Below are positions 1 to 64,000 of a stretch of DNA of 64,000 nt, piece by piece (position 1 is the stretch's first letter; every line of letters starts with the position of its first letter). The stretch is from NCBI RefSeq assembly GCF_003788635.1, contig NZ_AYKH01000008.1, positions 1 to 64,000 of the forward strand, read 5' to 3'. This DNA is from Salinisphaera orenii subsp. orenii MK-B5. Its GTDB lineage: Bacteria; Pseudomonadota; Gammaproteobacteria; Nevskiales; Salinisphaeraceae. A program made the position numbers and the translations under genes. The notes below the pieces were generated by a model. It saw only the letters and a list, made by a program, of their open reading frames with translations, was not told the origin of the DNA and did no database searches.

Positions 1-498
1 GCCGCTGTCCTCCTCCGCCGGAACGGCGACGAAGACCACCCGCCCCGGAAAATCCCGCGGGCCGCTGGCGAACGCCTCGAACGCCTCCAGCGCCGCGACC
101 AGACCCGATTTCATGTCCGAGGCGCCGCGCCCGTAGAGGCGGTCGTCCTCGATCACGCCGGCGAAGGGATCGCGCGTCCACTGGCTGTAGTCGCCCGGTG
201 GGACCACGTCCACATGCCCGGTGAGCAGGACAGTGGGCCCGGGCCGGGTCCCACGGATGGTGCCGGCGACCACCGGCACCCAGGCGCGCTCGATCTCGTG
301 CCCGGGGTAATCCGGGTCGACGACCAGCTTGCCGATGCCGTCATACCAGTAGTCGACCTCGGCGTTGCAGGCGCTCAGCCAGTCGGCGATGCGGCGTATG
401 GCGGCCTCTTCGTCGCCGGTCACCGACGGAATGCGCACCAGGTCCACCAGCCGCTCCCGCAGCCGCTGGCCGTCGATGAGTGTCGTGCGATCGTCCAT
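1..498 (-). CDS. M20-family metallopeptidase (ArgE/DapE type), N-terminal part only
   Basis: The frame is open from an ATG at 498 to the window edge, so only the first 166 residues are visible. They carry the M20 zinc-peptidase signatures: an H-x-D metal motif (LLTGHVDVVP, about residues 92-101), the GRGASDMKSG segment carrying the bridging Asp, and the PAEED catalytic/metal Glu pair at the edge. Family members remove an acyl group or an amino acid from small peptides or N-acylated amino acids. The start overlaps the stop of the hydrolase gene at 498-2540 (TGATG), so it is co-translated as the last visible gene of the cyanophycin operon. Inference: it may process an Asp/Arg-derived dipeptide or an acyl-arginine product. 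The exact substrate cannot be read from the sequence. Confidence 0.85.
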   Translation of the reverse strand, partial: MDDRTTLIDGQRLRERLVDLVRIPSVTGDEEAAIRRIADWLSACNAEVDYWYDGIGKLVVDPDYPGHEIERAWVPVVAGTIRGTRPGPTVLLTGHVDVVPPGDYSQWTRDPFAGVIEDDRLYGRGASDMKSGLVAALEAFEAFASGPRDFPGRVVFVAVPAEEDSG

Positions 499-2540
499 CA
501 GACGTGATGCCGGGGCACGCTGATGTTCCATTCGTCGTGGTAGACGGGCTCGCCGTCCTCCTCGGCCATCAGCGTTGCACGGATATAGAAATAGTCGGCG
601 TCGACCCGCATATGTGTCTCGGTATGGGTGCGCACGCGCCAGCCCTCGCGGTGGAAACCCAGCGTCCAGCGGGCCTCGCCCTCGGCGGAGAGCACGTCGT
701 CGCCGACCGCGGTGTAGCGCTCGGTGCCGCGCTGCTCGATCTGCGTGTCGGTGTTCTCCAGACGGTAGACGCCCTCGGCGTCGGTCACGTCGAGGCTGAA
801 ACGCCCGCTGCCCAGGTCGTGCACGATCTGCCAGTCGTTGGCGCCGGGTTCGATCACGGTGTTCGGCGTCGGCATCGATCCCGTCGGCCGGGCCAGCTCG
901 GGCAGGCGGCGATCGGCGTCGTTCGGTGGCCGCACCGGCAGGCGCAGCAGACTCGCCGACGGCCAGACGGTGAGTGTCACCGGCTCCGGCGACGGCCAGA
1001 CCAGCGGCCAGTAGGAGGACGACAGCGACAGCCGCAGCCGATGGCCGGCCGGAAAATGCTGGCCGATATCGTTGAGCGCGAGCCGGATGCGATAGCGCTC
1101 GCCCGGCACCATCGGTTCGGGATTCTCGTGGCTGTCGCGATGGGTGAGGTTGAGCACGCCGTAGGTCACGCGCGTGACGCTGCCGTCGGGCCGTACGTCG
1201 TTGAGGCGCGCGGCGATCATGGCCAGCGGCCGGTCCACCGCGAGCTCGAGCTCGACCACCACCGCCCCCAGAATCTCCAGTGATTCGGCGAGCGGCGCCG
1301 TATCGAAGACCAGCGAGCCGGCATCGTCGTCGCGCTGGTCCCCGGCCAGATCCGGACCGTTGGCGTAGGAACACCACTTGCCGGCCATCAGGCCGGTCTT
1401 GAGCGGCGAACAGATACTGCGCGGCGCCGATGCGTCGGTCGGGGCGTCGGTCGCGTCAGGGTCCACGGCATCAACCAGCGTCCCGTCGCCCAAAGCGAAT
1501 CGGCGCTCGATGATATGCGCCGACGGCCAGCCGGCCTCGCCGACCCAGCGGCCCGGGCGCACCTCGTAGCTGCGCGCGGGGGCGATGCTGTCGAGCATCC
1601 ACGCGCGCAGCGCCGGCTCGTCCATTACGCCGGTGTCCTCGCCCTTGAGCCAGTGATCCCACCAGCGCAGCGACTCCTGCAGAAAACCGATGGCGGGTCC
1701 GGCCTTGCCGAGGTGCGGGTAGCGATGGCTCCACGGGCCGACCAGGCCCTTGCAGGGCGCCTCGAGCCGCGCCAGCAGCCGGAACACGGCGTTCGAATAG
1801 CCGTCCGCCCAGCCGCTGACCGCGAATACGGGGCATTGGACACGCGAGAAGTCCTCGCACACCGAGCCGTGTTTCCAGTAGGGGTCGCGGTGCTGGTGCC
1901 GGGTCCACTGATCCAGCCAGAGCCCGCTGCCCTTGAGCCGGTCGAGCCACATGGCCCGCCAATTGTCGCCGACCACGGCCGGGTCCGGTGGGCTGGCGTT
2001 GCCGGCGAACATCACCGACGCCCAGGACAGATTGTCGAGCAGCATGCAGCCGCCCATGTAGTGGACGTCGTCGGCGTAGCGGTCGTCGGTCGAGCAGACC
2101 GTGATCACGGCCTTGAGCGCCTCCGGCTGCAGGGCGGCGATCTGCAGGCCGTTGAAGCCGCCCCAGGAGATGCCGATCATGCCGACATTGCCGTCACACC
2201 ATGGCTGGGCGGCCAGCCAGTCGATGATGCGCACGCCGTCCTCGAGCTCCTGACTGGTGTACTCGTCGGTGAGCACGCCCTCGGAGTCGCCGCTGCCGCG
2301 GATGTCGACGCGGATCGAAGCATAGCCGTGGCCGGCGAAATACGGATGATTCAGATCGTCCCGGGCGCGGGTGTGATCGCTCTTGCGGTACGGGATGTAT
2401 TCCAGGATCGCCGGCACCGGCTCGGATTCCGCATCTTCGGGCATCCAGATCCGGGCGGCCAGCCGCACGCCGTCGGCCATCGTGATCCAGACGCCGTCGA
2501 CCTCGCGCACCGGGTTGGGAAAGATCCGCACGCGTCTCAT
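498..2540 (-). CDS. CocE/NonD-type alpha/beta hydrolase (X-Pro dipeptidyl-peptidase S15 family)
   Basis: The product is 680 residues. It has the S15/CocE signatures: a YRK motif near residue 51, RGSGDSEG near 81-88, and the nucleophile elbow GISWGG at 123-128 with Ser125. The C-terminal half fits the beta-rich PepX_C/jelly-roll domain of these enzymes. The family hydrolyses esters or amide/peptide bonds of small substrates. I chose the ATG at 2540 because it overlaps the preceding ATP-grasp stop (ATGA) and starts directly at the conserved part; an in-frame start 57 bases further upstream only adds an Arg/Pro-rich stretch. It has no signal peptide, so it is cytoplasmic. Its place in a cyanophycin operon suggests work on peptide or acyl-peptide products. 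That is inference. Confidence 0.85.
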   Translation of the reverse strand: MRRVRIFPNPVREVDGVWITMADGVRLAARIWMPEDAESEPVPAILEYIPYRKSDHTRARDDLNHPYFAGHGYASIRVDIRGSGDSEGVLTDEYTSQELEDGVRIIDWLAAQPWCDGNVGMIGISWGGFNGLQIAALQPEALKAVITVCSTDDRYADDVHYMGGCMLLDNLSWASVMFAGNASPPDPAVVGDNWRAMWLDRLKGSGLWLDQWTRHQHRDPYWKHGSVCEDFSRVQCPVFAVSGWADGYSNAVFRLLARLEAPCKGLVGPWSHRYPHLGKAGPAIGFLQESLRWWDHWLKGEDTGVMDEPALRAWMLDSIAPARSYEVRPGRWVGEAGWPSAHIIERRFALGDGTLVDAVDPDATDAPTDASAPRSICSPLKTGLMAGKWCSYANGPDLAGDQRDDDAGSLVFDTAPLAESLEILGAVVVELELAVDRPLAMIAARLNDVRPDGSVTRVTYGVLNLTHRDSHENPEPMVPGERYRIRLALNDIGQHFPAGHRLRLSLSSSYWPLVWPSPEPVTLTVWPSASLLRLPVRPPNDADRRLPELARPTGSMPTPNTVIEPGANDWQIVHDLGSGRFSLDVTDAEGVYRLENTDTQIEQRGTERYTAVGDDVLSAEGEARWTLGFHREGWRVRTHTETHMRVDADYFYIRATLMAEEDGEPVYHDEWNISVPRHHV

Positions 2541-3841
2541 GGCTGGGTGTCCTCGTTGGCGACGGGGCGGATGTCGAAGTTCAGCGTCCGCCGGCACAGG
2601 CGATAGTGTTCACGCAGCATCTGCGGATCGTCGCCGCCGAGATAGAGCAGCGCCAGCGCATAGCTGTAGGTTTCCTGATGGGTGAGCGCCGACAGGCGGG
2701 TGCCGGCTTCCACATGCGGTTCGAAGATCATACCCGGAACCGAGGCCGCCAGCGCCTGGATCTCGGCGGCCTCCGGCACCCGCCCGACCACGCCGTCGCG
2801 ATAGTGGCGCAGAAAACAGCAGGCGGCATGGGCGAACTCGCCCTGGCCGTGCACGAACCGCGGCGCTCGCCCGAGGGCCACGTCCACCACCACCTCGTGA
2901 TTGGATACCCCGTCGACCTTCTCGAACAGGTCGCTGTGGTGCTGGGCGATCCGTGTGTTGATCTCCAGCAGCCAGACCCGGTCGGCCGACGCGTCCCAGA
3001 AGAACTCGATGTTGAACGCCGACTGATCGAACTCGATATGCGCCAGCACGGTGCGCGCGATCGCCTCCATGCGCCGGATCACGGCCAGTGGCAGACGCGA
3101 CGGATACTGGTAACGCAGAAACGTCGGCCGGTCGCGCGCGCGGATGGAGTCGATGACGCCGTGGAAATGCACCGCGCCGTCGAACACATAGCCTTCGAGC
3201 GTGCACTGGCGGCCGCCGATCAGCGATTCGGCGATACAGTAATGCCCGCCGACGTCGGCCACCGCCGGCGGCAGGGTGGCATGGGCCAGGATGTGGTCGA
3301 ACGGCTCGGCGAAGATGCCGATGTGCTCGCGAATCGTGGCGAGCGCGTGATCGAAGGCCGCGCGGTCGTCCACCCGGAATCCCAGGAACGAGCCGGCCGA
3401 TTTCACCGGCTTGATCCAGAACGGATAATCCAGCGTCAGCGCGCCGGCGGGATCGTCGCCGAACGGGTCCACCAGCTCGAAGGCCGGAACATGCTCGGCC
3501 ACCACCTCGCGCTGTACCAGACGGCTCCAGTACTTGTGCTCGCAGCGCAGCAGGCTTTCCAGCGTTGGCGCGCGCAGGCCGAAGCGACGGGCGATGATCG
3601 GAATCATCGTGCTGACCGGGAAATCCACATAGCCGATCACGGCATGCGGCGGCCCGTCATGCGCCTCGATCTGCGCCACGGCGCGCTCGAGCATGTCGGC
3701 GATCGGAAAATAATCCGCCTCCATGATCTCGGCGGGATCCAGCAGGCCGATGAAGCGGCACTCCGACGCGGCGCTCGTGTTTTCGAGCTTGCGCCGATTG
3801 AACATGTCCAGACCCAATACGAACACATTGTGCTGTGTCAT
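2537..3841 (-). CDS. ATP-grasp domain ligase, substrate unknown, in cyanophycin operon
   Basis: The product is 434 residues. The middle and C-terminal parts fit an ATP-grasp fold: WIKPVKSAGS near residue 141 (ATP-binding Lys) and LLEINTR near 292-298 (Mg-binding Glu/Asn pair). The N-terminal 90 residues look like a Rossmann-type pre-ATP-grasp domain. Such enzymes join a carboxylate, through an acyl-phosphate, to an amine; related ones make dipeptides or carnosine-like products. The ATG at 3841 has a GGAG ribosome site 7 bases upstream. It lies 96 bases after iadA and overlaps the next gene by ATGA. It is too short and lacks the Mur-ligase half to be a second cyanophycin synthetase. The substrate is unknown. 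The position, after beta-Asp-Arg hydrolase and before two hydrolases, is what makes it interesting. Confidence 0.8.
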   Translation of the reverse strand: MTQHNVFVLGLDMFNRRKLENTSAASECRFIGLLDPAEIMEADYFPIADMLERAVAQIEAHDGPPHAVIGYVDFPVSTMIPIIARRFGLRAPTLESLLRCEHKYWSRLVQREVVAEHVPAFELVDPFGDDPAGALTLDYPFWIKPVKSAGSFLGFRVDDRAAFDHALATIREHIGIFAEPFDHILAHATLPPAVADVGGHYCIAESLIGGRQCTLEGYVFDGAVHFHGVIDSIRARDRPTFLRYQYPSRLPLAVIRRMEAIARTVLAHIEFDQSAFNIEFFWDASADRVWLLEINTRIAQHHSDLFEKVDGVSNHEVVVDVALGRAPRFVHGQGEFAHAACCFLRHYRDGVVGRVPEAAEIQALAASVPGMIFEPHVEAGTRLSALTHQETYSYALALLYLGGDDPQMLREHYRLCRRTLNFDIRPVANEDTQP

Positions 3842-3937
3842 CCGGCGGCTCCATGGGCCGCGGTGCGCGGCACAAGATTCGAGAAACGAGTGGTTGCGGC
3901 CTGCCCGCGCCGCTCGCGTGTTGTCATCCCCTGCAGC

Positions 3938-5122
3938 TCATGCCGGCCGCGCCGCACGCCGCTCCGGGTCGATACGACGCCCGGCCACGAACGTATGCCG
4001 CGGCTGCAGCTCGTCGTCGAGCAGGGCGATATCGGCGTCGAAACCCGCGGCGAGGCGCCCCTTTCGCGCCTCGAGGCCGAGCACGCGCGCGACGTGGCCC
4101 GATATCAGCCCCAGCGCCTGTTCCATCGGCAGCACCGACTCGCGCACCAGCCGCTGCCAGTCCGACAGCAGCGCGGTGTTGCCGGCGATGCGCATGCCTG
4201 CGTAGTGCCCTTCGCCGTCGAAGACGGGCAGGCTGCCGTTGCAGTCCGAACTCATGGTGATCCGGTCCGCCGGCACGCCCCGCGCGAGCAGGCGCGACAC
4301 GGCGTTGAAGGCGGAGAATTCGTGCTCGCCCGGACAATCGTCGAATGCGGTCACGTCCACGGTCGCGCCGAATTCCAGCGAGAACGCGGCCGCCTCCTCG
4401 AGCAGCGCGTGGCGCCGATTGACGTGGGTCGGGATCACCTGATCCGCAGGAATCTCCGTGTCCCGCAGCAGCCGCCGCAGCGGTTCGAGTCCGCGCGCGC
4501 CGTCGCCGAGATGGAAATGACAGATGCCGCGCTTGCCCGCGAGCATCGCCCCGACCCGTACTTCCGAGACCAGCCGCGCGATTTCGTGGGCCTGCGGCTG
4601 GCTGGAGCGATGGTCCGAGATCGCGATCTCGCCGAGACCGATCACCTCGGGTATCCAGGCCAGATCCCGCTGGAGATCGCCGGTCAGCGTCGGCGGCGGC
4701 ACCCGGTAGGCGCCGGTGTACATATAGGCCGCGATGCCCTCGGCGCGCAGGCCGCGCACCTTGGCGAGCACGTCCGCGGGCGAGCGGCTGACACTGTCCG
4801 TACCCAGCACGCCGACCACCGTGCCGATGCCCATGGCGGCGATATCGGCGGCCTCGATCTCCGAACAGCGCGTGCCGCAGCCGCCCTCGCCGCCGCCGCC
4901 GGTGACGTGCACGTGCTGATCGATGAAGGCCGGCACCGCGGTCAGGTCGCCGTATTCCAGCACTTTCATGGGCCAGCCGGCCGGGATCGCGAGATCACGC
5001 CCCAGCGCCGCGATCCGGCCGTCCGCGATCAGGATATCGGTCGCCGCCAGCGGCTCGGGCGCGTGGATCCGCCCCACCCGCAGCAGCGTGATCAACGCCT
5101 CATCGCCCGGCCCTCCCGTCAT
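3938..5122 (-). CDS. iadA: isoaspartyl dipeptidase
   Basis: The product is 394 residues, close to the roughly 390 of the E. coli enzyme. It is an amidohydrolase-superfamily protein: HxH metal pair at His70 and His72, AISDHRS near 167-173, HFHLGDG, THVNR, and SSDCNGS with the catalytic Asp. IadA cleaves beta-aspartyl dipeptides. Isoaspartyl dipeptidases of this kind are known to split beta-Asp-Arg, the product of cyanophycinase, into aspartate and arginine. The start at 5122 was chosen because the conserved domain begins there; the open frame upstream only runs antisense-like inside cphA. It lies 40 bases after the cphA stop. Oddity: as I recall the E. coli sequence, its carboxylated bridging Lys162 aligns with Glu165 here. 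This would give a Glu-bridged metal centre. Confidence 0.92.
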   Translation of the reverse strand: MTGGPGDEALITLLRVGRIHAPEPLAATDILIADGRIAALGRDLAIPAGWPMKVLEYGDLTAVPAFIDQHVHVTGGGGEGGCGTRCSEIEAADIAAMGIGTVVGVLGTDSVSRSPADVLAKVRGLRAEGIAAYMYTGAYRVPPPTLTGDLQRDLAWIPEVIGLGEIAISDHRSSQPQAHEIARLVSEVRVGAMLAGKRGICHFHLGDGARGLEPLRRLLRDTEIPADQVIPTHVNRRHALLEEAAAFSLEFGATVDVTAFDDCPGEHEFSAFNAVSRLLARGVPADRITMSSDCNGSLPVFDGEGHYAGMRIAGNTALLSDWQRLVRESVLPMEQALGLISGHVARVLGLEARKGRLAAGFDADIALLDDELQPRHTFVAGRRIDPERRAARPA

Positions 5123-5162
5123 AGAAGGGGCCCGCCGGGTGGAAAGATCGGCTGCGTCATCA

Positions 5163-7796
5163 TCACGCACCGGGCGCCGGCGCGGCGCGGGCACCGCGCG
5201 CCCTGAGCTGTGCGATGGCCGCGTCGACGTCATCCACCAGCAGCACGAGCAGATCCTCCGCGTCCGCGGCCTCGAGGGCGCGACCGACCGCCTCGTGTTC
5301 GTCCAGAACCACCTCGATCCGGCAGGCGCCGCCCGCGGCCTCGGCGCCACGGCGCATCAGCTCGGCGGCCTCGCCGAACGGCCGGCCGCGCGGCTGTGTC
5401 TCGCAGATGTAGACCACGCCGTACATGCGCGCGAGCTGACCGCCGAGCGCTTCGATGTCCTCGTTCCGGCGATTGCCGGGCGCGCTGGCGACACACAGAT
5501 TGCGCGCGGCACCGAAACTGCCCAGCAGCTCGTCCAGCGCTTCGAGCGCGGGCACGTTGTGGCCGTAGTCGATGAGCACCCGCAGGCCATCGACTTCGAT
5601 GAGATTGGTGCGGCCGGGATTCTGCCCAAGGGTCGGATGAAAGGTCTGCAGGCCCATCTGCAGGTCGCCCGCGGTCAGGCCGAGCGCATGGCCGGCGGCG
5701 GCCGCCGCCAGGGCGTTGGCAATGTTGAAGCGCGCCCGGCCGCCGAAACTGATGGGAATATCCGCCACCGCGATGATGCGCGCCTCGACCTGGCCCTGGC
5801 GGAGCACCATGAAGCCCTCGTGCACCGTGAAGGCGGCGCCGTGTTCGCTGACATGTTCGCGCACCGGCACCGAATCCGGATCGAGGGTGAAGAACACGAT
5901 CGCGCCGCGCGCCCACTCCCGGGCGGCGAGCACCCGCGGGTCGTCGGCGTTGAGCACCGCCGTGCCGCCGGCGCGCACGGCGTCGATCACCACGCTCTTG
6001 CAGCGGGCCAGTTCGTCGAGCGTGTGGATGTCGTGGTCGCCCAGGTGATCGCTGGCGATATTGAGCAGCACACCCACCTCGCATTCGTCGAAGCCCAGCC
6101 CGCGGCGCATGATGCCGCCGCGTGCCACCTCCAGCACCGCCTGCTCGACCGTGGGCTCGCGCAGCACGATGGCGGCCGCCTGGGGACCGCTGTAGTCGCC
6201 CTGCATGATCACGTGGTTGTCGATCTCGATCGCCCCGGTACAGGCGAGGCCGACCCGGCGCCCGGCCTGGCGCAGCAGATGCGCGATCAGGCGTACCGTC
6301 GTGGTCTTGCCGTTGGTGCCCGTCACGGCGGTGATGGGGACGCGCCCGTCGGCTCCGGCCGCGCCCTCGGCCGGGCCGAACAGCATGTCGACCACGTGCC
6401 GGCCGACATCGCGGCCCCGGCCGTGCGTGGGCGACAGGTGCATGCGAAAGCCCGGCCCTGCATTGACCTCGACCACCGCCGCGGACTGTTCGGCCAGCGG
6501 CAGGGTCAGCGTCTCGGCGAGCAGATCGATACCGATGATGTCGAGCCCGATCAGGCGCGCGATGCGTTCGGCGGCGTAGCGGACCTCCGGATGCACGTCG
6601 TCGGTGACGTCGGCCGCGGTGCCGCCGGTGCTCAGATTGGCGGTGGACTTCAGCCAGACGATCGCGTCCGCGGCGATCACGCTGTCGAGGCTGTGGCCCT
6701 GCTGGGCGATCAGCCGATGCGACTGCTCGTCGATATCGATGCGTGTCAGCAGGTTCTCGTGCCCGACGCCGCGCCGTGGATCGCGGTTCGCGGCATCGAC
6801 GAGCGCCTGCAATGTCGACTCGCCGTCGCCGATCACATGTGCCGGGCGTCGTCGCGCCGCCGCCACCAGCTGGCCGTCGATCACGAGCAGGCGATGATCC
6901 TCGCCTCTGATGTGGTTCTCGACCACCACCGTGTCGTGGCGCAGCCGGGCCGCCTCGTAGGCCGCGTGCAGCGCCTCGTCGTCGCCCACGTCGGTACTCA
7001 CGCCGCGGCCATGGTTGCCGACCATCGGCTTGACCGCGACCGGATAGCCGAGCGCGCGGGCGGCCTCGAGCGCCTGTTCGACACTGTCGCAGGTACGACC
7101 GTCGGGCACCGGGATCCCGGCGTCGCCCAGAATCTGCTTGGTCCAGTTCTTGTCGTCGGCGATGCCGTGGCCGATCAGGCTGGTATTGCCGGTCACCGTG
7201 GCCTGGATGCGCTGCTGGCGGTGCCCATGGCCCAGCTGCAGGTAGCTGTTCTCGTCGCTGGCGCGCGTACAGGGAATACCGCGACGCCGGGCCTCGTCGA
7301 CGATGGCCGCGGTCGACGGCCCGAGCATGTGCGCGTCGCGCACCGCCTTCAGGCGTGACAGGACCGGCTCCAGGTCGATGTCCCGGCCGTCGAAAAGCCG
7401 CTCGGTCAGATCGACCGCCTCGACCCCGACCGCCAGTCCGCAGGCCTCGTCCCGATAGCGGTAGACGACGTTGTAGATGCCGGTCTCATAGGAATCGACG
7501 GTCTTGCCGTAGCCCACCGAAAAACCGATCAGATTCTGCAGCTCGATGGCCACGTGTTCGACCACGTGCCCCGCCCACGTCCCGCGCTGGAGGCGTTCGA
7601 GGAATCCGCCCGGCCGGCCGACCGAGCATCGATGCTCGGCCAGGCTCGGCATCAGCCGGCTCAGGTGATCGACGATACCGGGCACACAGTCACTCGGCCG
7701 CGCCTCGAGCGCGCCGATGTCCAGACGCATCAGCATGGCGGGGTAGCGGCTGTAGTAATTCGGTCCGCGCAGCGCCCGGTGTTCGAGTATCTTCAC
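5163..7796 (-). CDS. cphA: cyanophycin synthetase
   Basis: The product is 877 residues, the normal length for CphA. It has the expected order: an N-terminal domain (about 1-160), an ATP-grasp domain (about 215-480), and a Mur-ligase-like domain starting with the P-loop GTNGKTTT near residue 492. It makes cyanophycin by alternately adding Asp to the backbone and Arg to the Asp side chain, using ATP for each bond. The start codon is GTG at 7796, sharing GTGA with the cphB stop, so translation is coupled. The region around residues 180-215 (QLGHG...) matches the conserved linker of CphA1-type enzymes. There is only one cphA in view. It acts in the cytoplasm, building insoluble granules that store nitrogen, carbon and energy. 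Confidence 0.96.
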   Translation of the reverse strand: MKILEHRALRGPNYYSRYPAMLMRLDIGALEARPSDCVPGIVDHLSRLMPSLAEHRCSVGRPGGFLERLQRGTWAGHVVEHVAIELQNLIGFSVGYGKTVDSYETGIYNVVYRYRDEACGLAVGVEAVDLTERLFDGRDIDLEPVLSRLKAVRDAHMLGPSTAAIVDEARRRGIPCTRASDENSYLQLGHGHRQQRIQATVTGNTSLIGHGIADDKNWTKQILGDAGIPVPDGRTCDSVEQALEAARALGYPVAVKPMVGNHGRGVSTDVGDDEALHAAYEAARLRHDTVVVENHIRGEDHRLLVIDGQLVAAARRRPAHVIGDGESTLQALVDAANRDPRRGVGHENLLTRIDIDEQSHRLIAQQGHSLDSVIAADAIVWLKSTANLSTGGTAADVTDDVHPEVRYAAERIARLIGLDIIGIDLLAETLTLPLAEQSAAVVEVNAGPGFRMHLSPTHGRGRDVGRHVVDMLFGPAEGAAGADGRVPITAVTGTNGKTTTVRLIAHLLRQAGRRVGLACTGAIEIDNHVIMQGDYSGPQAAAIVLREPTVEQAVLEVARGGIMRRGLGFDECEVGVLLNIASDHLGDHDIHTLDELARCKSVVIDAVRAGGTAVLNADDPRVLAAREWARGAIVFFTLDPDSVPVREHVSEHGAAFTVHEGFMVLRQGQVEARIIAVADIPISFGGRARFNIANALAAAAAGHALGLTAGDLQMGLQTFHPTLGQNPGRTNLIEVDGLRVLIDYGHNVPALEALDELLGSFGAARNLCVASAPGNRRNEDIEALGGQLARMYGVVYICETQPRGRPFGEAAELMRRGAEAAGGACRIEVVLDEHEAVGRALEAADAEDLLVLLVDDVDAAIAQLRARGARAAPAPGA

Positions 7797-8647
7797 GACG
7801 ACGCGCCGGGCTGCATGCGCGCCTCGACCTCCCGGGGTGACAGATAGCGGCGGGCGGCGACATCGAAGCCATGGCCGCTGATCAACGCATGCATGACCAT
7901 GTTCTCCACCGCCACCGGCTCGCCGATCGCCAGCTCGGCGACGTTCGAGCGGGCCAGATCGCGGCTGTCGACGAGAATGACGTGCCCCGGCCCCGCCGCT
8001 TCGAGGATGCCATTCGGATGCACGATGACCGCCGCGTCCTCACCGAGCCCGACGCCCAGATCCTCGGGATTGGTCGCGCCGACCTCCATCAGGCGGGTGA
8101 ACCGGCCGCGCTCGAGAAAATGGGTGTCGACGATCAGTCCGTCGACGAAACCGAGCCCCGAACTCATGTTGACGCCGCCCTTGCGCAGCGCGTCCGATGC
8201 GTTGCCGTTGTAGATCATGGTGGTGCACAGGGCCATGGCGCCGGCACTGGTGCCGGCGATCACCGCGCCGCTCCGCAGCCGCTGCCGGATCGCGATCAGC
8301 AGGGGTGAACCGCCGAGCATATGGGTCAGCCGAAGCTGGTCGCCGCCGGTGAAGAACACGATGTCGCTGCGCTCGATCGCGCGCAAGGTCTCCGCACAGG
8401 CGGCCTCCTCGCGCGTGCTCACCGGCAGCGAGTGCACGCAGCGCGCCCCCAGTTGACTGAACACGGACTCGTAGGCCGCGAGGACCTGCTCCGGAATCCC
8501 GCTGGCGGTGGCGATCACGGCGACTTCCGGATGCGGTGCCGACGCCAGCGACACCACTCGCGACAAGACCACCCGCTCGGAGGTCTTGTCTTCGGCGCCG
8601 CCTATGGCGACCAGGGTGCCGCGGGTGCGGGAAGCGACAGATGGCAT
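7793..8647 (-). CDS. cphB: cyanophycinase
   Basis: The product is 284 residues, typical for cytoplasmic cyanophycinase. It is a peptidase S51 protein with FTGGDQ at 99-104 and the nucleophile motif GTSAGA at 132-137 (Ser134). The enzyme cuts cyanophycin into beta-Asp-Arg dipeptides. There is no signal peptide, so it acts on internal granules, not on external polymer as the secreted cyanophycinases do. It is the first gene of the leftward operon; the 343 bases upstream hold no gene. The stop overlaps the GTG of cphA. Placing breakdown before synthesis in one transcript implies that control of the pool depends partly on activity or metabolites, not only on transcription. That last point is inference. 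Confidence 0.95.
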   Translation of the reverse strand: MPSVASRTRGTLVAIGGAEDKTSERVVLSRVVSLASAPHPEVAVIATASGIPEQVLAAYESVFSQLGARCVHSLPVSTREEAACAETLRAIERSDIVFFTGGDQLRLTHMLGGSPLLIAIRQRLRSGAVIAGTSAGAMALCTTMIYNGNASDALRKGGVNMSSGLGFVDGLIVDTHFLERGRFTRLMEVGATNPEDLGVGLGEDAAVIVHPNGILEAAGPGHVILVDSRDLARSNVAELAIGEPVAVENMVMHALISGHGFDVAARRYLSPREVEARMQPGASS

Positions 8648-8990
8648 GGGCGTTCTCGTCGCGTAAGCGACACCTCCCGGCGGGTGAACTCATGCGACGA
8701 ACACCGCAGCGCGGTGGCCCGTACGCAAGCCATACCGTCCGGATGGCCCGCCTGCATCAAGAGTACTCGCGACGCCCGCAACAAGCCAGCAAAAGCGCGC
8801 AACGCCGATCGCGTCGCCCGGGGAGCCGCCGCCAGACAAACGTCGCGGATTGCTCGATCGGCCGATCGCCCGGCGACCGACCCGCGGCTCCGGCGACGAC
8901 TCTTGCTACTGCCGGTCGGCCCGACCCGTCACCCGCCGGCTCGGGCGCGCTCCCGTCGCTGCGAATCGCGCGAGTCGGCGCGGGCGGCGG
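8648..8990. other. intergenic region upstream of the cyanophycin operon
   Basis: This 343-base stretch lies between the stop of yicC (same strand, upstream) and cphB. I see no coding frame that I trust and no clear terminator. The leader of cphB must be here. On the minus strand a GAGA lies about 8 bases before the cphB ATG as a weak ribosome site, and a TTGATG is visible near 8756-8761, but its spacing to the nearest TATGGC is about 20, so I do not call a promoter. The right part (8780-8990) is slightly less GC-biased than the flanking genes. Confidence 0.5.
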
Positions 8991-9854
8991 TCACTCGATG
9001 TTCTGGACCTGCTCTCGCATCTGCTCGATGAGCACCTTCATCTCGACCGCATGCTCGGTCAGTTCCGCATCCTGGGATTTGGAGCCGAGCGTGTTGGCCT
9101 CGCGATTGAATTCCTGCATCAGGAAGTCGAGCCGCCGGCCGATGGGCTCGTCGCGGGAGAGCGCGTCCTCGAGCGCGGCCACGTGGCTGTGCAGACGATC
9201 GAGCTCCTCGGCCACGTCCATGCGCTGAGCGGTGAACACGATCTCCTGCTCGAGCCGCGAGGGGTCGGCCTCGACGTCGAGCTCGGCCAGCCGTGCCTTG
9301 AGCTTGTCCGCCCAGGCGGTCTTGACGACCGGCAGCCGGGCGGCGGCGGCCTCGGCGCGCTCGCCGATGGTCGCGGCGCGCTCGCGCAGCATGGCCTCCA
9401 TGCGCGCGCCCTCCTCGGCTCGCGCGGCGTTGAGTTGCTCGAGCCCCTGGCCGAGCGCCGCCAGGGCATCGCGCTGCAGGGCCTCGGTATCGGGCTCGGT
9501 CTCGCGCTGAACGCCCTGGAAGGTCAGCAGACGCAGCGCATCCGGCGCCTGACAGTCGATGACCCGCGCGCGGATCTCCGAAAGCGCCTCGCTGACCGCG
9601 TCCAGGCGCGCGTAGTCGATCTCGACCGCACGGCTGGCTTCGGCCGGCGCGAACCGCGCACCGACCTCGACCTTGCCGCGCGACAGATGCCGGCCGACGG
9701 CCTCGCGGATCGCCGGCTCCAGAAATCGGAGCGCTTCGGGCAGGCGCAGATGGATGTCGAGATAACGATGATTGACGCTACGCAACTCCCAGACGAGCTC
9801 GCCCCACGTGCCCTGGCTCTGGCTGCGCGCGAATCCGGTCATGCTGCGGGTCAT
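8991..9854 (-). CDS. yicC: YicC family endoribonuclease
   Basis: The product is 287 residues, the usual length for YicC. It starts with the conserved [10 protein letters not shown] and ends with the conserved helical C-terminus ([13 protein letters not shown]...). Long coiled-coil segments run between about residues 140 and 230. E. coli YicC is an RNA-cleaving protein that acts on small RNAs. The start at 9854 is set by the family N-terminus; an ATG 12 bases upstream would add MQAF. It is transcribed away from rph with 133 bases between the starts, the arrangement often seen in gammaproteobacteria. The substrate RNA here is unknown. Confidence 0.93.
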
Positions 9855-9987
9855 GAAAGCCTGCATCGGGTTGGCGGTACGCTGGCCGGGCAGTATCGCA
9901 CAGCTGCCGGGGCCGGGCCGACCGCCGGCGCTGTTACACTCTTGCGCCCCTACACCGGGCTCCCGTCGACCCAAGCGAGGCCAGATC

Positions 9988-10710
9988 TTGACCACCCGAC
10001 CGAGCGGGCGCGCGCCCGACGAACTCCGCAGCCTGCACTTCGAGCGCCAGTTCACCAAGCATGCCGCCGGCTCGGTACTGGTGAGTTTCGGTGACACCCG
10101 CGTGCTCTGCACGGCCAGCGTCGAGGAACGCGTGCCGCCGTGGCTGCGCGGCGCCGACCAGGGCTGGCTCACCGCCGAGTACGGCATGCTCCCCGGCGCC
10201 ACCCACACGCGCGGCGCGCGCGAGGCCGCGCGCGGCAAGCAGAGCGGCCGCACCGTCGAGATCCAGCGCCTGATCGGCCGCAGCCTGCGTGCGGTCATGG
10301 ACATGCACGCGCTGGCTGGACGCACCGTGACCATCGACTGCGACGTGCTCCAGGCCGACGGCGGCACCCGCACGGCGGCGATCACCGGCGGCTACGTGGC
10401 CCTGGCCGACGCCATGGACACCCTGGTCCAGCGCGGCAAACTCAAGAGCAGCCCCATGCACGGCCAGATCGCGGCCGTGTCGGTGGGCATCTACGACGGC
10501 ACGCCGGTGCTGGATCTGGACTACGCCGAGGACTCGCAGGCCGAGACCGACATGAACGTGGTCATGAACGAGGCCGGCGGCTTCGTCGAGATCCAGGGCA
10601 CGGCCGAAGGCCACGCCTTCCAGCGCGAGGAGCTCGACGCCCTGCTCGGCCACGCCGAGAAGGGCATCGGCGAACTGCTCGCCGCGCAGCGCGGCGCCCG
10701 CGGGGAATAG
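9988..10710 (+). CDS. rph: ribonuclease PH
   Basis: The product is 240 residues. It is a phosphorolytic 3'-5' exoribonuclease that trims tRNA 3' ends and helps degrade structured RNA in the cytoplasm. The conserved features are visible: [11 protein letters not shown] near 35-45, [26 protein letters not shown], and the [10 protein letters not shown] phosphate-site region. The best start is a TTG at 9988 with GCGAGG about 10 bases upstream; it gives the family N-terminus ([11 protein letters not shown]). Longer readings from upstream ATGs run through the yicC promoter region in antisense and are not credible. It is followed after one base by rdgB. Confidence 0.93.
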
Positions 10711-10711
10711 C

Positions 10712-11320
10712 ATGAACGGCCTGCCCCGGCGCTGGGTGCTGGCCTCCGGCAACGCCGGCAAGCTGGCGGAGATGCGCGCGCTGCTGGACGGCCTCGGCAT
10801 CGACCTGAGCGCCCAGAGCGAATTCGACGTGGCCGACGCCGAGGAGACCGGCATCGGCTTCGTCGACAACGCCCTGATCAAGGCGCGCCACGCCGCCGCG
10901 CACACCGGGCTGGCCGCGATCGCCGACGATTCCGGCCTGGCCGTGGATGCGCTGGACGGCGCCCCCGGGGTGCGCTCGGCCCGCTACGCCGGCGTCCACG
11001 GCGATGATGCGGCCAACAACGCCAAACTGGTCTCCGCGCTCGGCGACATACCCGCGGCCGAGCGCGGCGCGGCCTTTCACTGCTGCCTGGTGGCCACCCG
11101 CAGCGCCCACGACCCGGTGCCGATCATCGCCCACGGCGTCTGGCGCGGCCGGGTGCTCACCGAGCCGCGCGGCGACCACGGTTTCGGCTACGATCCGTTG
11201 TTCTGGGTCGAATCCGAGAACGCGAGTGCAGCCGAGATGAGCGCCGAGCACAAGAACCGCGTCAGTCATCGCGCCCGCGCGATGCACGAACTCATTGAGC
11301 GCCTGCGTGCAGGCGGCTGA
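10712..11320 (+). CDS. rdgB: XTP/dITP (non-canonical purine NTP) pyrophosphatase
   Basis: The product is 202 residues and is a member of the Ham1/RdgB family. It hydrolyses dITP, ITP and XTP to monophosphates so that they are not put into DNA or RNA. The N-terminal LASGNAGKLAEM motif binds the triphosphate, and the DDSGLAVDAL motif holds the metal-binding Asp pair. The FGYDPLFW segment is also conserved. The ATG begins one base after the rph stop, and the 3' end overlaps the proposed hemW start. This rph-rdgB-hemW order is common in gammaproteobacteria. Confidence 0.95.
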   Translation: MNGLPRRWVLASGNAGKLAEMRALLDGLGIDLSAQSEFDVADAEETGIGFVDNALIKARHAAAHTGLAAIADDSGLAVDALDGAPGVRSARYAGVHGDDAANNAKLVSALGDIPAAERGAAFHCCLVATRSAHDPVPIIAHGVWRGRVLTEPRGDHGFGYDPLFWVESENASAAEMSAEHKNRVSHRARAMHELIERLRAGG

Positions 11321-12494
11321 AGCCGATCCCGCGCGGACCACACCGCGCGTGCACGCCGCCGACGTCCCGCTGTCGGTCTATGTGCATCTCCCGTGGTGCG
11401 TGAAGAAATGCCCCTACTGCGATTTCAACTCGCACCGGGCGCCGGGGCAGCTGCCCGAACAGGCCTATGTCGACGCCCTGCTGGCCGACTGGCGAATGGC
11501 GGCGGCCGGGGTCAGGCGCCCGATCGAAAGCGTGTTCTTCGGCGGGGGGACGCCGAGTCTGTTCTCGGCCGCGTCGATCGCGCGCATCCTCGCGGCCATC
11601 GACGGGATCACGCCGCTGGCCGGCGACTGCGAGATCACGCTCGAGGCCAATCCCGGCACCACCGAGCGCGGCCGCTTCGCCGACCTGCGCGCGGCCGGCG
11701 TCAACCGGCTCTCGCTCGGCGTGCAGAGCCTGGACGACGACTGTCTCGCCGCGCTCGGACGCATCCATGATGCCGCCGACGCCGAGGCGGCGATCGCGGA
11801 TGCCCGCGCCGCCGGCTTCGAGCGTCTGAACTGCGACCTCATGTTCGGTCTGCCGCAGCAGACGCGGGCCGGCGGCATCGCCGATCTCGAGCGCCTGATC
11901 GCGCTGGACCCGGGCCATATCTCCTACTACCAGCTCACGCTGGAACCGAACACGCCCTTCTTCCGCAGGCCGCCCGCCCTGCCCGACGACGACACCGTGG
12001 CCGACATCTTCGAGGCCGGGGCGGCGCGGCTCGAGGCCGCGGGCTTCACCCAGTACGAAGTCTCGGCCTGGACCCGGCCGGGCGTGGCCTGTCGGCACAA
12101 CGACAACTACTGGCGTTTCGGCGACTACATCGGCATCGGGGCCGGCGCCCACGGCAAGCTCAGCGGCGACGACGGCGCGATCCGGCGCAGCGCGCGCCTG
12201 CGCTGGCCCACCGGCTACATGAGCGTGGCCGGCACGCCCGCCGCCCTGGCCGAGCAGCGCACGCCCGACGCCGAGACGCTGCGCTTCGAGTGTCTGCTCA
12301 ACGCCCTGCGCCGGCGCGACGGGCTCGCCCGCCGCGACTACGAGACACGCACTGGCCTGGCTTGGGCAGCGCTGCTCGACCACGTCGCGCGGCCGCTCGC
12401 CGCAGGCCTGCTCGTGGCAGACGGCCACGGCCTGCAGGCCAGCGAACGCGGCTGGCACTACCTCGACGACATCCTCGCCGAGCTCGTGCCCTGA
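11295..12494 (+). CDS. hemW: HemW-type radical SAM protein (heme chaperone)
   Basis: This is a radical SAM protein with the [4Fe-4S] motif C-x3-C-x2-C in WCVKKCPYCDF. It is followed by FFGGGTPSLF, and the C-terminal HemN-type domain is present. HemW binds heme and is thought to deliver it to respiratory enzymes; it lacks the extra N-terminal part and activity of the true coproporphyrinogen dehydrogenase HemN. The start is uncertain: TTG 11295 and GTG 11307 lie inside rdgB, while GTG 11349 gives the shortest N-terminus (HAADVPLSVYVHLPW), resembling many homologues. None has a strong ribosome site. I give the longest frame. The stop overlaps the next ATG (TGATG). Confidence 0.9.
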   Translation: MSACVQAAEADPARTTPRVHAADVPLSVYVHLPWCVKKCPYCDFNSHRAPGQLPEQAYVDALLADWRMAAAGVRRPIESVFFGGGTPSLFSAASIARILAAIDGITPLAGDCEITLEANPGTTERGRFADLRAAGVNRLSLGVQSLDDDCLAALGRIHDAADAEAAIADARAAGFERLNCDLMFGLPQQTRAGGIADLERLIALDPGHISYYQLTLEPNTPFFRRPPALPDDDTVADIFEAGAARLEAAGFTQYEVSAWTRPGVACRHNDNYWRFGDYIGIGAGAHGKLSGDDGAIRRSARLRWPTGYMSVAGTPAALAEQRTPDAETLRFECLLNALRRRDGLARRDYETRTGLAWAALLDHVARPLAAGLLVADGHGLQASERGWHYLDDILAELVP

Positions 12495-12682
12495 TGCTGG
12501 AGGAGGCCACCGTGACCTGTCCGTACTGCGGCGAGGCGATCACCGTGCTGATCGACTGCAGCGCCGGCGACCAGCGCTACGTCGAGGACTGTTTCGTCTG
12601 CTGCCAGCCGATCGAACTGACCGTCGCGGTGACCGCCGACGGCGAACTCGTCGGCATCGACGCCCAGCCGGAGAATGCGTGA
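12494..12682 (+). CDS. CPXCG motif cysteine-rich protein
   Basis: The 62-residue protein has a TCPYCGE motif at residues 8-14 and a second cysteine group (CFVCC) near residues 33-37. Together these can form a zinc ribbon. It matches the small CPXCG family of proteobacteria, whose function is not known. The ATG overlaps the hemW stop, so it is translationally coupled to hemW. There is no signal peptide or membrane segment. What it binds is not known. Confidence 0.85.
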   Translation: MLEEATVTCPYCGEAITVLIDCSAGDQRYVEDCFVCCQPIELTVAVTADGELVGIDAQPENA

Positions 12683-12698
12683 TCGCGCCCGCGATCGC

Positions 12699-12727
12699 TG
12701 GTCGCGGCGCCGGCCCGACGGTATACT
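12699..12727 (+). promoter_or_regulatory. possible promoter of the malic enzyme gene
   Basis: A good -10 box, TATACT, lies at 12722-12727. It is 17 bases after TGGTCG (12699-12704), which matches the -35 consensus at only three of six positions. It sits in the 120-base gap before the malic enzyme gene and would give a leader of about 70 bases. The call rests mainly on the -10. Confidence 0.3.
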
Positions 12728-12802
12728 TGGCGATTCGTTTACCGTGACTTCGCCGAACTCATCGAGCCGCGCGAACGTCCGAGGCCGGATCCGACAGACT
12801 GC

Positions 12803-14074
12803 ATGACCGAGTATTCCCGCAAACAGGAAGCGCTGGATTATCACGCCAAGCCCAAGCCGGGGAAACTGGCGATATCGGTCACCAAGCCATTCACGACCTA
12901 CGGCGAGCTGTCTCTGGCCTACACGCCCGGCGTGGCCGAACCGGTCAAGGCGATCCGGGACGATCCCGAGGACGCCTACCGCTACACCTCGAAGGGCAAT
13001 CTGGTGGCCGTGATCTCCAACGGCACCGCCGTGCTCGGGCTCGGCGACACGGGCGCCCTGGCCAGCAAGCCGGTGATGGAGGGCAAGGCGGTCCTGTTCA
13101 AGAAGTTCGCGGACGTCAACGTCTTCGACATCGAGGTGGACGCCGACGATCCGGCCGATTTCATCGACACGGTCGAGCGCATCGCGCCGACCTTCGGCGG
13201 CATCAACCTGGAAGACATCGCCGCGCCGCACTGCTTCGAGATCGAGGCCGCGCTCATCGAACGCCTGGACATTCCGGTCTTTCACGACGACCAGCACGGC
13301 ACCGCGATCATCGTCGCCGCCGGTCTGATCAACGCCCTGGAACTGCAGGGCAAGACGCTCGCCGATGCGCGCATCGTGTGCATGGGCGCGGGCGCGGCCG
13401 GGGTCGCCTCGATGAAGCTGCTGCTGGAGATGGGCGCGCAGCTGGACAACGTCTTCATGTGCGACCGCCGCGGCGTGATCCATGCCGATCGCGACGATCT
13501 GTCCGAACACAAGGCCCAGTTCGCCACCAAGACCGATCTGCGCAGCGTCGACGACGCGATCGCGCAGGCCGACGTGTTCATCGGCCTGTCGGGGCCGGAC
13601 ACGGTCTCCAAGGAACAGATCGCGACCATGCCGGCGCGGCCGATCGTCTTCGCGCTGTCCAACCCGACGCCCGAAATCTCCCCCGAGGACGCCCGCAGCG
13701 TGCGCGACGACCTCATCATGGCGACGGGCCGCAGCGACTACCCGAACCAGATCAACAACGTGCTGGGGTTTCCCTACATCTTCCGCGGCGCGCTGGATGT
13801 GCGCGCGCGCCGGATCAACATGGCGATGTGCGTGGCCGCGGCCCGCGCCATGGGCGAACTCGCCCGCCAGCCCGTACCCAACAGCGTGCTCGAGGCACAC
13901 GAGCAGCGCGAGATGGCGTTCGGCCCGGACTACATCGTGCCGAGCCCGTTCGACCCGCGCCTGATCGACTACATCCCGCCGGCGGTGGCCCGCGCCGCCG
14001 TGGACACCGGGGTGGCACGCACCGAATACCCTTCGCATTATCCGCAGCCGGTGGTCGAAACCGATCGGGACTAG
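12803..14074 (+). CDS. NAD(P)-dependent malic enzyme, short form without phosphotransacetylase domain
   Basis: The product is 423 residues. It oxidatively decarboxylates malate to pyruvate. It has the malic enzyme N-terminal domain (YTPGVAEP near 36-43) and metal-site residues in [11 protein letters not shown]. The NAD(P)-binding core is visible at [10 protein letters not shown], and [10 protein letters not shown] follows. It resembles the N-terminal part of E. coli MaeB but stops before the phosphotransacetylase-like domain, so it is a natural short form, not a truncation: the frame ends cleanly and the next gene begins 34 bases later. Paired with citrate synthase it could feed acetyl-CoA and NADPH supply from C4 acids. 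Cofactor preference cannot be assigned. Confidence 0.93.
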
Positions 14075-14108
14075 ATCGACCCACTGTGGACAACACCGGG
14101 AGATGGAG

Positions 14109-15404
14109 ATGACGACGCAAGCGTTCAAGCTGAGCAATCCGCAGGACGACACCACCACCGAACTGCCGCTGGTCGAGGGCACGCTCGGCACACCCGGCGT
14201 GGACGTGCGCGGTCTGGCCGGCAAGCAGGGCGTGTTCACCTACGATCCGGCGTTCACCGCCACCTGCAGCTGCCAGTCGGACATCACCTACATCGACGGC
14301 GAGAACGGGATGCTGATGTACCGGGGCTACTCGGTGCAGGAGCTGGCGGAGAAGTCGAGTTTCCTGGAGGTCTGCTACCTGCTGCTCAACGGCGAACTGC
14401 CGACCGCCTCGGAGATGGATCATTTCCGCCACGCGATCACGCATCACACGATGCTCAACGAGTCGCTGGTCAAGTTCTACGACGGCTTCCATTACGACGC
14501 CCACCCGATGGCCATACTCACCGGCATCGTGGGCTCGCTGTCGGCCTTCTATCACGACACCACCGACATCCGCGATCCGGATCATCGCGAGATCTTCGCG
14601 CATCGCATGATCGCGAAGATGCCCACGATCGCGGCGGCCGCCTACAAGCACTCGATCGGCCAGCCCAAGATCGGGCCGAAGAACCATCTCGACTACGCCT
14701 CGAACTTCCTGCGCATGTGCTTCGCCGTGCCGGCCGAGGAGTACGAGGTCGACCCGGTCGCGGCCAAGGCGCTGGACGTGCTGTTCATCCTGCATGCCGA
14801 CCACGAGCAGAACGCCTCGACCTCCACGGTGCGCATGGCCGGCTCCACCGGCGCCAACCCCTATGCCGCCCTGTCGACCGGCATCGCCGCACTCTGGGGC
14901 CCGGCCCACGGCGGCGCCAACGAGGCGGTGCTGAACATGCTCAACGAGATCGGCGACGCCTCGCAGGTGCCGAAGTATCTCGAGAAGGCCAAGGACAAGA
15001 ACGATCCCTTCCGGCTGATGGGCTTCGGGCACCGCGTCTACAAGAACTTCGACCCGCGCGCCACGGTCATCCGCGGCTACTGTCACGAGGTGCTCGAGCA
15101 CTACGGCATGCAGAACGACCGGCTCTTCGAGCTGGCCCTCGAGCTCGAGCGCATCGCCCTGGAGGACGACTACTTCGTCGAGCGCAAGCTCTACCCGAAC
15201 GTGGATTTCTATTCCGGCATCATCTACCAGGCGCTGGGCATCCCGATCAACATGTTCACGCCGATGTTCGCGATCGCGCGCACGGTCGGCTGGGCCGCGC
15301 ACTGGTCGGAGATGATGGCGGATCCGGGCATGCGCATCGCCCGCCCGCGTCAGGTCTACACCGGCTACAAGCTGCGCGACTACGTCAACATCGACAAGCG
15401 CTGA
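14109..15404 (+). CDS. gltA: citrate synthase
   Basis: The product is 431 residues, the length of the hexameric, NADH-regulated type II citrate synthases of Gram-negative bacteria. It condenses acetyl-CoA and oxaloacetate in the TCA cycle. The catalytic regions are visible: [41 protein letters not shown] and the C-terminal RPRQVYTG. I chose ATG 14109 because the GGGAG site lies at proper spacing (about 7 bases); the in-frame ATG at 14103 would sit directly on that site. It begins 34 bases after the malic enzyme stop, so the two may share a transcript. Confidence 0.95.
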
Positions 15405-15413
15405 TCGGCCGTA

Positions 15414-15438
15414 GGGGCGCGGTCACCGACCGTGCCCC
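15414..15438 (+). terminator. strong hairpin after citrate synthase, probable terminator or 3'-end structure
   Basis: An 11-base arm at 15414-15424 (GGGGCGCGGTC) pairs with 15428-15438, with one G-T wobble and a 3-base loop. It starts 10 bases after the gltA stop. There is no run of T after it, so it may protect the mRNA end or work with Rho, not act as a classical intrinsic terminator. Confidence 0.4.
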
Positions 15439-15480
15439 GGCGATGCGTCGCCCCGCGGTGTGCATGCGTAGGCTGCGAGC

Positions 15481-16740
15481 ATGAGCGATTTTTCGCGATC
15501 CGCATCGACGCGCCCGGCGCTGTGCCGCGAATGCGACCGGGTGATGCACCTGCCGGCACGGGCACCCGGCGAGGCCGCCCACTGCCCGCGCTGCCATCAT
15601 CACGTGGCCGGCCCGGCCCAGCGGGACATGCAGCGTCCCATGGCCTGGGCGCTGGCCAGCCTCGTACTCCTGGGGCTGGTGTTCGCCTTCGATTTCCTGA
15701 GCTTCTCGACCCGCGGCGTCGGCCACACGATGTCGTTCGTCGACGCCGCCGGCGCCATGCTCGGCTACGACTATCCCAGCCTCGCCGCGATTCTCCTGGC
15801 CACGACGGTGCTCCTGCCCGGCGCCTATCTGGCGGCCCTGTTATATATCGCCGCCGCCGCGCAGTCCGGCGCGCGAGTCCCCGGCGCGCTCGTGCTCGCC
15901 CGCATGCTCCGGCCGATGGAGCCCTGGATGATGGCCGATGTCTTCATCGTCGGCGTGCTGGTCAGTCTGATCAAGGTGGTCTCGCTGGCCGAGATCGAGA
16001 TCGGCGCCTCGTTCGTGGCCTTCTGTGGCTACGCGCTGTGTCTGCTGCGCACGCTCATGCTGATCGACTGGGTCACGCTGTGGGACGCGCTGGCGCCGGT
16101 GCCGCCCCTGGCGCCCGAGGTACGTGCCGGACGCAGCGGGCGCCGCCAGGGACTGGTCGTCTGCGCCGGCTGCGACGCCCCGTTTCACGACAATCCGCAC
16201 CACCGCTGCCCGCGCTGCGGGCGGCGACACCTCAGCCACGGCGCCGACCGCCTGCAGCTGACCTGGGCCCTGATCGTCACCGCCGCGATCCTCTACATCC
16301 CGGCCAACGTCTATCCGATCATGGCGGTCACCACGCTCGGCAGCACCGACCCGCAGACGATCGTCGGCGGCGTGATCAGCCTGGCCGCGCACGGATCCTG
16401 GCCCATCGCGCTGGTGATCTTCGTGGCGAGCATCGTGGTGCCGATCAGCAAGATCGCGGCTCTGGCCTGGCTGTGTCGAATCGCCGGCCGCGGCGGGCAT
16501 GCCGATTCGCGCAGCCAGATGCGCCTGTATCGTCTGACCGAGAAGATCGGCCGCTGGTCGATGATCGACGTCTTCGTGGTGGCCGTGCTCGGCGCGCTGG
16601 TCCAGGCCGGTGCGCTCATGGCGATCCGCCCCGGCGCGGCCGCGCTCGCGTTCGCCGCGGTGGTGGTCGTGACCATGATCGCCGCGCTCACCTTCGACAC
16701 CCGCGCGCTGTGGCGCGACGCACCCACCGGGGACCGCTGA
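15481..16740 (+). CDS. pqiA: paraquat-inducible protein A family inner-membrane protein
   Basis: The product is 419 residues (E. coli PqiA has 417). It has two copies of the PqiA layout: a zinc ribbon with CxxC pairs (CREC...CPRC near residues 16-38; CAGC...CPRC near 223-244), each followed by four membrane segments. PqiA sits in the inner membrane and pairs with the MCE protein PqiB and lipoprotein PqiC in lipid transport between inner and outer membrane. The stop TGA is followed at once by the ATG of pqiB. The start has a weak ribosome site (GCGAG). Confidence 0.92.
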   Translation: MSDFSRSASTRPALCRECDRVMHLPARAPGEAAHCPRCHHHVAGPAQRDMQRPMAWALASLVLLGLVFAFDFLSFSTRGVGHTMSFVDAAGAMLGYDYPSLAAILLATTVLLPGAYLAALLYIAAAAQSGARVPGALVLARMLRPMEPWMMADVFIVGVLVSLIKVVSLAEIEIGASFVAFCGYALCLLRTLMLIDWVTLWDALAPVPPLAPEVRAGRSGRRQGLVVCAGCDAPFHDNPHHRCPRCGRRHLSHGADRLQLTWALIVTAAILYIPANVYPIMAVTTLGSTDPQTIVGGVISLAAHGSWPIALVIFVASIVVPISKIAALAWLCRIAGRGGHADSRSQMRLYRLTEKIGRWSMIDVFVVAVLGALVQAGALMAIRPGAAALAFAAVVVVTMIAALTFDTRALWRDAPTGDR

Positions 16741-18381
16741 ATGGAACGCGAAGACACCGCCACCCTCCAACGCCGCCGGCGCCGGCCCTCGCCGGTCTGG
16801 CTGATCCCGCTGGGCGCGGCGCTCATCGGACTCTGGCTGCTCTACCAGAACATGATCTCGCGCGGGCCCGAGATCACGCTCGCCGTGGAGACGGCCGAGG
16901 GTCTGGAAGCCGGCAAGACCGCGATCAAGGTGCGCAGCGTCGAGGTCGGCCGTGTCGAGAGCGTGCGCCTGGCCGACGACTACGACGGCGCCATCGCCAC
17001 CGTGCGGATGGACCCCGACACCGCCGACCTGCTGGTCGAGGACAGCCAGTTCTGGGTGGTCAAGCCGCGCGTCGGCCGCCAGGGCGTCAGCGGCCTCAAC
17101 ACGATTCTCTCGGGCGCCTACATCCGTCTGCGCCCGGGCAGCGACGAGACGTCGCGGCGCCGGTTCTCGGTGCTCACCAACCCGCCGGCGCGCTCGACCG
17201 ACGAGCCGGGCGTGTCCGTGACCCTGACCAGCGAGACCGACAACTCGCTGGCCGTCGGCGACCCGATCATCTATCAGGGTCAGACCGTGGGCCAGATCGA
17301 GGCGGCGGATTTCATCGTCGACGACAGGCGCATGGAATACAGCGTATTCGTGCGCGAGCCGTTCGCGCGGCTCGTGACGGACAGCACCCAGTTCTGGCTG
17401 CGGTCCGGCATCGATTTCCATCTGGGATCGGACGGGATCGACGTCCAGACGGGCTCGCTTCAGAGCGTGCTCGCCGGCGGCGTGACCTTTGGCGAACCCG
17501 ACGGAGTCGAAGCCGGCGAGACCGCCGACGACGGCGCGACGTACGCGCTGTATCCGACCCGCAACGCTGCCGTTCAGGAGCGTTTCGACGAACGGATCGA
17601 GTACGTCATGCTTCTGGATGACTCGGTGCGCGGGCTCGATCCCGGCGCACCCGTCGAGTATCGTGGCATCCGCGTGGGCACGGTGCGGGCCGTGCCCTTC
17701 TTCCGCTCGAACTTCGAGTTCGACGAGTTCACCGACTTCAAGATACCCGTCCTGATCGCGATCGAACCACAGCGCCTGGGCACCGGATGGATCGACTGGT
17801 CGCGCGACGAATGGCGCCGGAACATGCGTCGATTCTTCGACAACGGGCTGCGCGCTACGATCAAGTCCGGCAATCTGCTTACCGGCTCGATGTTCATCAA
17901 CCTGCAGTTCGACGGCGGTGCGGGCGAATACGCCGCGGCCGAGATCGGCGACTATCCGGTGTTCCCGAGCGAACCCAGCAGCATCACCAACCTGCAGCAG
18001 CAGCTCTCGGGGCTGATGGACAAGCTCAACGGCCTCGACCTGCGGCCCGTGGCCAACGATATCAAGCAGACACTCGAGACCACGAGTGCGACCCTGGACG
18101 AGATGCATCGGGCCACACAGAACATCAACGCGCTGCTCGAAAAACCGGGCACACAGAATCTGCCGGGCGAGCTCCGGGGCGTGCTCGAGGATCTTCGCGA
18201 CACGCTGCGCGGCTACCGGCAGGGCGCGCCGGCCTACGATGAGTTCAACCGCTCACTGAACCGGCTCAACCGCGTGCTCGACGACGTCGCGCCGCTCGCG
18301 CGCACGCTGCGCGACGATCCCAACGCTCTCATCTTCGGTCCACCCGACGCCGAGGACCCGATCCCGAAGGCCGCACGATGA
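16741..18381 (+). CDS. pqiB: PqiB, MCE-domain lipid-transport protein
   Basis: The product is 546 residues, the same length as E. coli PqiB. A single membrane segment lies near residues 20-40 and is followed by three MCE/MlaD domains (about 45-135, 160-220 and 285-395). A long alpha-helical C-terminal region (about 415-530) in E. coli forms a needle-like channel spanning the periplasm. It abuts pqiA with no gap, and its stop overlaps the pqiC ATG (ATGA). Together the three genes form a complete pqi operon. The substrate lipid is unknown. Confidence 0.93.
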   Translation: MEREDTATLQRRRRRPSPVWLIPLGAALIGLWLLYQNMISRGPEITLAVETAEGLEAGKTAIKVRSVEVGRVESVRLADDYDGAIATVRMDPDTADLLVEDSQFWVVKPRVGRQGVSGLNTILSGAYIRLRPGSDETSRRRFSVLTNPPARSTDEPGVSVTLTSETDNSLAVGDPIIYQGQTVGQIEAADFIVDDRRMEYSVFVREPFARLVTDSTQFWLRSGIDFHLGSDGIDVQTGSLQSVLAGGVTFGEPDGVEAGETADDGATYALYPTRNAAVQERFDERIEYVMLLDDSVRGLDPGAPVEYRGIRVGTVRAVPFFRSNFEFDEFTDFKIPVLIAIEPQRLGTGWIDWSRDEWRRNMRRFFDNGLRATIKSGNLLTGSMFINLQFDGGAGEYAAAEIGDYPVFPSEPSSITNLQQQLSGLMDKLNGLDLRPVANDIKQTLETTSATLDEMHRATQNINALLEKPGTQNLPGELRGVLEDLRDTLRGYRQGAPAYDEFNRSLNRLNRVLDDVAPLARTLRDDPNALIFGPPDAEDPIPKAAR

Positions 18382-18980
18382 TTGCACCGATCCGAATCGC
18401 CGCCCTCTGTCTCGTGCTCGCCCTGGCCGGCTGCGCCACCGGCGCCGGCGGCGGCCCGGCGCTGTACATGCTCGACCACAGCACGCCGACACGCGCGGCG
18501 TCGCCGGCCGCCGGCCGCCCTGCGATAGTCGTCGAACCGGTGGACGTGGCGCCGTTTCTGGACGCCAGCGGCATCGTCTATCAGACCGCCGCCCACCGCG
18601 TGGTCCTGGCCAACGACAACCGCTGGGCCTCGCCGCTGAGCGCGCAGCTCACCGACGGCCTCTACGCGGGACTGGCCACCGAGCTCGACGGGGTATTCGT
18701 GCAGCGCGCTGGTCGCGGCGAACCGGATGCCGCGCTGCATCTGGGCACTCGGGTCGACGAATTCATGGGCCACTACGACGGGTCGGCCCATATCGCCGGG
18801 CAGTGGACGCTGACCGACGCCGCCGGCCGGCAGCTGGCGCAGGCACGTTTCGAGCGCCGTATACCGCTGTCAGAGGACGGCTACGAAGCGCTGGTGGCCA
18901 GCCTGTCCCGCGGCTGGCGACAGAGCGCGCAAGCGATCGCCGCCGAGATCGCGCCACGACTGGAAAACGACGCCGACTGA
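18378..18980 (+). CDS. pqiC: PqiC-type outer-membrane lipoprotein (ABC transport auxiliary family)
   Basis: The product is 200 residues with a lipoprotein signal peptide: hydrophobic residues 6-17 and the lipobox LAGC with Cys19. The residue after the cysteine is Ala, which fits outer-membrane sorting. The rest resembles the PqiC/YmbA family, which anchors the PqiB channel to the outer membrane. It overlaps pqiB by 4 bases and ends the operon. It is followed by the rho terminator region, which faces the other way. Confidence 0.88.
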   Translation: MIAPIRIAALCLVLALAGCATGAGGGPALYMLDHSTPTRAASPAAGRPAIVVEPVDVAPFLDASGIVYQTAAHRVVLANDNRWASPLSAQLTDGLYAGLATELDGVFVQRAGRGEPDAALHLGTRVDEFMGHYDGSAHIAGQWTLTDAAGRQLAQARFERRIPLSEDGYEALVASLSRGWRQSAQAIAAEIAPRLENDAD

Positions 18981-19016
18981 TCGTCTCGGGGCCGTTCCGG
19001 GCGGGAGACGCACACG

Positions 19017-19040
19017 AAAAAGGCGGGCCGCGGCCCGCCT
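19017..19040 (-). terminator. intrinsic terminator of rho
   Basis: A perfect inverted repeat at 19021-19040 (10 bases per arm) lies 26 bases after the rho stop. On the minus strand it is followed directly by TTTT (19020-19017). The orientation of the T run assigns it to rho; pqiC on the other strand gets the hairpin without a T run. Confidence 0.8.
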
Positions 19041-19065
19041 TAATGCGTCTGCAGCGCGGCGTCGA

Positions 19066-20580
19066 TCAGCGCTTCATCGACTCGAAGAACTCGGCGTTGG
19101 TCTTGGTCTGCTTCATGCGGTCGATGAGCAGTTCCATCGCGGCCAGGTCGTCCATGCCGTGCAGCAGCTTGCGCAGAACCCACATGCGCTGGAGTTCCTC
19201 CGGCGGCACCAGTTTCTCCTCGCGGCGGGTGCCCGAGCGATTGACGTGGATGGCCGGATAGATGCGCTTCTCGGCGATCCGGCGATCCAGATGGAGCTCC
19301 ATGTTGCCGGTGCCCTTGAACTCCTCGTAGATGACCTCGTCCATCTTGGAGCCGGTCTCGATCAGCGCGGTGGCCATGATCGTCAGGCTGCCGCCCTCCT
19401 CGACGTTGCGCGCGGCGCCGAAGAAGCGCTTGGGCTTCTGCAGGGCGTTGGCATCGACACCACCGGTCAGCACCTTGCCCGAGGACGGCGCCACGGTGTT
19501 GTAGGCGCGCGCCAGGCGCGTGATGGAGTCCAGCAGGATGACCACGTCCTTGCGGTGCTCGACCAGCCGCTTGGCCTTCTCGATGACCATATCCGCGACC
19601 TGCACGTGCCGCGAGGCCGGCTCGTCGAAAGTCGAGGACACGACCTCGCCGCGCACGCCGCGCTCCATCTCCGTGACTTCCTCGGGCCGCTCGTCGATGA
19701 GCAGCACGATGAGATGGCAGTCGGGGTGATTGTGCGCGATCGACTGCGCGATGTTCTGCATGATCATCGTCTTGCCGGCCTTGGGCGGCGAGACGATCAG
19801 ACCGCGCTGGCCCTTGCCGAAGGGCGCGACCAGATCGATCGTGCGCGCGGTGATGTCCTCGGTGGACCCGTTGCCGAGCTCCATGTGCAGCCGTTCGGTC
19901 GGGAACAGCGGCGTGAGGTTCTCGAACAGGACCTTGCCCTTGGATTTCTCGGGCGGGTCCTCGTTGATGTCGTCGACCTTGAGCAGCGCGAAGTAGCGCT
20001 CGGATTCCTTCGGCGGCCGGATCCGGCCGCGGATGTTGTCGCCGGTGCGCAGCGCGAAGCGCCGGATCTGGCTGGGCGAGACATAGATGTCGTCGGGCCC
20101 GGCCATGTAGGAGGCCTCGTTCGAGCGCAGGAAACCGAAACCGTCGGACAGAATCTCGAGCACGCCGTCGCCGTAGATGCGTTCGCCGGACTTCGCATGC
20201 CCCTTGAGCATGGCGAAGATCAGATCCTGCTTGCGCATGCGGGAGATGTTCTCGAGCTCCATCTCCTGCGCCATTTCCATGAGCTCAGCGGCGGTCTTCT
20301 GCTTGAGCTCGGACAGATTCAGGATTGGGCCGTCCCCGGCAGCACCGGCATAGGCCTCGAACTCCGCCTCGTCGATATCCTCGTTCGGCGGATTGTTCGG
20401 CCCCTTGTTGCCGGAACCGCCGCGGCTGCGGTTGCCGTTGTTATTGCTGTTGTTGTTGTTCCGCGGCTTGTTGCCGCCGTTCGGATTCTTGCGGCGCCGA
20501 CCGCGACGGTTGTTGCCACCGCCGTTGCCGCCGTTGCTGGAATCCTTCGACTGGCGTTCATCGAGTGTATCTTCAGACAC
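19066..20580 (-). CDS. rho: transcription termination factor Rho with Asn/Gly/Arg-rich N-terminal extension
   Basis: The product is 504 residues. Residues from about 87 (LNLSELK) to the end match the standard 418-residue Rho. They include the RNA-binding cold-shock-like domain (FGFLR), the P-loop PPKAGKT, the Walker B segment and the C-terminal ATPase core. Rho is a hexameric RNA helicase that ends transcription. The first 86 residues are extra: a disordered, basic stretch dominated by Asn, Gly and Arg, including an NNNN run, then an acidic EDIDEAEFE patch. Similar additions occur in Rho of some other high-GC bacteria. The ATG at 20580 is the only reasonable start. It is followed by an intrinsic terminator and preceded by trxA. 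Confidence 0.96.
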
Positions 20581-20677
20581 GGCTATCTACGGTTTGCGAG
20601 GAAGCGCGCACGCTTCGACATGAATAGGCGGGCGGGGGAGCCCGGCCGCCGGCGAATGCCGGCGGCGGCTCGGGGGT

Positions 20678-21004
20678 CTAGATGTGCTGATCGACGAACT
20701 CGGTCAGCTGGGTCTTGGAAACGGAACCGACCTTGGTGCCGGCCACATCGCCATCCTTGAACAGCATCAGCGTGGGAATGCCACGGATGCCGTAGCGAGG
20801 CGGCGTGTTGGGATTCTCGTCGATGTTGAGCTTGGCGATGGTGAGCCGGCCGTCGTATTCGTCGGCGATCTCGTCCAGCACCGGCGCGATCATCTTGCAG
20901 GGACCGCACCATTCGGCCCAGTAGTCGACCAGCACCGGACCACTGGCCGACAACACATCCTGCTCGAAGCTGTCGTCGGTCACTTTGACTATGTTTTCAC
21001 TCAT
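20678..21004 (-). CDS. trxA: thioredoxin
   Basis: The product is 108 residues, the standard length for Trx1. It has the redox motif WCGPCK near residues 32-37 and the cis-proline loop RGIPTLMLF. It reduces protein disulfides in the cytoplasm with thioredoxin reductase. The ATG at 21004 gives the typical N-terminus ([17 protein letters not shown]). It is divergent from rhlB and followed by rho, the same neighbourhood as in E. coli. A GC-rich imperfect hairpin (about 20637-20671) lies between trxA and rho but has no T run. Confidence 0.96.
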
Positions 21005-21339
21005 GGGCGTCCTCGCGAGGGACCTCGAATGGAAAGTGGGCTGTTGCGGCGCCCGACGCAGTCCGTCGAGGCGCGTACGGGCGGATAATTGAGGGCACGA
21101 ACAGTTGTTTGCAAGGTGCGCGGCTGCCTGCCGCTCGACGGTCGTCGGAGACGACAAGCTGTTATAGTGCGGATTGCAGAAAACAGCGCCAGAGGACGGG
21201 CGATGTGCCCGGACAGGGCAGCGAAATCGCGTATTCGCGTTACTGCCTGCCATTGGAGCCTATCTGCACGCGTTTTTCAACCCCCGGCACGCCGAAATCG
21301 CAACGCCTGCCGGGTCCCTGCTTTCAAGCCAGGCCATCT
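21005..21339 (+). promoter_or_regulatory. divergent trxA/rhlB promoter region
   Basis: This 335-base region carries the starts for both directions. For rhlB the clearest element is a -10 box TATAGT at 21163-21168 with no good -35; the small inverted repeat GTCGT...ACGAC at 21141-21155 lies just upstream. That would leave a leader of about 165 bases before the rhlB ATG. For trxA a weak TTGCAA and AATTAT pair with 18-base spacing is visible on the minus strand near 21085-21115. I see no coding frame here. Confidence 0.4.
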
Positions 21340-22659
21340 ATGACCGACACCTCGACCGACGCCGCCCCGCCGAACGCCACCGACGACCCGGGCAGCCTGC
21401 TGACCGAGACCCGCCTGGACAGCCTCGGCCTGCACGAGACGATCGTCGCCGGCCTGACCCAGCGCGGCTTCACTCACGCCACGCCGATCCAGGCGGAAAC
21501 GCTGCCCCTGGCGCTGTCCGGCACCGACATCGCCGGTCAGGCGCATACCGGTACCGGCAAGACCGCGGCTTTCCTGCTGGCGACGCTGGACCGGCTGATG
21601 CGCCAGCCGAGGCAGCCGAGCGCCCAGGCCCCCGTCGGTGCCTCGCAGCCGCGGGCGCTGATACTCGCACCGACGCGCGAGCTCGCCGACCAGATCTACA
21701 ACGACGCCCTGCCGCTGGCCGCCGACACCGGCCTGAAGTGCGTGGTCTGCTACGGCGGCACCGGCTACGACGAGCAGCGCCAGGCCATCGCCGACGGCGT
21801 GGACATACTCATCGGCACGCCCGGCCGCCTGATCGACTACTACAAGCAGAAGATCTACACGCTGCAGGCGATCGAGGTCGCCGTGCTCGACGAGGCCGAT
21901 CGCATGTTCGATCTCGGCTTCATCAACGACATCCGCTATCTGTTCCGCAAGATGCCGGCCCCGGACGCGCGCCAGAACCTGCTGTTCTCCGCGACGCTGT
22001 CGCATCGCGTGCTCGAGCTCGCCTACGAGCACATGAACAGCCCCAAGCTGGTGCGCACCGATACCGAAACGGTCAACATCGGCGCCATCACGCAGAAGCT
22101 GTATCACGTGTCCAAGGACGACAAGATGACGCTGCTGGTGGGCACGCTGCGACGCCTGGCGGCCGAGCGCACGCTGATCTTCATCAACACCAAGCGCATG
22201 GCCGAGCGCATCGAGGACACCCTCAACGCCAACGGCTTCACCGCGGCGACGCTGTCCGGCGACGTCGCCCAGAACAAGCGGCTGCGGCTGCTCGAGGAAT
22301 TCAAGGACGGCCAACTGCCGATCATGGTCGCCACCGACGTGGCCGCCCGCGGTCTGCATATCCCGGACGTCAGCCATGTGATCAACTTCGACCTGCCCCA
22401 GGACGCCCAGGACTACGTTCACCGCATCGGCCGGACCGCACGCGCGGGCAAGACCGGCAGCGCGATCTCGTTCGCCTGCGAGGAATACGTCTACTCGCTG
22501 CCGGACATCGAAGCCTACATCGAACACAAGATCGACGCCGAGATGCCGCCCGCGGACCATTTCGCCGACGAGATCACACGACCCGCGCCGCGCCGGCGCA
22601 AGCCCCGGGGCCGCCGTGACGGCGGCCGGCCGCGGCGTCACAGCGGCGGGCGCGGCTGA
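21340..22659 (+). CDS. rhlB: DEAD-box RNA helicase RhlB
   Basis: The product is 439 residues. All DEAD-box motifs are present: the Q motif region (FTHATPIQAE), AHTGTGKT, PTRELA, DEAD (VLDEADRMFD), SAT, and HRIGRTARAG near the end. The C-terminus is a basic Arg/Gly-rich tail that probably binds RNA. RhlB unwinds RNA for decay, in E. coli as part of the RNase E degradosome. The ATG at 21340 starts a natural N-terminus; an open frame reaches further upstream but crosses the promoter region. The synteny with trxA-rho supports RhlB over other DEAD-box paralogues. Confidence 0.92.
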   Translation: MTDTSTDAAPPNATDDPGSLLTETRLDSLGLHETIVAGLTQRGFTHATPIQAETLPLALSGTDIAGQAHTGTGKTAAFLLATLDRLMRQPRQPSAQAPVGASQPRALILAPTRELADQIYNDALPLAADTGLKCVVCYGGTGYDEQRQAIADGVDILIGTPGRLIDYYKQKIYTLQAIEVAVLDEADRMFDLGFINDIRYLFRKMPAPDARQNLLFSATLSHRVLELAYEHMNSPKLVRTDTETVNIGAITQKLYHVSKDDKMTLLVGTLRRLAAERTLIFINTKRMAERIEDTLNANGFTAATLSGDVAQNKRLRLLEEFKDGQLPIMVATDVAARGLHIPDVSHVINFDLPQDAQDYVHRIGRTARAGKTGSAISFACEEYVYSLPDIEAYIEHKIDAEMPPADHFADEITRPAPRRRKPRGRRDGGRPRRHSGGRG

Positions 22660-22718
22660 ACCACGGCGGCTGTCTCAGCCGGTATGATGCGGCGCTGGAC
22701 TCCCAGCCACCGCGACCC

Positions 22719-23516
22719 ATGGAACTGACCCGCGATCTGCTCGACGCCGTGTGCGACATCGCCGTCGAGGCCGGCCAGCTGACGCTGCCGATCTACTACA
22801 GCGACTTCGACGTCGAGACCAAGGACGACGACAGCCCGCTGACGCAGGCCGATCTCGCCGCCCATCGCCACATCCAGGCCGCCCTGACGCGGCTGACGCC
22901 GGACACGCCGCAGCTGTCCGAGGAAGGCGCGGAAACACCCTACGCCGAGCGTCGCGGCTGGGCCGAGCACTGGCTGGTGGACCCGTTGGACGGCACCCGC
23001 GAATTCGTCAACAAGAACGACCAGTTCACCATCAACATCGCCCTCATCCGCGATCATGTGCCGGTGCTGGGCGTGGTCTACGCGCCGGTGCTGGATACGC
23101 TCTGGTTCGGCGCCGGCGCGCTCGGCGCCTTCTGCCAGACCGGCGACGACGCGCCGCGGCGCATCGCCGTGTCGACGCGGGCCGACACGCCGCGCGTGCT
23201 GGTCTCGCGCTCGCACCGCGGCAGCGAAGTGGACGCCGTGCTGGCGCGCATGCCCGACTACGAGCCCGTGACCATGGGCTCCTCGCTGAAGTTCTGCGTC
23301 ATCGCCGAGGGCCGGGCCGATTTCTACCCGCGTCTCGGGCCGACCAGCGAATGGGATACCGGCGCCGGTGACGCCGTGCTGCGCGCCGCCGGTGGCGCCA
23401 TCACCGATCTGCACGGCCACGCGCTCGCCTACAACGACGGCGACAGCATACTCAACCCGCACTTCATCGCCTTCGGCGACACCGAGCACGACTGGCGGGC
23501 CTACCTCAGCGACTAG
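22719..23516 (+). CDS. cysQ: 3'(2'),5'-bisphosphate nucleotidase CysQ
   Basis: The product is 265 residues and is a member of the inositol monophosphatase superfamily. Metal-binding motifs are visible: SEEGAE near residues 67-72, DPLDGTREF near 89-97, and WDTGAGDAVLRAAGG near 210-224. It removes the 3'-phosphate of PAP, a by-product of sulfate assimilation, giving AMP. A TATGAT element lies at 22683-22688, 30 bases before the ATG, but no matching -35 is seen. The gene stands alone between rhlB and a convergent stress gene. Confidence 0.92.
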   Translation: MELTRDLLDAVCDIAVEAGQLTLPIYYSDFDVETKDDDSPLTQADLAAHRHIQAALTRLTPDTPQLSEEGAETPYAERRGWAEHWLVDPLDGTREFVNKNDQFTINIALIRDHVPVLGVVYAPVLDTLWFGAGALGAFCQTGDDAPRRIAVSTRADTPRVLVSRSHRGSEVDAVLARMPDYEPVTMGSSLKFCVIAEGRADFYPRLGPTSEWDTGAGDAVLRAAGGAITDLHGHALAYNDGDSILNPHFIAFGDTEHDWRAYLSD

Positions 23517-23779
23517 CGTCGAGCGACAGGCCCCGCGTTAACGATCGCACGGCCCCGCATCCCCCTCGGCACGCCGGCCACGCCATGCGCCAAGCCGGCC
23601 ACCGCGGACGCGCCGAAGCCGGGACATCGCATTGCGCCCCGCCGTCATGCGCTGGCCCGCCTCTGCGCCGGTCGCGCCGCAAGGCGCCTGCGATCATTCC
23701 GCGTCGCGAGCGCGGAACCTCGCATCGAACGGCTCGGCGATACGGCCGCATCCGCCCGGTCGCGGCCCGGCGTGCTCGC

Positions 23780-24253
23780 TCAGGACGCCGGCTCGTCGCG
23801 CCCGGGCAGCTCCTCGGCCGCGGCCTGGACCACCAGCAGGCTGCAGTTGAGCCGGTCGAGCAGCGAGGCCCCGACCGAGCCCTGCCACCAGCGCGCCAGC
23901 AGCCCGCGGCGCTGGTGGCCCACGACCACCAGGTCCACGGCCAGATCGTCGGCCAGCCGCTGGATCTGATGCGCCGGCTCGCCGGCGCGCAGATGGCCCT
24001 CCGCGTCCACGCCGCGCTGCTTGAGCAGATCCACGCCTTCGTCGAGGATCGCCTCGATGCGCTCGCGTTCGGCCTCGTACATGCTCTCGGTGTAGAAGCC
24101 CTCGGCCGCGGCCACCGCCCCGGTCAGGGGCACCACCGCCAGCAGATGCACCTCGACCTCGCCGGTGCCCAGCAGTGGCAGGGTGCGGCGCAGCGCCACG
24201 CGCCCCTGTTCGCTACCGTCGTAGGCCAGCAGAATCTTTTCGAAGTTTTGCAT
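23780..24253 (-). CDS. universal stress protein (UspA family)
   Basis: The product is 157 residues, the size of a single Usp domain. It begins with the family's ILLAYDGSEQG and has VVGHQRRG followed by GSVGASLLDRLNCSLLVV at the C-terminal side. This corresponds to the G-x2-G-x9-G-S/T ATP-binding signature, here somewhat divergent. The gene starts inside the 3' end of the MFS gene (41-base overlap) and is probably co-transcribed with it. Usp proteins respond to starvation and stress in the cytoplasm, and the molecular role is not settled. The 263 bases downstream to cysQ contain nothing I recognise. Confidence 0.88.
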   Translation of the reverse strand: MQNFEKILLAYDGSEQGRVALRRTLPLLGTGEVEVHLLAVVPLTGAVAAAEGFYTESMYEAERERIEAILDEGVDLLKQRGVDAEGHLRAGEPAHQIQRLADDLAVDLVVVGHQRRGLLARWWQGSVGASLLDRLNCSLLVVQAAAEELPGRDEPAS

Positions 24254-25688
24254 GCAGATACCCCATCCAGCCCGCGGCGATCATTGCCAGGACGAATACT
24301 AATCCCAACACCATGAAGGTCTCGGAAAAGCCCTTTGTCAAGGCCGAGATCACGTCGCGGCCACCGCCAGCGCGGTCGTAGACACGATGCAGATCGACGG
24401 CACCCTCCAGGCGCGCGCCGATGCGTGATTCCAGCAGCAGTGCGAGCAGGTTGACGCCCAGTGCACCGCCCAGCTGGCGGGCGAAGTTGATGACCCCCGA
24501 CCCCTGCTGCGTGTGCGCCGCCGGCAGGCTGCGCAGGCCGTCGATGTTCAACGCCGGCATCATGATGCCGAGCGCCATGCGGCCGAAAGCGATCCACAGC
24601 ACCAGCGCCAGAAAGCCGGTGTCCGGCCGGCTGAAGGCCAGCCCCAGCATGCCGAAGGCAAAACCGGCACAGCCCACGAGCATGAGGCGATGGGCCGGCA
24701 GACGATCGGCCAGCCGGCCAGCGAGCGGAAAGATCACCGTCAGCGACAGCCCCGCCGGCATCATCGCCAGCCCGGTGGCGGTCGCGGAGAACTGCTGCAC
24801 GCCCTGCATCAGCAGCGGCACGAGATAGGTGGACCCATACAGGCCGGCGCCATAGGCCATCGCCAGCAGGCTGGCAAGCGCGAAGCGCGGATAGGCGAAG
24901 ACCTGCAGCTGAATCAGCGGTGCCTCGGCGGTGGCCGCCCGCCAGACGAAGCCGGCCAGCAGCGCGAGGCCGACCACGATGCCGGGCAGAGCCCACCCCC
25001 CGGTGCCGGCGAGCATCGACAGCCCCAGCAGCAGCGCCGCCAGGCCGACGGCGAGCAGCAGCAGACCGAGCCAGTCGAAGGCCAGCGGAGCGTCCGAGCG
25101 GTGTTCGACCAGGTACCGGCGCGCGCCCCAGAGCGCGGCCAGACCGAAGGGGATGCCGGGCAGATACACCGCGCGCCAGGACAGCCAGTCGATGAGCACG
25201 CCGCCGACCGCTGGCCCGAGCGCCGGAGCCAGGACCACACCCATGCCGTAGAGCCCCAGGGCCTTGCCGCGTTCGCGGTCGGGGAAGACATCGAAGATGA
25301 GCACCAGCGCCAGCGGCTGGATCATGCCGGCGGTGGCGCCCTGGAGCAGGCGGGCGGCGATCATCACGCCGCCGCTGGGGCTGGCCGCGGCGAGCACGCA
25401 GGCTGCCAGAAAGACCCAGAGCGAGATCTCGAAGGTGCGTCGCTGGCCGAAGCGCTCCATCACCCGCGCGCTGGCGAGCATGGTCGCGGTCATCGCCGCC
25501 ATGAAGCCCGTGGCCAGCCACTGCGCGGCCATCTGGCTCATGCCGAAATCGGCCATGATCGGCGGAATGGCCACGTTGACGACGGTCGCATTCAGCACCA
25601 CCGCCACCGTGCCCAGGATCACGGTGACGGTCACCGGCCACTTGCGGGCCTCGGTCGCGGGCGACTCAGAGGTCGGCGAGGCGCGCAC
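24213..25688 (-). CDS. MFS transporter, DHA2 (14-helix drug:H+ antiporter) family
   Basis: The product is 491 residues with about 14 hydrophobic segments from residue 18 to 480. Motif C of drug/proton antiporters is present (LAPALGPAVGG near 154-164), and the ARLLQGATAG segment is typical of EmrB/QacA-like proteins. It should export toxic compounds across the inner membrane. No membrane-fusion partner (EmrA) is seen next to it. The start at 25688 overlaps the upstream gene by 23 bases. The 3' end overlaps the stress protein, suggesting one transcript for three genes. Confidence 0.88.
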   Translation of the reverse strand: MRASPTSESPATEARKWPVTVTVILGTVAVVLNATVVNVAIPPIMADFGMSQMAAQWLATGFMAAMTATMLASARVMERFGQRRTFEISLWVFLAACVLAAASPSGGVMIAARLLQGATAGMIQPLALVLIFDVFPDRERGKALGLYGMGVVLAPALGPAVGGVLIDWLSWRAVYLPGIPFGLAALWGARRYLVEHRSDAPLAFDWLGLLLLAVGLAALLLGLSMLAGTGGWALPGIVVGLALLAGFVWRAATAEAPLIQLQVFAYPRFALASLLAMAYGAGLYGSTYLVPLLMQGVQQFSATATGLAMMPAGLSLTVIFPLAGRLADRLPAHRLMLVGCAGFAFGMLGLAFSRPDTGFLALVLWIAFGRMALGIMMPALNIDGLRSLPAAHTQQGSGVINFARQLGGALGVNLLALLLESRIGARLEGAVDLHRVYDRAGGGRDVISALTKGFSETFMVLGLVFVLAMIAAGWMGYLHAKLRKDSAGLRR

Positions 25689-26298
25689 GCAGCTGCTCGT
25701 CGGCGATCAGGCGCTCGACGCGGTCCACGTTGGCGCGCGCCATCGGCGCGCCGTCGACCAGGCTGCGCGGCGCCTCGCGGATCTCCGTGGCCCCGAACAG
25801 CGTCGCCTCGAAGCGATGCTCCCCGGCCACGAAACGAAACGCCGGGTAGAAGCGATGCCCCTCGGCGAAGCGATAGCGCCGTTCGACGAGTTCGTAGGGG
25901 ATGCCCTGCCCCTGGAGAAACAGATCGAAGGCTTCCGACTGTTCGGCGAAGAGGTGCAGCTGGATATCCGAATGGGCGTCGGCCAGGCCGGAGAGCACGT
26001 CGCCGACCAGGCGCGGGCGGAAATCGGCGAACAGGCGCATCGCCTGGACCGCGGCCTCGCGCATGGCCTGCAGCCGCTGCGGCTGCTCGTCACCGGCGAA
26101 CAGCCGGTGATGCTCGGCGAGCGCGGCCTCGATCTCGCTGTTGCGCGGCAGAATGCTGTTGCGCACGTCGATGCCCAGGTGCTGGGCCGCCTTCTGCTTG
26201 GCGACGCGGAAATCGCGGATGCCCTGCTCGGCCATCAGACGGGCGGCGAGCTGCGCCATGTGCTGGCGCTGGGCGGACTGCTTGCGGGCACTGGCCAT
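25666..26298 (-). CDS. conserved protein of unknown function
   Basis: The product is 210 residues with no signal peptide or membrane segment. The N-terminal third is helical and basic and contains FRVAKQKAAQHLGI and ILPRNSEIEAAL. The C-terminal two thirds contain HSDIQLHLFAE and YRFAEGHRFYPAFRF. I recall similar proteins in other proteobacteria that carry inconsistent labels, so I give no function. The HSDIQLHLF stretch could be an acidic site of a nucleotidyltransferase-like fold, but this is only a thought. It is followed by the overlapping efflux gene. Confidence 0.75.
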   Translation of the reverse strand: MASARKQSAQRQHMAQLAARLMAEQGIRDFRVAKQKAAQHLGIDVRNSILPRNSEIEAALAEHHRLFAGDEQPQRLQAMREAAVQAMRLFADFRPRLVGDVLSGLADAHSDIQLHLFAEQSEAFDLFLQGQGIPYELVERRYRFAEGHRFYPAFRFVAGEHRFEATLFGATEIREAPRSLVDGAPMARANVDRVERLIADEQLRARLADL

Positions 26299-26342
26299 GA
26301 CGGACTCCGAAAACGAACCGCGGGCACCTGGCGACGACCGGC

Positions 26343-28724
26343 TCAGAACAGCTTCTCGACCTCGCTGGACGGTGCATTGTCCCCGGAGCGACGGGCCTCC
26401 TCCTCGGACGGCACGTTGTTCGGCCGGAACGTTTCCGGTATACCGCCGCCATCCAGGGCGCGCTGGCCGGTCTCGGGGTCGATGTTAACGGTGACCAGAT
26501 CGGCCGGCCGCGGTGGCATCGCCTCGGGCGTGCCGGCCAGGGCGTCGCGCATGAAGTCGATCCACATCGGCAGCGCGGCATGCGCGCCGGTCTCGCTCGA
26601 TCCCATGGGCGTGAGCTTATCGAAGCCGACCCAGCTGATCGCCACGAGGTCGGCATTGAAGCCCACGAACCAGGCGTCGATCTGATCGTTGGTGGTGCCC
26701 GTCTTGCCGGACAGATCGGATCGCTCGAGCGTGGTCGCACGGCGGCCGGTACCCCGGCGGATGACGTCGCGCATCATGTCGCCGATGAGCCAGGCATTGG
26801 CGGCGTCCACCACACGCGGCGCCAGCCGGTCGCTGTCGGCGTCACCACCGGTGGCCTCCAGTGCCGGGCAGTCGGCGACACGCGCGCAGGCGACGCGTGG
26901 TTCCGCGGCGAAGCGGACATCGCCGCGGCCGTCCTCGATGCGGCTGATGTAGTAGGGCTTGACGCCGTAGCCGCCGTTGGCGAACACGGCATAGGCCTGG
27001 GCCATCTGCAGCGGCGAGAAGCTCGCGCTGCCCAGCGCCAGCGACAGGTCCCGCGGCATCTGTTCGGCCGGCAGACCGAACTCGGAGATATGGTCGATCG
27101 CGGCGTCGATGCCGATGCTGCGCAGCAGCCGGATCGAGACCAGATTGCGCGAGTGGACCAGACCTTCGCGCATCCGCGTCGGGCCGTGAATGCGGCCACT
27201 GTAGTTCTGCGGCCGCCAGGCCTCGCCGATACCGCCGCCGTAGACCACCGGCGCATCGTTGATGATGCTGGCCGGGGTGAAGCCGTTGTCGAGCGCGGCG
27301 GAATACAGGAAGGGCTTGAACGACGAACCGGGCTGACGCCGTGCCTGGACCGCGCGGTTGAATTTCGACGCGTCGAAGTCGAAGCCCCCGGACAACGCCT
27401 CGATCGCGCCGGTATCGGGATCCAGAGCGACCATCGCGCCCTGCACCTCGGGGATCGCGGCCAACGTCCAGGCTTGATCCTCGTCGTCGCTGCCGGTGTG
27501 GGCCAGCCGGACGACATCGCCCCGCTCGACCAGTGCGCCCGCGGACTGGCCCTGACCGAGCCAGGGCATCTGGCCGGCGTCGAGCGTGACCTCGCCGTAG
27601 CGTTCGGTGACCAGCGTCGCGCTGCGCTGGGCGACGCGCTCGACCACGGCCGGGACGAGGCCCCCGATCACCGACATCTTCTCGAGCGCCTCGCGCAGCG
27701 CCTGCGCGTCGTCCAGCGTGGCCGTATCCAGCGTCTTCTCCGGGCCGTGCCATTCGTGGCGCGCATCGTAGGCCAGCAGATCGCGGCGCAGGGCGCGATC
27801 GGCGGCTCCCTGGCGCCCGCTATCGATCGTCGTGGTGACGTCGAATCCCTCGGTGTAGGCCTTGTCGCCGTAGCGCGCGATCATGTCCTGACGGACCATC
27901 TCCGCGACGTAATCGGCCTCCTGACGATCCTCGCGCTCGGTGTCGTTTTCGCCCGCGGTAACCGGCGCGTCGATGGCCTGTTCGTAGGTCTCGTCGCTGA
28001 TCATGCCCAGCGTCTGCATGCGCGAAAGGACGTAGTTGCGCCGCTGCTTGGCGCGCTCCGGGCTGGCCAGCGGGTTATAGCGCGACGGCGCCTTGGGCAA
28101 GCCGGCGATCATCGCCGTTTGTGCGACGTCGAGCTCGTCCAGCGGCTTGTTGTAGTACGCCTCCGAGGCCGCCCCGACGCCATAGGCCCGGTTGCCGAGG
28201 TAGATCTTGTTGAGATAGAGCTCGAGCAGCTGCTCCTTGCTCAGCTTCGACTCCAGCCGCAGCGCGAGGATGATCTCCTTGATCTTGCGCACATAGGTGC
28301 GGTCGTTGGTCAGATAGAGATTGCGCGCCAGCTGCATCGTGATGGTCGAGCCACCCTGCGTCTTGCGTCCGGTCTCGATGAGATGAATCGCGGCCCGGAT
28401 GATGCCCTGGTAGTCCACGCCCGGGTGCTCGAAGAAGCGGTCGTCCTCGGCGGCCACGAACGCATCCACCACGGCCTTCGGGATCTCGTCGTAGGTGCGC
28501 GGCAGCCGTCGCTCGACGCCGTACTCGGCGATGAGCTTGCGATCCGCGGTGTAGATCCGCAGGGGCTCGTTGAACTCGGTTTCGCCTATATCGCCGGCCT
28601 GGGGCAGCTGTGGGCCGAAATAGAGATAGACGCCCGCAACCACGCAGACGGCCAGCGTTGCCGCGGACAGCAGGCCGGCAATCAAAAAGACCACGAAACG
28701 GGCCGCACGCGGCATGGCTTTCAT
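26343..28724 (-). CDS. mrcA: penicillin-binding protein 1A (bifunctional transglycosylase/transpeptidase)
   Basis: The product is 793 residues. It has a short cytoplasmic N-terminus, one membrane anchor (about residues 9-35), a GT51 transglycosylase domain (EDDRFFEHPG, then QGGSTITMQLARN) and a transpeptidase domain. Catalytic SxxK is in GSSFKPFLY, SxN in HSRNLVS, and KTGTT lies near the end. It polymerises and crosslinks peptidoglycan. The start at 28724 was chosen because GAGAG lies 6 bases upstream; the frame is open further but would add a basic, non-homologous leader. It is divergent from pilM, as in Pseudomonas and relatives, with 232 bases between them. Confidence 0.95.
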   Translation of the reverse strand: MKAMPRAARFVVFLIAGLLSAATLAVCVVAGVYLYFGPQLPQAGDIGETEFNEPLRIYTADRKLIAEYGVERRLPRTYDEIPKAVVDAFVAAEDDRFFEHPGVDYQGIIRAAIHLIETGRKTQGGSTITMQLARNLYLTNDRTYVRKIKEIILALRLESKLSKEQLLELYLNKIYLGNRAYGVGAASEAYYNKPLDELDVAQTAMIAGLPKAPSRYNPLASPERAKQRRNYVLSRMQTLGMISDETYEQAIDAPVTAGENDTEREDRQEADYVAEMVRQDMIARYGDKAYTEGFDVTTTIDSGRQGAADRALRRDLLAYDARHEWHGPEKTLDTATLDDAQALREALEKMSVIGGLVPAVVERVAQRSATLVTERYGEVTLDAGQMPWLGQGQSAGALVERGDVVRLAHTGSDDEDQAWTLAAIPEVQGAMVALDPDTGAIEALSGGFDFDASKFNRAVQARRQPGSSFKPFLYSAALDNGFTPASIINDAPVVYGGGIGEAWRPQNYSGRIHGPTRMREGLVHSRNLVSIRLLRSIGIDAAIDHISEFGLPAEQMPRDLSLALGSASFSPLQMAQAYAVFANGGYGVKPYYISRIEDGRGDVRFAAEPRVACARVADCPALEATGGDADSDRLAPRVVDAANAWLIGDMMRDVIRRGTGRRATTLERSDLSGKTGTTNDQIDAWFVGFNADLVAISWVGFDKLTPMGSSETGAHAALPMWIDFMRDALAGTPEAMPPRPADLVTVNIDPETGQRALDGGGIPETFRPNNVPSEEEARRSGDNAPSSEVEKLF

Positions 28725-28956
28725 CGGCATCTCTCGGCCCGCGGGCCGCTGAACAATACAACCGCAGCGCATGATACCGACGCCGGTCGGTTTTTGCGCG
28801 CCCGCGGTTCGGCGCAGGCGGCACACCGGGGTCGCCAGCCACCAAAGCCGCCGGGCGAACCGACGTGATTGACGCGGCGGACTCAACGTTTTCCGATTCA
28901 AGCCGATACCTGCCGAGAGACCGCGCGAGCGGCCGCATCAGGGCTCAGGTAATTCG

Positions 28957-30039
28957 ATGACGCGCTTCGGGCAATTGTTCAAAAGACGGCCACGATCGTT
29001 CATGGGCGTGGACATCAGCGCCTCGCGGATCCGGCTGCTCGAACTGGACGGCCGCGGCGATACCCATCGTGTGCTCAGTTATGCCAGCGAGCCGCTGCCC
29101 GCCGAAGCCATCGCCAACGAGCAGATCGTCGACGCCGAGGCCGTGGCGGCGTCCATGAAGCGGGCGCTCGAGCGCAGCGGCAGCCGCACGCGACGCGCCG
29201 CGATCGCGGTCTCGGGCCCGGCCGTGATCAGCAAGATCATCGACATGCCGGCCGAGCTCGGCGACGCGGAAATCGAGCAGCAGATCGCCTTCGATGCGGA
29301 GCAATACATTCCGCATCCCAAGGAAGAGGTCAACCTCGATTTCCAGGTGCTCGAACGCGATACCAACAATCCCGACGTCAATCGCGTGCTGCTGGTGGCC
29401 TGCCGGCGCGACCATGTGGAGGCGCACGTCGGCGCTATGGAGATGGCCGGGCTCGAGGTCTGCATCGTCGACATCGAGACCTACGCGCTGCAGAACGCCT
29501 GCAGCCTGCTGATCGAACAGTCGCCGGCGCTGGCCGCCGCGGGCGCGAACGTCGCCGTGTTCGATCTGGGCGCCCAGCAGACGCGTCTGAGCGTGAGCCA
29601 CGGCGGCCGCAACGTGTATTCACGCGAGCTGTCCTTCGGCGGCCGGCAGCTGGCCGGCGATCTGCTCGAACGCCACGACCTGAGCGAGATCGACCAGCTG
29701 CGCGGACGTCTGCGCACGGGCGAGATCGCACCCGAGGCGATCGCCGACGAGGTCGGTGAATTCGCCCACCGGGCCGCCGGACAGATCGAGCGCGCGCTTC
29801 AGTTCTACATGTCGGCCGGGAGTCAGGAAGAGACCATCGATCAGGTGGTGCTGGTGGGCGGCACGACCCTGTTTCCCGGGATCGAAGAGGCCGTCGCCTC
29901 GCGCCTGTCCTGGCCGGCCACGGTGGGCAATCCGCTGGCCGGCATGCTCGCCGGCACCGCGGCCCGCCGCAATCACGTCGACTACGACGGTCCGGCGCTG
30001 ATGGTCGCCACCGGGCTCGCGATGCGTTCGGTCCGATGA
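28957..30039 (+). CDS. pilM: type IV pilus assembly protein PilM
   Basis: The product is 360 residues, an actin-like ATPase fold protein (MGVDISASRIRLLELDG near residue 16; VFDLGAQQTRLSV near 201; VVLVGGTTLFPGIEEAVA near 305). PilM sits on the inner face of the inner membrane and binds the PilN N-terminus. It is the first gene of pilMNOPQ. The ATG at 28957 follows CAGGT. A TTGACG element at 28869-28874 upstream lacks a good -10, so the promoter is not certain. Its stop overlaps the pilN start. Confidence 0.95.
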   Translation: MTRFGQLFKRRPRSFMGVDISASRIRLLELDGRGDTHRVLSYASEPLPAEAIANEQIVDAEAVAASMKRALERSGSRTRRAAIAVSGPAVISKIIDMPAELGDAEIEQQIAFDAEQYIPHPKEEVNLDFQVLERDTNNPDVNRVLLVACRRDHVEAHVGAMEMAGLEVCIVDIETYALQNACSLLIEQSPALAAAGANVAVFDLGAQQTRLSVSHGGRNVYSRELSFGGRQLAGDLLERHDLSEIDQLRGRLRTGEIAPEAIADEVGEFAHRAAGQIERALQFYMSAGSQEETIDQVVLVGGTTLFPGIEEAVASRLSWPATVGNPLAGMLAGTAARRNHVDYDGPALMVATGLAMRSVR

Positions 30040-30644
30040 GCGAGATCGTCCGCATCAATCTGCTCGACTGGCGCGCGGCCCGGCGCGAGGCCAAGCGCCG
30101 GCGGTTCCTCACGGTGCTGGTCGCCGCGGCGCTGGCCAGCGTGGTACTCGTCGGTGTCGTGCCCATGCTCTATTACGATCACCTGATCGACGGCCAGCGC
30201 GAGCGCAACGATTTCCTCGAGGCTCGGATCGCGACCGCGGACGCGCAACTGACCGAAATCCGGGAACTGGAGCAGACCCGCGATGCGCTGATCACGCGCA
30301 TGCGCATCATCGAGCAGCTCCAGCAGTCGCGTTCGGCGATCGTGCACTATTTCGACGAACTGGTGGCCACGCTGCCGGACGGCGTCTATCTGACCGCCCT
30401 GTCCCAGCAGGGCGACACGACCACGCTCAACGGCGTGGCCGAGTCCAACGCCCGGGTCTCGGACTATATGGTCAACCTCGACGACTCCGACTGGTTCGCC
30501 GACCCGCGCCTGATCGTGATCAAGTCCAGCGAGACCGGGCCGAAGCGCTACGCGGATTTCACGCTAACCGTGGACAGCGTCAATCCGAACCTGGCCGACG
30601 ACGAAGCCGCGACGACCACATCGGACAGCGAGTCGCGCTCATGA
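30036..30644 (+). CDS. pilN: type IV pilus assembly protein PilN
   Basis: The product is 202 residues. The N-terminus IVRINLLDWR is the conserved INLL motif that binds PilM. One membrane segment follows (about residues 23-45), then a coiled coil (about 50-95) and a ferredoxin-like periplasmic domain. PilN and PilO form the inner-membrane alignment subcomplex of the pilus machine. Both ends overlap the neighbouring genes by four bases (ATGA). Confidence 0.94.
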   Translation: MSEIVRINLLDWRAARREAKRRRFLTVLVAAALASVVLVGVVPMLYYDHLIDGQRERNDFLEARIATADAQLTEIRELEQTRDALITRMRIIEQLQQSRSAIVHYFDELVATLPDGVYLTALSQQGDTTTLNGVAESNARVSDYMVNLDDSDWFADPRLIVIKSSETGPKRYADFTLTVDSVNPNLADDEAATTTSDSESRS

Positions 30645-31282
30645 AGTCGCTGAACGAGTACTTCGAAGAGCTACGCGGCCTGGATCAGCACAACATCGGC
30701 AGCTGGCCGCTGTACGCCTACGTGCTGGCGATCGCCGCGGTCTCGCTGACCATCATGGGCATCGGCACCTGGTACTTCGTGCTGCCGAAGCAGGACACCC
30801 TGGCGCAGGCGCGCGCACAGGAAAGCAAGCTCAAGCAGCGTTTCGAGATCAAGCAGCGCCAGGTCGCGAATCTGGACGCCTACCGCGATCAGCTCGAAAC
30901 GATGGAGGCCCAGTTCGGCGAGCTGCTGCAGCAACTGCCCAGCCGCACCGAAGTGCCCAGCCTGCTCAACGACATCTCCAAGACCCGCATCGCCAGCGGC
31001 CTCGAGGAGGAGTTGTTCAAGCCGCGTCCGGAAGAGATGCGCGACTTCTACGCCATACTGCCCAACGACCTCATCGTGACCGGGGACTATCACGAACTCG
31101 GCCGTTTCGTCTCCGGCGTGGCGGCGCTGTCGCGCATCGTGACCATCGGCGATGTCGAGATCGAGCCCCTGCGAGACAAGGACGGGCGCACCGGCGAGCT
31201 GCGCATGAGCATGACCGCCAACACCTATCGCTATCTCGAAGAGGACGGCGCGACCACCGAATCCAGCGGAGACACGCCATGA
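30641..31282 (+). CDS. pilO: type IV pilus assembly protein PilO
   Basis: The product is 213 residues with a cytoplasmic N-terminus, one membrane segment (about residues 22-48), a coiled coil (about 55-100) and a periplasmic domain. The conserved FNEYFEELRGLD-like N-terminus (here LNEYFEELRGLD) and the LPSRTEVPSLLNDIS segment identify it. It pairs with PilN and binds PilP. It is coupled to pilN and pilP by four-base overlaps. Confidence 0.94.
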   Translation: MKSLNEYFEELRGLDQHNIGSWPLYAYVLAIAAVSLTIMGIGTWYFVLPKQDTLAQARAQESKLKQRFEIKQRQVANLDAYRDQLETMEAQFGELLQQLPSRTEVPSLLNDISKTRIASGLEEELFKPRPEEMRDFYAILPNDLIVTGDYHELGRFVSGVAALSRIVTIGDVEIEPLRDKDGRTGELRMSMTANTYRYLEEDGATTESSGDTP

Positions 31283-31785
31283 CTCGGCGCGCCGTCGTGC
31301 TGTTGCTGGCGGTCGCGCTCGGCCTAGCGGCCTGTGGCGGCGACAACAGCGACCTCGAGCGCTACGTCGCCGAAGTGCGCGCTCGTCCCAGCGAGCCGAT
31401 CGAGCCGATCCCCGAGATCGCCGACTATACCCCCTACACCTACCGCGCCGACGACCGCCGCGGCCCGTTCACGCCCAACATGCCCGAGCCGGAGCGGGGC
31501 GGAAGCGGGCCGACACCGGACACGGATCGCGAGCGCGAGCCGCTCGAGGCCTATCCGCTGGATGCGCTGCGCATGGTCGGCACGATCAGTCGGGGCGGTA
31601 CCATGTACGCGCTGATCAAGGCGCCGGACAACGTCATTCACCGGATCAAGCGCGGGGACCACATGGGCCAGAATTACGGCGAGGTCACCGCCGTATCCGA
31701 AAATGGCATCGCCCTGAGCGAGATCGTGTCCGACGGCGCCGGCGGCTATGTCCAGCAGCCGGCCGCGTTGGCACCCACGCAATGA
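31279..31785 (+). CDS. pilP: type IV pilus lipoprotein PilP
   Basis: The product is 168 residues with a lipoprotein signal peptide and lipobox LAAC (Cys19). The C-terminal domain (from about residue 95, ALRMVGTISRGG) is the beta-sandwich that contacts the PilQ periplasmic domains; YALIKAPDNVIHRIKRGDHMGQNYG is nearly invariant in the family apart from local changes. It links the inner-membrane PilNO pair to the outer-membrane secretin. Its stop overlaps the pilQ ATG. Confidence 0.94.
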   Translation: MTRRAVVLLLAVALGLAACGGDNSDLERYVAEVRARPSEPIEPIPEIADYTPYTYRADDRRGPFTPNMPEPERGGSGPTPDTDREREPLEAYPLDALRMVGTISRGGTMYALIKAPDNVIHRIKRGDHMGQNYGEVTAVSENGIALSEIVSDGAGGYVQQPAALAPTQ

Positions 31786-33932
31786 GGGAAGCACGCAGTA
31801 TGAGCCGAATGCTATCGCCCCCGCCTCTGCGCACACCGCGGCACCGGTGGTGGCTGGTCGTGCTGCTCTGGGCGCTGGCCACAACCGCGGCGCAGGCCGC
31901 AGACAACCGCCTGATATCGATCGACGCCGCCGAGCGCAGCAGTCAGCGCGTCACGCTGCGGCTCAAGCTGGCCGACACCGCACCGGAGCCCTCGGCGTTC
32001 ACCGTGAACGAACCGGCCCGGTTGTCGATCGACCTGCCGAATACCGACCTGGACGTGGCCGAACGCTATCAGCGCATCGACACCGGGCCGGTCCAGGCCG
32101 TCGCCCTGGCGGCCGCGGGCGGGCGCACGCGCGTGGTGGTCGAACTCACACACATGGTCGACTACGCCATCGACCGGCGCGGCGATGAGGTCCGCGTCGA
32201 CATCGGCGGCGGCCGCGCCACGGCGCGCGCACCGGCCGCCGAGCGGTCCGCCCCAGTGCCCGCCTCGACGCCCGCCCGGCCGGGCACGAACGGACCCGCG
32301 ATCGACGATATCGACTTCCGGCGCGGCGAGAACGGCGCCGGCCGCGTCGAGATCGGGCTCCAGGGTGTCGACACGCCCGTGGACGTCGACACGGACGACA
32401 GCGGCCGGATCGTGGCGAGACTGCCGGGCGTGGCCCTGCCGCGGCGCCTCGAGAAACGCTTGGACGTTCTGGACTTCGCGACCCCGGTCGAGGCGATCGA
32501 CACGCTGGCCCGAAACGGCGGCGCGCAGGTCGCCATCACGCCGGTCGCCGATACCGAGTACGAACAGGTCGCCTATCAGACCGACGACGCCTTCATCGTC
32601 GAACTGCAGCCGTTGACCGCGGCCGAGAAGGCCGAGCGCGAAGCCGAGCAGGAAAGCTACACCGGCGAGAAGATCTCGCTGTCGTTCCAGAGCGTTGACG
32701 TGCGGGCGGTCCTGCAGATCATCGCCGACGTCGCCGATGTCAACATGGTCGTCTCCGACAGCGTCACCGGCAACATGGCGCTGCGGCTCGAGGAGGTCCC
32801 CTGGGATCAGGCGCTGGATATCATCATGAACGCCAAGGGCCTGGGCATGCGGCGCGAGAACAACGTCATCAGCGTCGCGCCGCTGGCCGAGATCGCCGCC
32901 CGCGAGCAGGCCGAACTGGCCGCCCGCCAGGCCACCCGCAATCTCGCCCCGCTACGCTCCGAGATCATCCAGATCAACTACGCACGGGCGGCGGACATCG
33001 CCAACATTCTGCGCGCCGGCCGGGCCGAAAACGGCAACGGCAATGCCGCCACCGGTGAAACCGGCGGCCGCGACGTGTCGTTCCTGTCCGCGCGCGGCCA
33101 GGTGACCGTGGACGATCGCACCAACAGCCTGCTCATCAACGAGACCCGCGAGAAGATCGACGACATCCGCCGGCTGGTGGCTCGCCTGGACATCCCGGTG
33201 CGCCAGGTGCTGATCGAGTCGCGCATCGTGGTGGCCAACCGGAACTTTTCCCGGAATCTGGGCGTATCTTCGAGCGCCATCGACAACGCCGCCTATGAGT
33301 CCGCCACCGGGGGAAACTATCTCGTCGACTCCGGGTATTCCGTAGAACTTCCTGTTTCAAATCCCGCCGGCATAATCACCACCAGCATCATCAGCGATAC
33401 CTTCAATTTAGACTTAGCACTCTCTGCTCTAGAGTCCGAGAATCGGGGCGATATTATTTCTGCTCCAAGAGTGATTACTGCCGACGGACAAGAAGCAAAT
33501 ATCGAGCAAGGCGAAGAAATTCCGTACCTCGAAGCTACCGAGCAGGGCACAGCGACAACGCAATTCAAGAAAGCCGTACTTAGTCTAAAAGTTACACCCC
33601 AAATTACACCTAATGACCGAATAATAATGAGTTTGGATGTGAGCCAAGATTCTAGAGGCCAAGATGCTCCAGTACAGGGCGGAGGATCAGCACCTGCTAT
33701 CGATACCCGTAGCATCCAAACGCAAGTACTAGTGAAAGATGGCGAAACTGTCGTTTTAGGCGGGATATATGAGCAGGAGAATCGCGATGTGACAGACCGC
33801 GTCCCCCTGCTTGGCGAACTACCTTTAGTTGGTGCGCTATTCAGAGGCACGGAGCGCCAGCGCGACAAGCGCGAGCTTCTGCTATTCGTGACGCCAAAGA
33901 TTCTCAAAGAATCGCTTCAGCTCGACCGCTAA
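31782..33932 (+). CDS. pilQ: type IV pilus secretin PilQ, 3' third with foreign base composition
   Basis: The product is up to 716 residues: a signal peptide (about residues 20-40), one or two AMIN peptidoglycan-binding domains (about 42-285), an STN/N0 domain (about 300-370), an N1 domain (about 395-485) and the secretin pore (about 485-712). PilQ is the outer-membrane channel for the pilus. The start may be ATG 31782 (ATGA overlap) or ATG 31800, for which AGGGA is about 11 bases upstream. Up to about residue 515 the DNA is high-GC. After about 33330 it turns AT-rich, with TTA, CTA and AGA codons that its neighbours almost never use. The protein itself is intact across the switch. Confidence 0.95.
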   Translation: MREARSMSRMLSPPPLRTPRHRWWLVVLLWALATTAAQAADNRLISIDAAERSSQRVTLRLKLADTAPEPSAFTVNEPARLSIDLPNTDLDVAERYQRIDTGPVQAVALAAAGGRTRVVVELTHMVDYAIDRRGDEVRVDIGGGRATARAPAAERSAPVPASTPARPGTNGPAIDDIDFRRGENGAGRVEIGLQGVDTPVDVDTDDSGRIVARLPGVALPRRLEKRLDVLDFATPVEAIDTLARNGGAQVAITPVADTEYEQVAYQTDDAFIVELQPLTAAEKAEREAEQESYTGEKISLSFQSVDVRAVLQIIADVADVNMVVSDSVTGNMALRLEEVPWDQALDIIMNAKGLGMRRENNVISVAPLAEIAAREQAELAARQATRNLAPLRSEIIQINYARAADIANILRAGRAENGNGNAATGETGGRDVSFLSARGQVTVDDRTNSLLINETREKIDDIRRLVARLDIPVRQVLIESRIVVANRNFSRNLGVSSSAIDNAAYESATGGNYLVDSGYSVELPVSNPAGIITTSIISDTFNLDLALSALESENRGDIISAPRVITADGQEANIEQGEEIPYLEATEQGTATTQFKKAVLSLKVTPQITPNDRIIMSLDVSQDSRGQDAPVQGGGSAPAIDTRSIQTQVLVKDGETVVLGGIYEQENRDVTDRVPLLGELPLVGALFRGTERQRDKRELLLFVTPKILKESLQLDR

Positions 33933-35850
33933 GCATAAACTGCCCAGATCAGGAAAGATACTATTTTTGGGGGAGCTACCTTGACTTTTCGCAAATATTC
34001 TCAAATCTCGGTTTTCATACTTCTCGTGCTCACACTCGCCGGCTGCGGAGGGTCCACGTCCGGCGGAGACGATGACGGAGATTCGGAGTCCGGGGACGGC
34101 GAGAATCCAAATGGAAACACGGCCACCCAAATCGATCTTATAGCGAGCTCGACCTCGCTTCCCTCCGCCGCCATCCAGTCTGAGAACGGCGTCGACCTAA
34201 CGGCACTCCTACGAGATGCGAACAACAATTCAGTCGTCGAACCAGATGTAGCCTTCAGTTCCGATGCGGGTCGGCTCGAGACCGAATCTGCAGGCACAGA
34301 AAGCGCGACAGCCGTATTATTCAATGACCCAGATCACGCCAACCGAACAATTACGGTGCAAGCTGAAGCCGATGGCATCCGTGATGAGATCAGAGTCGAT
34401 GTCACCGGCACCGAACTCACGCTTGAAGGCCCTGACGCCATTGCCCGCGGCGAAAGCGCAACCTTCACTACGCGCCTGAGCGATTCTTCAGGAGACCCCA
34501 TCACGGCCGCGACCATCGACGTAGACACCGACCCGACTGCCCAAGTGAGCGCGAGCACGATGGACACGAACAGCGCGGGCGAGGCGACTTTCACTGTAAG
34601 CGAGCAGGAAGCTGGACGGAACACTATTCGCGTTTCAAGTCGGGGCGCCGAAATAGAAAAGCAGATTACTGTGGGCGGCAAAGGTCTCTCCTTCAGCCAG
34701 GCCGACGAAGAAGATGACAGCCCCACTGTCGGAGACACCGAACAGATCACGGTAGTTTACAGCGGGAATAACGGCCCGATCGCAGACAGCGACATAACCT
34801 TTACGGCATCACGTGGAACACTCGGACACGATGTCGTCACTACTGATTCCCAGGGTGAAGCGACTACACAGATCCAATCCAATGTCGCCGGCGCGACCAA
34901 CGTCACGGCGTCGGTCGACGGGAAGAGGGCATCCCGCATTATCAGATTCATGGCGGCAGAACCCGCTACCTTGGTACTCAACGCCGCGTCGGCGACGATA
35001 ACCGGCAATTCGACGACCAACCTGACCGCAACCGCACGCGATGGATTCAGCAATCCGGTGGCGAACGAGACCATCAATTTCCGACTGGGCGAGGATAGTG
35101 CCGGCACACTTTCCTCTTCGCAGACACGCACGGATACGAGCGGTACAGCGCGGGTGGTATACACTGCCCCACCGAGTTCAGTAAGCGAACCAGTAGAGAT
35201 CGTTTCGAGCGTCGCAACCGATGAGACCCTCGAAGATTCGACCACTATCACTGTCGCCGGCGAGGCCCTGAGTATTCGCCTAGGCACCGGTGGCCCGGCT
35301 GAGTTGGCATCTGATGGCACTACCTACGACGCGCCCTACGCGGCGCTGATCAGTGATGCGGCCGGCAATCCCGTTTCGGACGCGACGTTGCGTCTAAATG
35401 TCCGAGCTATAGCCTACCGAGCCAATGATTCGCCGGATACCGGTTGCAGGACAGAGGACGAAAACAACAACGGTGTACTCGACCCGCGGGAGGATAGGAA
35501 CGATAATGAGACGCTCGACCCCGGCCAAGTAGTTACGGTGCCATCCTCACCGGAGCTCGACGGTAGTGGTGTGGCGCGTTTCGATATTACATATCTTTCG
35601 CGTTTTGCAGAGCGCGTCAAGGTACGGTTGACCGCTACCGCCGATTCGGCCGGGAGTGAAGGCGATGAGAGTCTAGAATTCGATCTTGAGGGCTCGCCGT
35701 CAGGTGATAACCCGTTTGAAGACGACTGCGCGGTCGACCGGTAATTCAGTTACCGCAATGACGATACAGCGTAATCTCCAAAAGAGGTCTTACCAACAAA
35801 AATTGTATGGCAGCTAATCCAAACATTTATCTTGTCGGCCCGATGGGGGC
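33330..35850. other. low-GC segment spanning the 3' end of pilQ, an Ig-like lipoprotein gene and the first codons of aroK
   Basis: Base composition changes sharply inside pilQ and returns to normal just inside aroK. One 60-base line at 33421 has 28 G/C, the line at 33601 has 23, whereas the line at 33121 has 38. Codons such as TTA, CTA, ATA and AGA are frequent inside and rare outside. No integrase, transposase, tRNA or direct repeat marks the edges. The edges lie in conserved genes, which fits homologous replacement of one pilQ-to-aroK block by DNA from a lower-GC relative or allele. The exact break points cannot be fixed by eye (about 50 bases uncertainty). Confidence 0.7.
33981..35744 (+). 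CDS. lipoprotein with several Ig-like (Big-1 type) domains and paired EF-hand-like loops
   Basis: The product is 587 residues. It starts at a TTG with a strong GGGGGAG site 5 bases upstream; no in-frame ATG occurs before residue 190, so the TTG is convincing. The signal peptide has the lipobox LAGC (Cys22), followed by an acidic Gly/Ser/Asp linker (23-50) that would hold the protein off the membrane. Then come about five beta-rich modules of about 90-100 residues, some with the Big-1-like D-x2-x-NPV motif (DGFSNPV, DAAGNPV). Near 493-516 lie two Asp/Asn-rich loops (DENNNGVLDPRE, DRNDNETLDPGQ) that resemble EF-hand calcium loops, flanked by Cys489 and Cys583. It is probably a surface or periplasmic adhesin-like accessory of the pilus. 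Function is unknown. Confidence 0.85.
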   Translation: MTFRKYSQISVFILLVLTLAGCGGSTSGGDDDGDSESGDGENPNGNTATQIDLIASSTSLPSAAIQSENGVDLTALLRDANNNSVVEPDVAFSSDAGRLETESAGTESATAVLFNDPDHANRTITVQAEADGIRDEIRVDVTGTELTLEGPDAIARGESATFTTRLSDSSGDPITAATIDVDTDPTAQVSASTMDTNSAGEATFTVSEQEAGRNTIRVSSRGAEIEKQITVGGKGLSFSQADEEDDSPTVGDTEQITVVYSGNNGPIADSDITFTASRGTLGHDVVTTDSQGEATTQIQSNVAGATNVTASVDGKRASRIIRFMAAEPATLVLNAASATITGNSTTNLTATARDGFSNPVANETINFRLGEDSAGTLSSSQTRTDTSGTARVVYTAPPSSVSEPVEIVSSVATDETLEDSTTITVAGEALSIRLGTGGPAELASDGTTYDAPYAALISDAAGNPVSDATLRLNVRAIAYRANDSPDTGCRTEDENNNGVLDPREDRNDNETLDPGQVVTVPSSPELDGSGVARFDITYLSRFAERVKVRLTATADSAGSEGDESLEFDLEGSPSGDNPFEDDCAVDR

Positions 35851-36337
35851 CGGTAAAACCACGATCGGTCGGCGCATCGCCGAGATCAAGGGCATGTCGT
35901 TCGTCGACTCGGATCACGAAGTCGAAAAACGCACGGGCGTGGACATCTCCTTCATCTTCGACATGGAAGGCGAGGCGGGCTTTCGCAAGCGCGAACGCGA
36001 AATGATCGCCGAGCTGTCGGACTTGCCGAACACCGTGATGGCGACCGGCGGCGGCGCCGTGCTCGAGTCCGCCACCCGCGATCTGCTCTCGGCGCGCGGC
36101 GTGGTGGTCTACCTCGAGACGTCGCTGGAGCAGCAAATCTCGCGGACCCGCAAGGCCAGCAACCGCCCGATTCTCGAAGGCAGCGAAGACGTCGAGGCGA
36201 CCCTGACTCGTCTCATGGAAGAGCGCGATCCGCTCTATCGCTCGATCGCGGACATCGTGGTGCCCACCGGCGATCAGCAGGCGCGGCGTCTGGCGCGCGA
36301 GATCGTCGAGCAGCTCGAGGCCATCGGTACGGCCTGA
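35807..36337 (+). CDS. aroK: shikimate kinase
   Basis: The product is 176 residues. It has the P-loop GPMGAGKTT (about 11-19), the shikimate-binding DSDHEVE and GFRKRE segments, and GGGAV. It phosphorylates shikimate in the pathway to aromatic amino acids. The first dozen codons (GCTAATCCAAACATTTATCTT) still have the low-GC style of the upstream segment, then the gene becomes high-GC. The nearest purine-rich site (GAGG) is about 20 bases before the ATG, too far to be good, so initiation may be inefficient or the leader folded. It is followed by aroB 98 bases later. Confidence 0.95.
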
Positions 36338-36435
36338 TGGGCGCCGGCACGCCGCGGCGCGATTCCGAACAGGCCGCATCCGTCACCGGAAACGGGCCCG
36401 GCCGCACCACGGATCGAGTCCAGGGAGAGCTGTCG

Positions 36436-37533
36436 ATGACCGACACCGCAGCCGCGACGCTCACCGTCGATCTCGGCGAGCGCAGCTACGACATTCGGAT
36501 CGCGCCCGGGCTGCTGTCCGAGGCGGCGGCCTACGGCGGCGCCATCCGTGCGCGCCGCGTGCTCGTGGTCACCAACGACACCATCGCACGGCACTACTCG
36601 GCCCGCGTCGCGGCCGCGCTGGCCGCCGATCACGAAGTCGAGATCCTGGAGCTGCCCGACGGCGAGGCCTACAAGACGCTGGCCACGCTGGAGCGCATCT
36701 ACGACCGCCTGCTGGAGGGCGGCTACGGCCGGGACGCGACGCTCGTTGCCCTGGGCGGCGGCGTGATCGGCGACATCGCCGGCTTCGCGGCCGCCAGCTA
36801 TCAGCGCGGCATCGACTTCGTCCAGTTGCCGACGACGCTGCTCGCCCAGGTCGACTCCTCTGTCGGCGGCAAGACCGGCGTCAATCATCCGCTCGGCAAG
36901 AACATGATCGGCGCCTTCCATCAGCCGCGGCGGGTGCTCGTCGACACCGACGTGCTGGAGACGCTGCCCGCACGGGAATTCGCCGCCGGGCTGGCGGAGG
37001 TCATCAAGTACGGGCTGATCGGCGACGCGCCCTTCTTCGACTGGCTGGAGACGAACATGGCCGCGCTCAACGCGCGCGAGCCGACCGTCGTCGTCGAGGC
37101 CATCCGTCGCTCCTGCGCCAACAAGGCGGCCGTGGTGGCCGCCGACGAACGCGAGGCCGGTCGCCGGGCGCTGCTCAATCTCGGCCATACCTACGGCCAC
37201 GCGCTCGAAGCCGAGCTGGGCTACGGCGCCTGGCTCCACGGCGAGGCGGTCGCGGCCGGCCTGTGCATGGCCGCGGACACCTCGCAGCGCCTGGGCTGGC
37301 TCGACGCCGACGACGTCGCCCGCATCGAGCGCGTGATCGAGAGCGCGAATCTGCCGCTGGCACCGCCGGCCGAGGTCAGCCGCGCGCGTATTCGGGCCCT
37401 GATGACGCGCGACAAGAAGGCTCTGGCCGGCGACCTGCGCCTGATCCTGCTGCGCGCCATCGGCCACGCCGAGGTCGTGGACGCCGACGAGCAGGCGCTG
37501 GACGCAACGCTGGCGCGCTATCTCGCGGCCTGA
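36436..37533 (+). CDS. aroB: 3-dehydroquinate synthase
   Basis: The product is 365 residues. It converts DAHP to 3-dehydroquinate, the second step of the shikimate pathway. NAD- and zinc-binding motifs are visible: [42 protein letters not shown] and HGEAVAAG. I chose the ATG at 36436 because GGGAGAG lies 6 bases upstream and the conserved domain starts there; a frame open from 36337 adds a non-homologous tail. The order pilQ-aroK-aroB is conserved in gammaproteobacteria, but damX, which often follows, is absent here. Confidence 0.95.
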
Positions 37534-37555
37534 GCGCCGGCAGGCCGGCGCCGGG

Positions 37556-37588
37556 CCCCGCCGATTGATCGAGGCGGGGGCGCCTTTT
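37556..37588 (+). terminator. possible aroB terminator overlapping the gltB promoter
   Basis: A 7-base stem (37556-37562 CCCCGCC with 37573-37579 GGCGGGG) has a 10-base loop and is followed after five bases by TTTT (37585-37588). A second GC-rich hairpin, 37534-37551, lies directly after the aroB stop. The loop of the first one contains the proposed -35 box of gltB, and its T run leads into the -10 box. Confidence 0.45.
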
Positions 37589-37593
37589 ATACT
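37565..37593 (+). promoter_or_regulatory. sigma-70-type promoter of gltBD
   Basis: TTGATC at 37565-37570 and TATACT at 37588-37593 are separated by exactly 17 bases. The matches to consensus are 4/6 and 5/6. This would start the transcript near 37600, giving a leader of about 155 bases before gltB. It is the best promoter match in the window. The leader is GC-rich and could hold control elements, but I recognise none. Confidence 0.6.
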
Positions 37594-37755
37594 CCAAGTT
37601 CACGAGAGGAACGCCCCGGGCGTCCGATCCGGCCGCCCCCAAGCGCGCTACGCCGGCACGCAACGCCCTTCCCCCGGCGTCCGGCCCGGTGCTCCACCGG
37701 GCGCCGCGACCGGCCACGACCGGCGCCGAATCCGACCCGAGGCGAGGACAACGAT

Positions 37756-42216
<4,461 letters not shown>

Positions 42217-42240
42217 TCGAACAGACCGCAACCCGTGCCC

Positions 42241-42262
42241 CCGCCGCGTCATCGCGCGGCGG
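42241..42262 (+). other. hairpin between gltB and gltD
   Basis: An 8-base stem, 42241-42248 (CCGCCGCG) with 42255-42262, closes a 6-base loop within the 77-base gap between gltB and gltD. There is no T run. It may stabilise or process the mRNA so that the two subunits are made in different amounts. That is inference. Confidence 0.35.
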
Positions 42263-42290
42263 CGGGCGCGACTGCGTCACCAAAAGGTAA

Positions 42291-43703
<1,413 letters not shown>

Positions 43704-44034
43704 CCGCCGCCGGAATCGGACCGATCGCCCGGCCCACCGCGGCTCGCCCGCGGCGGGCCGCCGCCGGCGGGATCGGGACCGCGCGCCGACATGGACGCGC
43801 AGGCCATCGCTTGGCCGCCGTCGGTGTGGCGACGGCCGTCACGCTGCGAGCGCGCCGAGCGACGGCACTGCGGTTTTCAGCCATCGCCTCGCCCGCCTGC
43901 CCGAGCCCTGACCGGCACGAATCCGCCGCTCCCTGCGAAGCCGATCACAGCCCGCCTGCCTTCGGAGCGATACCGACACGTCATCCACCGGTCACACGAG
44001 CCGTGATCGACCCCGCCGGCAGCGCGCCTCGTCG
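43704..44034. other. intergenic region between convergent gltD and sirtuin genes
   Basis: These 331 bases contain no frame I trust. A GC-rich inverted repeat near 43735-43755 (CCGCGG...CCGCGG) could act as a terminator for gltD but has no T run. I see nothing else here. Confidence 0.5.
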
Positions 44035-44904
44035 TCAGCCGCCGTCGGCCTCCGCGATCGCCGCGTCGAGCAGCGCCGCGCAGTCGTCGTCGAGCTTGTG
44101 GGTGATCAGATCGTCCGCACGGGTGCGGCCGCGGTTGATCGCCAGAATCGGCAGGCCGCGGGCCGCGGCCTCGCGCACGAAGCGATAGCCGGACCAGACC
44201 ATGAGCGAGGAGCCGGCCACGAGCACGGCGTCCGAGCGCGCGAGCGCGTTCCAGGCCCGGGACACCCGTTTTTTGGGCACCGCGCCGCCGAAGAAGACGA
44301 CGTCGGGCTTGAGAATGCCGCGGCACGCCGGACAGGCCGGCACCCGGAACGCGTCGTAATCGACGTCGCCCAGTTCGATGTCACCGTCCGGCCGGATGAC
44401 GCCGGCGTCATGCAGCCAGTCCCGGTTGGCTTCGATCAACATCTCCTGAACGCGGTGGCGCGACAGCCGGCTGTCGCAGTCCAGGCAGACCACGCGATCG
44501 AGACGGCCGTGCAGATCGATCACCGCGCGGCTGCCCGCCGCCTGGTGCAGGCCGTCCACGTTCTGCGTGACCAGCAGGCGCACGCGCCCCGCCCGTCCCA
44601 ACCGCGCCAGCGCCCGGTGTGCGGCGTTGGGGCGGGCGCGGGCGACCGGCGGCCAGCCCGCCATGCTGCGGGCCCAGTAGCGCCGCCGCTTGGCCAGATG
44701 CGTGATGAACGCCTGATGCTGGATCGGCGCCGCCCCCTTCCAGCCGCCGTCGCGGTCGCGATAGTCCGGGATACCCGAGGCCGTGCTGATACCCGCACCG
44801 GTGAGCACGAAAAGCCGCCGATGCGCGGCGATGAAATCGCGCAGCCGGGCGATGTGATCGGCACGCGCGGGCGAGTCCCCGGCGATCTCCCGCGGCAGCG
44901 TCAT
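44035..44904 (-). CDS. sirtuin-family NAD-dependent protein deacylase
   Basis: The product is 289 residues. Sirtuin motifs are clear: GAGISTASGIPDYR near 39-52, QNVDGLH, the catalytic His in DLHGRL, and a zinc site with CLDC and CPAC. The overall layout resembles class II (SIRT4-like) sirtuins, which are longer than CobB. It would remove acyl groups from lysines using NAD. The ATG at 44904 overlaps the stop of the HAD gene (ATGA), so the two are coupled. The frame is open upstream, but that part is a shadow of the HAD gene. Confidence 0.9.
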   Translation of the reverse strand: MTLPREIAGDSPARADHIARLRDFIAAHRRLFVLTGAGISTASGIPDYRDRDGGWKGAAPIQHQAFITHLAKRRRYWARSMAGWPPVARARPNAAHRALARLGRAGRVRLLVTQNVDGLHQAAGSRAVIDLHGRLDRVVCLDCDSRLSRHRVQEMLIEANRDWLHDAGVIRPDGDIELGDVDYDAFRVPACPACRGILKPDVVFFGGAVPKKRVSRAWNALARSDAVLVAGSSLMVWSGYRFVREAAARGLPILAINRGRTRADDLITHKLDDDCAALLDAAIAEADGG

Positions 44905-45548
44905 GCCGCGGCCGGCGCGCTCACGCCCAGGGCCGCGAGATCGGCCTCGAGCGCAGTCGCGTCGTGGAAGACCAGCGCCTGCCAACCCGCCGCGCGGGCG
45001 CCCTCGACGTTGATCCGGCGGTCGTCGATGAGCAGGCATGCGCCCGGCGCCGCGCCCAGTGCGGCGGCCACCGCGGCGAAGCCCCGGGAATCGGGCTTGG
45101 CGTAGCCGACCTCCTGCGACGCGAAGGCGCGATCGAGGTGCGCGAAAAAACCGAACTCACGCGCGATATAACGCCAGTGAACGGCGTTGGTGTTGCTGTA
45201 GCAGGCCAGGCGATGGCAACGGCCCAGCCGGGCCACGAGCGCCGCAGTCTCGGTCTTTTCGCCCCGGAGCATGCGTTCGAGCGCCGCGGTCAGCGTGTCG
45301 AAGTCCAGCGGCGTCGTCAGTTTCCGGTTGAGCGCGGCGTGGAAAGCGCGCGCGTCGAGCTCGCCCACCTGAAAGCGTTCGGCGAGCGAGAACGGGCGCG
45401 CGGTGAAGCGCTCGCGCAGCAGCGGCGCAAGCCGCTCGACGGCCGTGTCGCTGCGCGCGGCAAGGTCGGTCAGCGTATCCGCCGGCGGCGCCACGTCCAC
45501 CAGCACGCCGCCGAGATCGAATACCAGCCAGTCAATGGAATCGGTCAT
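44901..45548 (-). CDS. HAD-superfamily (subfamily IA) hydrolase
   Basis: The product is 215 residues. Motif I is FDLGGVLVD, with the nucleophile Asp but Gly in place of the usual second Asp, as in YihX-like phosphatases. Motif II (CYSNTN) and Motif III/IV (AKPDSRGF, LLIDDRRINVEGA) follow. It has an alpha-helical cap between residues 20 and 95. The substrate is unknown, probably a small phosphorylated sugar or cofactor. ATG 45548 was chosen because the HAD fold starts there. It is translationally coupled to the sirtuin. Confidence 0.85.
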   Translation of the reverse strand: MTDSIDWLVFDLGGVLVDVAPPADTLTDLAARSDTAVERLAPLLRERFTARPFSLAERFQVGELDARAFHAALNRKLTTPLDFDTLTAALERMLRGEKTETAALVARLGRCHRLACYSNTNAVHWRYIAREFGFFAHLDRAFASQEVGYAKPDSRGFAAVAAALGAAPGACLLIDDRRINVEGARAAGWQALVFHDATALEADLAALGVSAPAAA

Positions 45549-45730
45549 TGCGCGGGACTCTACGTCGACGGCGGTGGTCGGGATGCGTTCGTCATGCCCG
45601 GCCACGGCAGACCGACCAGAGCGGCGGCGATCGACGGCTCACATGCCGCCGACCCGGCCCGTGATCCGGCGACCACGGCTACGCATCCAGCGTATCGCGC
45701 CCGGCCGGCGACATGCGGCGGGCCCGAGGC

Positions 45731-45997
45731 TCAGCTGTCGGCGTCGAGCAAGGAGTTGACCTTCTCGATGTAACCGCGCATGGCGGTATCGGCCTTGGTC
45801 CCGGCGAGCTTGGCCCAGGCGTCGTACTTGGCGCGGCCCTTGAGATCGGTGAACCCCGGACGCTTGCCTTCCACGTCGCCGACCGTGGCCTGCTTGTAGT
45901 GCGCGTAGAGGGCGAGTAGATCGTCGTTGCTCGGGCGCGACGACAGTTTCTGCACGTCTTCCTGCGCCTGCTCGAAATCGGCCTTCAGGTCCGCCAT
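45731..45997 (-). CDS. acyl-CoA-binding protein
   Basis: The 88-residue protein matches the acyl-CoA-binding fold: LYAHYKQATVGDV, KRPGFTDLKGRAKYDAWAKL and YIEKVNSLL, which form the four-helix bundle with conserved Tyr, Lys and Trp contacts to CoA. It binds long-chain acyl-CoA in the cytoplasm and buffers its pool. Such proteins are universal in eukaryotes and scattered in bacteria. It stands between folA and the HAD gene, with 182 bases to the latter. Confidence 0.92.
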   Translation of the reverse strand: MADLKADFEQAQEDVQKLSSRPSNDDLLALYAHYKQATVGDVEGKRPGFTDLKGRAKYDAWAKLAGTKADTAMRGYIEKVNSLLDADS

Positions 45998-46030
45998 GGG
46001 TGCTCCGGGGCAGTGAGTAACCGCTCCAGT

Positions 46031-46549
46031 TTAAGCCGCGGCCCGCACCCATGTCATGAAACGGTGGGCGGGCACCTCGCCGGCGGCGGCCACCGACTGC
46101 GTCTCGACCAGCCGCCAGGCCGACCAGTCGACCGCGGGAAAGTGCGTGTCGCCGGCGTAGTGGCCGTCGATGCGCGTCACCAGCAGACGATGGGCCCGCG
46201 CCAGCGAGAGCGCGTAGACCTGGGCGCCGCCGATGACCATCAGCTCCGCGGCGCCGTCCGCGCGGGCCGCGGCGATCGCTTCGTCCAGATCGGCCACGCG
46301 TTCGCAGCCCGGCGCGGCGAACCCGGGATCCCGGGTGAGCACGAGATTGCGCCGCTGGGGCAGCGCCCGGCCGATGGAGTCAAACGTGCGCCGGCCCATC
46401 AAGATCGGCTTGCCGCGCGTCTGCGCCTTGAACCAGCGCAGATCGTCGGGAATATGCCAGGGCATGCCCCCCTCGGCGCCGATCACGCCGGCGGTGTCCA
46501 TGGCCACGATCAGAGTGAGTTCGGGGGCGGCGGCTTCGGAGGATGACAT
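46031..46549 (-). CDS. folA: dihydrofolate reductase
   Basis: The product is 172 residues. It has VAMDTAGVIGAEGGMPWHIPDDLRWFK (the M20-like loop and the catalytic acidic Asp), GRRTFDSIG, and VIGGAQVYAL. It reduces dihydrofolate with NADPH and is the target of trimethoprim. An N-terminal extension of about 9 residues (SSSEAAAPE) precedes the fold. It follows thyA, whose reaction produces dihydrofolate, with 121 bases between. Confidence 0.94.
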   Translation of the reverse strand: MSSSEAAAPELTLIVAMDTAGVIGAEGGMPWHIPDDLRWFKAQTRGKPILMGRRTFDSIGRALPQRRNLVLTRDPGFAAPGCERVADLDEAIAAARADGAAELMVIGGAQVYALSLARAHRLLVTRIDGHYAGDTHFPAVDWSAWRLVETQSVAAAGEVPAHRFMTWVRAAA

Positions 46550-46670
46550 GCGTTCGGGGTCTGCAGGCGGCCGGCTATTGTCGAAGGCCGGCCGGTTCGC
46601 GTCCAGTCCGTGCGCGACATGCGCGCCCCAATGTCGGCTCCCCGCGCCGCCCGATGATTCCGTGCGCCGG

Positions 46671-47477
46671 TTAGACCGCCACCGGCGCGCGGATCGCGGC
46701 GTGGCTTTCGTAGTTCACCAAGCGGATGTCGTCGAAGGTGAAGGCGAACAGGTCGTCCACCGCCGGGTTGAGCCAGAGCGAGGGCGCGGCCAGCGGCTCG
46801 CGCGCGAGCTGGGTGTCGGCCTGTTCCAGGTGATTCAGATACAGATGGGCATCGCCCAGCGTGTGCACGAAATCGCCCACCTCGAGGTCGCAGACCTGCG
46901 CGACCATGTGCGTGAGCAGCGCATAGGAGGCGATGTTGAACGGCACCCCGAGAAAGATATCCGCACTGCGCTGGTAGAGCTGGCAGGACAGGCGACCGTC
47001 CGCCACGTAGAACTGGAACAGCAGATGGCAGGGCGGCAGCGCCATGTCGTCGACCTGGGCCGGATTCCAGGCGGTGACCACGTGCCGGCGCGAGTCGGGA
47101 TTGAGCCTGATCGAGTCGATCACCCGCGCGAGCTGGTCCACGCTGGCGCCGTCGGGCGCCGGCCAGCTGCGCCACTGATAGCCGTAGACCGGCCCGAGAT
47201 CGCCGTTGGCGTCGGCCCACTCGTCCCAGATCGACACGCGGTTGTCCTTGAGATACCCGATGTTGGTGTCGCCGGCGATGAACCACAGCAGCTCGTGAAT
47301 GATCGAGCGCAGGTGCAGCTTCTTGGTCGTGAGCGCCGGAAATCCGCGCCGCAGGTCGAAGCGCATCTGCCGGCCGAACACCGAGACCGTGCCGGTACCG
47401 GTGCGATCGGCCTTGCGGGTGCCGTGATCGCGCACCTCGCGCATCAGCTCCAGATACGGCTGCTCCAGCGCACTCAT
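46671..47477 (-). CDS. thyA: thymidylate synthase
   Basis: The product is 268 residues (E. coli ThyA has 264). The catalytic Cys is in [12 protein letters not shown], and the [10 protein letters not shown] phosphate-binding and [19 protein letters not shown] segments are complete. It methylates dUMP to dTMP using methylene-tetrahydrofolate. The ATG at 47477 overlaps the lgt stop (ATGA). The lgt-thyA-folA order is conserved in gammaproteobacteria. Confidence 0.96.
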
Positions 47478-48265
47478 GCCGCGGCCCGCCCGCGGCGGTA
47501 GGCCAGGCCCAGCAGGAGCACGCCGCCCACGATCATCGGCACACACAGGATCTGACCCATCGTCATCCAGTCGAAGGCCACGAAGCCGAGGAAATCATCC
47601 GGTTTGCGGAAGAACTCGGCGAAGAAACGCAGACAGCCGTAGCCCAGCAGGAACAGCCCGGAGACGGCCATGCGCGGCCGCGGACGGCGGGCGAACAGCC
47701 AGAGCACGGCGAACAACAGCAGCCCCTCGAGCCCGGCTTCGTAGAGCTCCGAGGGATGGCGCGGGGCCATGTCCACATGCGGGTAGACCATCGCCCAGGG
47801 CACATCGGTCACGCGCCCGATCAGCTCGCCGTTGATGAAGTTGGCGATACGGCCGAAGAACAGCCCCACCGGCACGATCGGCGCGACGAAGTCGGTGATG
47901 TCGAAGAAACCGCGTCGGGTATGCCGCGCGAACCAGGCCGCGGCCGCGAAAACGCCCAGCATGCCGCCGTGGAAGGACATTCCACCCTGCCAGATGTAGA
48001 ACAGTTGCAGCGGATTGTCGAGCAGCAGGCCGGGCTGGTAGAACAGCATATAGCCCACGCGCCCGCCGATGACGACGCCGAGCACGACATAGAACAGCAG
48101 GTCGCCGACCTCCTCGCGCGACCAGTGCACATGCGCCTGCGCCGTGCGCACGATGCCCAGGCCCCAGCCGAGCAGAAAGCTCAGCAGGTACATCAGGCCA
48201 TACCAGTGCACGTCCAGCGGTCCCAGCGAGACCGCCACCGGATCGATGGATGGGTGTACGAACAT
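47474..48265 (-). CDS. lgt: prolipoprotein diacylglyceryl transferase
   Basis: The product is 263 residues with about seven membrane segments. It contains the Lgt signature GGLIG-like region here as MSFHGGMLG, with [16 protein letters not shown] and the HPSELYEA motif. It transfers diacylglycerol to the lipobox cysteine of prolipoproteins, so PilP, PqiC and the Ig-like lipoprotein in this window are its expected substrates. ATG 48265 fits the usual N-terminus ([17 protein letters not shown]). An open frame to 48316 adds a non-homologous stretch. Confidence 0.96.
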
Positions 48266-48343
48266 GGCTGCGGAGTTTAGCAGCCGTCGCCGGCCATCGG
48301 GCATGTGCCGCGACACGCCCGGGCCATCCGCGTCGGCCGGGCG

Positions 48344-48883
48344 TCAGCGCACCCAGGCGAATACGCGGACATCGCGCGGCCCGCTCGCGCCGGGATGATT
48401 CGGACGTTCAGACCAGCGCCTCAGCACGCCCTCCTCGCGCATGCCGAGTTTATCCAGCACGCGCGCCGAAGCGCGGTTGTCGACGTCGCAGGTGGCCCAG
48501 AAGCGGGCGACGTCGTCGATCTCGCGGGCGGCATCGAACACCGCGGCCGTGGCCTCGGTGGCCAGCCCCCGGCCCCAGGCGTCGTGGGCGAGCACATAAC
48601 CGAACTGGGCGCCGTGGGCATCGAACTGACATCCGACCGTGCCGACGAGCGCATCCGAGGCGCGATCGATCAGCACCCAGCAGAAATCGTCGCCGGATTC
48701 CCAGCCCCAGTGCACATCGTCGATGAAGCCGCGGCTGTCATCGAGATCGAGGTGGGTGGCCCAGTCCAGAAAACGGGTGACCCGCGCATCGCCGGCGTAG
48801 TCGAACACCGCAGGGGCGTCGGCGGCGACCGGCGGGCGCAGGTGCAGCCGTGCGGTATCCAGCGTGCGTGGCATGACGATCAT
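48344..48883 (-). CDS. GNAT-family N-acetyltransferase (RimJ/RimL-like)
   Basis: The product is about 179 residues. It begins with the RimJ-type TARLHLRPPVAADAPAVFDY and has the acetyl-CoA site AWGRGLATEA and the C-terminal NRASARVLDKLGM that are typical of this group. It acetylates an amine on an unknown substrate, often a protein N-terminus or small molecule. The start may be ATG 48883 or ATG 48874; a GGGTGG lies just upstream of the first. The gene sits between lgt and a sugar-kinase gene with 78- and 37-base gaps. Confidence 0.85.
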   Translation of the reverse strand: MIVMPRTLDTARLHLRPPVAADAPAVFDYAGDARVTRFLDWATHLDLDDSRGFIDDVHWGWESGDDFCWVLIDRASDALVGTVGCQFDAHGAQFGYVLAHDAWGRGLATEATAAVFDAAREIDDVARFWATCDVDNRASARVLDKLGMREEGVLRRWSERPNHPGASGPRDVRVFAWVR

Positions 48884-48920
48884 GCAGCCACCCGGACACC
48901 GCACGACATGGGGCGGTCGG

Positions 48921-49856
48921 CTACACCATGTCCTGGCCGAATTCGTGCTTGTAGCGCTCCTTGAACGAATCCAGCGTGAAGTGGTGGTTCTGCGTGCCGG
49001 GACGCTCGATCTTGATGGTGCCGGCCAATGAGGCGACACGACCGATGGTCTCCCAGTCCATGCCCTGCTGCAGGCCGTAGATCAGCCCGGCGCGGTAGGC
49101 GTCGCCGCAGCCGGTCGGGTCCGCCAGCGCGGTGGCCTGGGCCGCCGGCACCTCGATCTTGCGACCGCCGGTGTAGATCAGCGAGCCCTCGCCGCCGCGG
49201 GTCACGATCAGCGCCTTGAGCCGCGCGGCCATCTGCTCGTGCGTCAGGCCGGTGCGGTCGGTGATGAGGCTGGCCTCGTAGTCGTTGACCGTGAGATAGC
49301 TGGCCTGATCGATGAAGCGGTTCAACTCGTCGCCGTTGAACATCGGCAGGCCCTGGCCCGGGTCGAAGATGAAGTCGATGCCGGCCTCGGCGAACTGCTC
49401 CGCGTGGGCGACCATGCCGTCCTTGCCGTCGGGCGAGACGATACCCAGATCGATGCCCGCGTTCGCGGGTACGGTCTGTTCGTGGGCGTGGTTCATCGCG
49501 CCCGGATGGAAGGCCGTGATCTGGTTGTCGTCCAGATCGGTGGTGATGTAGGCCTGCGCGGTGTAGGCGTCGTCGATCTGCTTGAGCCGATCGCGGCTGA
49601 TGCCGTGCTTGTCCATCCAGGCCGCGTAATCGTCGAAATCCTTGCCGACGGTGCCCATCGGCTCGCCGTCGCCGCCGAGCAGCTTGAGCGAGTAGGCGAT
49701 GTTGCCGGCGCAGCCGCCGAACTCGCGGCGCATTTCCGGGACCAGGAACGACACGTTGAGCATGTGCACCCGGTCGGGCAGGATCTCGTTCTTGAAGTGC
49801 CCAGTGTAGACCATGATGGTGTCGTAGGCAAAAGAACCGCAGATCAGAGCAGACAT
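48921..49856 (-). CDS. PfkB-family carbohydrate/nucleoside kinase
   Basis: The product is 311 residues of ribokinase fold. The N-terminal FGGCAGNIAYSLKLLG is the GG substrate-side signature, and DPTGCGDAYRAG near 247-258 carries the catalytic Asp and anion hole. It phosphorylates a sugar or nucleoside with ATP; it resembles bacterial adenosine-kinase-like PfkB proteins, but the substrate cannot be assigned. It is preceded by gcvPB with 57 bases between. Confidence 0.87.
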   Translation of the reverse strand: MSALICGSFAYDTIMVYTGHFKNEILPDRVHMLNVSFLVPEMRREFGGCAGNIAYSLKLLGGDGEPMGTVGKDFDDYAAWMDKHGISRDRLKQIDDAYTAQAYITTDLDDNQITAFHPGAMNHAHEQTVPANAGIDLGIVSPDGKDGMVAHAEQFAEAGIDFIFDPGQGLPMFNGDELNRFIDQASYLTVNDYEASLITDRTGLTHEQMAARLKALIVTRGGEGSLIYTGGRKIEVPAAQATALADPTGCGDAYRAGLIYGLQQGMDWETIGRVASLAGTIKIERPGTQNHHFTLDSFKERYKHEFGQDMV

Positions 49857-49913
49857 AAACCTTCCTTGATCAAATGAAATTCTCGGCCGCGGCGAAACGC
49901 GCGCGCGGGCCCG

Positions 49914-51398
49914 TCATGCGGCGGCCGAGGAACCCGCATCGTACGCGAGATCGAGCCGCTTCGCCGCCGCGACCTCGTCGAAACGGCGCGCGGGCAGGCT
50001 CGTCGGCGCCTGACGCAGCGTCTCCGGATCGGCGCGGGCCTCCTCGCGGATCGCGACCATGGCCTCGACGAAGGCATCCAGCGTCTCGCGCGATTCGGTC
50101 TCCGTCGGCTCGATGAGAAAGCACTCCGGCACGAGCAGCGGGAAATAGATCGTCGGCGCGTGGAAACCGTAGTCGAGCAGCCGCTTGGCGAAATCCGCGG
50201 CCGTCACCCCGAACTGCGACTTCTCGCGCTTGAGCGTGACGATGAACTCGTGGCTGGCCCGCCGATCGGGAAAGGCCACCTCGAAACCGGCGTCCTTGAG
50301 CCGCGCCATCAGATAGTTGGAGTTGAGCGTGGCGTACTCGGCGACCCGCGTCATGCCGTCGCGGCCGAGCAGGCGGGCGTAGATATAGGCACGCATCAGC
50401 ACGCCAGTGTTGCCCATGAACGCCGACAGGCGACCGATGGTGTGCGGCAGATCGGCCTCGGTCATCCAGTAGTAGCGCGTCTCCGCGCCGTCGCCGCGCC
50501 GGCCGATCGTCGGGATCGGCATGAACTTGCGCAGGTGGCTGCCCACGCCGAGCGCGCCGGAGCCCGGCCCGCCGCCGCCGTGCGGGGTCGAGAAGGTCTT
50601 GTGCAGGTTCATGTGGATGACGTCGAAGCCCATGTCGCCCGGGCGGATCTTGCCGAGAATGGCGTTCAGATTGGCGCCGTCGTAGTAGAGCAGCCCGCCC
50701 GCGCCGTGGACGATGTCGGCGATTTCGAGGATGTCCTGCTCGAACACGCCCAGCGTCGACGGGTTCGTGAGCATGATCCCGGCGGTCCGCTCGCTGACCT
50801 TCTCGCGCAGGGCGGCGATGTCCACATCGCCGTCGGCGTCGGTGGGCAGCTCGATGACGCGGCAGCCGCACATGGTGGCGGTCGCCGGATTGGTGCCGTG
50901 GGCGGCGTCGGGCACCAGGATCTCGTCGCGGTGATGATCGCCGCGATGGTCGTGGTAGGCCTTGATCATCGCCACGCCGGTGAACTCGCCCTGGGCGCCG
51001 GCCATCGGCGTGAGCGAACACTTGTCCATGCCGGTGACCTCGGTGAGGATCTCCTGGAGCTCGTAGAGACAGCACATCTGACCCTGGCCATGGCTGGCCG
51101 GCGCCAGCGGATGCCGATCAAGGAAACCGGGCAGCGAGGCCAGCGTGTTACAGGCCCGCGGATTGTGCTTCATCGTGCACGAGCCCAGCGGGTAGAAGTG
51201 CGTGTCGATGGAGAAGTTGAGCTGCGACAGCCGGGTGTAGTGGCGTACCACGTCCATCTCGGAGACTTCCGGCAGCCCGATGTCGGAGTCGCGGGCCAGC
51301 GCATCCGGGATGTCGTCCACCGCCGGCGCCTGCCGCGGCGCCTGGGCGTGGGCGCGGCGGCCCGGCTGACCGCGTTCGAAGATCAGTTGCTCGGTCAT
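49914..51398 (-). CDS. gcvPB: glycine dehydrogenase (decarboxylating) subunit 2
   Basis: The product is 494 residues. It is the PLP-binding half of P protein: the Schiff-base lysine is in [19 protein letters not shown], and [12 protein letters not shown] and GANLNAI are conserved. With subunit 1 (gcvPA) it decarboxylates glycine and passes the aminomethyl group to GcvH. Most gammaproteobacteria such as E. coli have one fused GcvP; here it is split in two genes with tpx between them. The ATG is at 51398. Confidence 0.95.
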
Positions 51399-51464
51399 GG
51401 CGTTACCTCGCTGCGGCGACGCATCGCGCGCCGCCGCTGGAAAAACAGGAATCGGCGGCGACGG

Positions 51465-51971
51465 CTAGCCCGCGAGCGCGGCCAGCGCGGCCGCGTAGTC
51501 GGGCTCGTCGGAGATCTCGCCGACCAGCTCGCTGTGGAGCACGCGATCGTCGGCATCGGCCACGACCACCGCACGCGCGCACAGGCCGGCCATCGGCCCA
51601 TCGGCCATGAGCACGCCGTAGTCCTCGGCGAACGACTTGTCGCGCATCATCGACAGCGTCACGCCGTTGGCCAGCCCCTCGGCGCTGCAGAAGCGCGAAT
51701 GCGCGAACGGCAGATCCGCCGAGACCTGCAGCAACGCGACGTTGTCGAGCGCCTCGACGTCGGCGTTGAAGCGCTTGACCGAGAGCGCACAGGTGGGCGT
51801 GTCCAGGCTCGGAAAGATGTTCAAGATCTTGCGCTGGCCGGCGAAATCGGCGAGATGACGATCGCCGAGATCGGTGCCGGTCAGGGTGAAGTCGGGCAGC
51901 CGGTCGCCGGGCGCCGGCAGCGCGCCCGCGACGCTGGCCGGCGTGCCGCGCAGCGTGATGCTCTGGGTCAT
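51465..51971 (-). CDS. tpx: thiol peroxidase (Tpx type)
   Basis: The product is 168 residues. The peroxidatic cysteine is Cys61 in PSLDTPTCALS and the resolving cysteine is Cys95 in SRFCSAEG, the same spacing as E. coli Tpx. It reduces hydrogen peroxide and alkyl hydroperoxides using thioredoxin (trxA lies at 20678). It sits on the same strand between gcvPA and gcvPB, with gaps of 42 and 66 bases, so it is probably transcribed with the glycine cleavage genes. That is an unusual setting. Confidence 0.94.
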   Translation of the reverse strand: MTQSITLRGTPASVAGALPAPGDRLPDFTLTGTDLGDRHLADFAGQRKILNIFPSLDTPTCALSVKRFNADVEALDNVALLQVSADLPFAHSRFCSAEGLANGVTLSMMRDKSFAEDYGVLMADGPMAGLCARAVVVADADDRVLHSELVGEISDEPDYAAALAALAG

Positions 51972-52013
51972 GGCAGGTCCTCGTATGGTTGGATTCGGTC
52001 GCCGCGGGCCGGT

Positions 52014-53393
52014 TCAGGCCGGCGCGGCATGGGTTTCGAGCACGGCCGCCAAGGCCTCGGCGTAAGCGTCGAGATCACCGGCGGTCTTGGTCTCGGTGGC
52101 GCAGACCAGCACGGTATCGTTCAGGCCGTCGTAGTGGTCGGCGAGCGCGAGGCCGCCGAAGACGCCCCGCTCGGCGAGCGCTTCCAGCGCGGCGTCCGCG
52201 GCCATCGGCAGGCGCAGCACCGTCTCGTGGAAATACGGGCCGTCGAAGACGCGGCTCACGCCGTCGATGGCGGTCAGCCGTTCGACCAGCGCGCGCGTGT
52301 TGGCGGCACAGGTCGCCGCGGTACGCCGCAGCCCCTCGGGGCCGAGCAGGCTCATGTGGATGGTGGCCGCGGTGACCAGCAGGCCCTGGTTGGTGCAGAT
52401 GTTGGAGGTCGCCTTGGAGCGACGGATATGCTGCTCGCGCGGCTGCAGCGTGAGCACGTAGCCGTCGCAGCCGTCGGCGTCCAGCGCGCGGCCGACCACG
52501 CGGCCCGGCATCTGGCGGACATGTTTCTTCCGGCAGCACAGCAGGCCGAAGTACGGCCCGCCGCCGGCCAGCGGCGCGCCGAGCGGCTGGCCCTCGCCGA
52601 CGACGATGTCGGCCCCGTCGCCGCCGCCCCAGCGTCCCGGCGCCTTGAGCAGCGCCAGCGACATCGGATTGACCACGCCGATGGCGAGCGCGCCGTTGTC
52701 ATGCGCCCAGTCGGTGAGCGCATCGACGTCCTCGAGCGCGCCGAAGAAGTTGGGCTGCGGGATGACCAGCGCGGTCACGTCCTCGCCGGCCCAGCGGTCG
52801 AGCGCGGCCCGGTCGACCGTGCCGTGCTCGGCGTCGAAGTCCACGACCTCGAAGTCGATCGCCTGATTCGCGCAGATGTTGCGCGCGACCTGGCGGTAGA
52901 ACGGGTGCACCGACTTCGGCAGCAGCACGCGCCGCGACTTCGACTTGCGGTTGGCCCGCACGGCCATGAGCACGGCCTCGGCCAGCGCCGAGGCGCCGTC
53001 ATAGAGCGAGGCGTTGGACACGTCCATGCCGGTCAGCCCGCACATCATCGTCTGATATTCGTAGACGACCTGCAGCGTGCCCTGGCTGGCCTCCGGCTGA
53101 TACGGCGTGTAGGCGCTGTAGAACTCGCCGCGGGTGGTGATCTCCCAGACGGCGGCCGGGATGTGGTGCTCGTAGGCGCCGGCGCCGATGAAGCACAGAC
53201 CGCCCTCGTCCCGGCCGGCGCGCTCGCGCATCAGGCGGGTGATCTCCTGTTCGCTGGCGCCCTCCGGGATCGCGTCCAGGCTGACGTTGCGCAGCCTCGG
53301 GTCGATCTCGTCGAACAGGTCATCGATGGTCTCGGCGCCGATAACCGCCAGCATGTCGCGGACGTCGGCTTCGGTGTGCGGGATGAACGGCAT
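52014..53393 (-). CDS. gcvPA: glycine dehydrogenase (decarboxylating) subunit 1
   Basis: The product is 459 residues, the non-PLP half of the two-subunit P protein. Conserved segments include [41 protein letters not shown] and the GEGQPLG region. Its N-terminus ([15 protein letters not shown]) defines the ATG at 53393. It lies 46 bases after gcvH and precedes tpx. Split P proteins are common outside the enteric group. Confidence 0.95.
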
Positions 53394-53439
53394 GGAACCT
53401 CGCGGTTGGGAAAAAGGCGGACGGCGGCGGGCGGCCGGC

Positions 53440-53835
53440 TCAGTCCTCCTCGTCCTCGACGATGCCCTCGTAGGTGTCGGCGTCGAGCAGCATGTCGAGC
53501 GCATCGGCGTCGTCGACCTGCATCTTGAACAGCCAGCCCTCGCCGAACGGGTCCTCGTTGACCAGCTCCGGCGCGTCCTCGAGCTGTTCGTTGACCTCGG
53601 CGACCTCGCCGGCCACGGGCGCATAGATGTCGGAGGCGGCCTTGACCGATTCCACCACGGCCACCGCGTCGCCGGCGCCGACCTTCTTGCCGGCCTCCGG
53701 CAGCTCCACGAACACCAGATCGCCGAGCGAAGCCTGGGCGTGGTCGGTGATGCCGACCGTGATCGTGCCGTCGCCGTCGTTGCCGATCCACTCGTGGGTC
53801 TTGGTATAGGACAGTTCCTTCGGTACGTCGCTCAT
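53440..53835 (-). CDS. gcvH: glycine cleavage system H protein
   Basis: The product is 131 residues. The lipoyl-lysine is in VESVKAASD (about residue 64). The C-terminal [10 protein letters not shown] tail is acidic. H protein carries the aminomethyl group between P, T and L proteins. It starts 84 bases after gcvT, and a terminator-like hairpin lies in that gap. Confidence 0.96.
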
Positions 53836-53877
53836 CGGATTCCCCTTGCGGTTTGTTTGCCTGCAGCCTGGATGCGG

Positions 53878-53907
53878 AAAAAGAATGCGGCCGGATGCCT
53901 CCGGCCG
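53878..53907 (-). terminator. terminator-like hairpin between gcvT and gcvH
   Basis: On the minus strand an 8-base perfect stem (53907-53900 with 53895-53888, 4-base loop) is followed after five bases by TTTTT (53882-53878). It would reduce read-through from gcvT into gcvH or make a defined 3' end. The gap is short and no promoter for gcvH is obvious. Confidence 0.5.
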
Positions 53908-53919
53908 ATCGTCGTCGAT

Positions 53920-55032
53920 CTACGCGTCGTCGATGCGGGACTTGCCGTTGCGCACGAACGGCGGCGTGACGAGGCGCGCGGGCAGCCACTTGTCGCGGAT
54001 CGCCACCTCGACACCGTCGTCCCAGTCGCTCGGAATCCGGGCGAGCCCGATCGAGCGCGACAGCGTCGGCGCATAGCTGCCGCTGGTGACCTCGCCGGCG
54101 GCGGCCGCCGCGGCGACGTTCGACCCCGCCGCGCGCACCTTCGCGCCGTGGCGCATCACGCCCCGGCCTTCCAGCACCAGCCCGACGCGCTGCATGGTCA
54201 CGCCCTCCGCGCGGGCATATTCCAGCGCCTCGCGGCCCACGAATTCGCGGTCGGCGGGCTCGAAGGCCACGGTCCAGGCCAGCCCGGATTCCAGCGGCGT
54301 GGTGTCCTCGTCCATGTCCTGGCCGTAGAGATTGAGCCCGGCCTCCAGGCGCAGCGTGTCGCGCGCGCCCAGCCCCACCGGCGCCACGCCGGTGCTCTTC
54401 AGGGCGCGCCAGAACGGCGCCGCATCGCCGGCCGGCATCACGATCTCGAAGCCGTCCTCGCCGGTGTAGCCGGTGCGGCCGACGGAGACGTCGCCCTCGG
54501 TGGTCGCACTGAACGGCTTGAGCCGGAACGCGGCCTCGGCCAGGCCCGTGTCCAGCACCTTGGTGGTCAGCTCGCGGGCCCGCGGGCCCTGCACGGCGAC
54601 GATCGCGAGGTCGCTGCGGTGCTCGACCGCCACGCGATAGGTGCCGATCTGGCCGTGCAGCCAGGCCAGATCCTTGTTCGTGGTGGCGGCGTTGAGCACC
54701 GCGCGGTAGTGGCCCTCGGCCAGGTGATAGACGATCAGGTCGTCGATCACGCCGCCGCGGGTATTGAGCATGCAGGTGTAGAGGGCGCGGCCGATCTCGT
54801 CGATCCGGGCCACGTCGTTGGCCATCACCCGGCGCAGGAATGCGCGCGCGTCGTCGCCGGTGATGTCGGCGACCGCCATGTGCGAGACATCGAACATGCC
54901 GGCGTTGTCGCGCACCGCCTTGTGTTCGGCGATCTGCGAGCCGTAGTCGATCGGCATGTCCCAGCCGGCGAAATCGACGAGCCGGGCGTCGAGCGCCACG
55001 TGTTCGTCGTGGAGCGGCGTACGATCTGCCAT
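53920..55032 (-). CDS. gcvT: aminomethyltransferase (glycine cleavage T protein)
   Basis: The product is 370 residues. It has the folate-binding GcvT fold with FAGWDMPIDYGSQIAEH, GMFDVSHM, GRTGYTGEDGFEI and the C-terminal domain. It releases ammonia and makes methylene-tetrahydrofolate. The ATG at 55032 has AGAGG five bases upstream, better than the GTG 27 bases earlier. It is the first gene after the glycine riboswitch. Confidence 0.95.
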   Translation of the reverse strand: MADRTPLHDEHVALDARLVDFAGWDMPIDYGSQIAEHKAVRDNAGMFDVSHMAVADITGDDARAFLRRVMANDVARIDEIGRALYTCMLNTRGGVIDDLIVYHLAEGHYRAVLNAATTNKDLAWLHGQIGTYRVAVEHRSDLAIVAVQGPRARELTTKVLDTGLAEAAFRLKPFSATTEGDVSVGRTGYTGEDGFEIVMPAGDAAPFWRALKSTGVAPVGLGARDTLRLEAGLNLYGQDMDEDTTPLESGLAWTVAFEPADREFVGREALEYARAEGVTMQRVGLVLEGRGVMRHGAKVRAAGSNVAAAAAAGEVTSGSYAPTLSRSIGLARIPSDWDDGVEVAIRDKWLPARLVTPPFVRNGKSRIDDA

Positions 55033-55085
55033 GCGGGCCTCTTCGGTTGGTTGGACCACGGTGCGGCCTGACTTTCGTCCTGCCG

Positions 55086-55254
55086 CCCCTCTGTCCTTTC
55101 ACCTGAGAGATTGGCCCCGTCGGTGAGTCCCCGCTCGGGGACTGCTCTCCAGAGTCGATCGTGTCCGGATGGCCGGACGGGCGCGCGGTCCTTCTGCCTG
55201 AGCGTTTCCGGGCGGAAATTGCGCCTTCGGCGACGGGCCGGGCCCGTTCTCTCC
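55086..55254 (-). promoter_or_regulatory. tandem glycine riboswitch in front of the gcv genes
   Basis: Two glycine aptamers are visible in series on the minus strand. The first begins GGGAGAG (55254-55248), has GCCGAAGGCGCAA, then CTCAGGCA-AAGGACCG. The second begins near 55155 (CTCTGGAGAG), has CCGACGGGGCCAA, then CTCTCAGGTGAAAGGACAGAGGGG, ending near 55086. These are the conserved bases of the family. Between the second aptamer and the gcvT ATG are 53 bases with a GCGGC/GCCGC hairpin but no T run, so the switch more likely acts on translation or through Rho than by an intrinsic terminator. High glycine should turn the operon on. Confidence 0.9.
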
Positions 55255-55325
55255 CACGCGCTTGGCGATCGAAGCCCGACTATACCGGGGCCGGCGCCCC
55301 AATCCAAGCGCGGCCGGCGTGGCGT

Positions 55326-56525
55326 TCAGCGCAGCAGCCGCGGACCGTCGCCGGACAGGCCCACCGCGTGATGGATCATCAGCTGGCGGATCGGCGCCAG
55401 GTTCGAAGCCGCGCCCACGGCCATCTCGCGCAGCCGGCGGGCCAGCGGATTCGAGCTGCCATAGACGCGCTTGAGGGCGTCGGTCGCGCCCATCATCATC
55501 AGGTTCTCAGCCATCCGCGCGCGCTGATAGCGGCGCAGATAACGCGTGTCGCCGGCGTCCCGGCCCACCGCGCGTCCGGCCTCCAGTGCGGCCACCAGTT
55601 CGGCCACGTCCAGCAGGCCGAGATTGACCCCCTGCCCCGCCATCGGGTGCAGCACGTGCGCGGCGTCGCCGGCCAGAGCCACGCGATGATCGCAGTAGCG
55701 CTCGGCGTGCAGCAGCTTCAGCGGAAACGCGGCACGGCTGTCCATGCGCTCGATCTCGCCGAGCACGCCGCCGCTGGCCTCGGTCAGCCGCGCGCAGAAG
55801 GCGTCGTGGTCGAGTTCGGCCAGCTCCGCGGCCAGGGCGTCGTCGGCGTGCCAGGCCAGCGAACAGCGCCCGTCGGCCAGCGGCAGAAACGCCACCGGGC
55901 CGGTCTGGGTGAAGCGCTGCCAGGCGATGTGGCGGTGGTGGCGGGCCGGCGTGACCGCGCCCACCGTGCAGCGCTGACCGTAGCCCCAGCCCGTCGTCGG
56001 AATCCCCGCAGCCGCACGCACCGGCGAACTCGCGCCCTCCGCGCCGACCACCAGCGCGGCGGTGAGCTCGCGGCCGTCGTCAAGCGCGAGCCGGGCGCAG
56101 TCGGCGTCGCGGGAAAGACCCGCCATGCGCGCCGGGCAGAACAGCTCGACGCGGTCGAGGGCGCGCCAGGCGGCGTCCACCACCAGCGCGTTCTCCACGA
56201 TATGGCCCAGCTCGGGCAGCCCCACCGCGGTGTGCTCCAGAAACAGCTCCGGCCCGCCGCCGGCGTCCCAGACCTTCATCCCGGTGAACGCGCAGCAGCG
56301 CCGCGCCTCGACGTGCGCCCACAGGCCGAGATTGTCGAGCACCCGCCGCGGCCCCGGCGCGATCGCCGACAGCCGCAGGTCGTAGTCCGAGGCGTCGTCG
56401 AAGGGCGCCGGCCGCTCGGCCTCCACCAGGGCCACCGAGAAATCCGCCCGCGACAGCGCCACCGCGAGCACTGCGCCGACCATGCCGCCGCCGACCACGG
56501 CCACGTCGAAGCGCGGCGCACTCAT
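55326..56525 (-). CDS. ubiI: FAD-dependent ubiquinone hydroxylase, UbiI/VisC type
   Basis: The product is 399 residues of the UbiH/UbiF/UbiI family. The FAD-binding VVGGGMVGAVLA motif is at the N-terminus, GAEGASS follows in the middle and GDAAHVLHPMAGQGVNLG near residue 285. It adds a hydroxyl group to the ubiquinone ring. The assignment to UbiI (C5) rests on order: pepP-ubiH-ubiI followed by gcvT, as in E. coli. Ring specificity was not shown by sequence alone. The ATG overlaps the ubiH stop (ATGA). Confidence 0.85.
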   Translation of the reverse strand: MSAPRFDVAVVGGGMVGAVLAVALSRADFSVALVEAERPAPFDDASDYDLRLSAIAPGPRRVLDNLGLWAHVEARRCCAFTGMKVWDAGGGPELFLEHTAVGLPELGHIVENALVVDAAWRALDRVELFCPARMAGLSRDADCARLALDDGRELTAALVVGAEGASSPVRAAAGIPTTGWGYGQRCTVGAVTPARHHRHIAWQRFTQTGPVAFLPLADGRCSLAWHADDALAAELAELDHDAFCARLTEASGGVLGEIERMDSRAAFPLKLLHAERYCDHRVALAGDAAHVLHPMAGQGVNLGLLDVAELVAALEAGRAVGRDAGDTRYLRRYQRARMAENLMMMGATDALKRVYGSSNPLARRLREMAVGAASNLAPIRQLMIHHAVGLSGDGPRLLR

Positions 56526-57763
56526 GGCCGCGCCCCGGCCGGCACCAGTGCCAGCCCCATGCTGCGCCGGGCCATGTCGTCGCGCAGGCCCGGCGCCAGC
56601 GAGAGCCCGAACAGCCCGGCCGCGCGGGCCGCGCCCAGCCCCGGCACCCGGTTGGAGAACACCCGGACGATGGCGTCGGTGAAGTTGGCCACGCGATGCT
56701 GATCGGGCCGCCGGGCCTCGGCCCAGGCGGCCAGCAGGTCGGCGTCGCCCGGGTCGAAGTCGGGATCGGCGGCGCGGCGCTCGCGCAGCATGGCCGCGAA
56801 CACCAGCGCATCGCGGATCGCGAGGTTGAAGCCCTGCGCGGCGGCCGGATGCAGCGCGTGGCCGGCGTTGCCGATGAGCAGCGCCCGCGTGGCCCGGGCG
56901 CGATCGGCCAGCACCCGGGCCAGCGGATACGAGCCGCGCGGGCCGGCGAGCGCGAGCCGGCCCAGACGCTGGCCGAAGGCGGCCTGCAGGGCGGCGGTGA
57001 AATCGGCCTCGTCCGCGGCGACCCGGCGTTCGGCGGTCTCGCTCGGCAGCGTCCACACCGCAGCACAGCTCGTCGGCGTCCGCGGCAGCAGCGCCACCGG
57101 CCCGTCCGGGGTGAAGCGCTCGAAGGCGCAGCCGCCGTGGGCGCGTTCGGGCTCGATCACCGTGACCAGCGCGCGCTGGGCGTAGTCGTCCACGCGGGCG
57201 CCGATGCCCAGCGCCTGACGCACCGACGAGCGCGCGCCGTCGGCGCCGATGACCAGCCGGGTCGAGCGGGTTTCCATGGCGCCGTCGTCCCGGGCGATGT
57301 CGATCTCGACGGCCCCGTCAGCCTGGCGCAACGCCTCGAAGCGCGCCGGCGCGATGATCTCGACCCCCGCCAGACCCGCGAGCCGCTCGCGCAGCGCGGC
57401 GATCAGTGCGGTGTTGGGCAGCACATAGCCCAGCGCCGGCAGGTCGTAGTCGGCGGCATCCACGCGCACCCGGCCGAACGCGCCCTGCTGGGAGACGTGC
57501 AGGCGTTCGATGGGCGCGGCGTCCGCGCTCATCGCCGACCACAGGCCGAGCTGCTCGAACAGCGCCCGCGTGCCCCAGGCAATGGCCGTGGTCCGTGCCC
57601 GCATATTGTCGACCTTGGGCTCATCCGTGGGCTCGTCCGCAGGCGTGTCGAAGCGCACCGCCTCGACCAGCGCGATCGACAGCCCGGTGTCGGCCAGCGC
57701 ACAGGCCAGGCTGGCGCCGGCCAGGCCGCCGCCGATCACCGTGATGTCGTGGTCCGCGCTCAC
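56522..57763 (-). CDS. ubiH: 2-octaprenyl-6-methoxyphenol hydroxylase
   Basis: The product is 413 residues. The FAD motif VIGGGLAGASLA is at the start; GADGARSSVR and GNAGHALHPAAAQGFNLAIRD (the UbiH form with Asn in place of Asp) are conserved. It hydroxylates C1 of the ubiquinone ring. It starts with GTG at 57763 and shares GTGA with the pepP stop, so it is translationally coupled to it. Confidence 0.9.
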   Translation of the reverse strand: MSADHDITVIGGGLAGASLACALADTGLSIALVEAVRFDTPADEPTDEPKVDNMRARTTAIAWGTRALFEQLGLWSAMSADAAPIERLHVSQQGAFGRVRVDAADYDLPALGYVLPNTALIAALRERLAGLAGVEIIAPARFEALRQADGAVEIDIARDDGAMETRSTRLVIGADGARSSVRQALGIGARVDDYAQRALVTVIEPERAHGGCAFERFTPDGPVALLPRTPTSCAAVWTLPSETAERRVAADEADFTAALQAAFGQRLGRLALAGPRGSYPLARVLADRARATRALLIGNAGHALHPAAAQGFNLAIRDALVFAAMLRERRAADPDFDPGDADLLAAWAEARRPDQHRVANFTDAIVRVFSNRVPGLGAARAAGLFGLSLAPGLRDDMARRSMGLALVPAGARP

Positions 57764-59115
57764 GCCGGTCCGCGCCGGTCGCCCGTAGCGGCCATCAGCG
57801 CCTCGATGGCATCGGCGTCCTTGGGCACGTCAGCGGTCAGCACCTCGCAGCCGTCTTCGGTGATCACGATGTCGTCCTCGATGCGGATGCCGGTGCCGTG
57901 GAAGCGCGCCGGCGCCTGTTCGCTGCCGGGCGGCACGTAGAGGCCGGGCTCCACGGTCAGCGCCATGCCCGACTCGAGCAGCCGCCATTCGCCGTCGATC
58001 TTGTAGTCGCCGACGTCGTGCACGTCCATGCCGAGCCAGTGGCTGGTGCCGTGCATGAAGAACGCCCGGTAGCGCTCGTCGTCCTTGATCGCATCGCGGC
58101 TGCCCTCGAGCAGGCCGAGCTCGATCAGACCGTCGACGAGCACGTCCAGCGCCGCCGCGTGCGGGGCATTGGCGGGCACGCCGGGCCGAGCCGCGGCGAT
58201 CGCCGCGCCGTTGGCGGCCAGCACGACCTCGTAGAGCGCGCGCTGGGCCTCGGAGAAACGACCGTTGGCCGGAAAGGTCCGCGTGATGTCGCCGGCGTAG
58301 CCGCGATACTCCGCGCCGGCGTCGATCAGCACCAGAGCGCCGTCGGCGATGGCGTCGGCGTTCTCGATGTAGTGCAGCACGCAGGCGTTGGCGCCGCTGC
58401 CGACGATGCTCGGATAGGCCCAGGTCATGCCGTCGAGCTCGAACTCGTAGTGCAGCACGGCGGCGAGCTGGTATTCCCGCACCCCGGGCGCAACCGCCTG
58501 CATGGCGGCGACGTGGGCCCGGGCCGAGGTGCGCGCGGCCTCGCGCATGAGCGCGATCTCGGCCTCGGACTTGCGCAGGCGCATCTCGTGCAGCACCCGG
58601 TCCAGGGCCACGATCTGCGCCGGCGGTCGGCCGCGCCGGCCCTGGCTCTTGAGCCGTTCCACGCCCTCGAGCACGCGCCGCTCGAACGACGGGTGCGTGC
58701 CCAGCGACAGATACAGCCGCTCGCGGCCGTCGAGCAGCCGGCCGAGCCAGGCGTCGAATTCGCCGACCGCGATCGCCCGGTCGGCGCCGTAGTCCGCCAC
58801 GGCGCCGTCGAGGCCGGCGCGTTTGCCGACCCAGATCTCGGCGTCCGGATCGCGCTCGCGGCAGAACAGCAGGTACTCGCCCTCGGCGAAGCCCGGCGCG
58901 ATCACGGCGATCGCCTCCGGCTCCGGAAAGCCGGTGACGTAGCGAAAATCGCTGTCGGGGCGATAGGGATAGTCGACGTCGTTGTTGCGCTTGCGCTCCG
59001 GGGTCGCAGCCAGGATCGCGATGCCGTCGGCGCCGATCACCTCGGCCAGCGCCCGGCGCCGGCGGGCGGGCTCGTCCGGCGGGTCGGCGTGCTGCAGGTG
59101 GGTCTGATCCCTCAT
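57760..59115 (-). CDS. pepP: Xaa-Pro aminopeptidase
   Basis: The product is 451 residues. The M24 pita-bread fold has the five metal ligands, visible as IDAGAEYRGYAGDITRTFP (two Asp), HGTSHWLGMDVHD, and the two Glu in TVEPGLY and GIRIEDD. It removes the N-terminal residue from peptides with Pro in second position. The ATG at 59115 is the first in a plausible N-terminus. It is followed by the overlapping ubiH. Confidence 0.94.
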   Translation of the reverse strand: MRDQTHLQHADPPDEPARRRRALAEVIGADGIAILAATPERKRNNDVDYPYRPDSDFRYVTGFPEPEAIAVIAPGFAEGEYLLFCRERDPDAEIWVGKRAGLDGAVADYGADRAIAVGEFDAWLGRLLDGRERLYLSLGTHPSFERRVLEGVERLKSQGRRGRPPAQIVALDRVLHEMRLRKSEAEIALMREAARTSARAHVAAMQAVAPGVREYQLAAVLHYEFELDGMTWAYPSIVGSGANACVLHYIENADAIADGALVLIDAGAEYRGYAGDITRTFPANGRFSEAQRALYEVVLAANGAAIAAARPGVPANAPHAAALDVLVDGLIELGLLEGSRDAIKDDERYRAFFMHGTSHWLGMDVHDVGDYKIDGEWRLLESGMALTVEPGLYVPPGSEQAPARFHGTGIRIEDDIVITEDGCEVLTADVPKDADAIEALMAATGDRRGPA

Positions 59116-59251
59116 GCGGGCGCTCCCGCAGCGACGGTCGGCGACGTCAACGATGATCGATCGGGCATCAACATGGGCACGGTCCGTCCTTGGGCTGCTC
59201 GGCTGCGGGCGGCGCCGCGACGACGCGCGGCCGCCGGCGCGATCCGGGGCA

Positions 59252-59800
59252 CTAGTGCAGCGACTCGCGTTCGGTCGGGCCCTCGCGCGGCGGCTGCAGC
59301 TCGAGAAAGACCATCTGCACGCCGACGCGCACGTACTCGACGAGCTCGGCGTAGTCGGCCTCGGCGGATTCGACGTCGCTGTCCTCGGCGGTCAACCCGG
59401 CCCGTGAGAGCTGGGTGAGATCGCGCACGACCTCCCGAACCTCGGCGGAGAGCTGCTCGGGGTCGAACGTGCCGTCGTGGCTCAGGCCGTAGAGATAGCC
59501 CGCACACCAGCGCGCCAGCGCCTGCACGCGCCGCTCGAGGGCGACGTCGTCGTCGGGCAGCAGCGGCTTGAAGCTCAGATCCGGATCGAACAGACCCTCC
59601 AGCGTCATCTCCCGCAGCGCGCTCAGGGCGGTGTCGAGCATCTCGGACTGCTCCACGTCGTCCACGGCGCGCGGCGGACTGGCCTTGTTGTCCACGCAGA
59701 GCATGCCCGTGAGGGTGCCGTGCACCTCACCGGGGGTCTGCACGGACCGGGCCTCGGTCAGGCCGTGCTGGAGGGCATCGAAGATATCGGTCTGGCTCAT
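59252..59800 (-). CDS. ygfB: YgfB/UPF0149-family protein
   Basis: The product is 182 residues, all predicted helical, with the family's GLYFWCAGYLYGLS-type segment (here RWCAGYLYGLSHDG) and an acidic C-terminal part. Its function is not well defined; in Pseudomonas YgfB has been linked to control of cell-wall enzymes. The position before pepP matches the E. coli order ygfB-pepP-ubiH-ubiI. The gap to pepP is 136 bases. Confidence 0.9.
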   Translation of the reverse strand: MSQTDIFDALQHGLTEARSVQTPGEVHGTLTGMLCVDNKASPPRAVDDVEQSEMLDTALSALREMTLEGLFDPDLSFKPLLPDDDVALERRVQALARWCAGYLYGLSHDGTFDPEQLSAEVREVVRDLTQLSRAGLTAEDSDVESAEADYAELVEYVRVGVQMVFLELQPPREGPTERESLH

Positions 59801-59846
59801 GGCGCGCCTCTTTTACGGAACCGCATGGTAGCAAAGCCGCGGTGCC

Positions 59847-60224
59847 TCAGCCGGGCCCCAGCAGCACCAGCCAGACCGCGTTGTAGCCGGCATGCAGGCC
59901 GATCGGGGCGGCCAGCGTGCGGCCGTGGCGTTCGTAGAAATAGCCGAACACCAGCGCCGGCACGCACGTCGCCGCCGCCCAGCCGACGGGGTGGCGGGCG
60001 AGATGAAACAGGGCGAAGGCCGCGGCCGTGAGCGCGTTGGCCCGCGTCAGCGGGCCGGCGCGGGCCGACGATCGCGCCGCCAGTGCGTCCTGAACGCCGG
60101 CGCGAAAGACGATCTCCTCGAGCAGCGGCGCGAGCCCGACGACCAGCAGCGCGGTCGTCGGCGCCGGCCAGCGCAGCGCGAGGCCGCCGGGCCCGAGCGC
60201 CGCCGCCAGCGCGAGCACCGGCAC
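59847..60224 (-). CDS. CPBP-family (Abi/CAAX-like) glutamic intramembrane protease, dedicated to the neighbouring sorting-tag protein
   Basis: From a GTG at 60224 the product is 125 residues, all hydrophobic segments. It has the CPBP motifs EEIVFRAGV (Glu pair with Arg), FALFHLARH and HAGYNA. Such proteases cut substrates inside the membrane. The frame stays open upstream into the neighbouring gene (LKRLATDPAYLAALAAA...), which would complete the first membrane helix; a CTG at 60275 overlaps the upstream stop as CTGA. It resembles the MrtJ group that pairs with the JDVT-CTERM sorting signal. The tag and protease are adjacent here, as expected. Start uncertain. Confidence 0.78.
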   Translation of the reverse strand: MPVLALAAALGPGGLALRWPAPTTALLVVGLAPLLEEIVFRAGVQDALAARSSARAGPLTRANALTAAAFALFHLARHPVGWAAATCVPALVFGYFYERHGRTLAAPIGLHAGYNAVWLVLLGPG

Positions 60225-60271
60225 AGCGGCGGCCAGCGCGGCGAGATAGGCCGGGTCGGTCGCCAGCCGCT

Positions 60272-61528
60272 TCAGCGTGTCCCCGTGCCGGCCCGCGACG
60301 ACCGCCGGCGGACCAGCACCCAGGCGCTCAATCCGAGCAGCAGCGCCCAGACCGGGTCGAAGCGCGTGTCCGTCCCCAGCGTGCAGCCGCCACCGCTGCT
60401 GCCGCCGTCGTCATCATCGACGTCACCGCCGGTGTCGGCGGTCTCGGATTCGACCGTGTCGGCGGCGACCGACTCGTCGGCGCTGCCGAGGATCGCGGCC
60501 GTGTCGAAGTCCGGACAGCGCGCGCCGTTGATCAGCGTCCAGCCCATGGCCTCGAGCGCGCAGGTGGCCAAGCCGAGGCCGTTGCGGCCCTCGGCGCGGG
60601 CGCTGAGGACCGGCTCCATGAGCTGATCGGGCGCCAGCGCGTCCGCCCAGTGGGCGATCGAGCTGCCGGCCACCACCGGCGAGGGCGCATGCAGCCGCAC
60701 GTAGCCCTGATTGAGCCCGGAATCGAGAAAGGCCGCGCCGTTGGCGGTGTTGTCATCCGCCCAGACCAGATCCGGGCCGTTGTCGAGCGAATCCGCACGC
60801 TCGGCGTCACTCATCTGCGGCCAGCTCGGCTGACCCGCCACGGACAGGTCCTTGACGAAGCGGCTGTAGATGTCGGGCAGCCGCCGGCCGTCGGCCACGC
60901 GCGGAAACTGGCCCGCGTCGGCGCTGCGCCCGTCGGTCAGCGCCACCAGGGAGATGAAGCCGAGCCCGTGGATGAGCTCGTGCAGGACGGTGCCGATGAA
61001 ATCGATCTCGCCCGCGCCGGGATCCCGGTCCAGCCCGTAGTACCAGCGCCGGCCGCCCAGACAGCCGTCCTCACCGTCGAGCGCGGCGTTGAAGGTCGCG
61101 TCGATGTCGCTGGTGCCCGCCGCCACCCGGCGGCCGGCTAGCGCATTGGCGAGCGCGGCCGGATACAGCGTGTCCGGGCGGGCGGCATCGGCGAAGCCGG
61201 CCGCGAACTGGGCCGGCGCGGTCTGCCCGAGCGAGGCGCGGGTCGCGCTGCAGCTCAGCGTGTCGAAGCGCACGGCGATGCGGATCGGCACCGCGCTGTC
61301 GAGCCGGCTGCCCAGGATGTCCGCGGCGTACTGCAGGGCGATGCGACGCTGCTCGCCGCGCGTGCCGCCGTCGTTGCCCCCCACCGGCGCCACCGACGTG
61401 CGGTCGTTGAGCCCCTCGCCCTCCGCGTCGCCGTTGATGATCTGCATGGTCGCCGCCGGCGCGCTCCCGATGCCCAGCGCCAGCAGCAGTGCGGCGACCA
61501 GCACGCGATACCCCCCGTGAATGTGCAT
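60272..61528 (-). CDS. secreted zinc metalloprotease-like protein with C-terminal JDVT-CTERM-like sorting signal
   Basis: The product is 418 residues. It has a signal peptide (about 1-26, ending APAAT), a zinc-protease motif HELIHGLGF at 183-191, then an Asp/Gly/Ser-rich linker. The C-terminus is a tripartite sorting signal: Gly-rich Cys (GGGC, Cys382), then RFDPVW and a membrane helix, ending in a basic RRR cluster. This layout (Cys, DP, helix, Arg cluster) is that of JDVT-CTERM proteins. The protein would be exported, cleaved by the neighbouring protease and probably anchored through the cysteine. The catalytic metal's third ligand is not certain, so activity is a prediction. Confidence 0.82.
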   Translation of the reverse strand: MHIHGGYRVLVAALLLALGIGSAPAATMQIINGDAEGEGLNDRTSVAPVGGNDGGTRGEQRRIALQYAADILGSRLDSAVPIRIAVRFDTLSCSATRASLGQTAPAQFAAGFADAARPDTLYPAALANALAGRRVAAGTSDIDATFNAALDGEDGCLGGRRWYYGLDRDPGAGEIDFIGTVLHELIHGLGFISLVALTDGRSADAGQFPRVADGRRLPDIYSRFVKDLSVAGQPSWPQMSDAERADSLDNGPDLVWADDNTANGAAFLDSGLNQGYVRLHAPSPVVAGSSIAHWADALAPDQLMEPVLSARAEGRNGLGLATCALEAMGWTLINGARCPDFDTAAILGSADESVAADTVESETADTGGDVDDDDGGSSGGGCTLGTDTRFDPVWALLLGLSAWVLVRRRSSRAGTGTR

Positions 61529-61533
61529 CGGGG

Positions 61534-61863
61534 TCAGCGTCCGCGCGGCTCGGCGCACAGCGCCTCGCGTCCTTCGGCCCCGGCGTCACCGGCCGGGTGG
61601 CCGATGCGCAGACTGCCGTCCGGGCATTCCACCGCCTCGGTCACGGGCGCATCGTCCCGGCCGGGCGTGAGCATCTGAACGCCCTCGTCGGTGGTCCAGG
61701 CCCGCGCATCTTCGCCCGCGTCGGCGTCGGCCCCGTCCTCGACCACCTCGCCGGTCCGCGGGTCGATCTGGATCGTCCGATCGCCGTCGGCGGCGCACGC
61801 CAGGCTCACGAGGGCGAGACAGAGCAGCGCGAGGGCGCGCAGCGGCAACGACAGGCGGAACAT
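61534..61863 (-). CDS. small exported protein of unknown function
   Basis: The product is 109 residues with a clear signal peptide (hydrophobic core at about residues 7-20, ending SLACA). It could be cleaved by signal peptidase I after ACA or be lipidated at Cys23; the lipobox is imperfect. The mature part is short and Asp/Glu-rich, with IQIDPRTGEVVE and ECPDGSLRIGH plus two cysteines (Cys80, Cys103). It lies 5 bases upstream of the metalloprotease gene, so the two may be co-transcribed. It faintly resembles small proteins found with CTERM systems, but I give no function. Confidence 0.75.
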   Translation of the reverse strand: MFRLSLPLRALALLCLALVSLACAADGDRTIQIDPRTGEVVEDGADADAGEDARAWTTDEGVQMLTPGRDDAPVTEAVECPDGSLRIGHPAGDAGAEGREALCAEPRGR

Positions 61864-61977
61864 GGACGACCTCGGCGGGGTGCACGGGAAACACCGCAAC
61901 TCTACCGGGTCGCGGGCGCGATGGGTATAACATGGGCGCGCGAGATTCCCCCGAAGCCGCTCCGGAGAAGACACGCC

Positions 61978-63144
61978 ATGGCCGCACTCGACTGGCGCGA
62001 GACCCTCGCCGAGCTTGTCGCGCATCGCACCGTGAGCAGCGGCGATCCGGCGCTGGACTGCGGCAATCGCGCGGCGATCGAAGCCCTGGCCGACCGTCTC
62101 GACGCGCTCGGCTTCGACTGCGTCATCACGCCGCTGGCCGGGCGCGCGGACAAGGTCAATCTGGTAGCCCGGCTGGGCGACGCCGACCGCGCCGCGGAGG
62201 CCGGGCTGGTCTTTGCCGGCCACATGGACACCGTGCCCTGCGATGCCGAGGGCTGGGACTCCGATCCGTTCACGCTCAGTGAGCGCGGCGGCCGTCTTTA
62301 TGGCCTGGGCAGCTGCGACATGAAGGGCTTCATCGCCCTGGCCGCCGGCGTGGCCGCCGAATACGCCGACACCGCGCTGGCCGCGCCGCTGACGCTGCTG
62401 GTCTCCGCCGACGAGGAATGCGGCATGGACGGGGCCCGCGCCCTGCTCGAGGCCGGCGTGTCGCCGGGACGCTACTGCGTGATCGGCGAGCCGACCGGCC
62501 TGGTGCCGATCCGCCGCCACAAGGGCATCCTCATGGAGCGCATCGAGACCCTCGGCGCCTCCGGGCATTCCAGCAATCCGGCGCTCGGCGCCAACGCCAT
62601 CGACGGCATGCATCTGGCGATCGCCGCGCTTCGTGCGCTGCGCGAGGAGTTGATCGAACGGGCGCCGGCGATCGGCTACCCGGTGCCCCACGCCACCCTC
62701 AACCTGGGCGCCATCGCCGGCGGCGACAACGCCAACCGGATCCCCGCCCGCTGCCGGCTCGACGTCGACCTGCGCTTTCTGCCAGGCATGACCATCGGCG
62801 CCCTGCGCGACGAGCTGCGCGAGCGGGTGACGGCCGCGCTCGCCGGCCACGACTGCGAGGTGCGCTTCACCGAGCTGTTCGAGGGCACGCCCGCCTTCGA
62901 GACCGAGGCCGACTCGCGCCTCGTGGCCGCCTGCGAGGCATTGACCGGTCGCAGCGCCGAGGCCGTGGACTTCGGCACCGAAGGCGCCTTCTACAACCGG
63001 CTCGGCATGGACAGCGTGATTCTCGGCCCCGGCGACATCCGCTGCGCCCACCAGCCGAACGAACATCTCGACCTCGACCGCATCGAGCCCATGCAGCGGA
63101 TCCTGCGCGGGCTGGTCGAGCAATTCTGCCGGTCCTCGACGTAA
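61978..63144 (+). CDS. argE: acetylornithine deacetylase
   Basis: The product is 388 residues of the M20 family. The metal ligands are visible: GHMDTVP near 81-87, GRLYGLGSCDMKG near 103-115, and ADEECGMDGA. It removes the acetyl group from N-acetylornithine in arginine synthesis. The ATG has GGAGAAG seven bases upstream. A TATAAC element at 61926-61931 may be the -10 of its promoter, but no -35 is clear. Together with argA three hundred bases downstream it supports a linear ArgE pathway. The M20 gene at the left edge is a different member. Confidence 0.93.
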   Translation: MAALDWRETLAELVAHRTVSSGDPALDCGNRAAIEALADRLDALGFDCVITPLAGRADKVNLVARLGDADRAAEAGLVFAGHMDTVPCDAEGWDSDPFTLSERGGRLYGLGSCDMKGFIALAAGVAAEYADTALAAPLTLLVSADEECGMDGARALLEAGVSPGRYCVIGEPTGLVPIRRHKGILMERIETLGASGHSSNPALGANAIDGMHLAIAALRALREELIERAPAIGYPVPHATLNLGAIAGGDNANRIPARCRLDVDLRFLPGMTIGALRDELRERVTAALAGHDCEVRFTELFEGTPAFETEADSRLVAACEALTGRSAEAVDFGTEGAFYNRLGMDSVILGPGDIRCAHQPNEHLDLDRIEPMQRILRGLVEQFCRSST

Positions 63145-63148
63145 GCCC

Positions 63149-63661
63149 ATGACCCGATCCCGCACGACCGCCCCCGTGATTCGCGCCTTCGAGGACGCCG
63201 ACTGGCCCGGCCTCTGGTCGATCCTGGAACCGGTCTTCCGGGCCGGCGAGACCTACTGCATCGACCCCGCGATCGACGAGGCCGCGGCCCGGGCCTACTG
63301 GATCGACGCGCCGGCGGCGACCTTCGTGGCCGTCGGCGACGACGGCATGCCGCTGGGCAGCTACTATCTGAAGGCCAACCAGCCGCCGCCGGGCGCCCAC
63401 GTGGCCAACTGCGGCTACGTCGTCGGTCCCGCGGCGCGGGGGCGCGGCGTGGCGTCGGCGATGTGCGAGCACTCGCAGGCCACGGCCCGCGCGCACGGCT
63501 TCGCCGCGATGCAATACAATTTCGTGGTTTCGACCAACACCGGTGCCATCCGGCTCTGGCAGCGGCACGGCTTCGCCATCGTCGGCACCCTGCCCGCGGC
63601 CTTCGACCACCCGCGGGCCGGCCGGGTGGATGCCCACGTGATGCACAAGCCGCTCAGCTGA
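63149..63661 (+). CDS. GNAT-family N-acetyltransferase
   Basis: The product is 170 residues with the acetyl-CoA-binding ARGRGVASAMCEH motif (about 96-108) and the C-terminal NTGAIRLWQRHGFAIVGT of the family. It lies 4 bases after argE and 25 bases before argA, so it is in the same transcript. The substrate is unknown; the arginine context does not define it. Confidence 0.9.
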   Translation: MTRSRTTAPVIRAFEDADWPGLWSILEPVFRAGETYCIDPAIDEAAARAYWIDAPAATFVAVGDDGMPLGSYYLKANQPPPGAHVANCGYVVGPAARGRGVASAMCEHSQATARAHGFAAMQYNFVVSTNTGAIRLWQRHGFAIVGTLPAAFDHPRAGRVDAHVMHKPLS

Positions 63662-63686
63662 CCGGCCACGGCGACGAACCGCGCTC

Positions 63687-64000
63687 ATGACCCCAGCCGA
63701 CCCCACGCCCACGAACGCGCCCGCCGACGGCGGCCCGGCCAACGGCCTCGTCGCCGCCCTGCGCGCGAGCGCGCCCTATGTGCACGCGCACCGTGAGCGC
63801 ACCTTCGTCATCCACCTGCCGGGCGAAGCGGCGGCCTCGCCGGCGTTCGCGGATCTCGTCTACGACATCGCCCTGCTCGCCAGCCTCGGCGTGCGTCTGG
63901 TGATCGTGTTCGGCGCGCGCCCGCAGATCGACACCGCACTCGCGCAGGCCGGCATCGCCAGCCGTTTCGTCGACGGCGTCCGGGTGACCGACGCCGCCGC
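63687..64000 (+). CDS. argA: N-acetylglutamate synthase, N-terminal part only
   Basis: The frame is open from the ATG at 63687 to the window end, giving 104 residues. After a 20-residue Pro/Ala-rich lead it matches the amino acid kinase-like domain of ArgA: SAPYVHAHRERTFVIHL, IALLASLGVRLVIVFGARPQID and FVDGVRVTD. ArgA makes N-acetylglutamate, the first step of arginine synthesis. The GNAT catalytic half lies beyond the edge. Confidence 0.9.
   Translation, partial: MTPADPTPTNAPADGGPANGLVAALRASAPYVHAHRERTFVIHLPGEAAASPAFADLVYDIALLASLGVRLVIVFGARPQIDTALAQAGIASRFVDGVRVTDAA

Follow-up and report, generated by a model that had tools for sequence, protein, structure and literature searches.

A cyanophycin operon of Salinisphaera orenii joined to an ATP-grasp ligase and hydrolase module of halophiles, possibly for a small peptide-like solute

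Several described systems come close to parts of the locus reported here. Among the L-amino acid ligases, several of BacD/YwfE, BL00235 and RizA make bioactive dipeptides, the NAGGN system offers an ATP-grasp-made peptide osmolyte with a peptidase in its cluster, and the ectoine synthase EctC is a marker of osmoadaptation. For cyanophycin, a genomic survey reports that cphA1, cphB and iadA/iaaA are clustered in about one sixth of the genomes with all three (Sharon and Schmeing 2023, PMC10206079). Here, we describe an operon in which cyanophycin genes of this kind are followed by an ATP-grasp ligase and two hydrolases.

The window, a 64,000-nucleotide stretch of DNA from Salinisphaera orenii subsp. 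orenii MK-B5, carries within positions 1 to 8647 of its minus strand six genes that proved real, in the order cphB-cphA-iadA-ATP-grasp-CocE/S15-M20 (Table 1). The cphB/cphA and ATP-grasp/CocE junctions overlap by 4 bases each and CocE/M20 by 1 base, cphA and iadA are separated by 40 bases, and the single loose junction of the operon is the 96 bases from iadA to the ATP-grasp gene. These coordinates agree with an earlier note, drawn up from the sequence, which had described six same-strand genes with four of the five junctions tight. With cphA and cphB adjacent and above their equivalog cut-offs and IadA present, the first three genes are an ordinary cyanophycin set, and the other three form a separate module. 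A sigma-70 scan for a promoter upstream of cphB gave nothing.

Table 1. Genes of the operon at the start of the window
Feature	Coordinates	Strand	Evidence
cphB, cyanophycinase (284 aa)	7793..8647	-	TIGR02069 equivalog, 228.6 bits vs cut-off 126.6; Peptidase_S51; GTSAGA nucleophile motif
cphA, cyanophycin synthetase (877 aa, GTG start)	5163..7796	-	TIGR02068 equivalog, 1108 bits vs cut-off 850
iadA, isoaspartyl dipeptidase (ATG start chosen at 5122)	3938..5122	-	TIGR01975 equivalog, 387 bits vs cut-off 331
ATP-grasp ligase 1 (434 aa), L-amino-acid-ligase fold	2537..3841	-	PF13535 ATP-grasp_4; AlphaFold model
CocE/NonD (peptidase S15) serine hydrolase (680 aa)	498..2540	-	TIGR00976, 278.5 bits vs cut-off 66.3; PF02129, PF08530
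M20 metallopeptidase / ArgE-DapE-type amidohydrolase, N-terminal 166 residues	1..498	-	PF01546, 75.5 bits on fragment

The description in the note needs one correction, for the M20 gene, which is cut by the contig edge: the window starts at the first base of its contig (C8), and the 3' part of the gene is the end of another contig (C12). In Salinisphaera halophila, the two M20 pieces lie 2 bases apart. A full-length orthologue (L043:12683-13960) passes the subfamily model TIGR01910 with 253 bits against a cut-off of 217.6, which the fragment in the window, at 109 bits, does not reach.

An AlphaFold model of ligase 1 (pLDDT 93.6) has as its nearest solved chain the L-amino acid ligase 3vot (Z 32.3 over 387 residues), with 3vmm at Z 29.6 and PurK, PurT and biotin carboxylase close behind (Z 25-29; PurK 28-29), a likeness of fold that does not fix the chemistry of ligase 1. 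E279, E293, N295 and R297 are invariant in 46 relatives, and from general knowledge of ATP-grasp enzymes we take them to be the ATP/Mg-binding acidic residues and the catalytic arginine. As modelled, the fold is closest to that of amino-acid dipeptide ligases, and a dipeptide-forming activity is predicted.

The partner hydrolase belongs by its family model to S15, and its GxSxxG serine, GWxDG and GPWSH segments align with cocaine esterase 1ju3, by which the segments of a Ser-Asp-His triad are judged to be present. Ligase and CocE recur together: among the best 80 of 476 ligase loci, the ligase is directly followed by CocE on one strand in 63, with a median gap of 42 bases. Judged by the titles of their records and by general knowledge of habitats, nearly all hosts of these nearest 80 loci are named halophiles or metagenome-assembled genomes of soda lakes, and they span nine phyla. 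Consistent with a bias towards salt, EctC occurs in 11 of 21 ligase-bearing and 43 of 349 ligase-free genomes in an even draw of 370 Gammaproteobacteria (Fisher p 3e-5), these counts, like those of loci above and of CphA below, not being phylogenetically independent. A search of open-licence papers found no description of an ATP-grasp and CocE module.

Two other readings of the pair were weighed against this distribution. One, which we consider decidedly improbable, is a small natural-product pathway of the kind that makes bacilysin-type dipeptide antibiotics, with CocE and M20 in self-protection or maturation. It draws on the nearest folds, those of BacD/YwfE, BL00235 and RizA with their bioactive dipeptides; however, the loci examined show no exporter, regulator, NRPS or tailoring gene that accompanies the pair from lineage to lineage, and a bare two-gene unit in nine phyla that share a habitat suits core physiology better. 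The other, also improbable, is peptide scavenging or repair, in which CocE and M20 would degrade imported or damaged peptides and share with an unrelated ATP-grasp product nothing except regulation. Relatives of CocE (50-55% identity) do adjoin oligopeptide ABC transporters on alphaproteobacterial (rhizobial and roseobacter) plasmids, and M20 is missing from most module loci among the best 80 of 476; yet no transporter lies in the operon or recurs beside the pair, and so frequent an adjacency of ligase and CocE across phyla would be hard to account for were the two unrelated. In plasmid collections, closer matches were seen for CocE only, the relatives of the ligase having 31-36% identity and unrelated neighbours.

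Just outside the window, a seventh gene follows M20 in convergent orientation and encodes another ATP-grasp ligase (ligase 2), this one fused to an EctC-like cupin; such fusions are present in 12 of the 80 best among 476 loci. The N-terminal domain of ligase 2 passes PF06339 with 127.6 bits and barely passes the NCBI ectoine synthase subfamily model (130.5 vs cut-off 128). E57 and R25 are kept in the fusions and W21 and Tyr84 mostly kept; of the iron ligands (Glu57, Tyr84 and His92), His92 gives way to I, V or Y in every one of the ten fusions aligned, whereas the separate EctC proteins of Salinisphaera retain it. A working ectoine synthase was considered for the fused domain and rejected on the loss of this third iron ligand in all ten aligned copies.

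As to the cyanophycin link, cphA or cphB sits in the same block as the ligase in 13 loci (again of the best 80 of 476), which fall, with differing gene orders, on at least four separate branches of the ligase tree. Such blocks are found in Salinisphaera, Halomonas/Billgrantia, one genome of the Rhodobacteraceae and a clade of Desulfobacterota/Bacteroidota. In that clade, all 8 loci whose flanks are long enough have cphB immediately upstream of the ligase and on its strand, with CocE before or after the ligase in the same block, contig permitting (L120, L122, L124, L125 and L127). CphA is encoded somewhere in 28 of 48 ligase-bearing genomes (19 of 39 once genomes picked for linkage are removed), against a baseline of 20 among 370 Gammaproteobacteria (~5%). 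With CphA in roughly half of these genomes, an estimate of window over genome size puts adjacency within 9 kb by chance at about 0.5%. Conversely, Salinisphaera japonica has the complete module without any CphA, the complete chromosome of Halomonas beimenensis has the ligase-CocE pair and a second ligase without CphA, cphA of UBA4764 sits on a different contig from the ligase, and CphA is absent from 17 of the 21 ligase-bearing Gammaproteobacteria of the even draw.

These observations bear on the possibility of dedicated cyanophycin chemistry, the idea of the earlier note, in which the ligase would couple beta-Asp-Arg, or free Arg or Asp, to an acceptor, CocE and M20 would reverse this, and CphA-free genomes would use imported or protein-derived isoaspartyl dipeptides. 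The invariable cphB of the Desulfobacterota/Bacteroidota loci and the frequency of CphA among ligase-bearing genomes argue for it, and the CphA-free module of S. japonica, that of H. beimenensis and the 17 Gammaproteobacteria argue against it; on balance, we regard it as unlikely. Because S. japonica and H. beimenensis carry the module without CphA, the module does not depend on cyanophycin, and with it standing alone in S. japonica and elsewhere, a single cyanophycin pathway is rejected as a necessary account of the operon. Of the proposals in the earlier note, a ligase accompanied by hydrolases that plausibly reverse its ligation is supported, also by the dipeptide-ligase-like fold, and a product that must derive from the cyanophycin pool is not supported, in view of S. 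japonica, UBA4764 and the CphA-free Gammaproteobacteria. A non-random tie of the ligase to cyanophycin genes is likewise supported. Neither the halophile distribution nor the ligase with the EctC fusion was visible to that note. It had also named in advance what would count against it, namely occurrence without cyanophycin genes and adjacency to cphA only by chance: the former is found, and the latter is ruled out by linkage in at least four branches.

We prefer, tentatively and as a plausible reading, that the operon joins cyanophycin turnover with a halophile module that makes and breaks a small peptide-like solute. The cyanophycin half is a standard cycle of polymerisation of Asp and Arg by CphA, release of beta-Asp-Arg by CphB and its cleavage by IadA. 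In the module, the ATP-grasp ligase would spend ATP on linking amino acids to each other, or one amino acid to a dipeptide, the small soluble peptide so made would be hydrolysed again by CocE and M20, and ligase 2, with its EctC-like sensing or modifying domain, would perform or regulate a second ligation. The ligase product would most likely be an accumulated, turnover-regulated solute useful at high salt, for whose nitrogen and amino acids cyanophycin would be an osmotically silent store, the shared operon moving them between pools. The pairing of ligase and hydrolases is well supported; we infer the identity and osmolyte role of the solute, as well as substrates, product and direction of flux. 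A broader proposal, possible though doubtful, is an undescribed compatible-solute pathway that halophiles from several phyla would share: a peptide solute would be built by one dipeptide ligase or by two, of which one has an EctC-like domain for sensing or cyclisation, and would be broken down by CocE/M20, with cyanophycin as its insoluble reserve. If true, this would point to a solute beyond the short list by which the osmoadaptation of halophiles is explained, extend the role of cyanophycin beyond cyanobacteria, and provide a source of new salt-adapted peptide ligases.

Compared with known systems, the likeness to NAGGN is conceptual, in that an ATP-grasp enzyme builds the peptide osmolyte from amino acids there, and would do so here, in a cluster that also encodes a peptidase; NAGGN itself was rejected as an identification, neither ligase matching TIGR03103, and the cluster showed no gene resembling asparagine synthetase and no GNAT gene. 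Described cyanophycin clusters are matched by cphB, cphA and iadA, which pass curated cut-offs and are clustered, whereas the available part of the survey is confined to the synthetase, cyanophycinase and isoaspartyl dipeptidases and mentions no ATP-grasp ligase or CocE partner (PMC10206079, where the term 'ATP-grasp' has no occurrence). Fusion to an ATP-grasp ligase sets the EctC-like domain apart from ectoine synthase EctC and orphan EctC proteins (PMC6344544, PMC5924519). The search of open-licence papers returned no report of an EctC/ATP-grasp fusion. With the L-amino acid ligases (BacD/YwfE, BL00235 3vot, RizA), ligase 1 has in common the full-length fold (Z 28-32 over 360-400 residues) and the ATP-grasp acidic and arginine residues, invariant in its family, and it differs from them in sequence (13-18% identity), in its partner genes and in its halophile distribution.

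The six-gene row on the minus strand of the window locally joins an ordinary cyanophycin operon (cphB, cyanophycinase; cphA, cyanophycin synthetase; iadA, isoaspartyl dipeptidase) to an uncharacterised, halophile-biased module of an ATP-grasp ligase (ligase 1), a CocE/NonD (S15) serine hydrolase and an M20 gene. As the earlier note had read it, all six genes lie on this strand and four of the five junctions are tight (overlaps of 1-4 bases or spacing of 40 bases); the fifth, from iadA to the ATP-grasp gene, is a gap of 96 bases. Curated NCBIfam cut-offs are passed by cphB, cphA, iadA and CocE. The M20 gene is truncated by the contig edge, the window being the start of contig C8 of this 3.67-Mb genome; its remainder lies at the end of contig C12, and the two contigs fall 2 bases apart when placed on Salinisphaera halophila, the region being almost the same as in strain YIM 95161 (identity across the joint 100% over 520 bases and 98.9% over 895).

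Scanning 84,980 species genomes yielded 476 loci with ligase relatives, the best 80 of which were kept for analysis. These 80 span nine phyla and, judged by record titles and general knowledge, almost all belong to named halophiles (Halomonas, Halovibrio, Halospina, Kushneria, Salinicola, Thioalkalivibrio, Rhodovibrio, Fodinicurvata) or to MAGs with names that we take to denote soda-lake sediment series. In 63 of these best 80 the very next gene on the ligase strand is CocE (median gap 42 bases), seven carry tandem ligases, and no recurrent transporter or tailoring genes were found beside the module in the neighbourhoods examined. Separately, CocE relatives (50-55%) on alphaproteobacterial plasmids have oligopeptide ABC transporter genes directly downstream, a hint at the kind of substrate that this group of CocE enzymes takes.

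The module recurrently associates with cyanophycin genes: cphA and/or cphB share a block with the ligase in 13 of the best 80 of 476 loci, occupying at least four branches of the ligase tree (a Desulfobacterota/Bacteroidota clade, Salinisphaera, Halomonas plus Billgrantia, and one Rhodobacteraceae genome) and differing in gene order (see table). Eight loci of the Desulfobacterota/Bacteroidota clade include enough sequence to judge, and each has cphB directly upstream of the ligase; two further members lie on short contigs. Of 48 ligase-bearing genomes tested, 28 encode CphA at some site, or 19 of 39 once nine picked for linkage are dropped, as against 20 of 370 Gammaproteobacteria in an even draw. 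The ligase itself was present in 21 of those 370, and CphA in 4/21 ligase-bearing versus 16/349 other genomes (Fisher p 0.02, with co-occurrences from two families only and kinship ignored). On these counts, for which kinship is not corrected, we regard the tie as real but facultative.

The earlier proposal that the ligase and two hydrolases build and reverse a second product from the cyanophycin pool is only partly upheld: the association recurs, but the module also stands without cyanophycin genes. Salinisphaera japonica YTM-1 (G073) and MAG UBA4764 (G071) carry ATP-grasp, CocE, M20 and an EctC-fused ligase with no adjoining cph genes; S. japonica lacks CphA altogether, and that of UBA4764 sits on a different contig. 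The module is therefore separable. Two other Salinisphaera genomes (G075, G079) hold a diverged version (ATP-grasp 41%, CocE 54%) with an amidase replacing M20, and Halomonas beimenensis, whose complete chromosome has no CphA, has two ligase copies (L160, L171), with CocE behind one only.

ATP-grasp relatives within the genus exposed a seventh gene, a second ATP-grasp copy (ligase 2) of 561 residues whose ATP-grasp part is 45% identical to that of ligase 1 and whose N-terminal 125 residues match ectoine synthase EctC (PF06339, 127.6 bits versus a cut-off of 27). Such fusions occur in 12 of the best 80 of 476 loci. Records with the fusion belong to Salinisphaera, Nitrococcus, Ectothiorhodospiraceae, Halovibrio, Halospina, Vreelandella and Alcanivorax; in Halovibrio, Halospina and Vreelandella utahensis the row runs ligase 1, CocE, M20, second CocE, EctC-fused ligase. 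At five loci of these three genera (L112-L114, L116, L117) two CocE paralogues flank M20, one per ligase, and the edge of the locus shows part of one more CocE match. Of the EctC iron ligands Glu57, Tyr84 and His92 (roles after PMC6344544), the ten aligned fusions retain Glu57 and, for the most part, Tyr84, while the His92 position is I, V or Y in all of them; judged by sequence, the domain is EctC-derived but is not classed as an ectoine synthase. Separate EctC proteins of Salinisphaeraceae keep all three ligands, and 17/17 genomes of that family also encode a separate EctC (~175-183 bits). EctC was also found in 11/21 ligase-bearing versus 43/349 other Gammaproteobacteria of the even draw (Fisher p 3e-5, kinship ignored).

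Additional EctC matches were seen elsewhere. An extra solitary EctC of the present genome (contig C44, ~150 bits, all three ligands) adjoins a thiamine-dependent oxidase-like gene, and about ten Salinisphaeraceae genomes have a comparable second match (147-156 bits) alongside a stronger one. On a Rhizobium plasmid, ehuBCDA (ectoine uptake), an amidase, an orphan EctC, an oxidoreductase and a RidA protein are clustered, which suggests a catabolic setting for that EctC.

Features outside the operon and gene orders at cyanophycin-linked loci
Feature	Location	Arrangement or note
Ligase 2, EctC-like cupin + ATP-grasp fusion	L048:8428-10113 (contig C12, ~334,427-336,112; outside window)	convergent to M20; His92 lost
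CocE-cphB-ligase-cphA	L120, L124	one strand
cphA-CocE / cphB-ligase	L125, L127	divergent
iadA-cphA-cphB / ligase-CocE	L168, L176	divergent
cphB-cphA-ligase-CocE	L179	
Diverged Salinisphaera modules	L046:5911-10793; L047:8976-12844	amidase in place of M20
Solitary EctC	L186:6828-7229	
Rhizobium plasmid EctC cluster	L103:1673-7568	
Plasmid CocE-transporter loci	L102:1303-8879; L104:7998-16547	

In profile searches ligase 1 matched generic Pfam ATP-grasp models only, and no NCBIfam family scored above its cut-off. AlphaFold models were confident (mean pLDDT 93.6 for ligase 1, 87.9 for the fusion); among solved structures ligase 1 comes nearest to the L-amino acid ligase 3vot (Z 32.3, 387 residues), followed by BacD/YwfE (Z 29) and PurK (28-29), and the first five Foldseek rows are BacD, YwfE, RizA and 3vot. 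Residues E279, E293, N295 and R297 are invariant among 46 relatives. The catalytic segments of CocE align with those of cocaine esterase, and the family model places M20, in its full-length orthologue, among deacylases of ArgE/DapE type. The ATP-dependent ligase and adjacent hydrolase would act as a make-and-break pair, forming and degrading a product that the cell accumulates, with amino acids or peptides as presumed substrates. Since the hosts are nearly all halophiles, ligase 2 has an EctC-derived domain and no transporter or tailoring genes recur nearby, the most likely product is a small, soluble, peptide-like solute, possibly an osmolyte; in Salinisphaera and the other linked lineages cyanophycin would then be an insoluble reserve of the nitrogen and amino acids that also go into the solute, and material might flow between store and solute.

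A 2005 review of halophile solutes described the enzymes for uncharged amino-acid and dipeptide osmolytes as unexplored at that time (PMC1224877). Our literature search of open-licence full texts found no published description of the ligase-hydrolase module. Genes for the N-acetylglutaminylglutamine amide (NAGGN) osmolyte have been described since that review; the present ligase does not match the model for the NAGGN enzyme and, by that test, is a different one. In pairing an ATP-dependent ligase, in most loci, with a neighbouring hydrolase, the module mirrors the make-and-break pair of CphA and CphB themselves.
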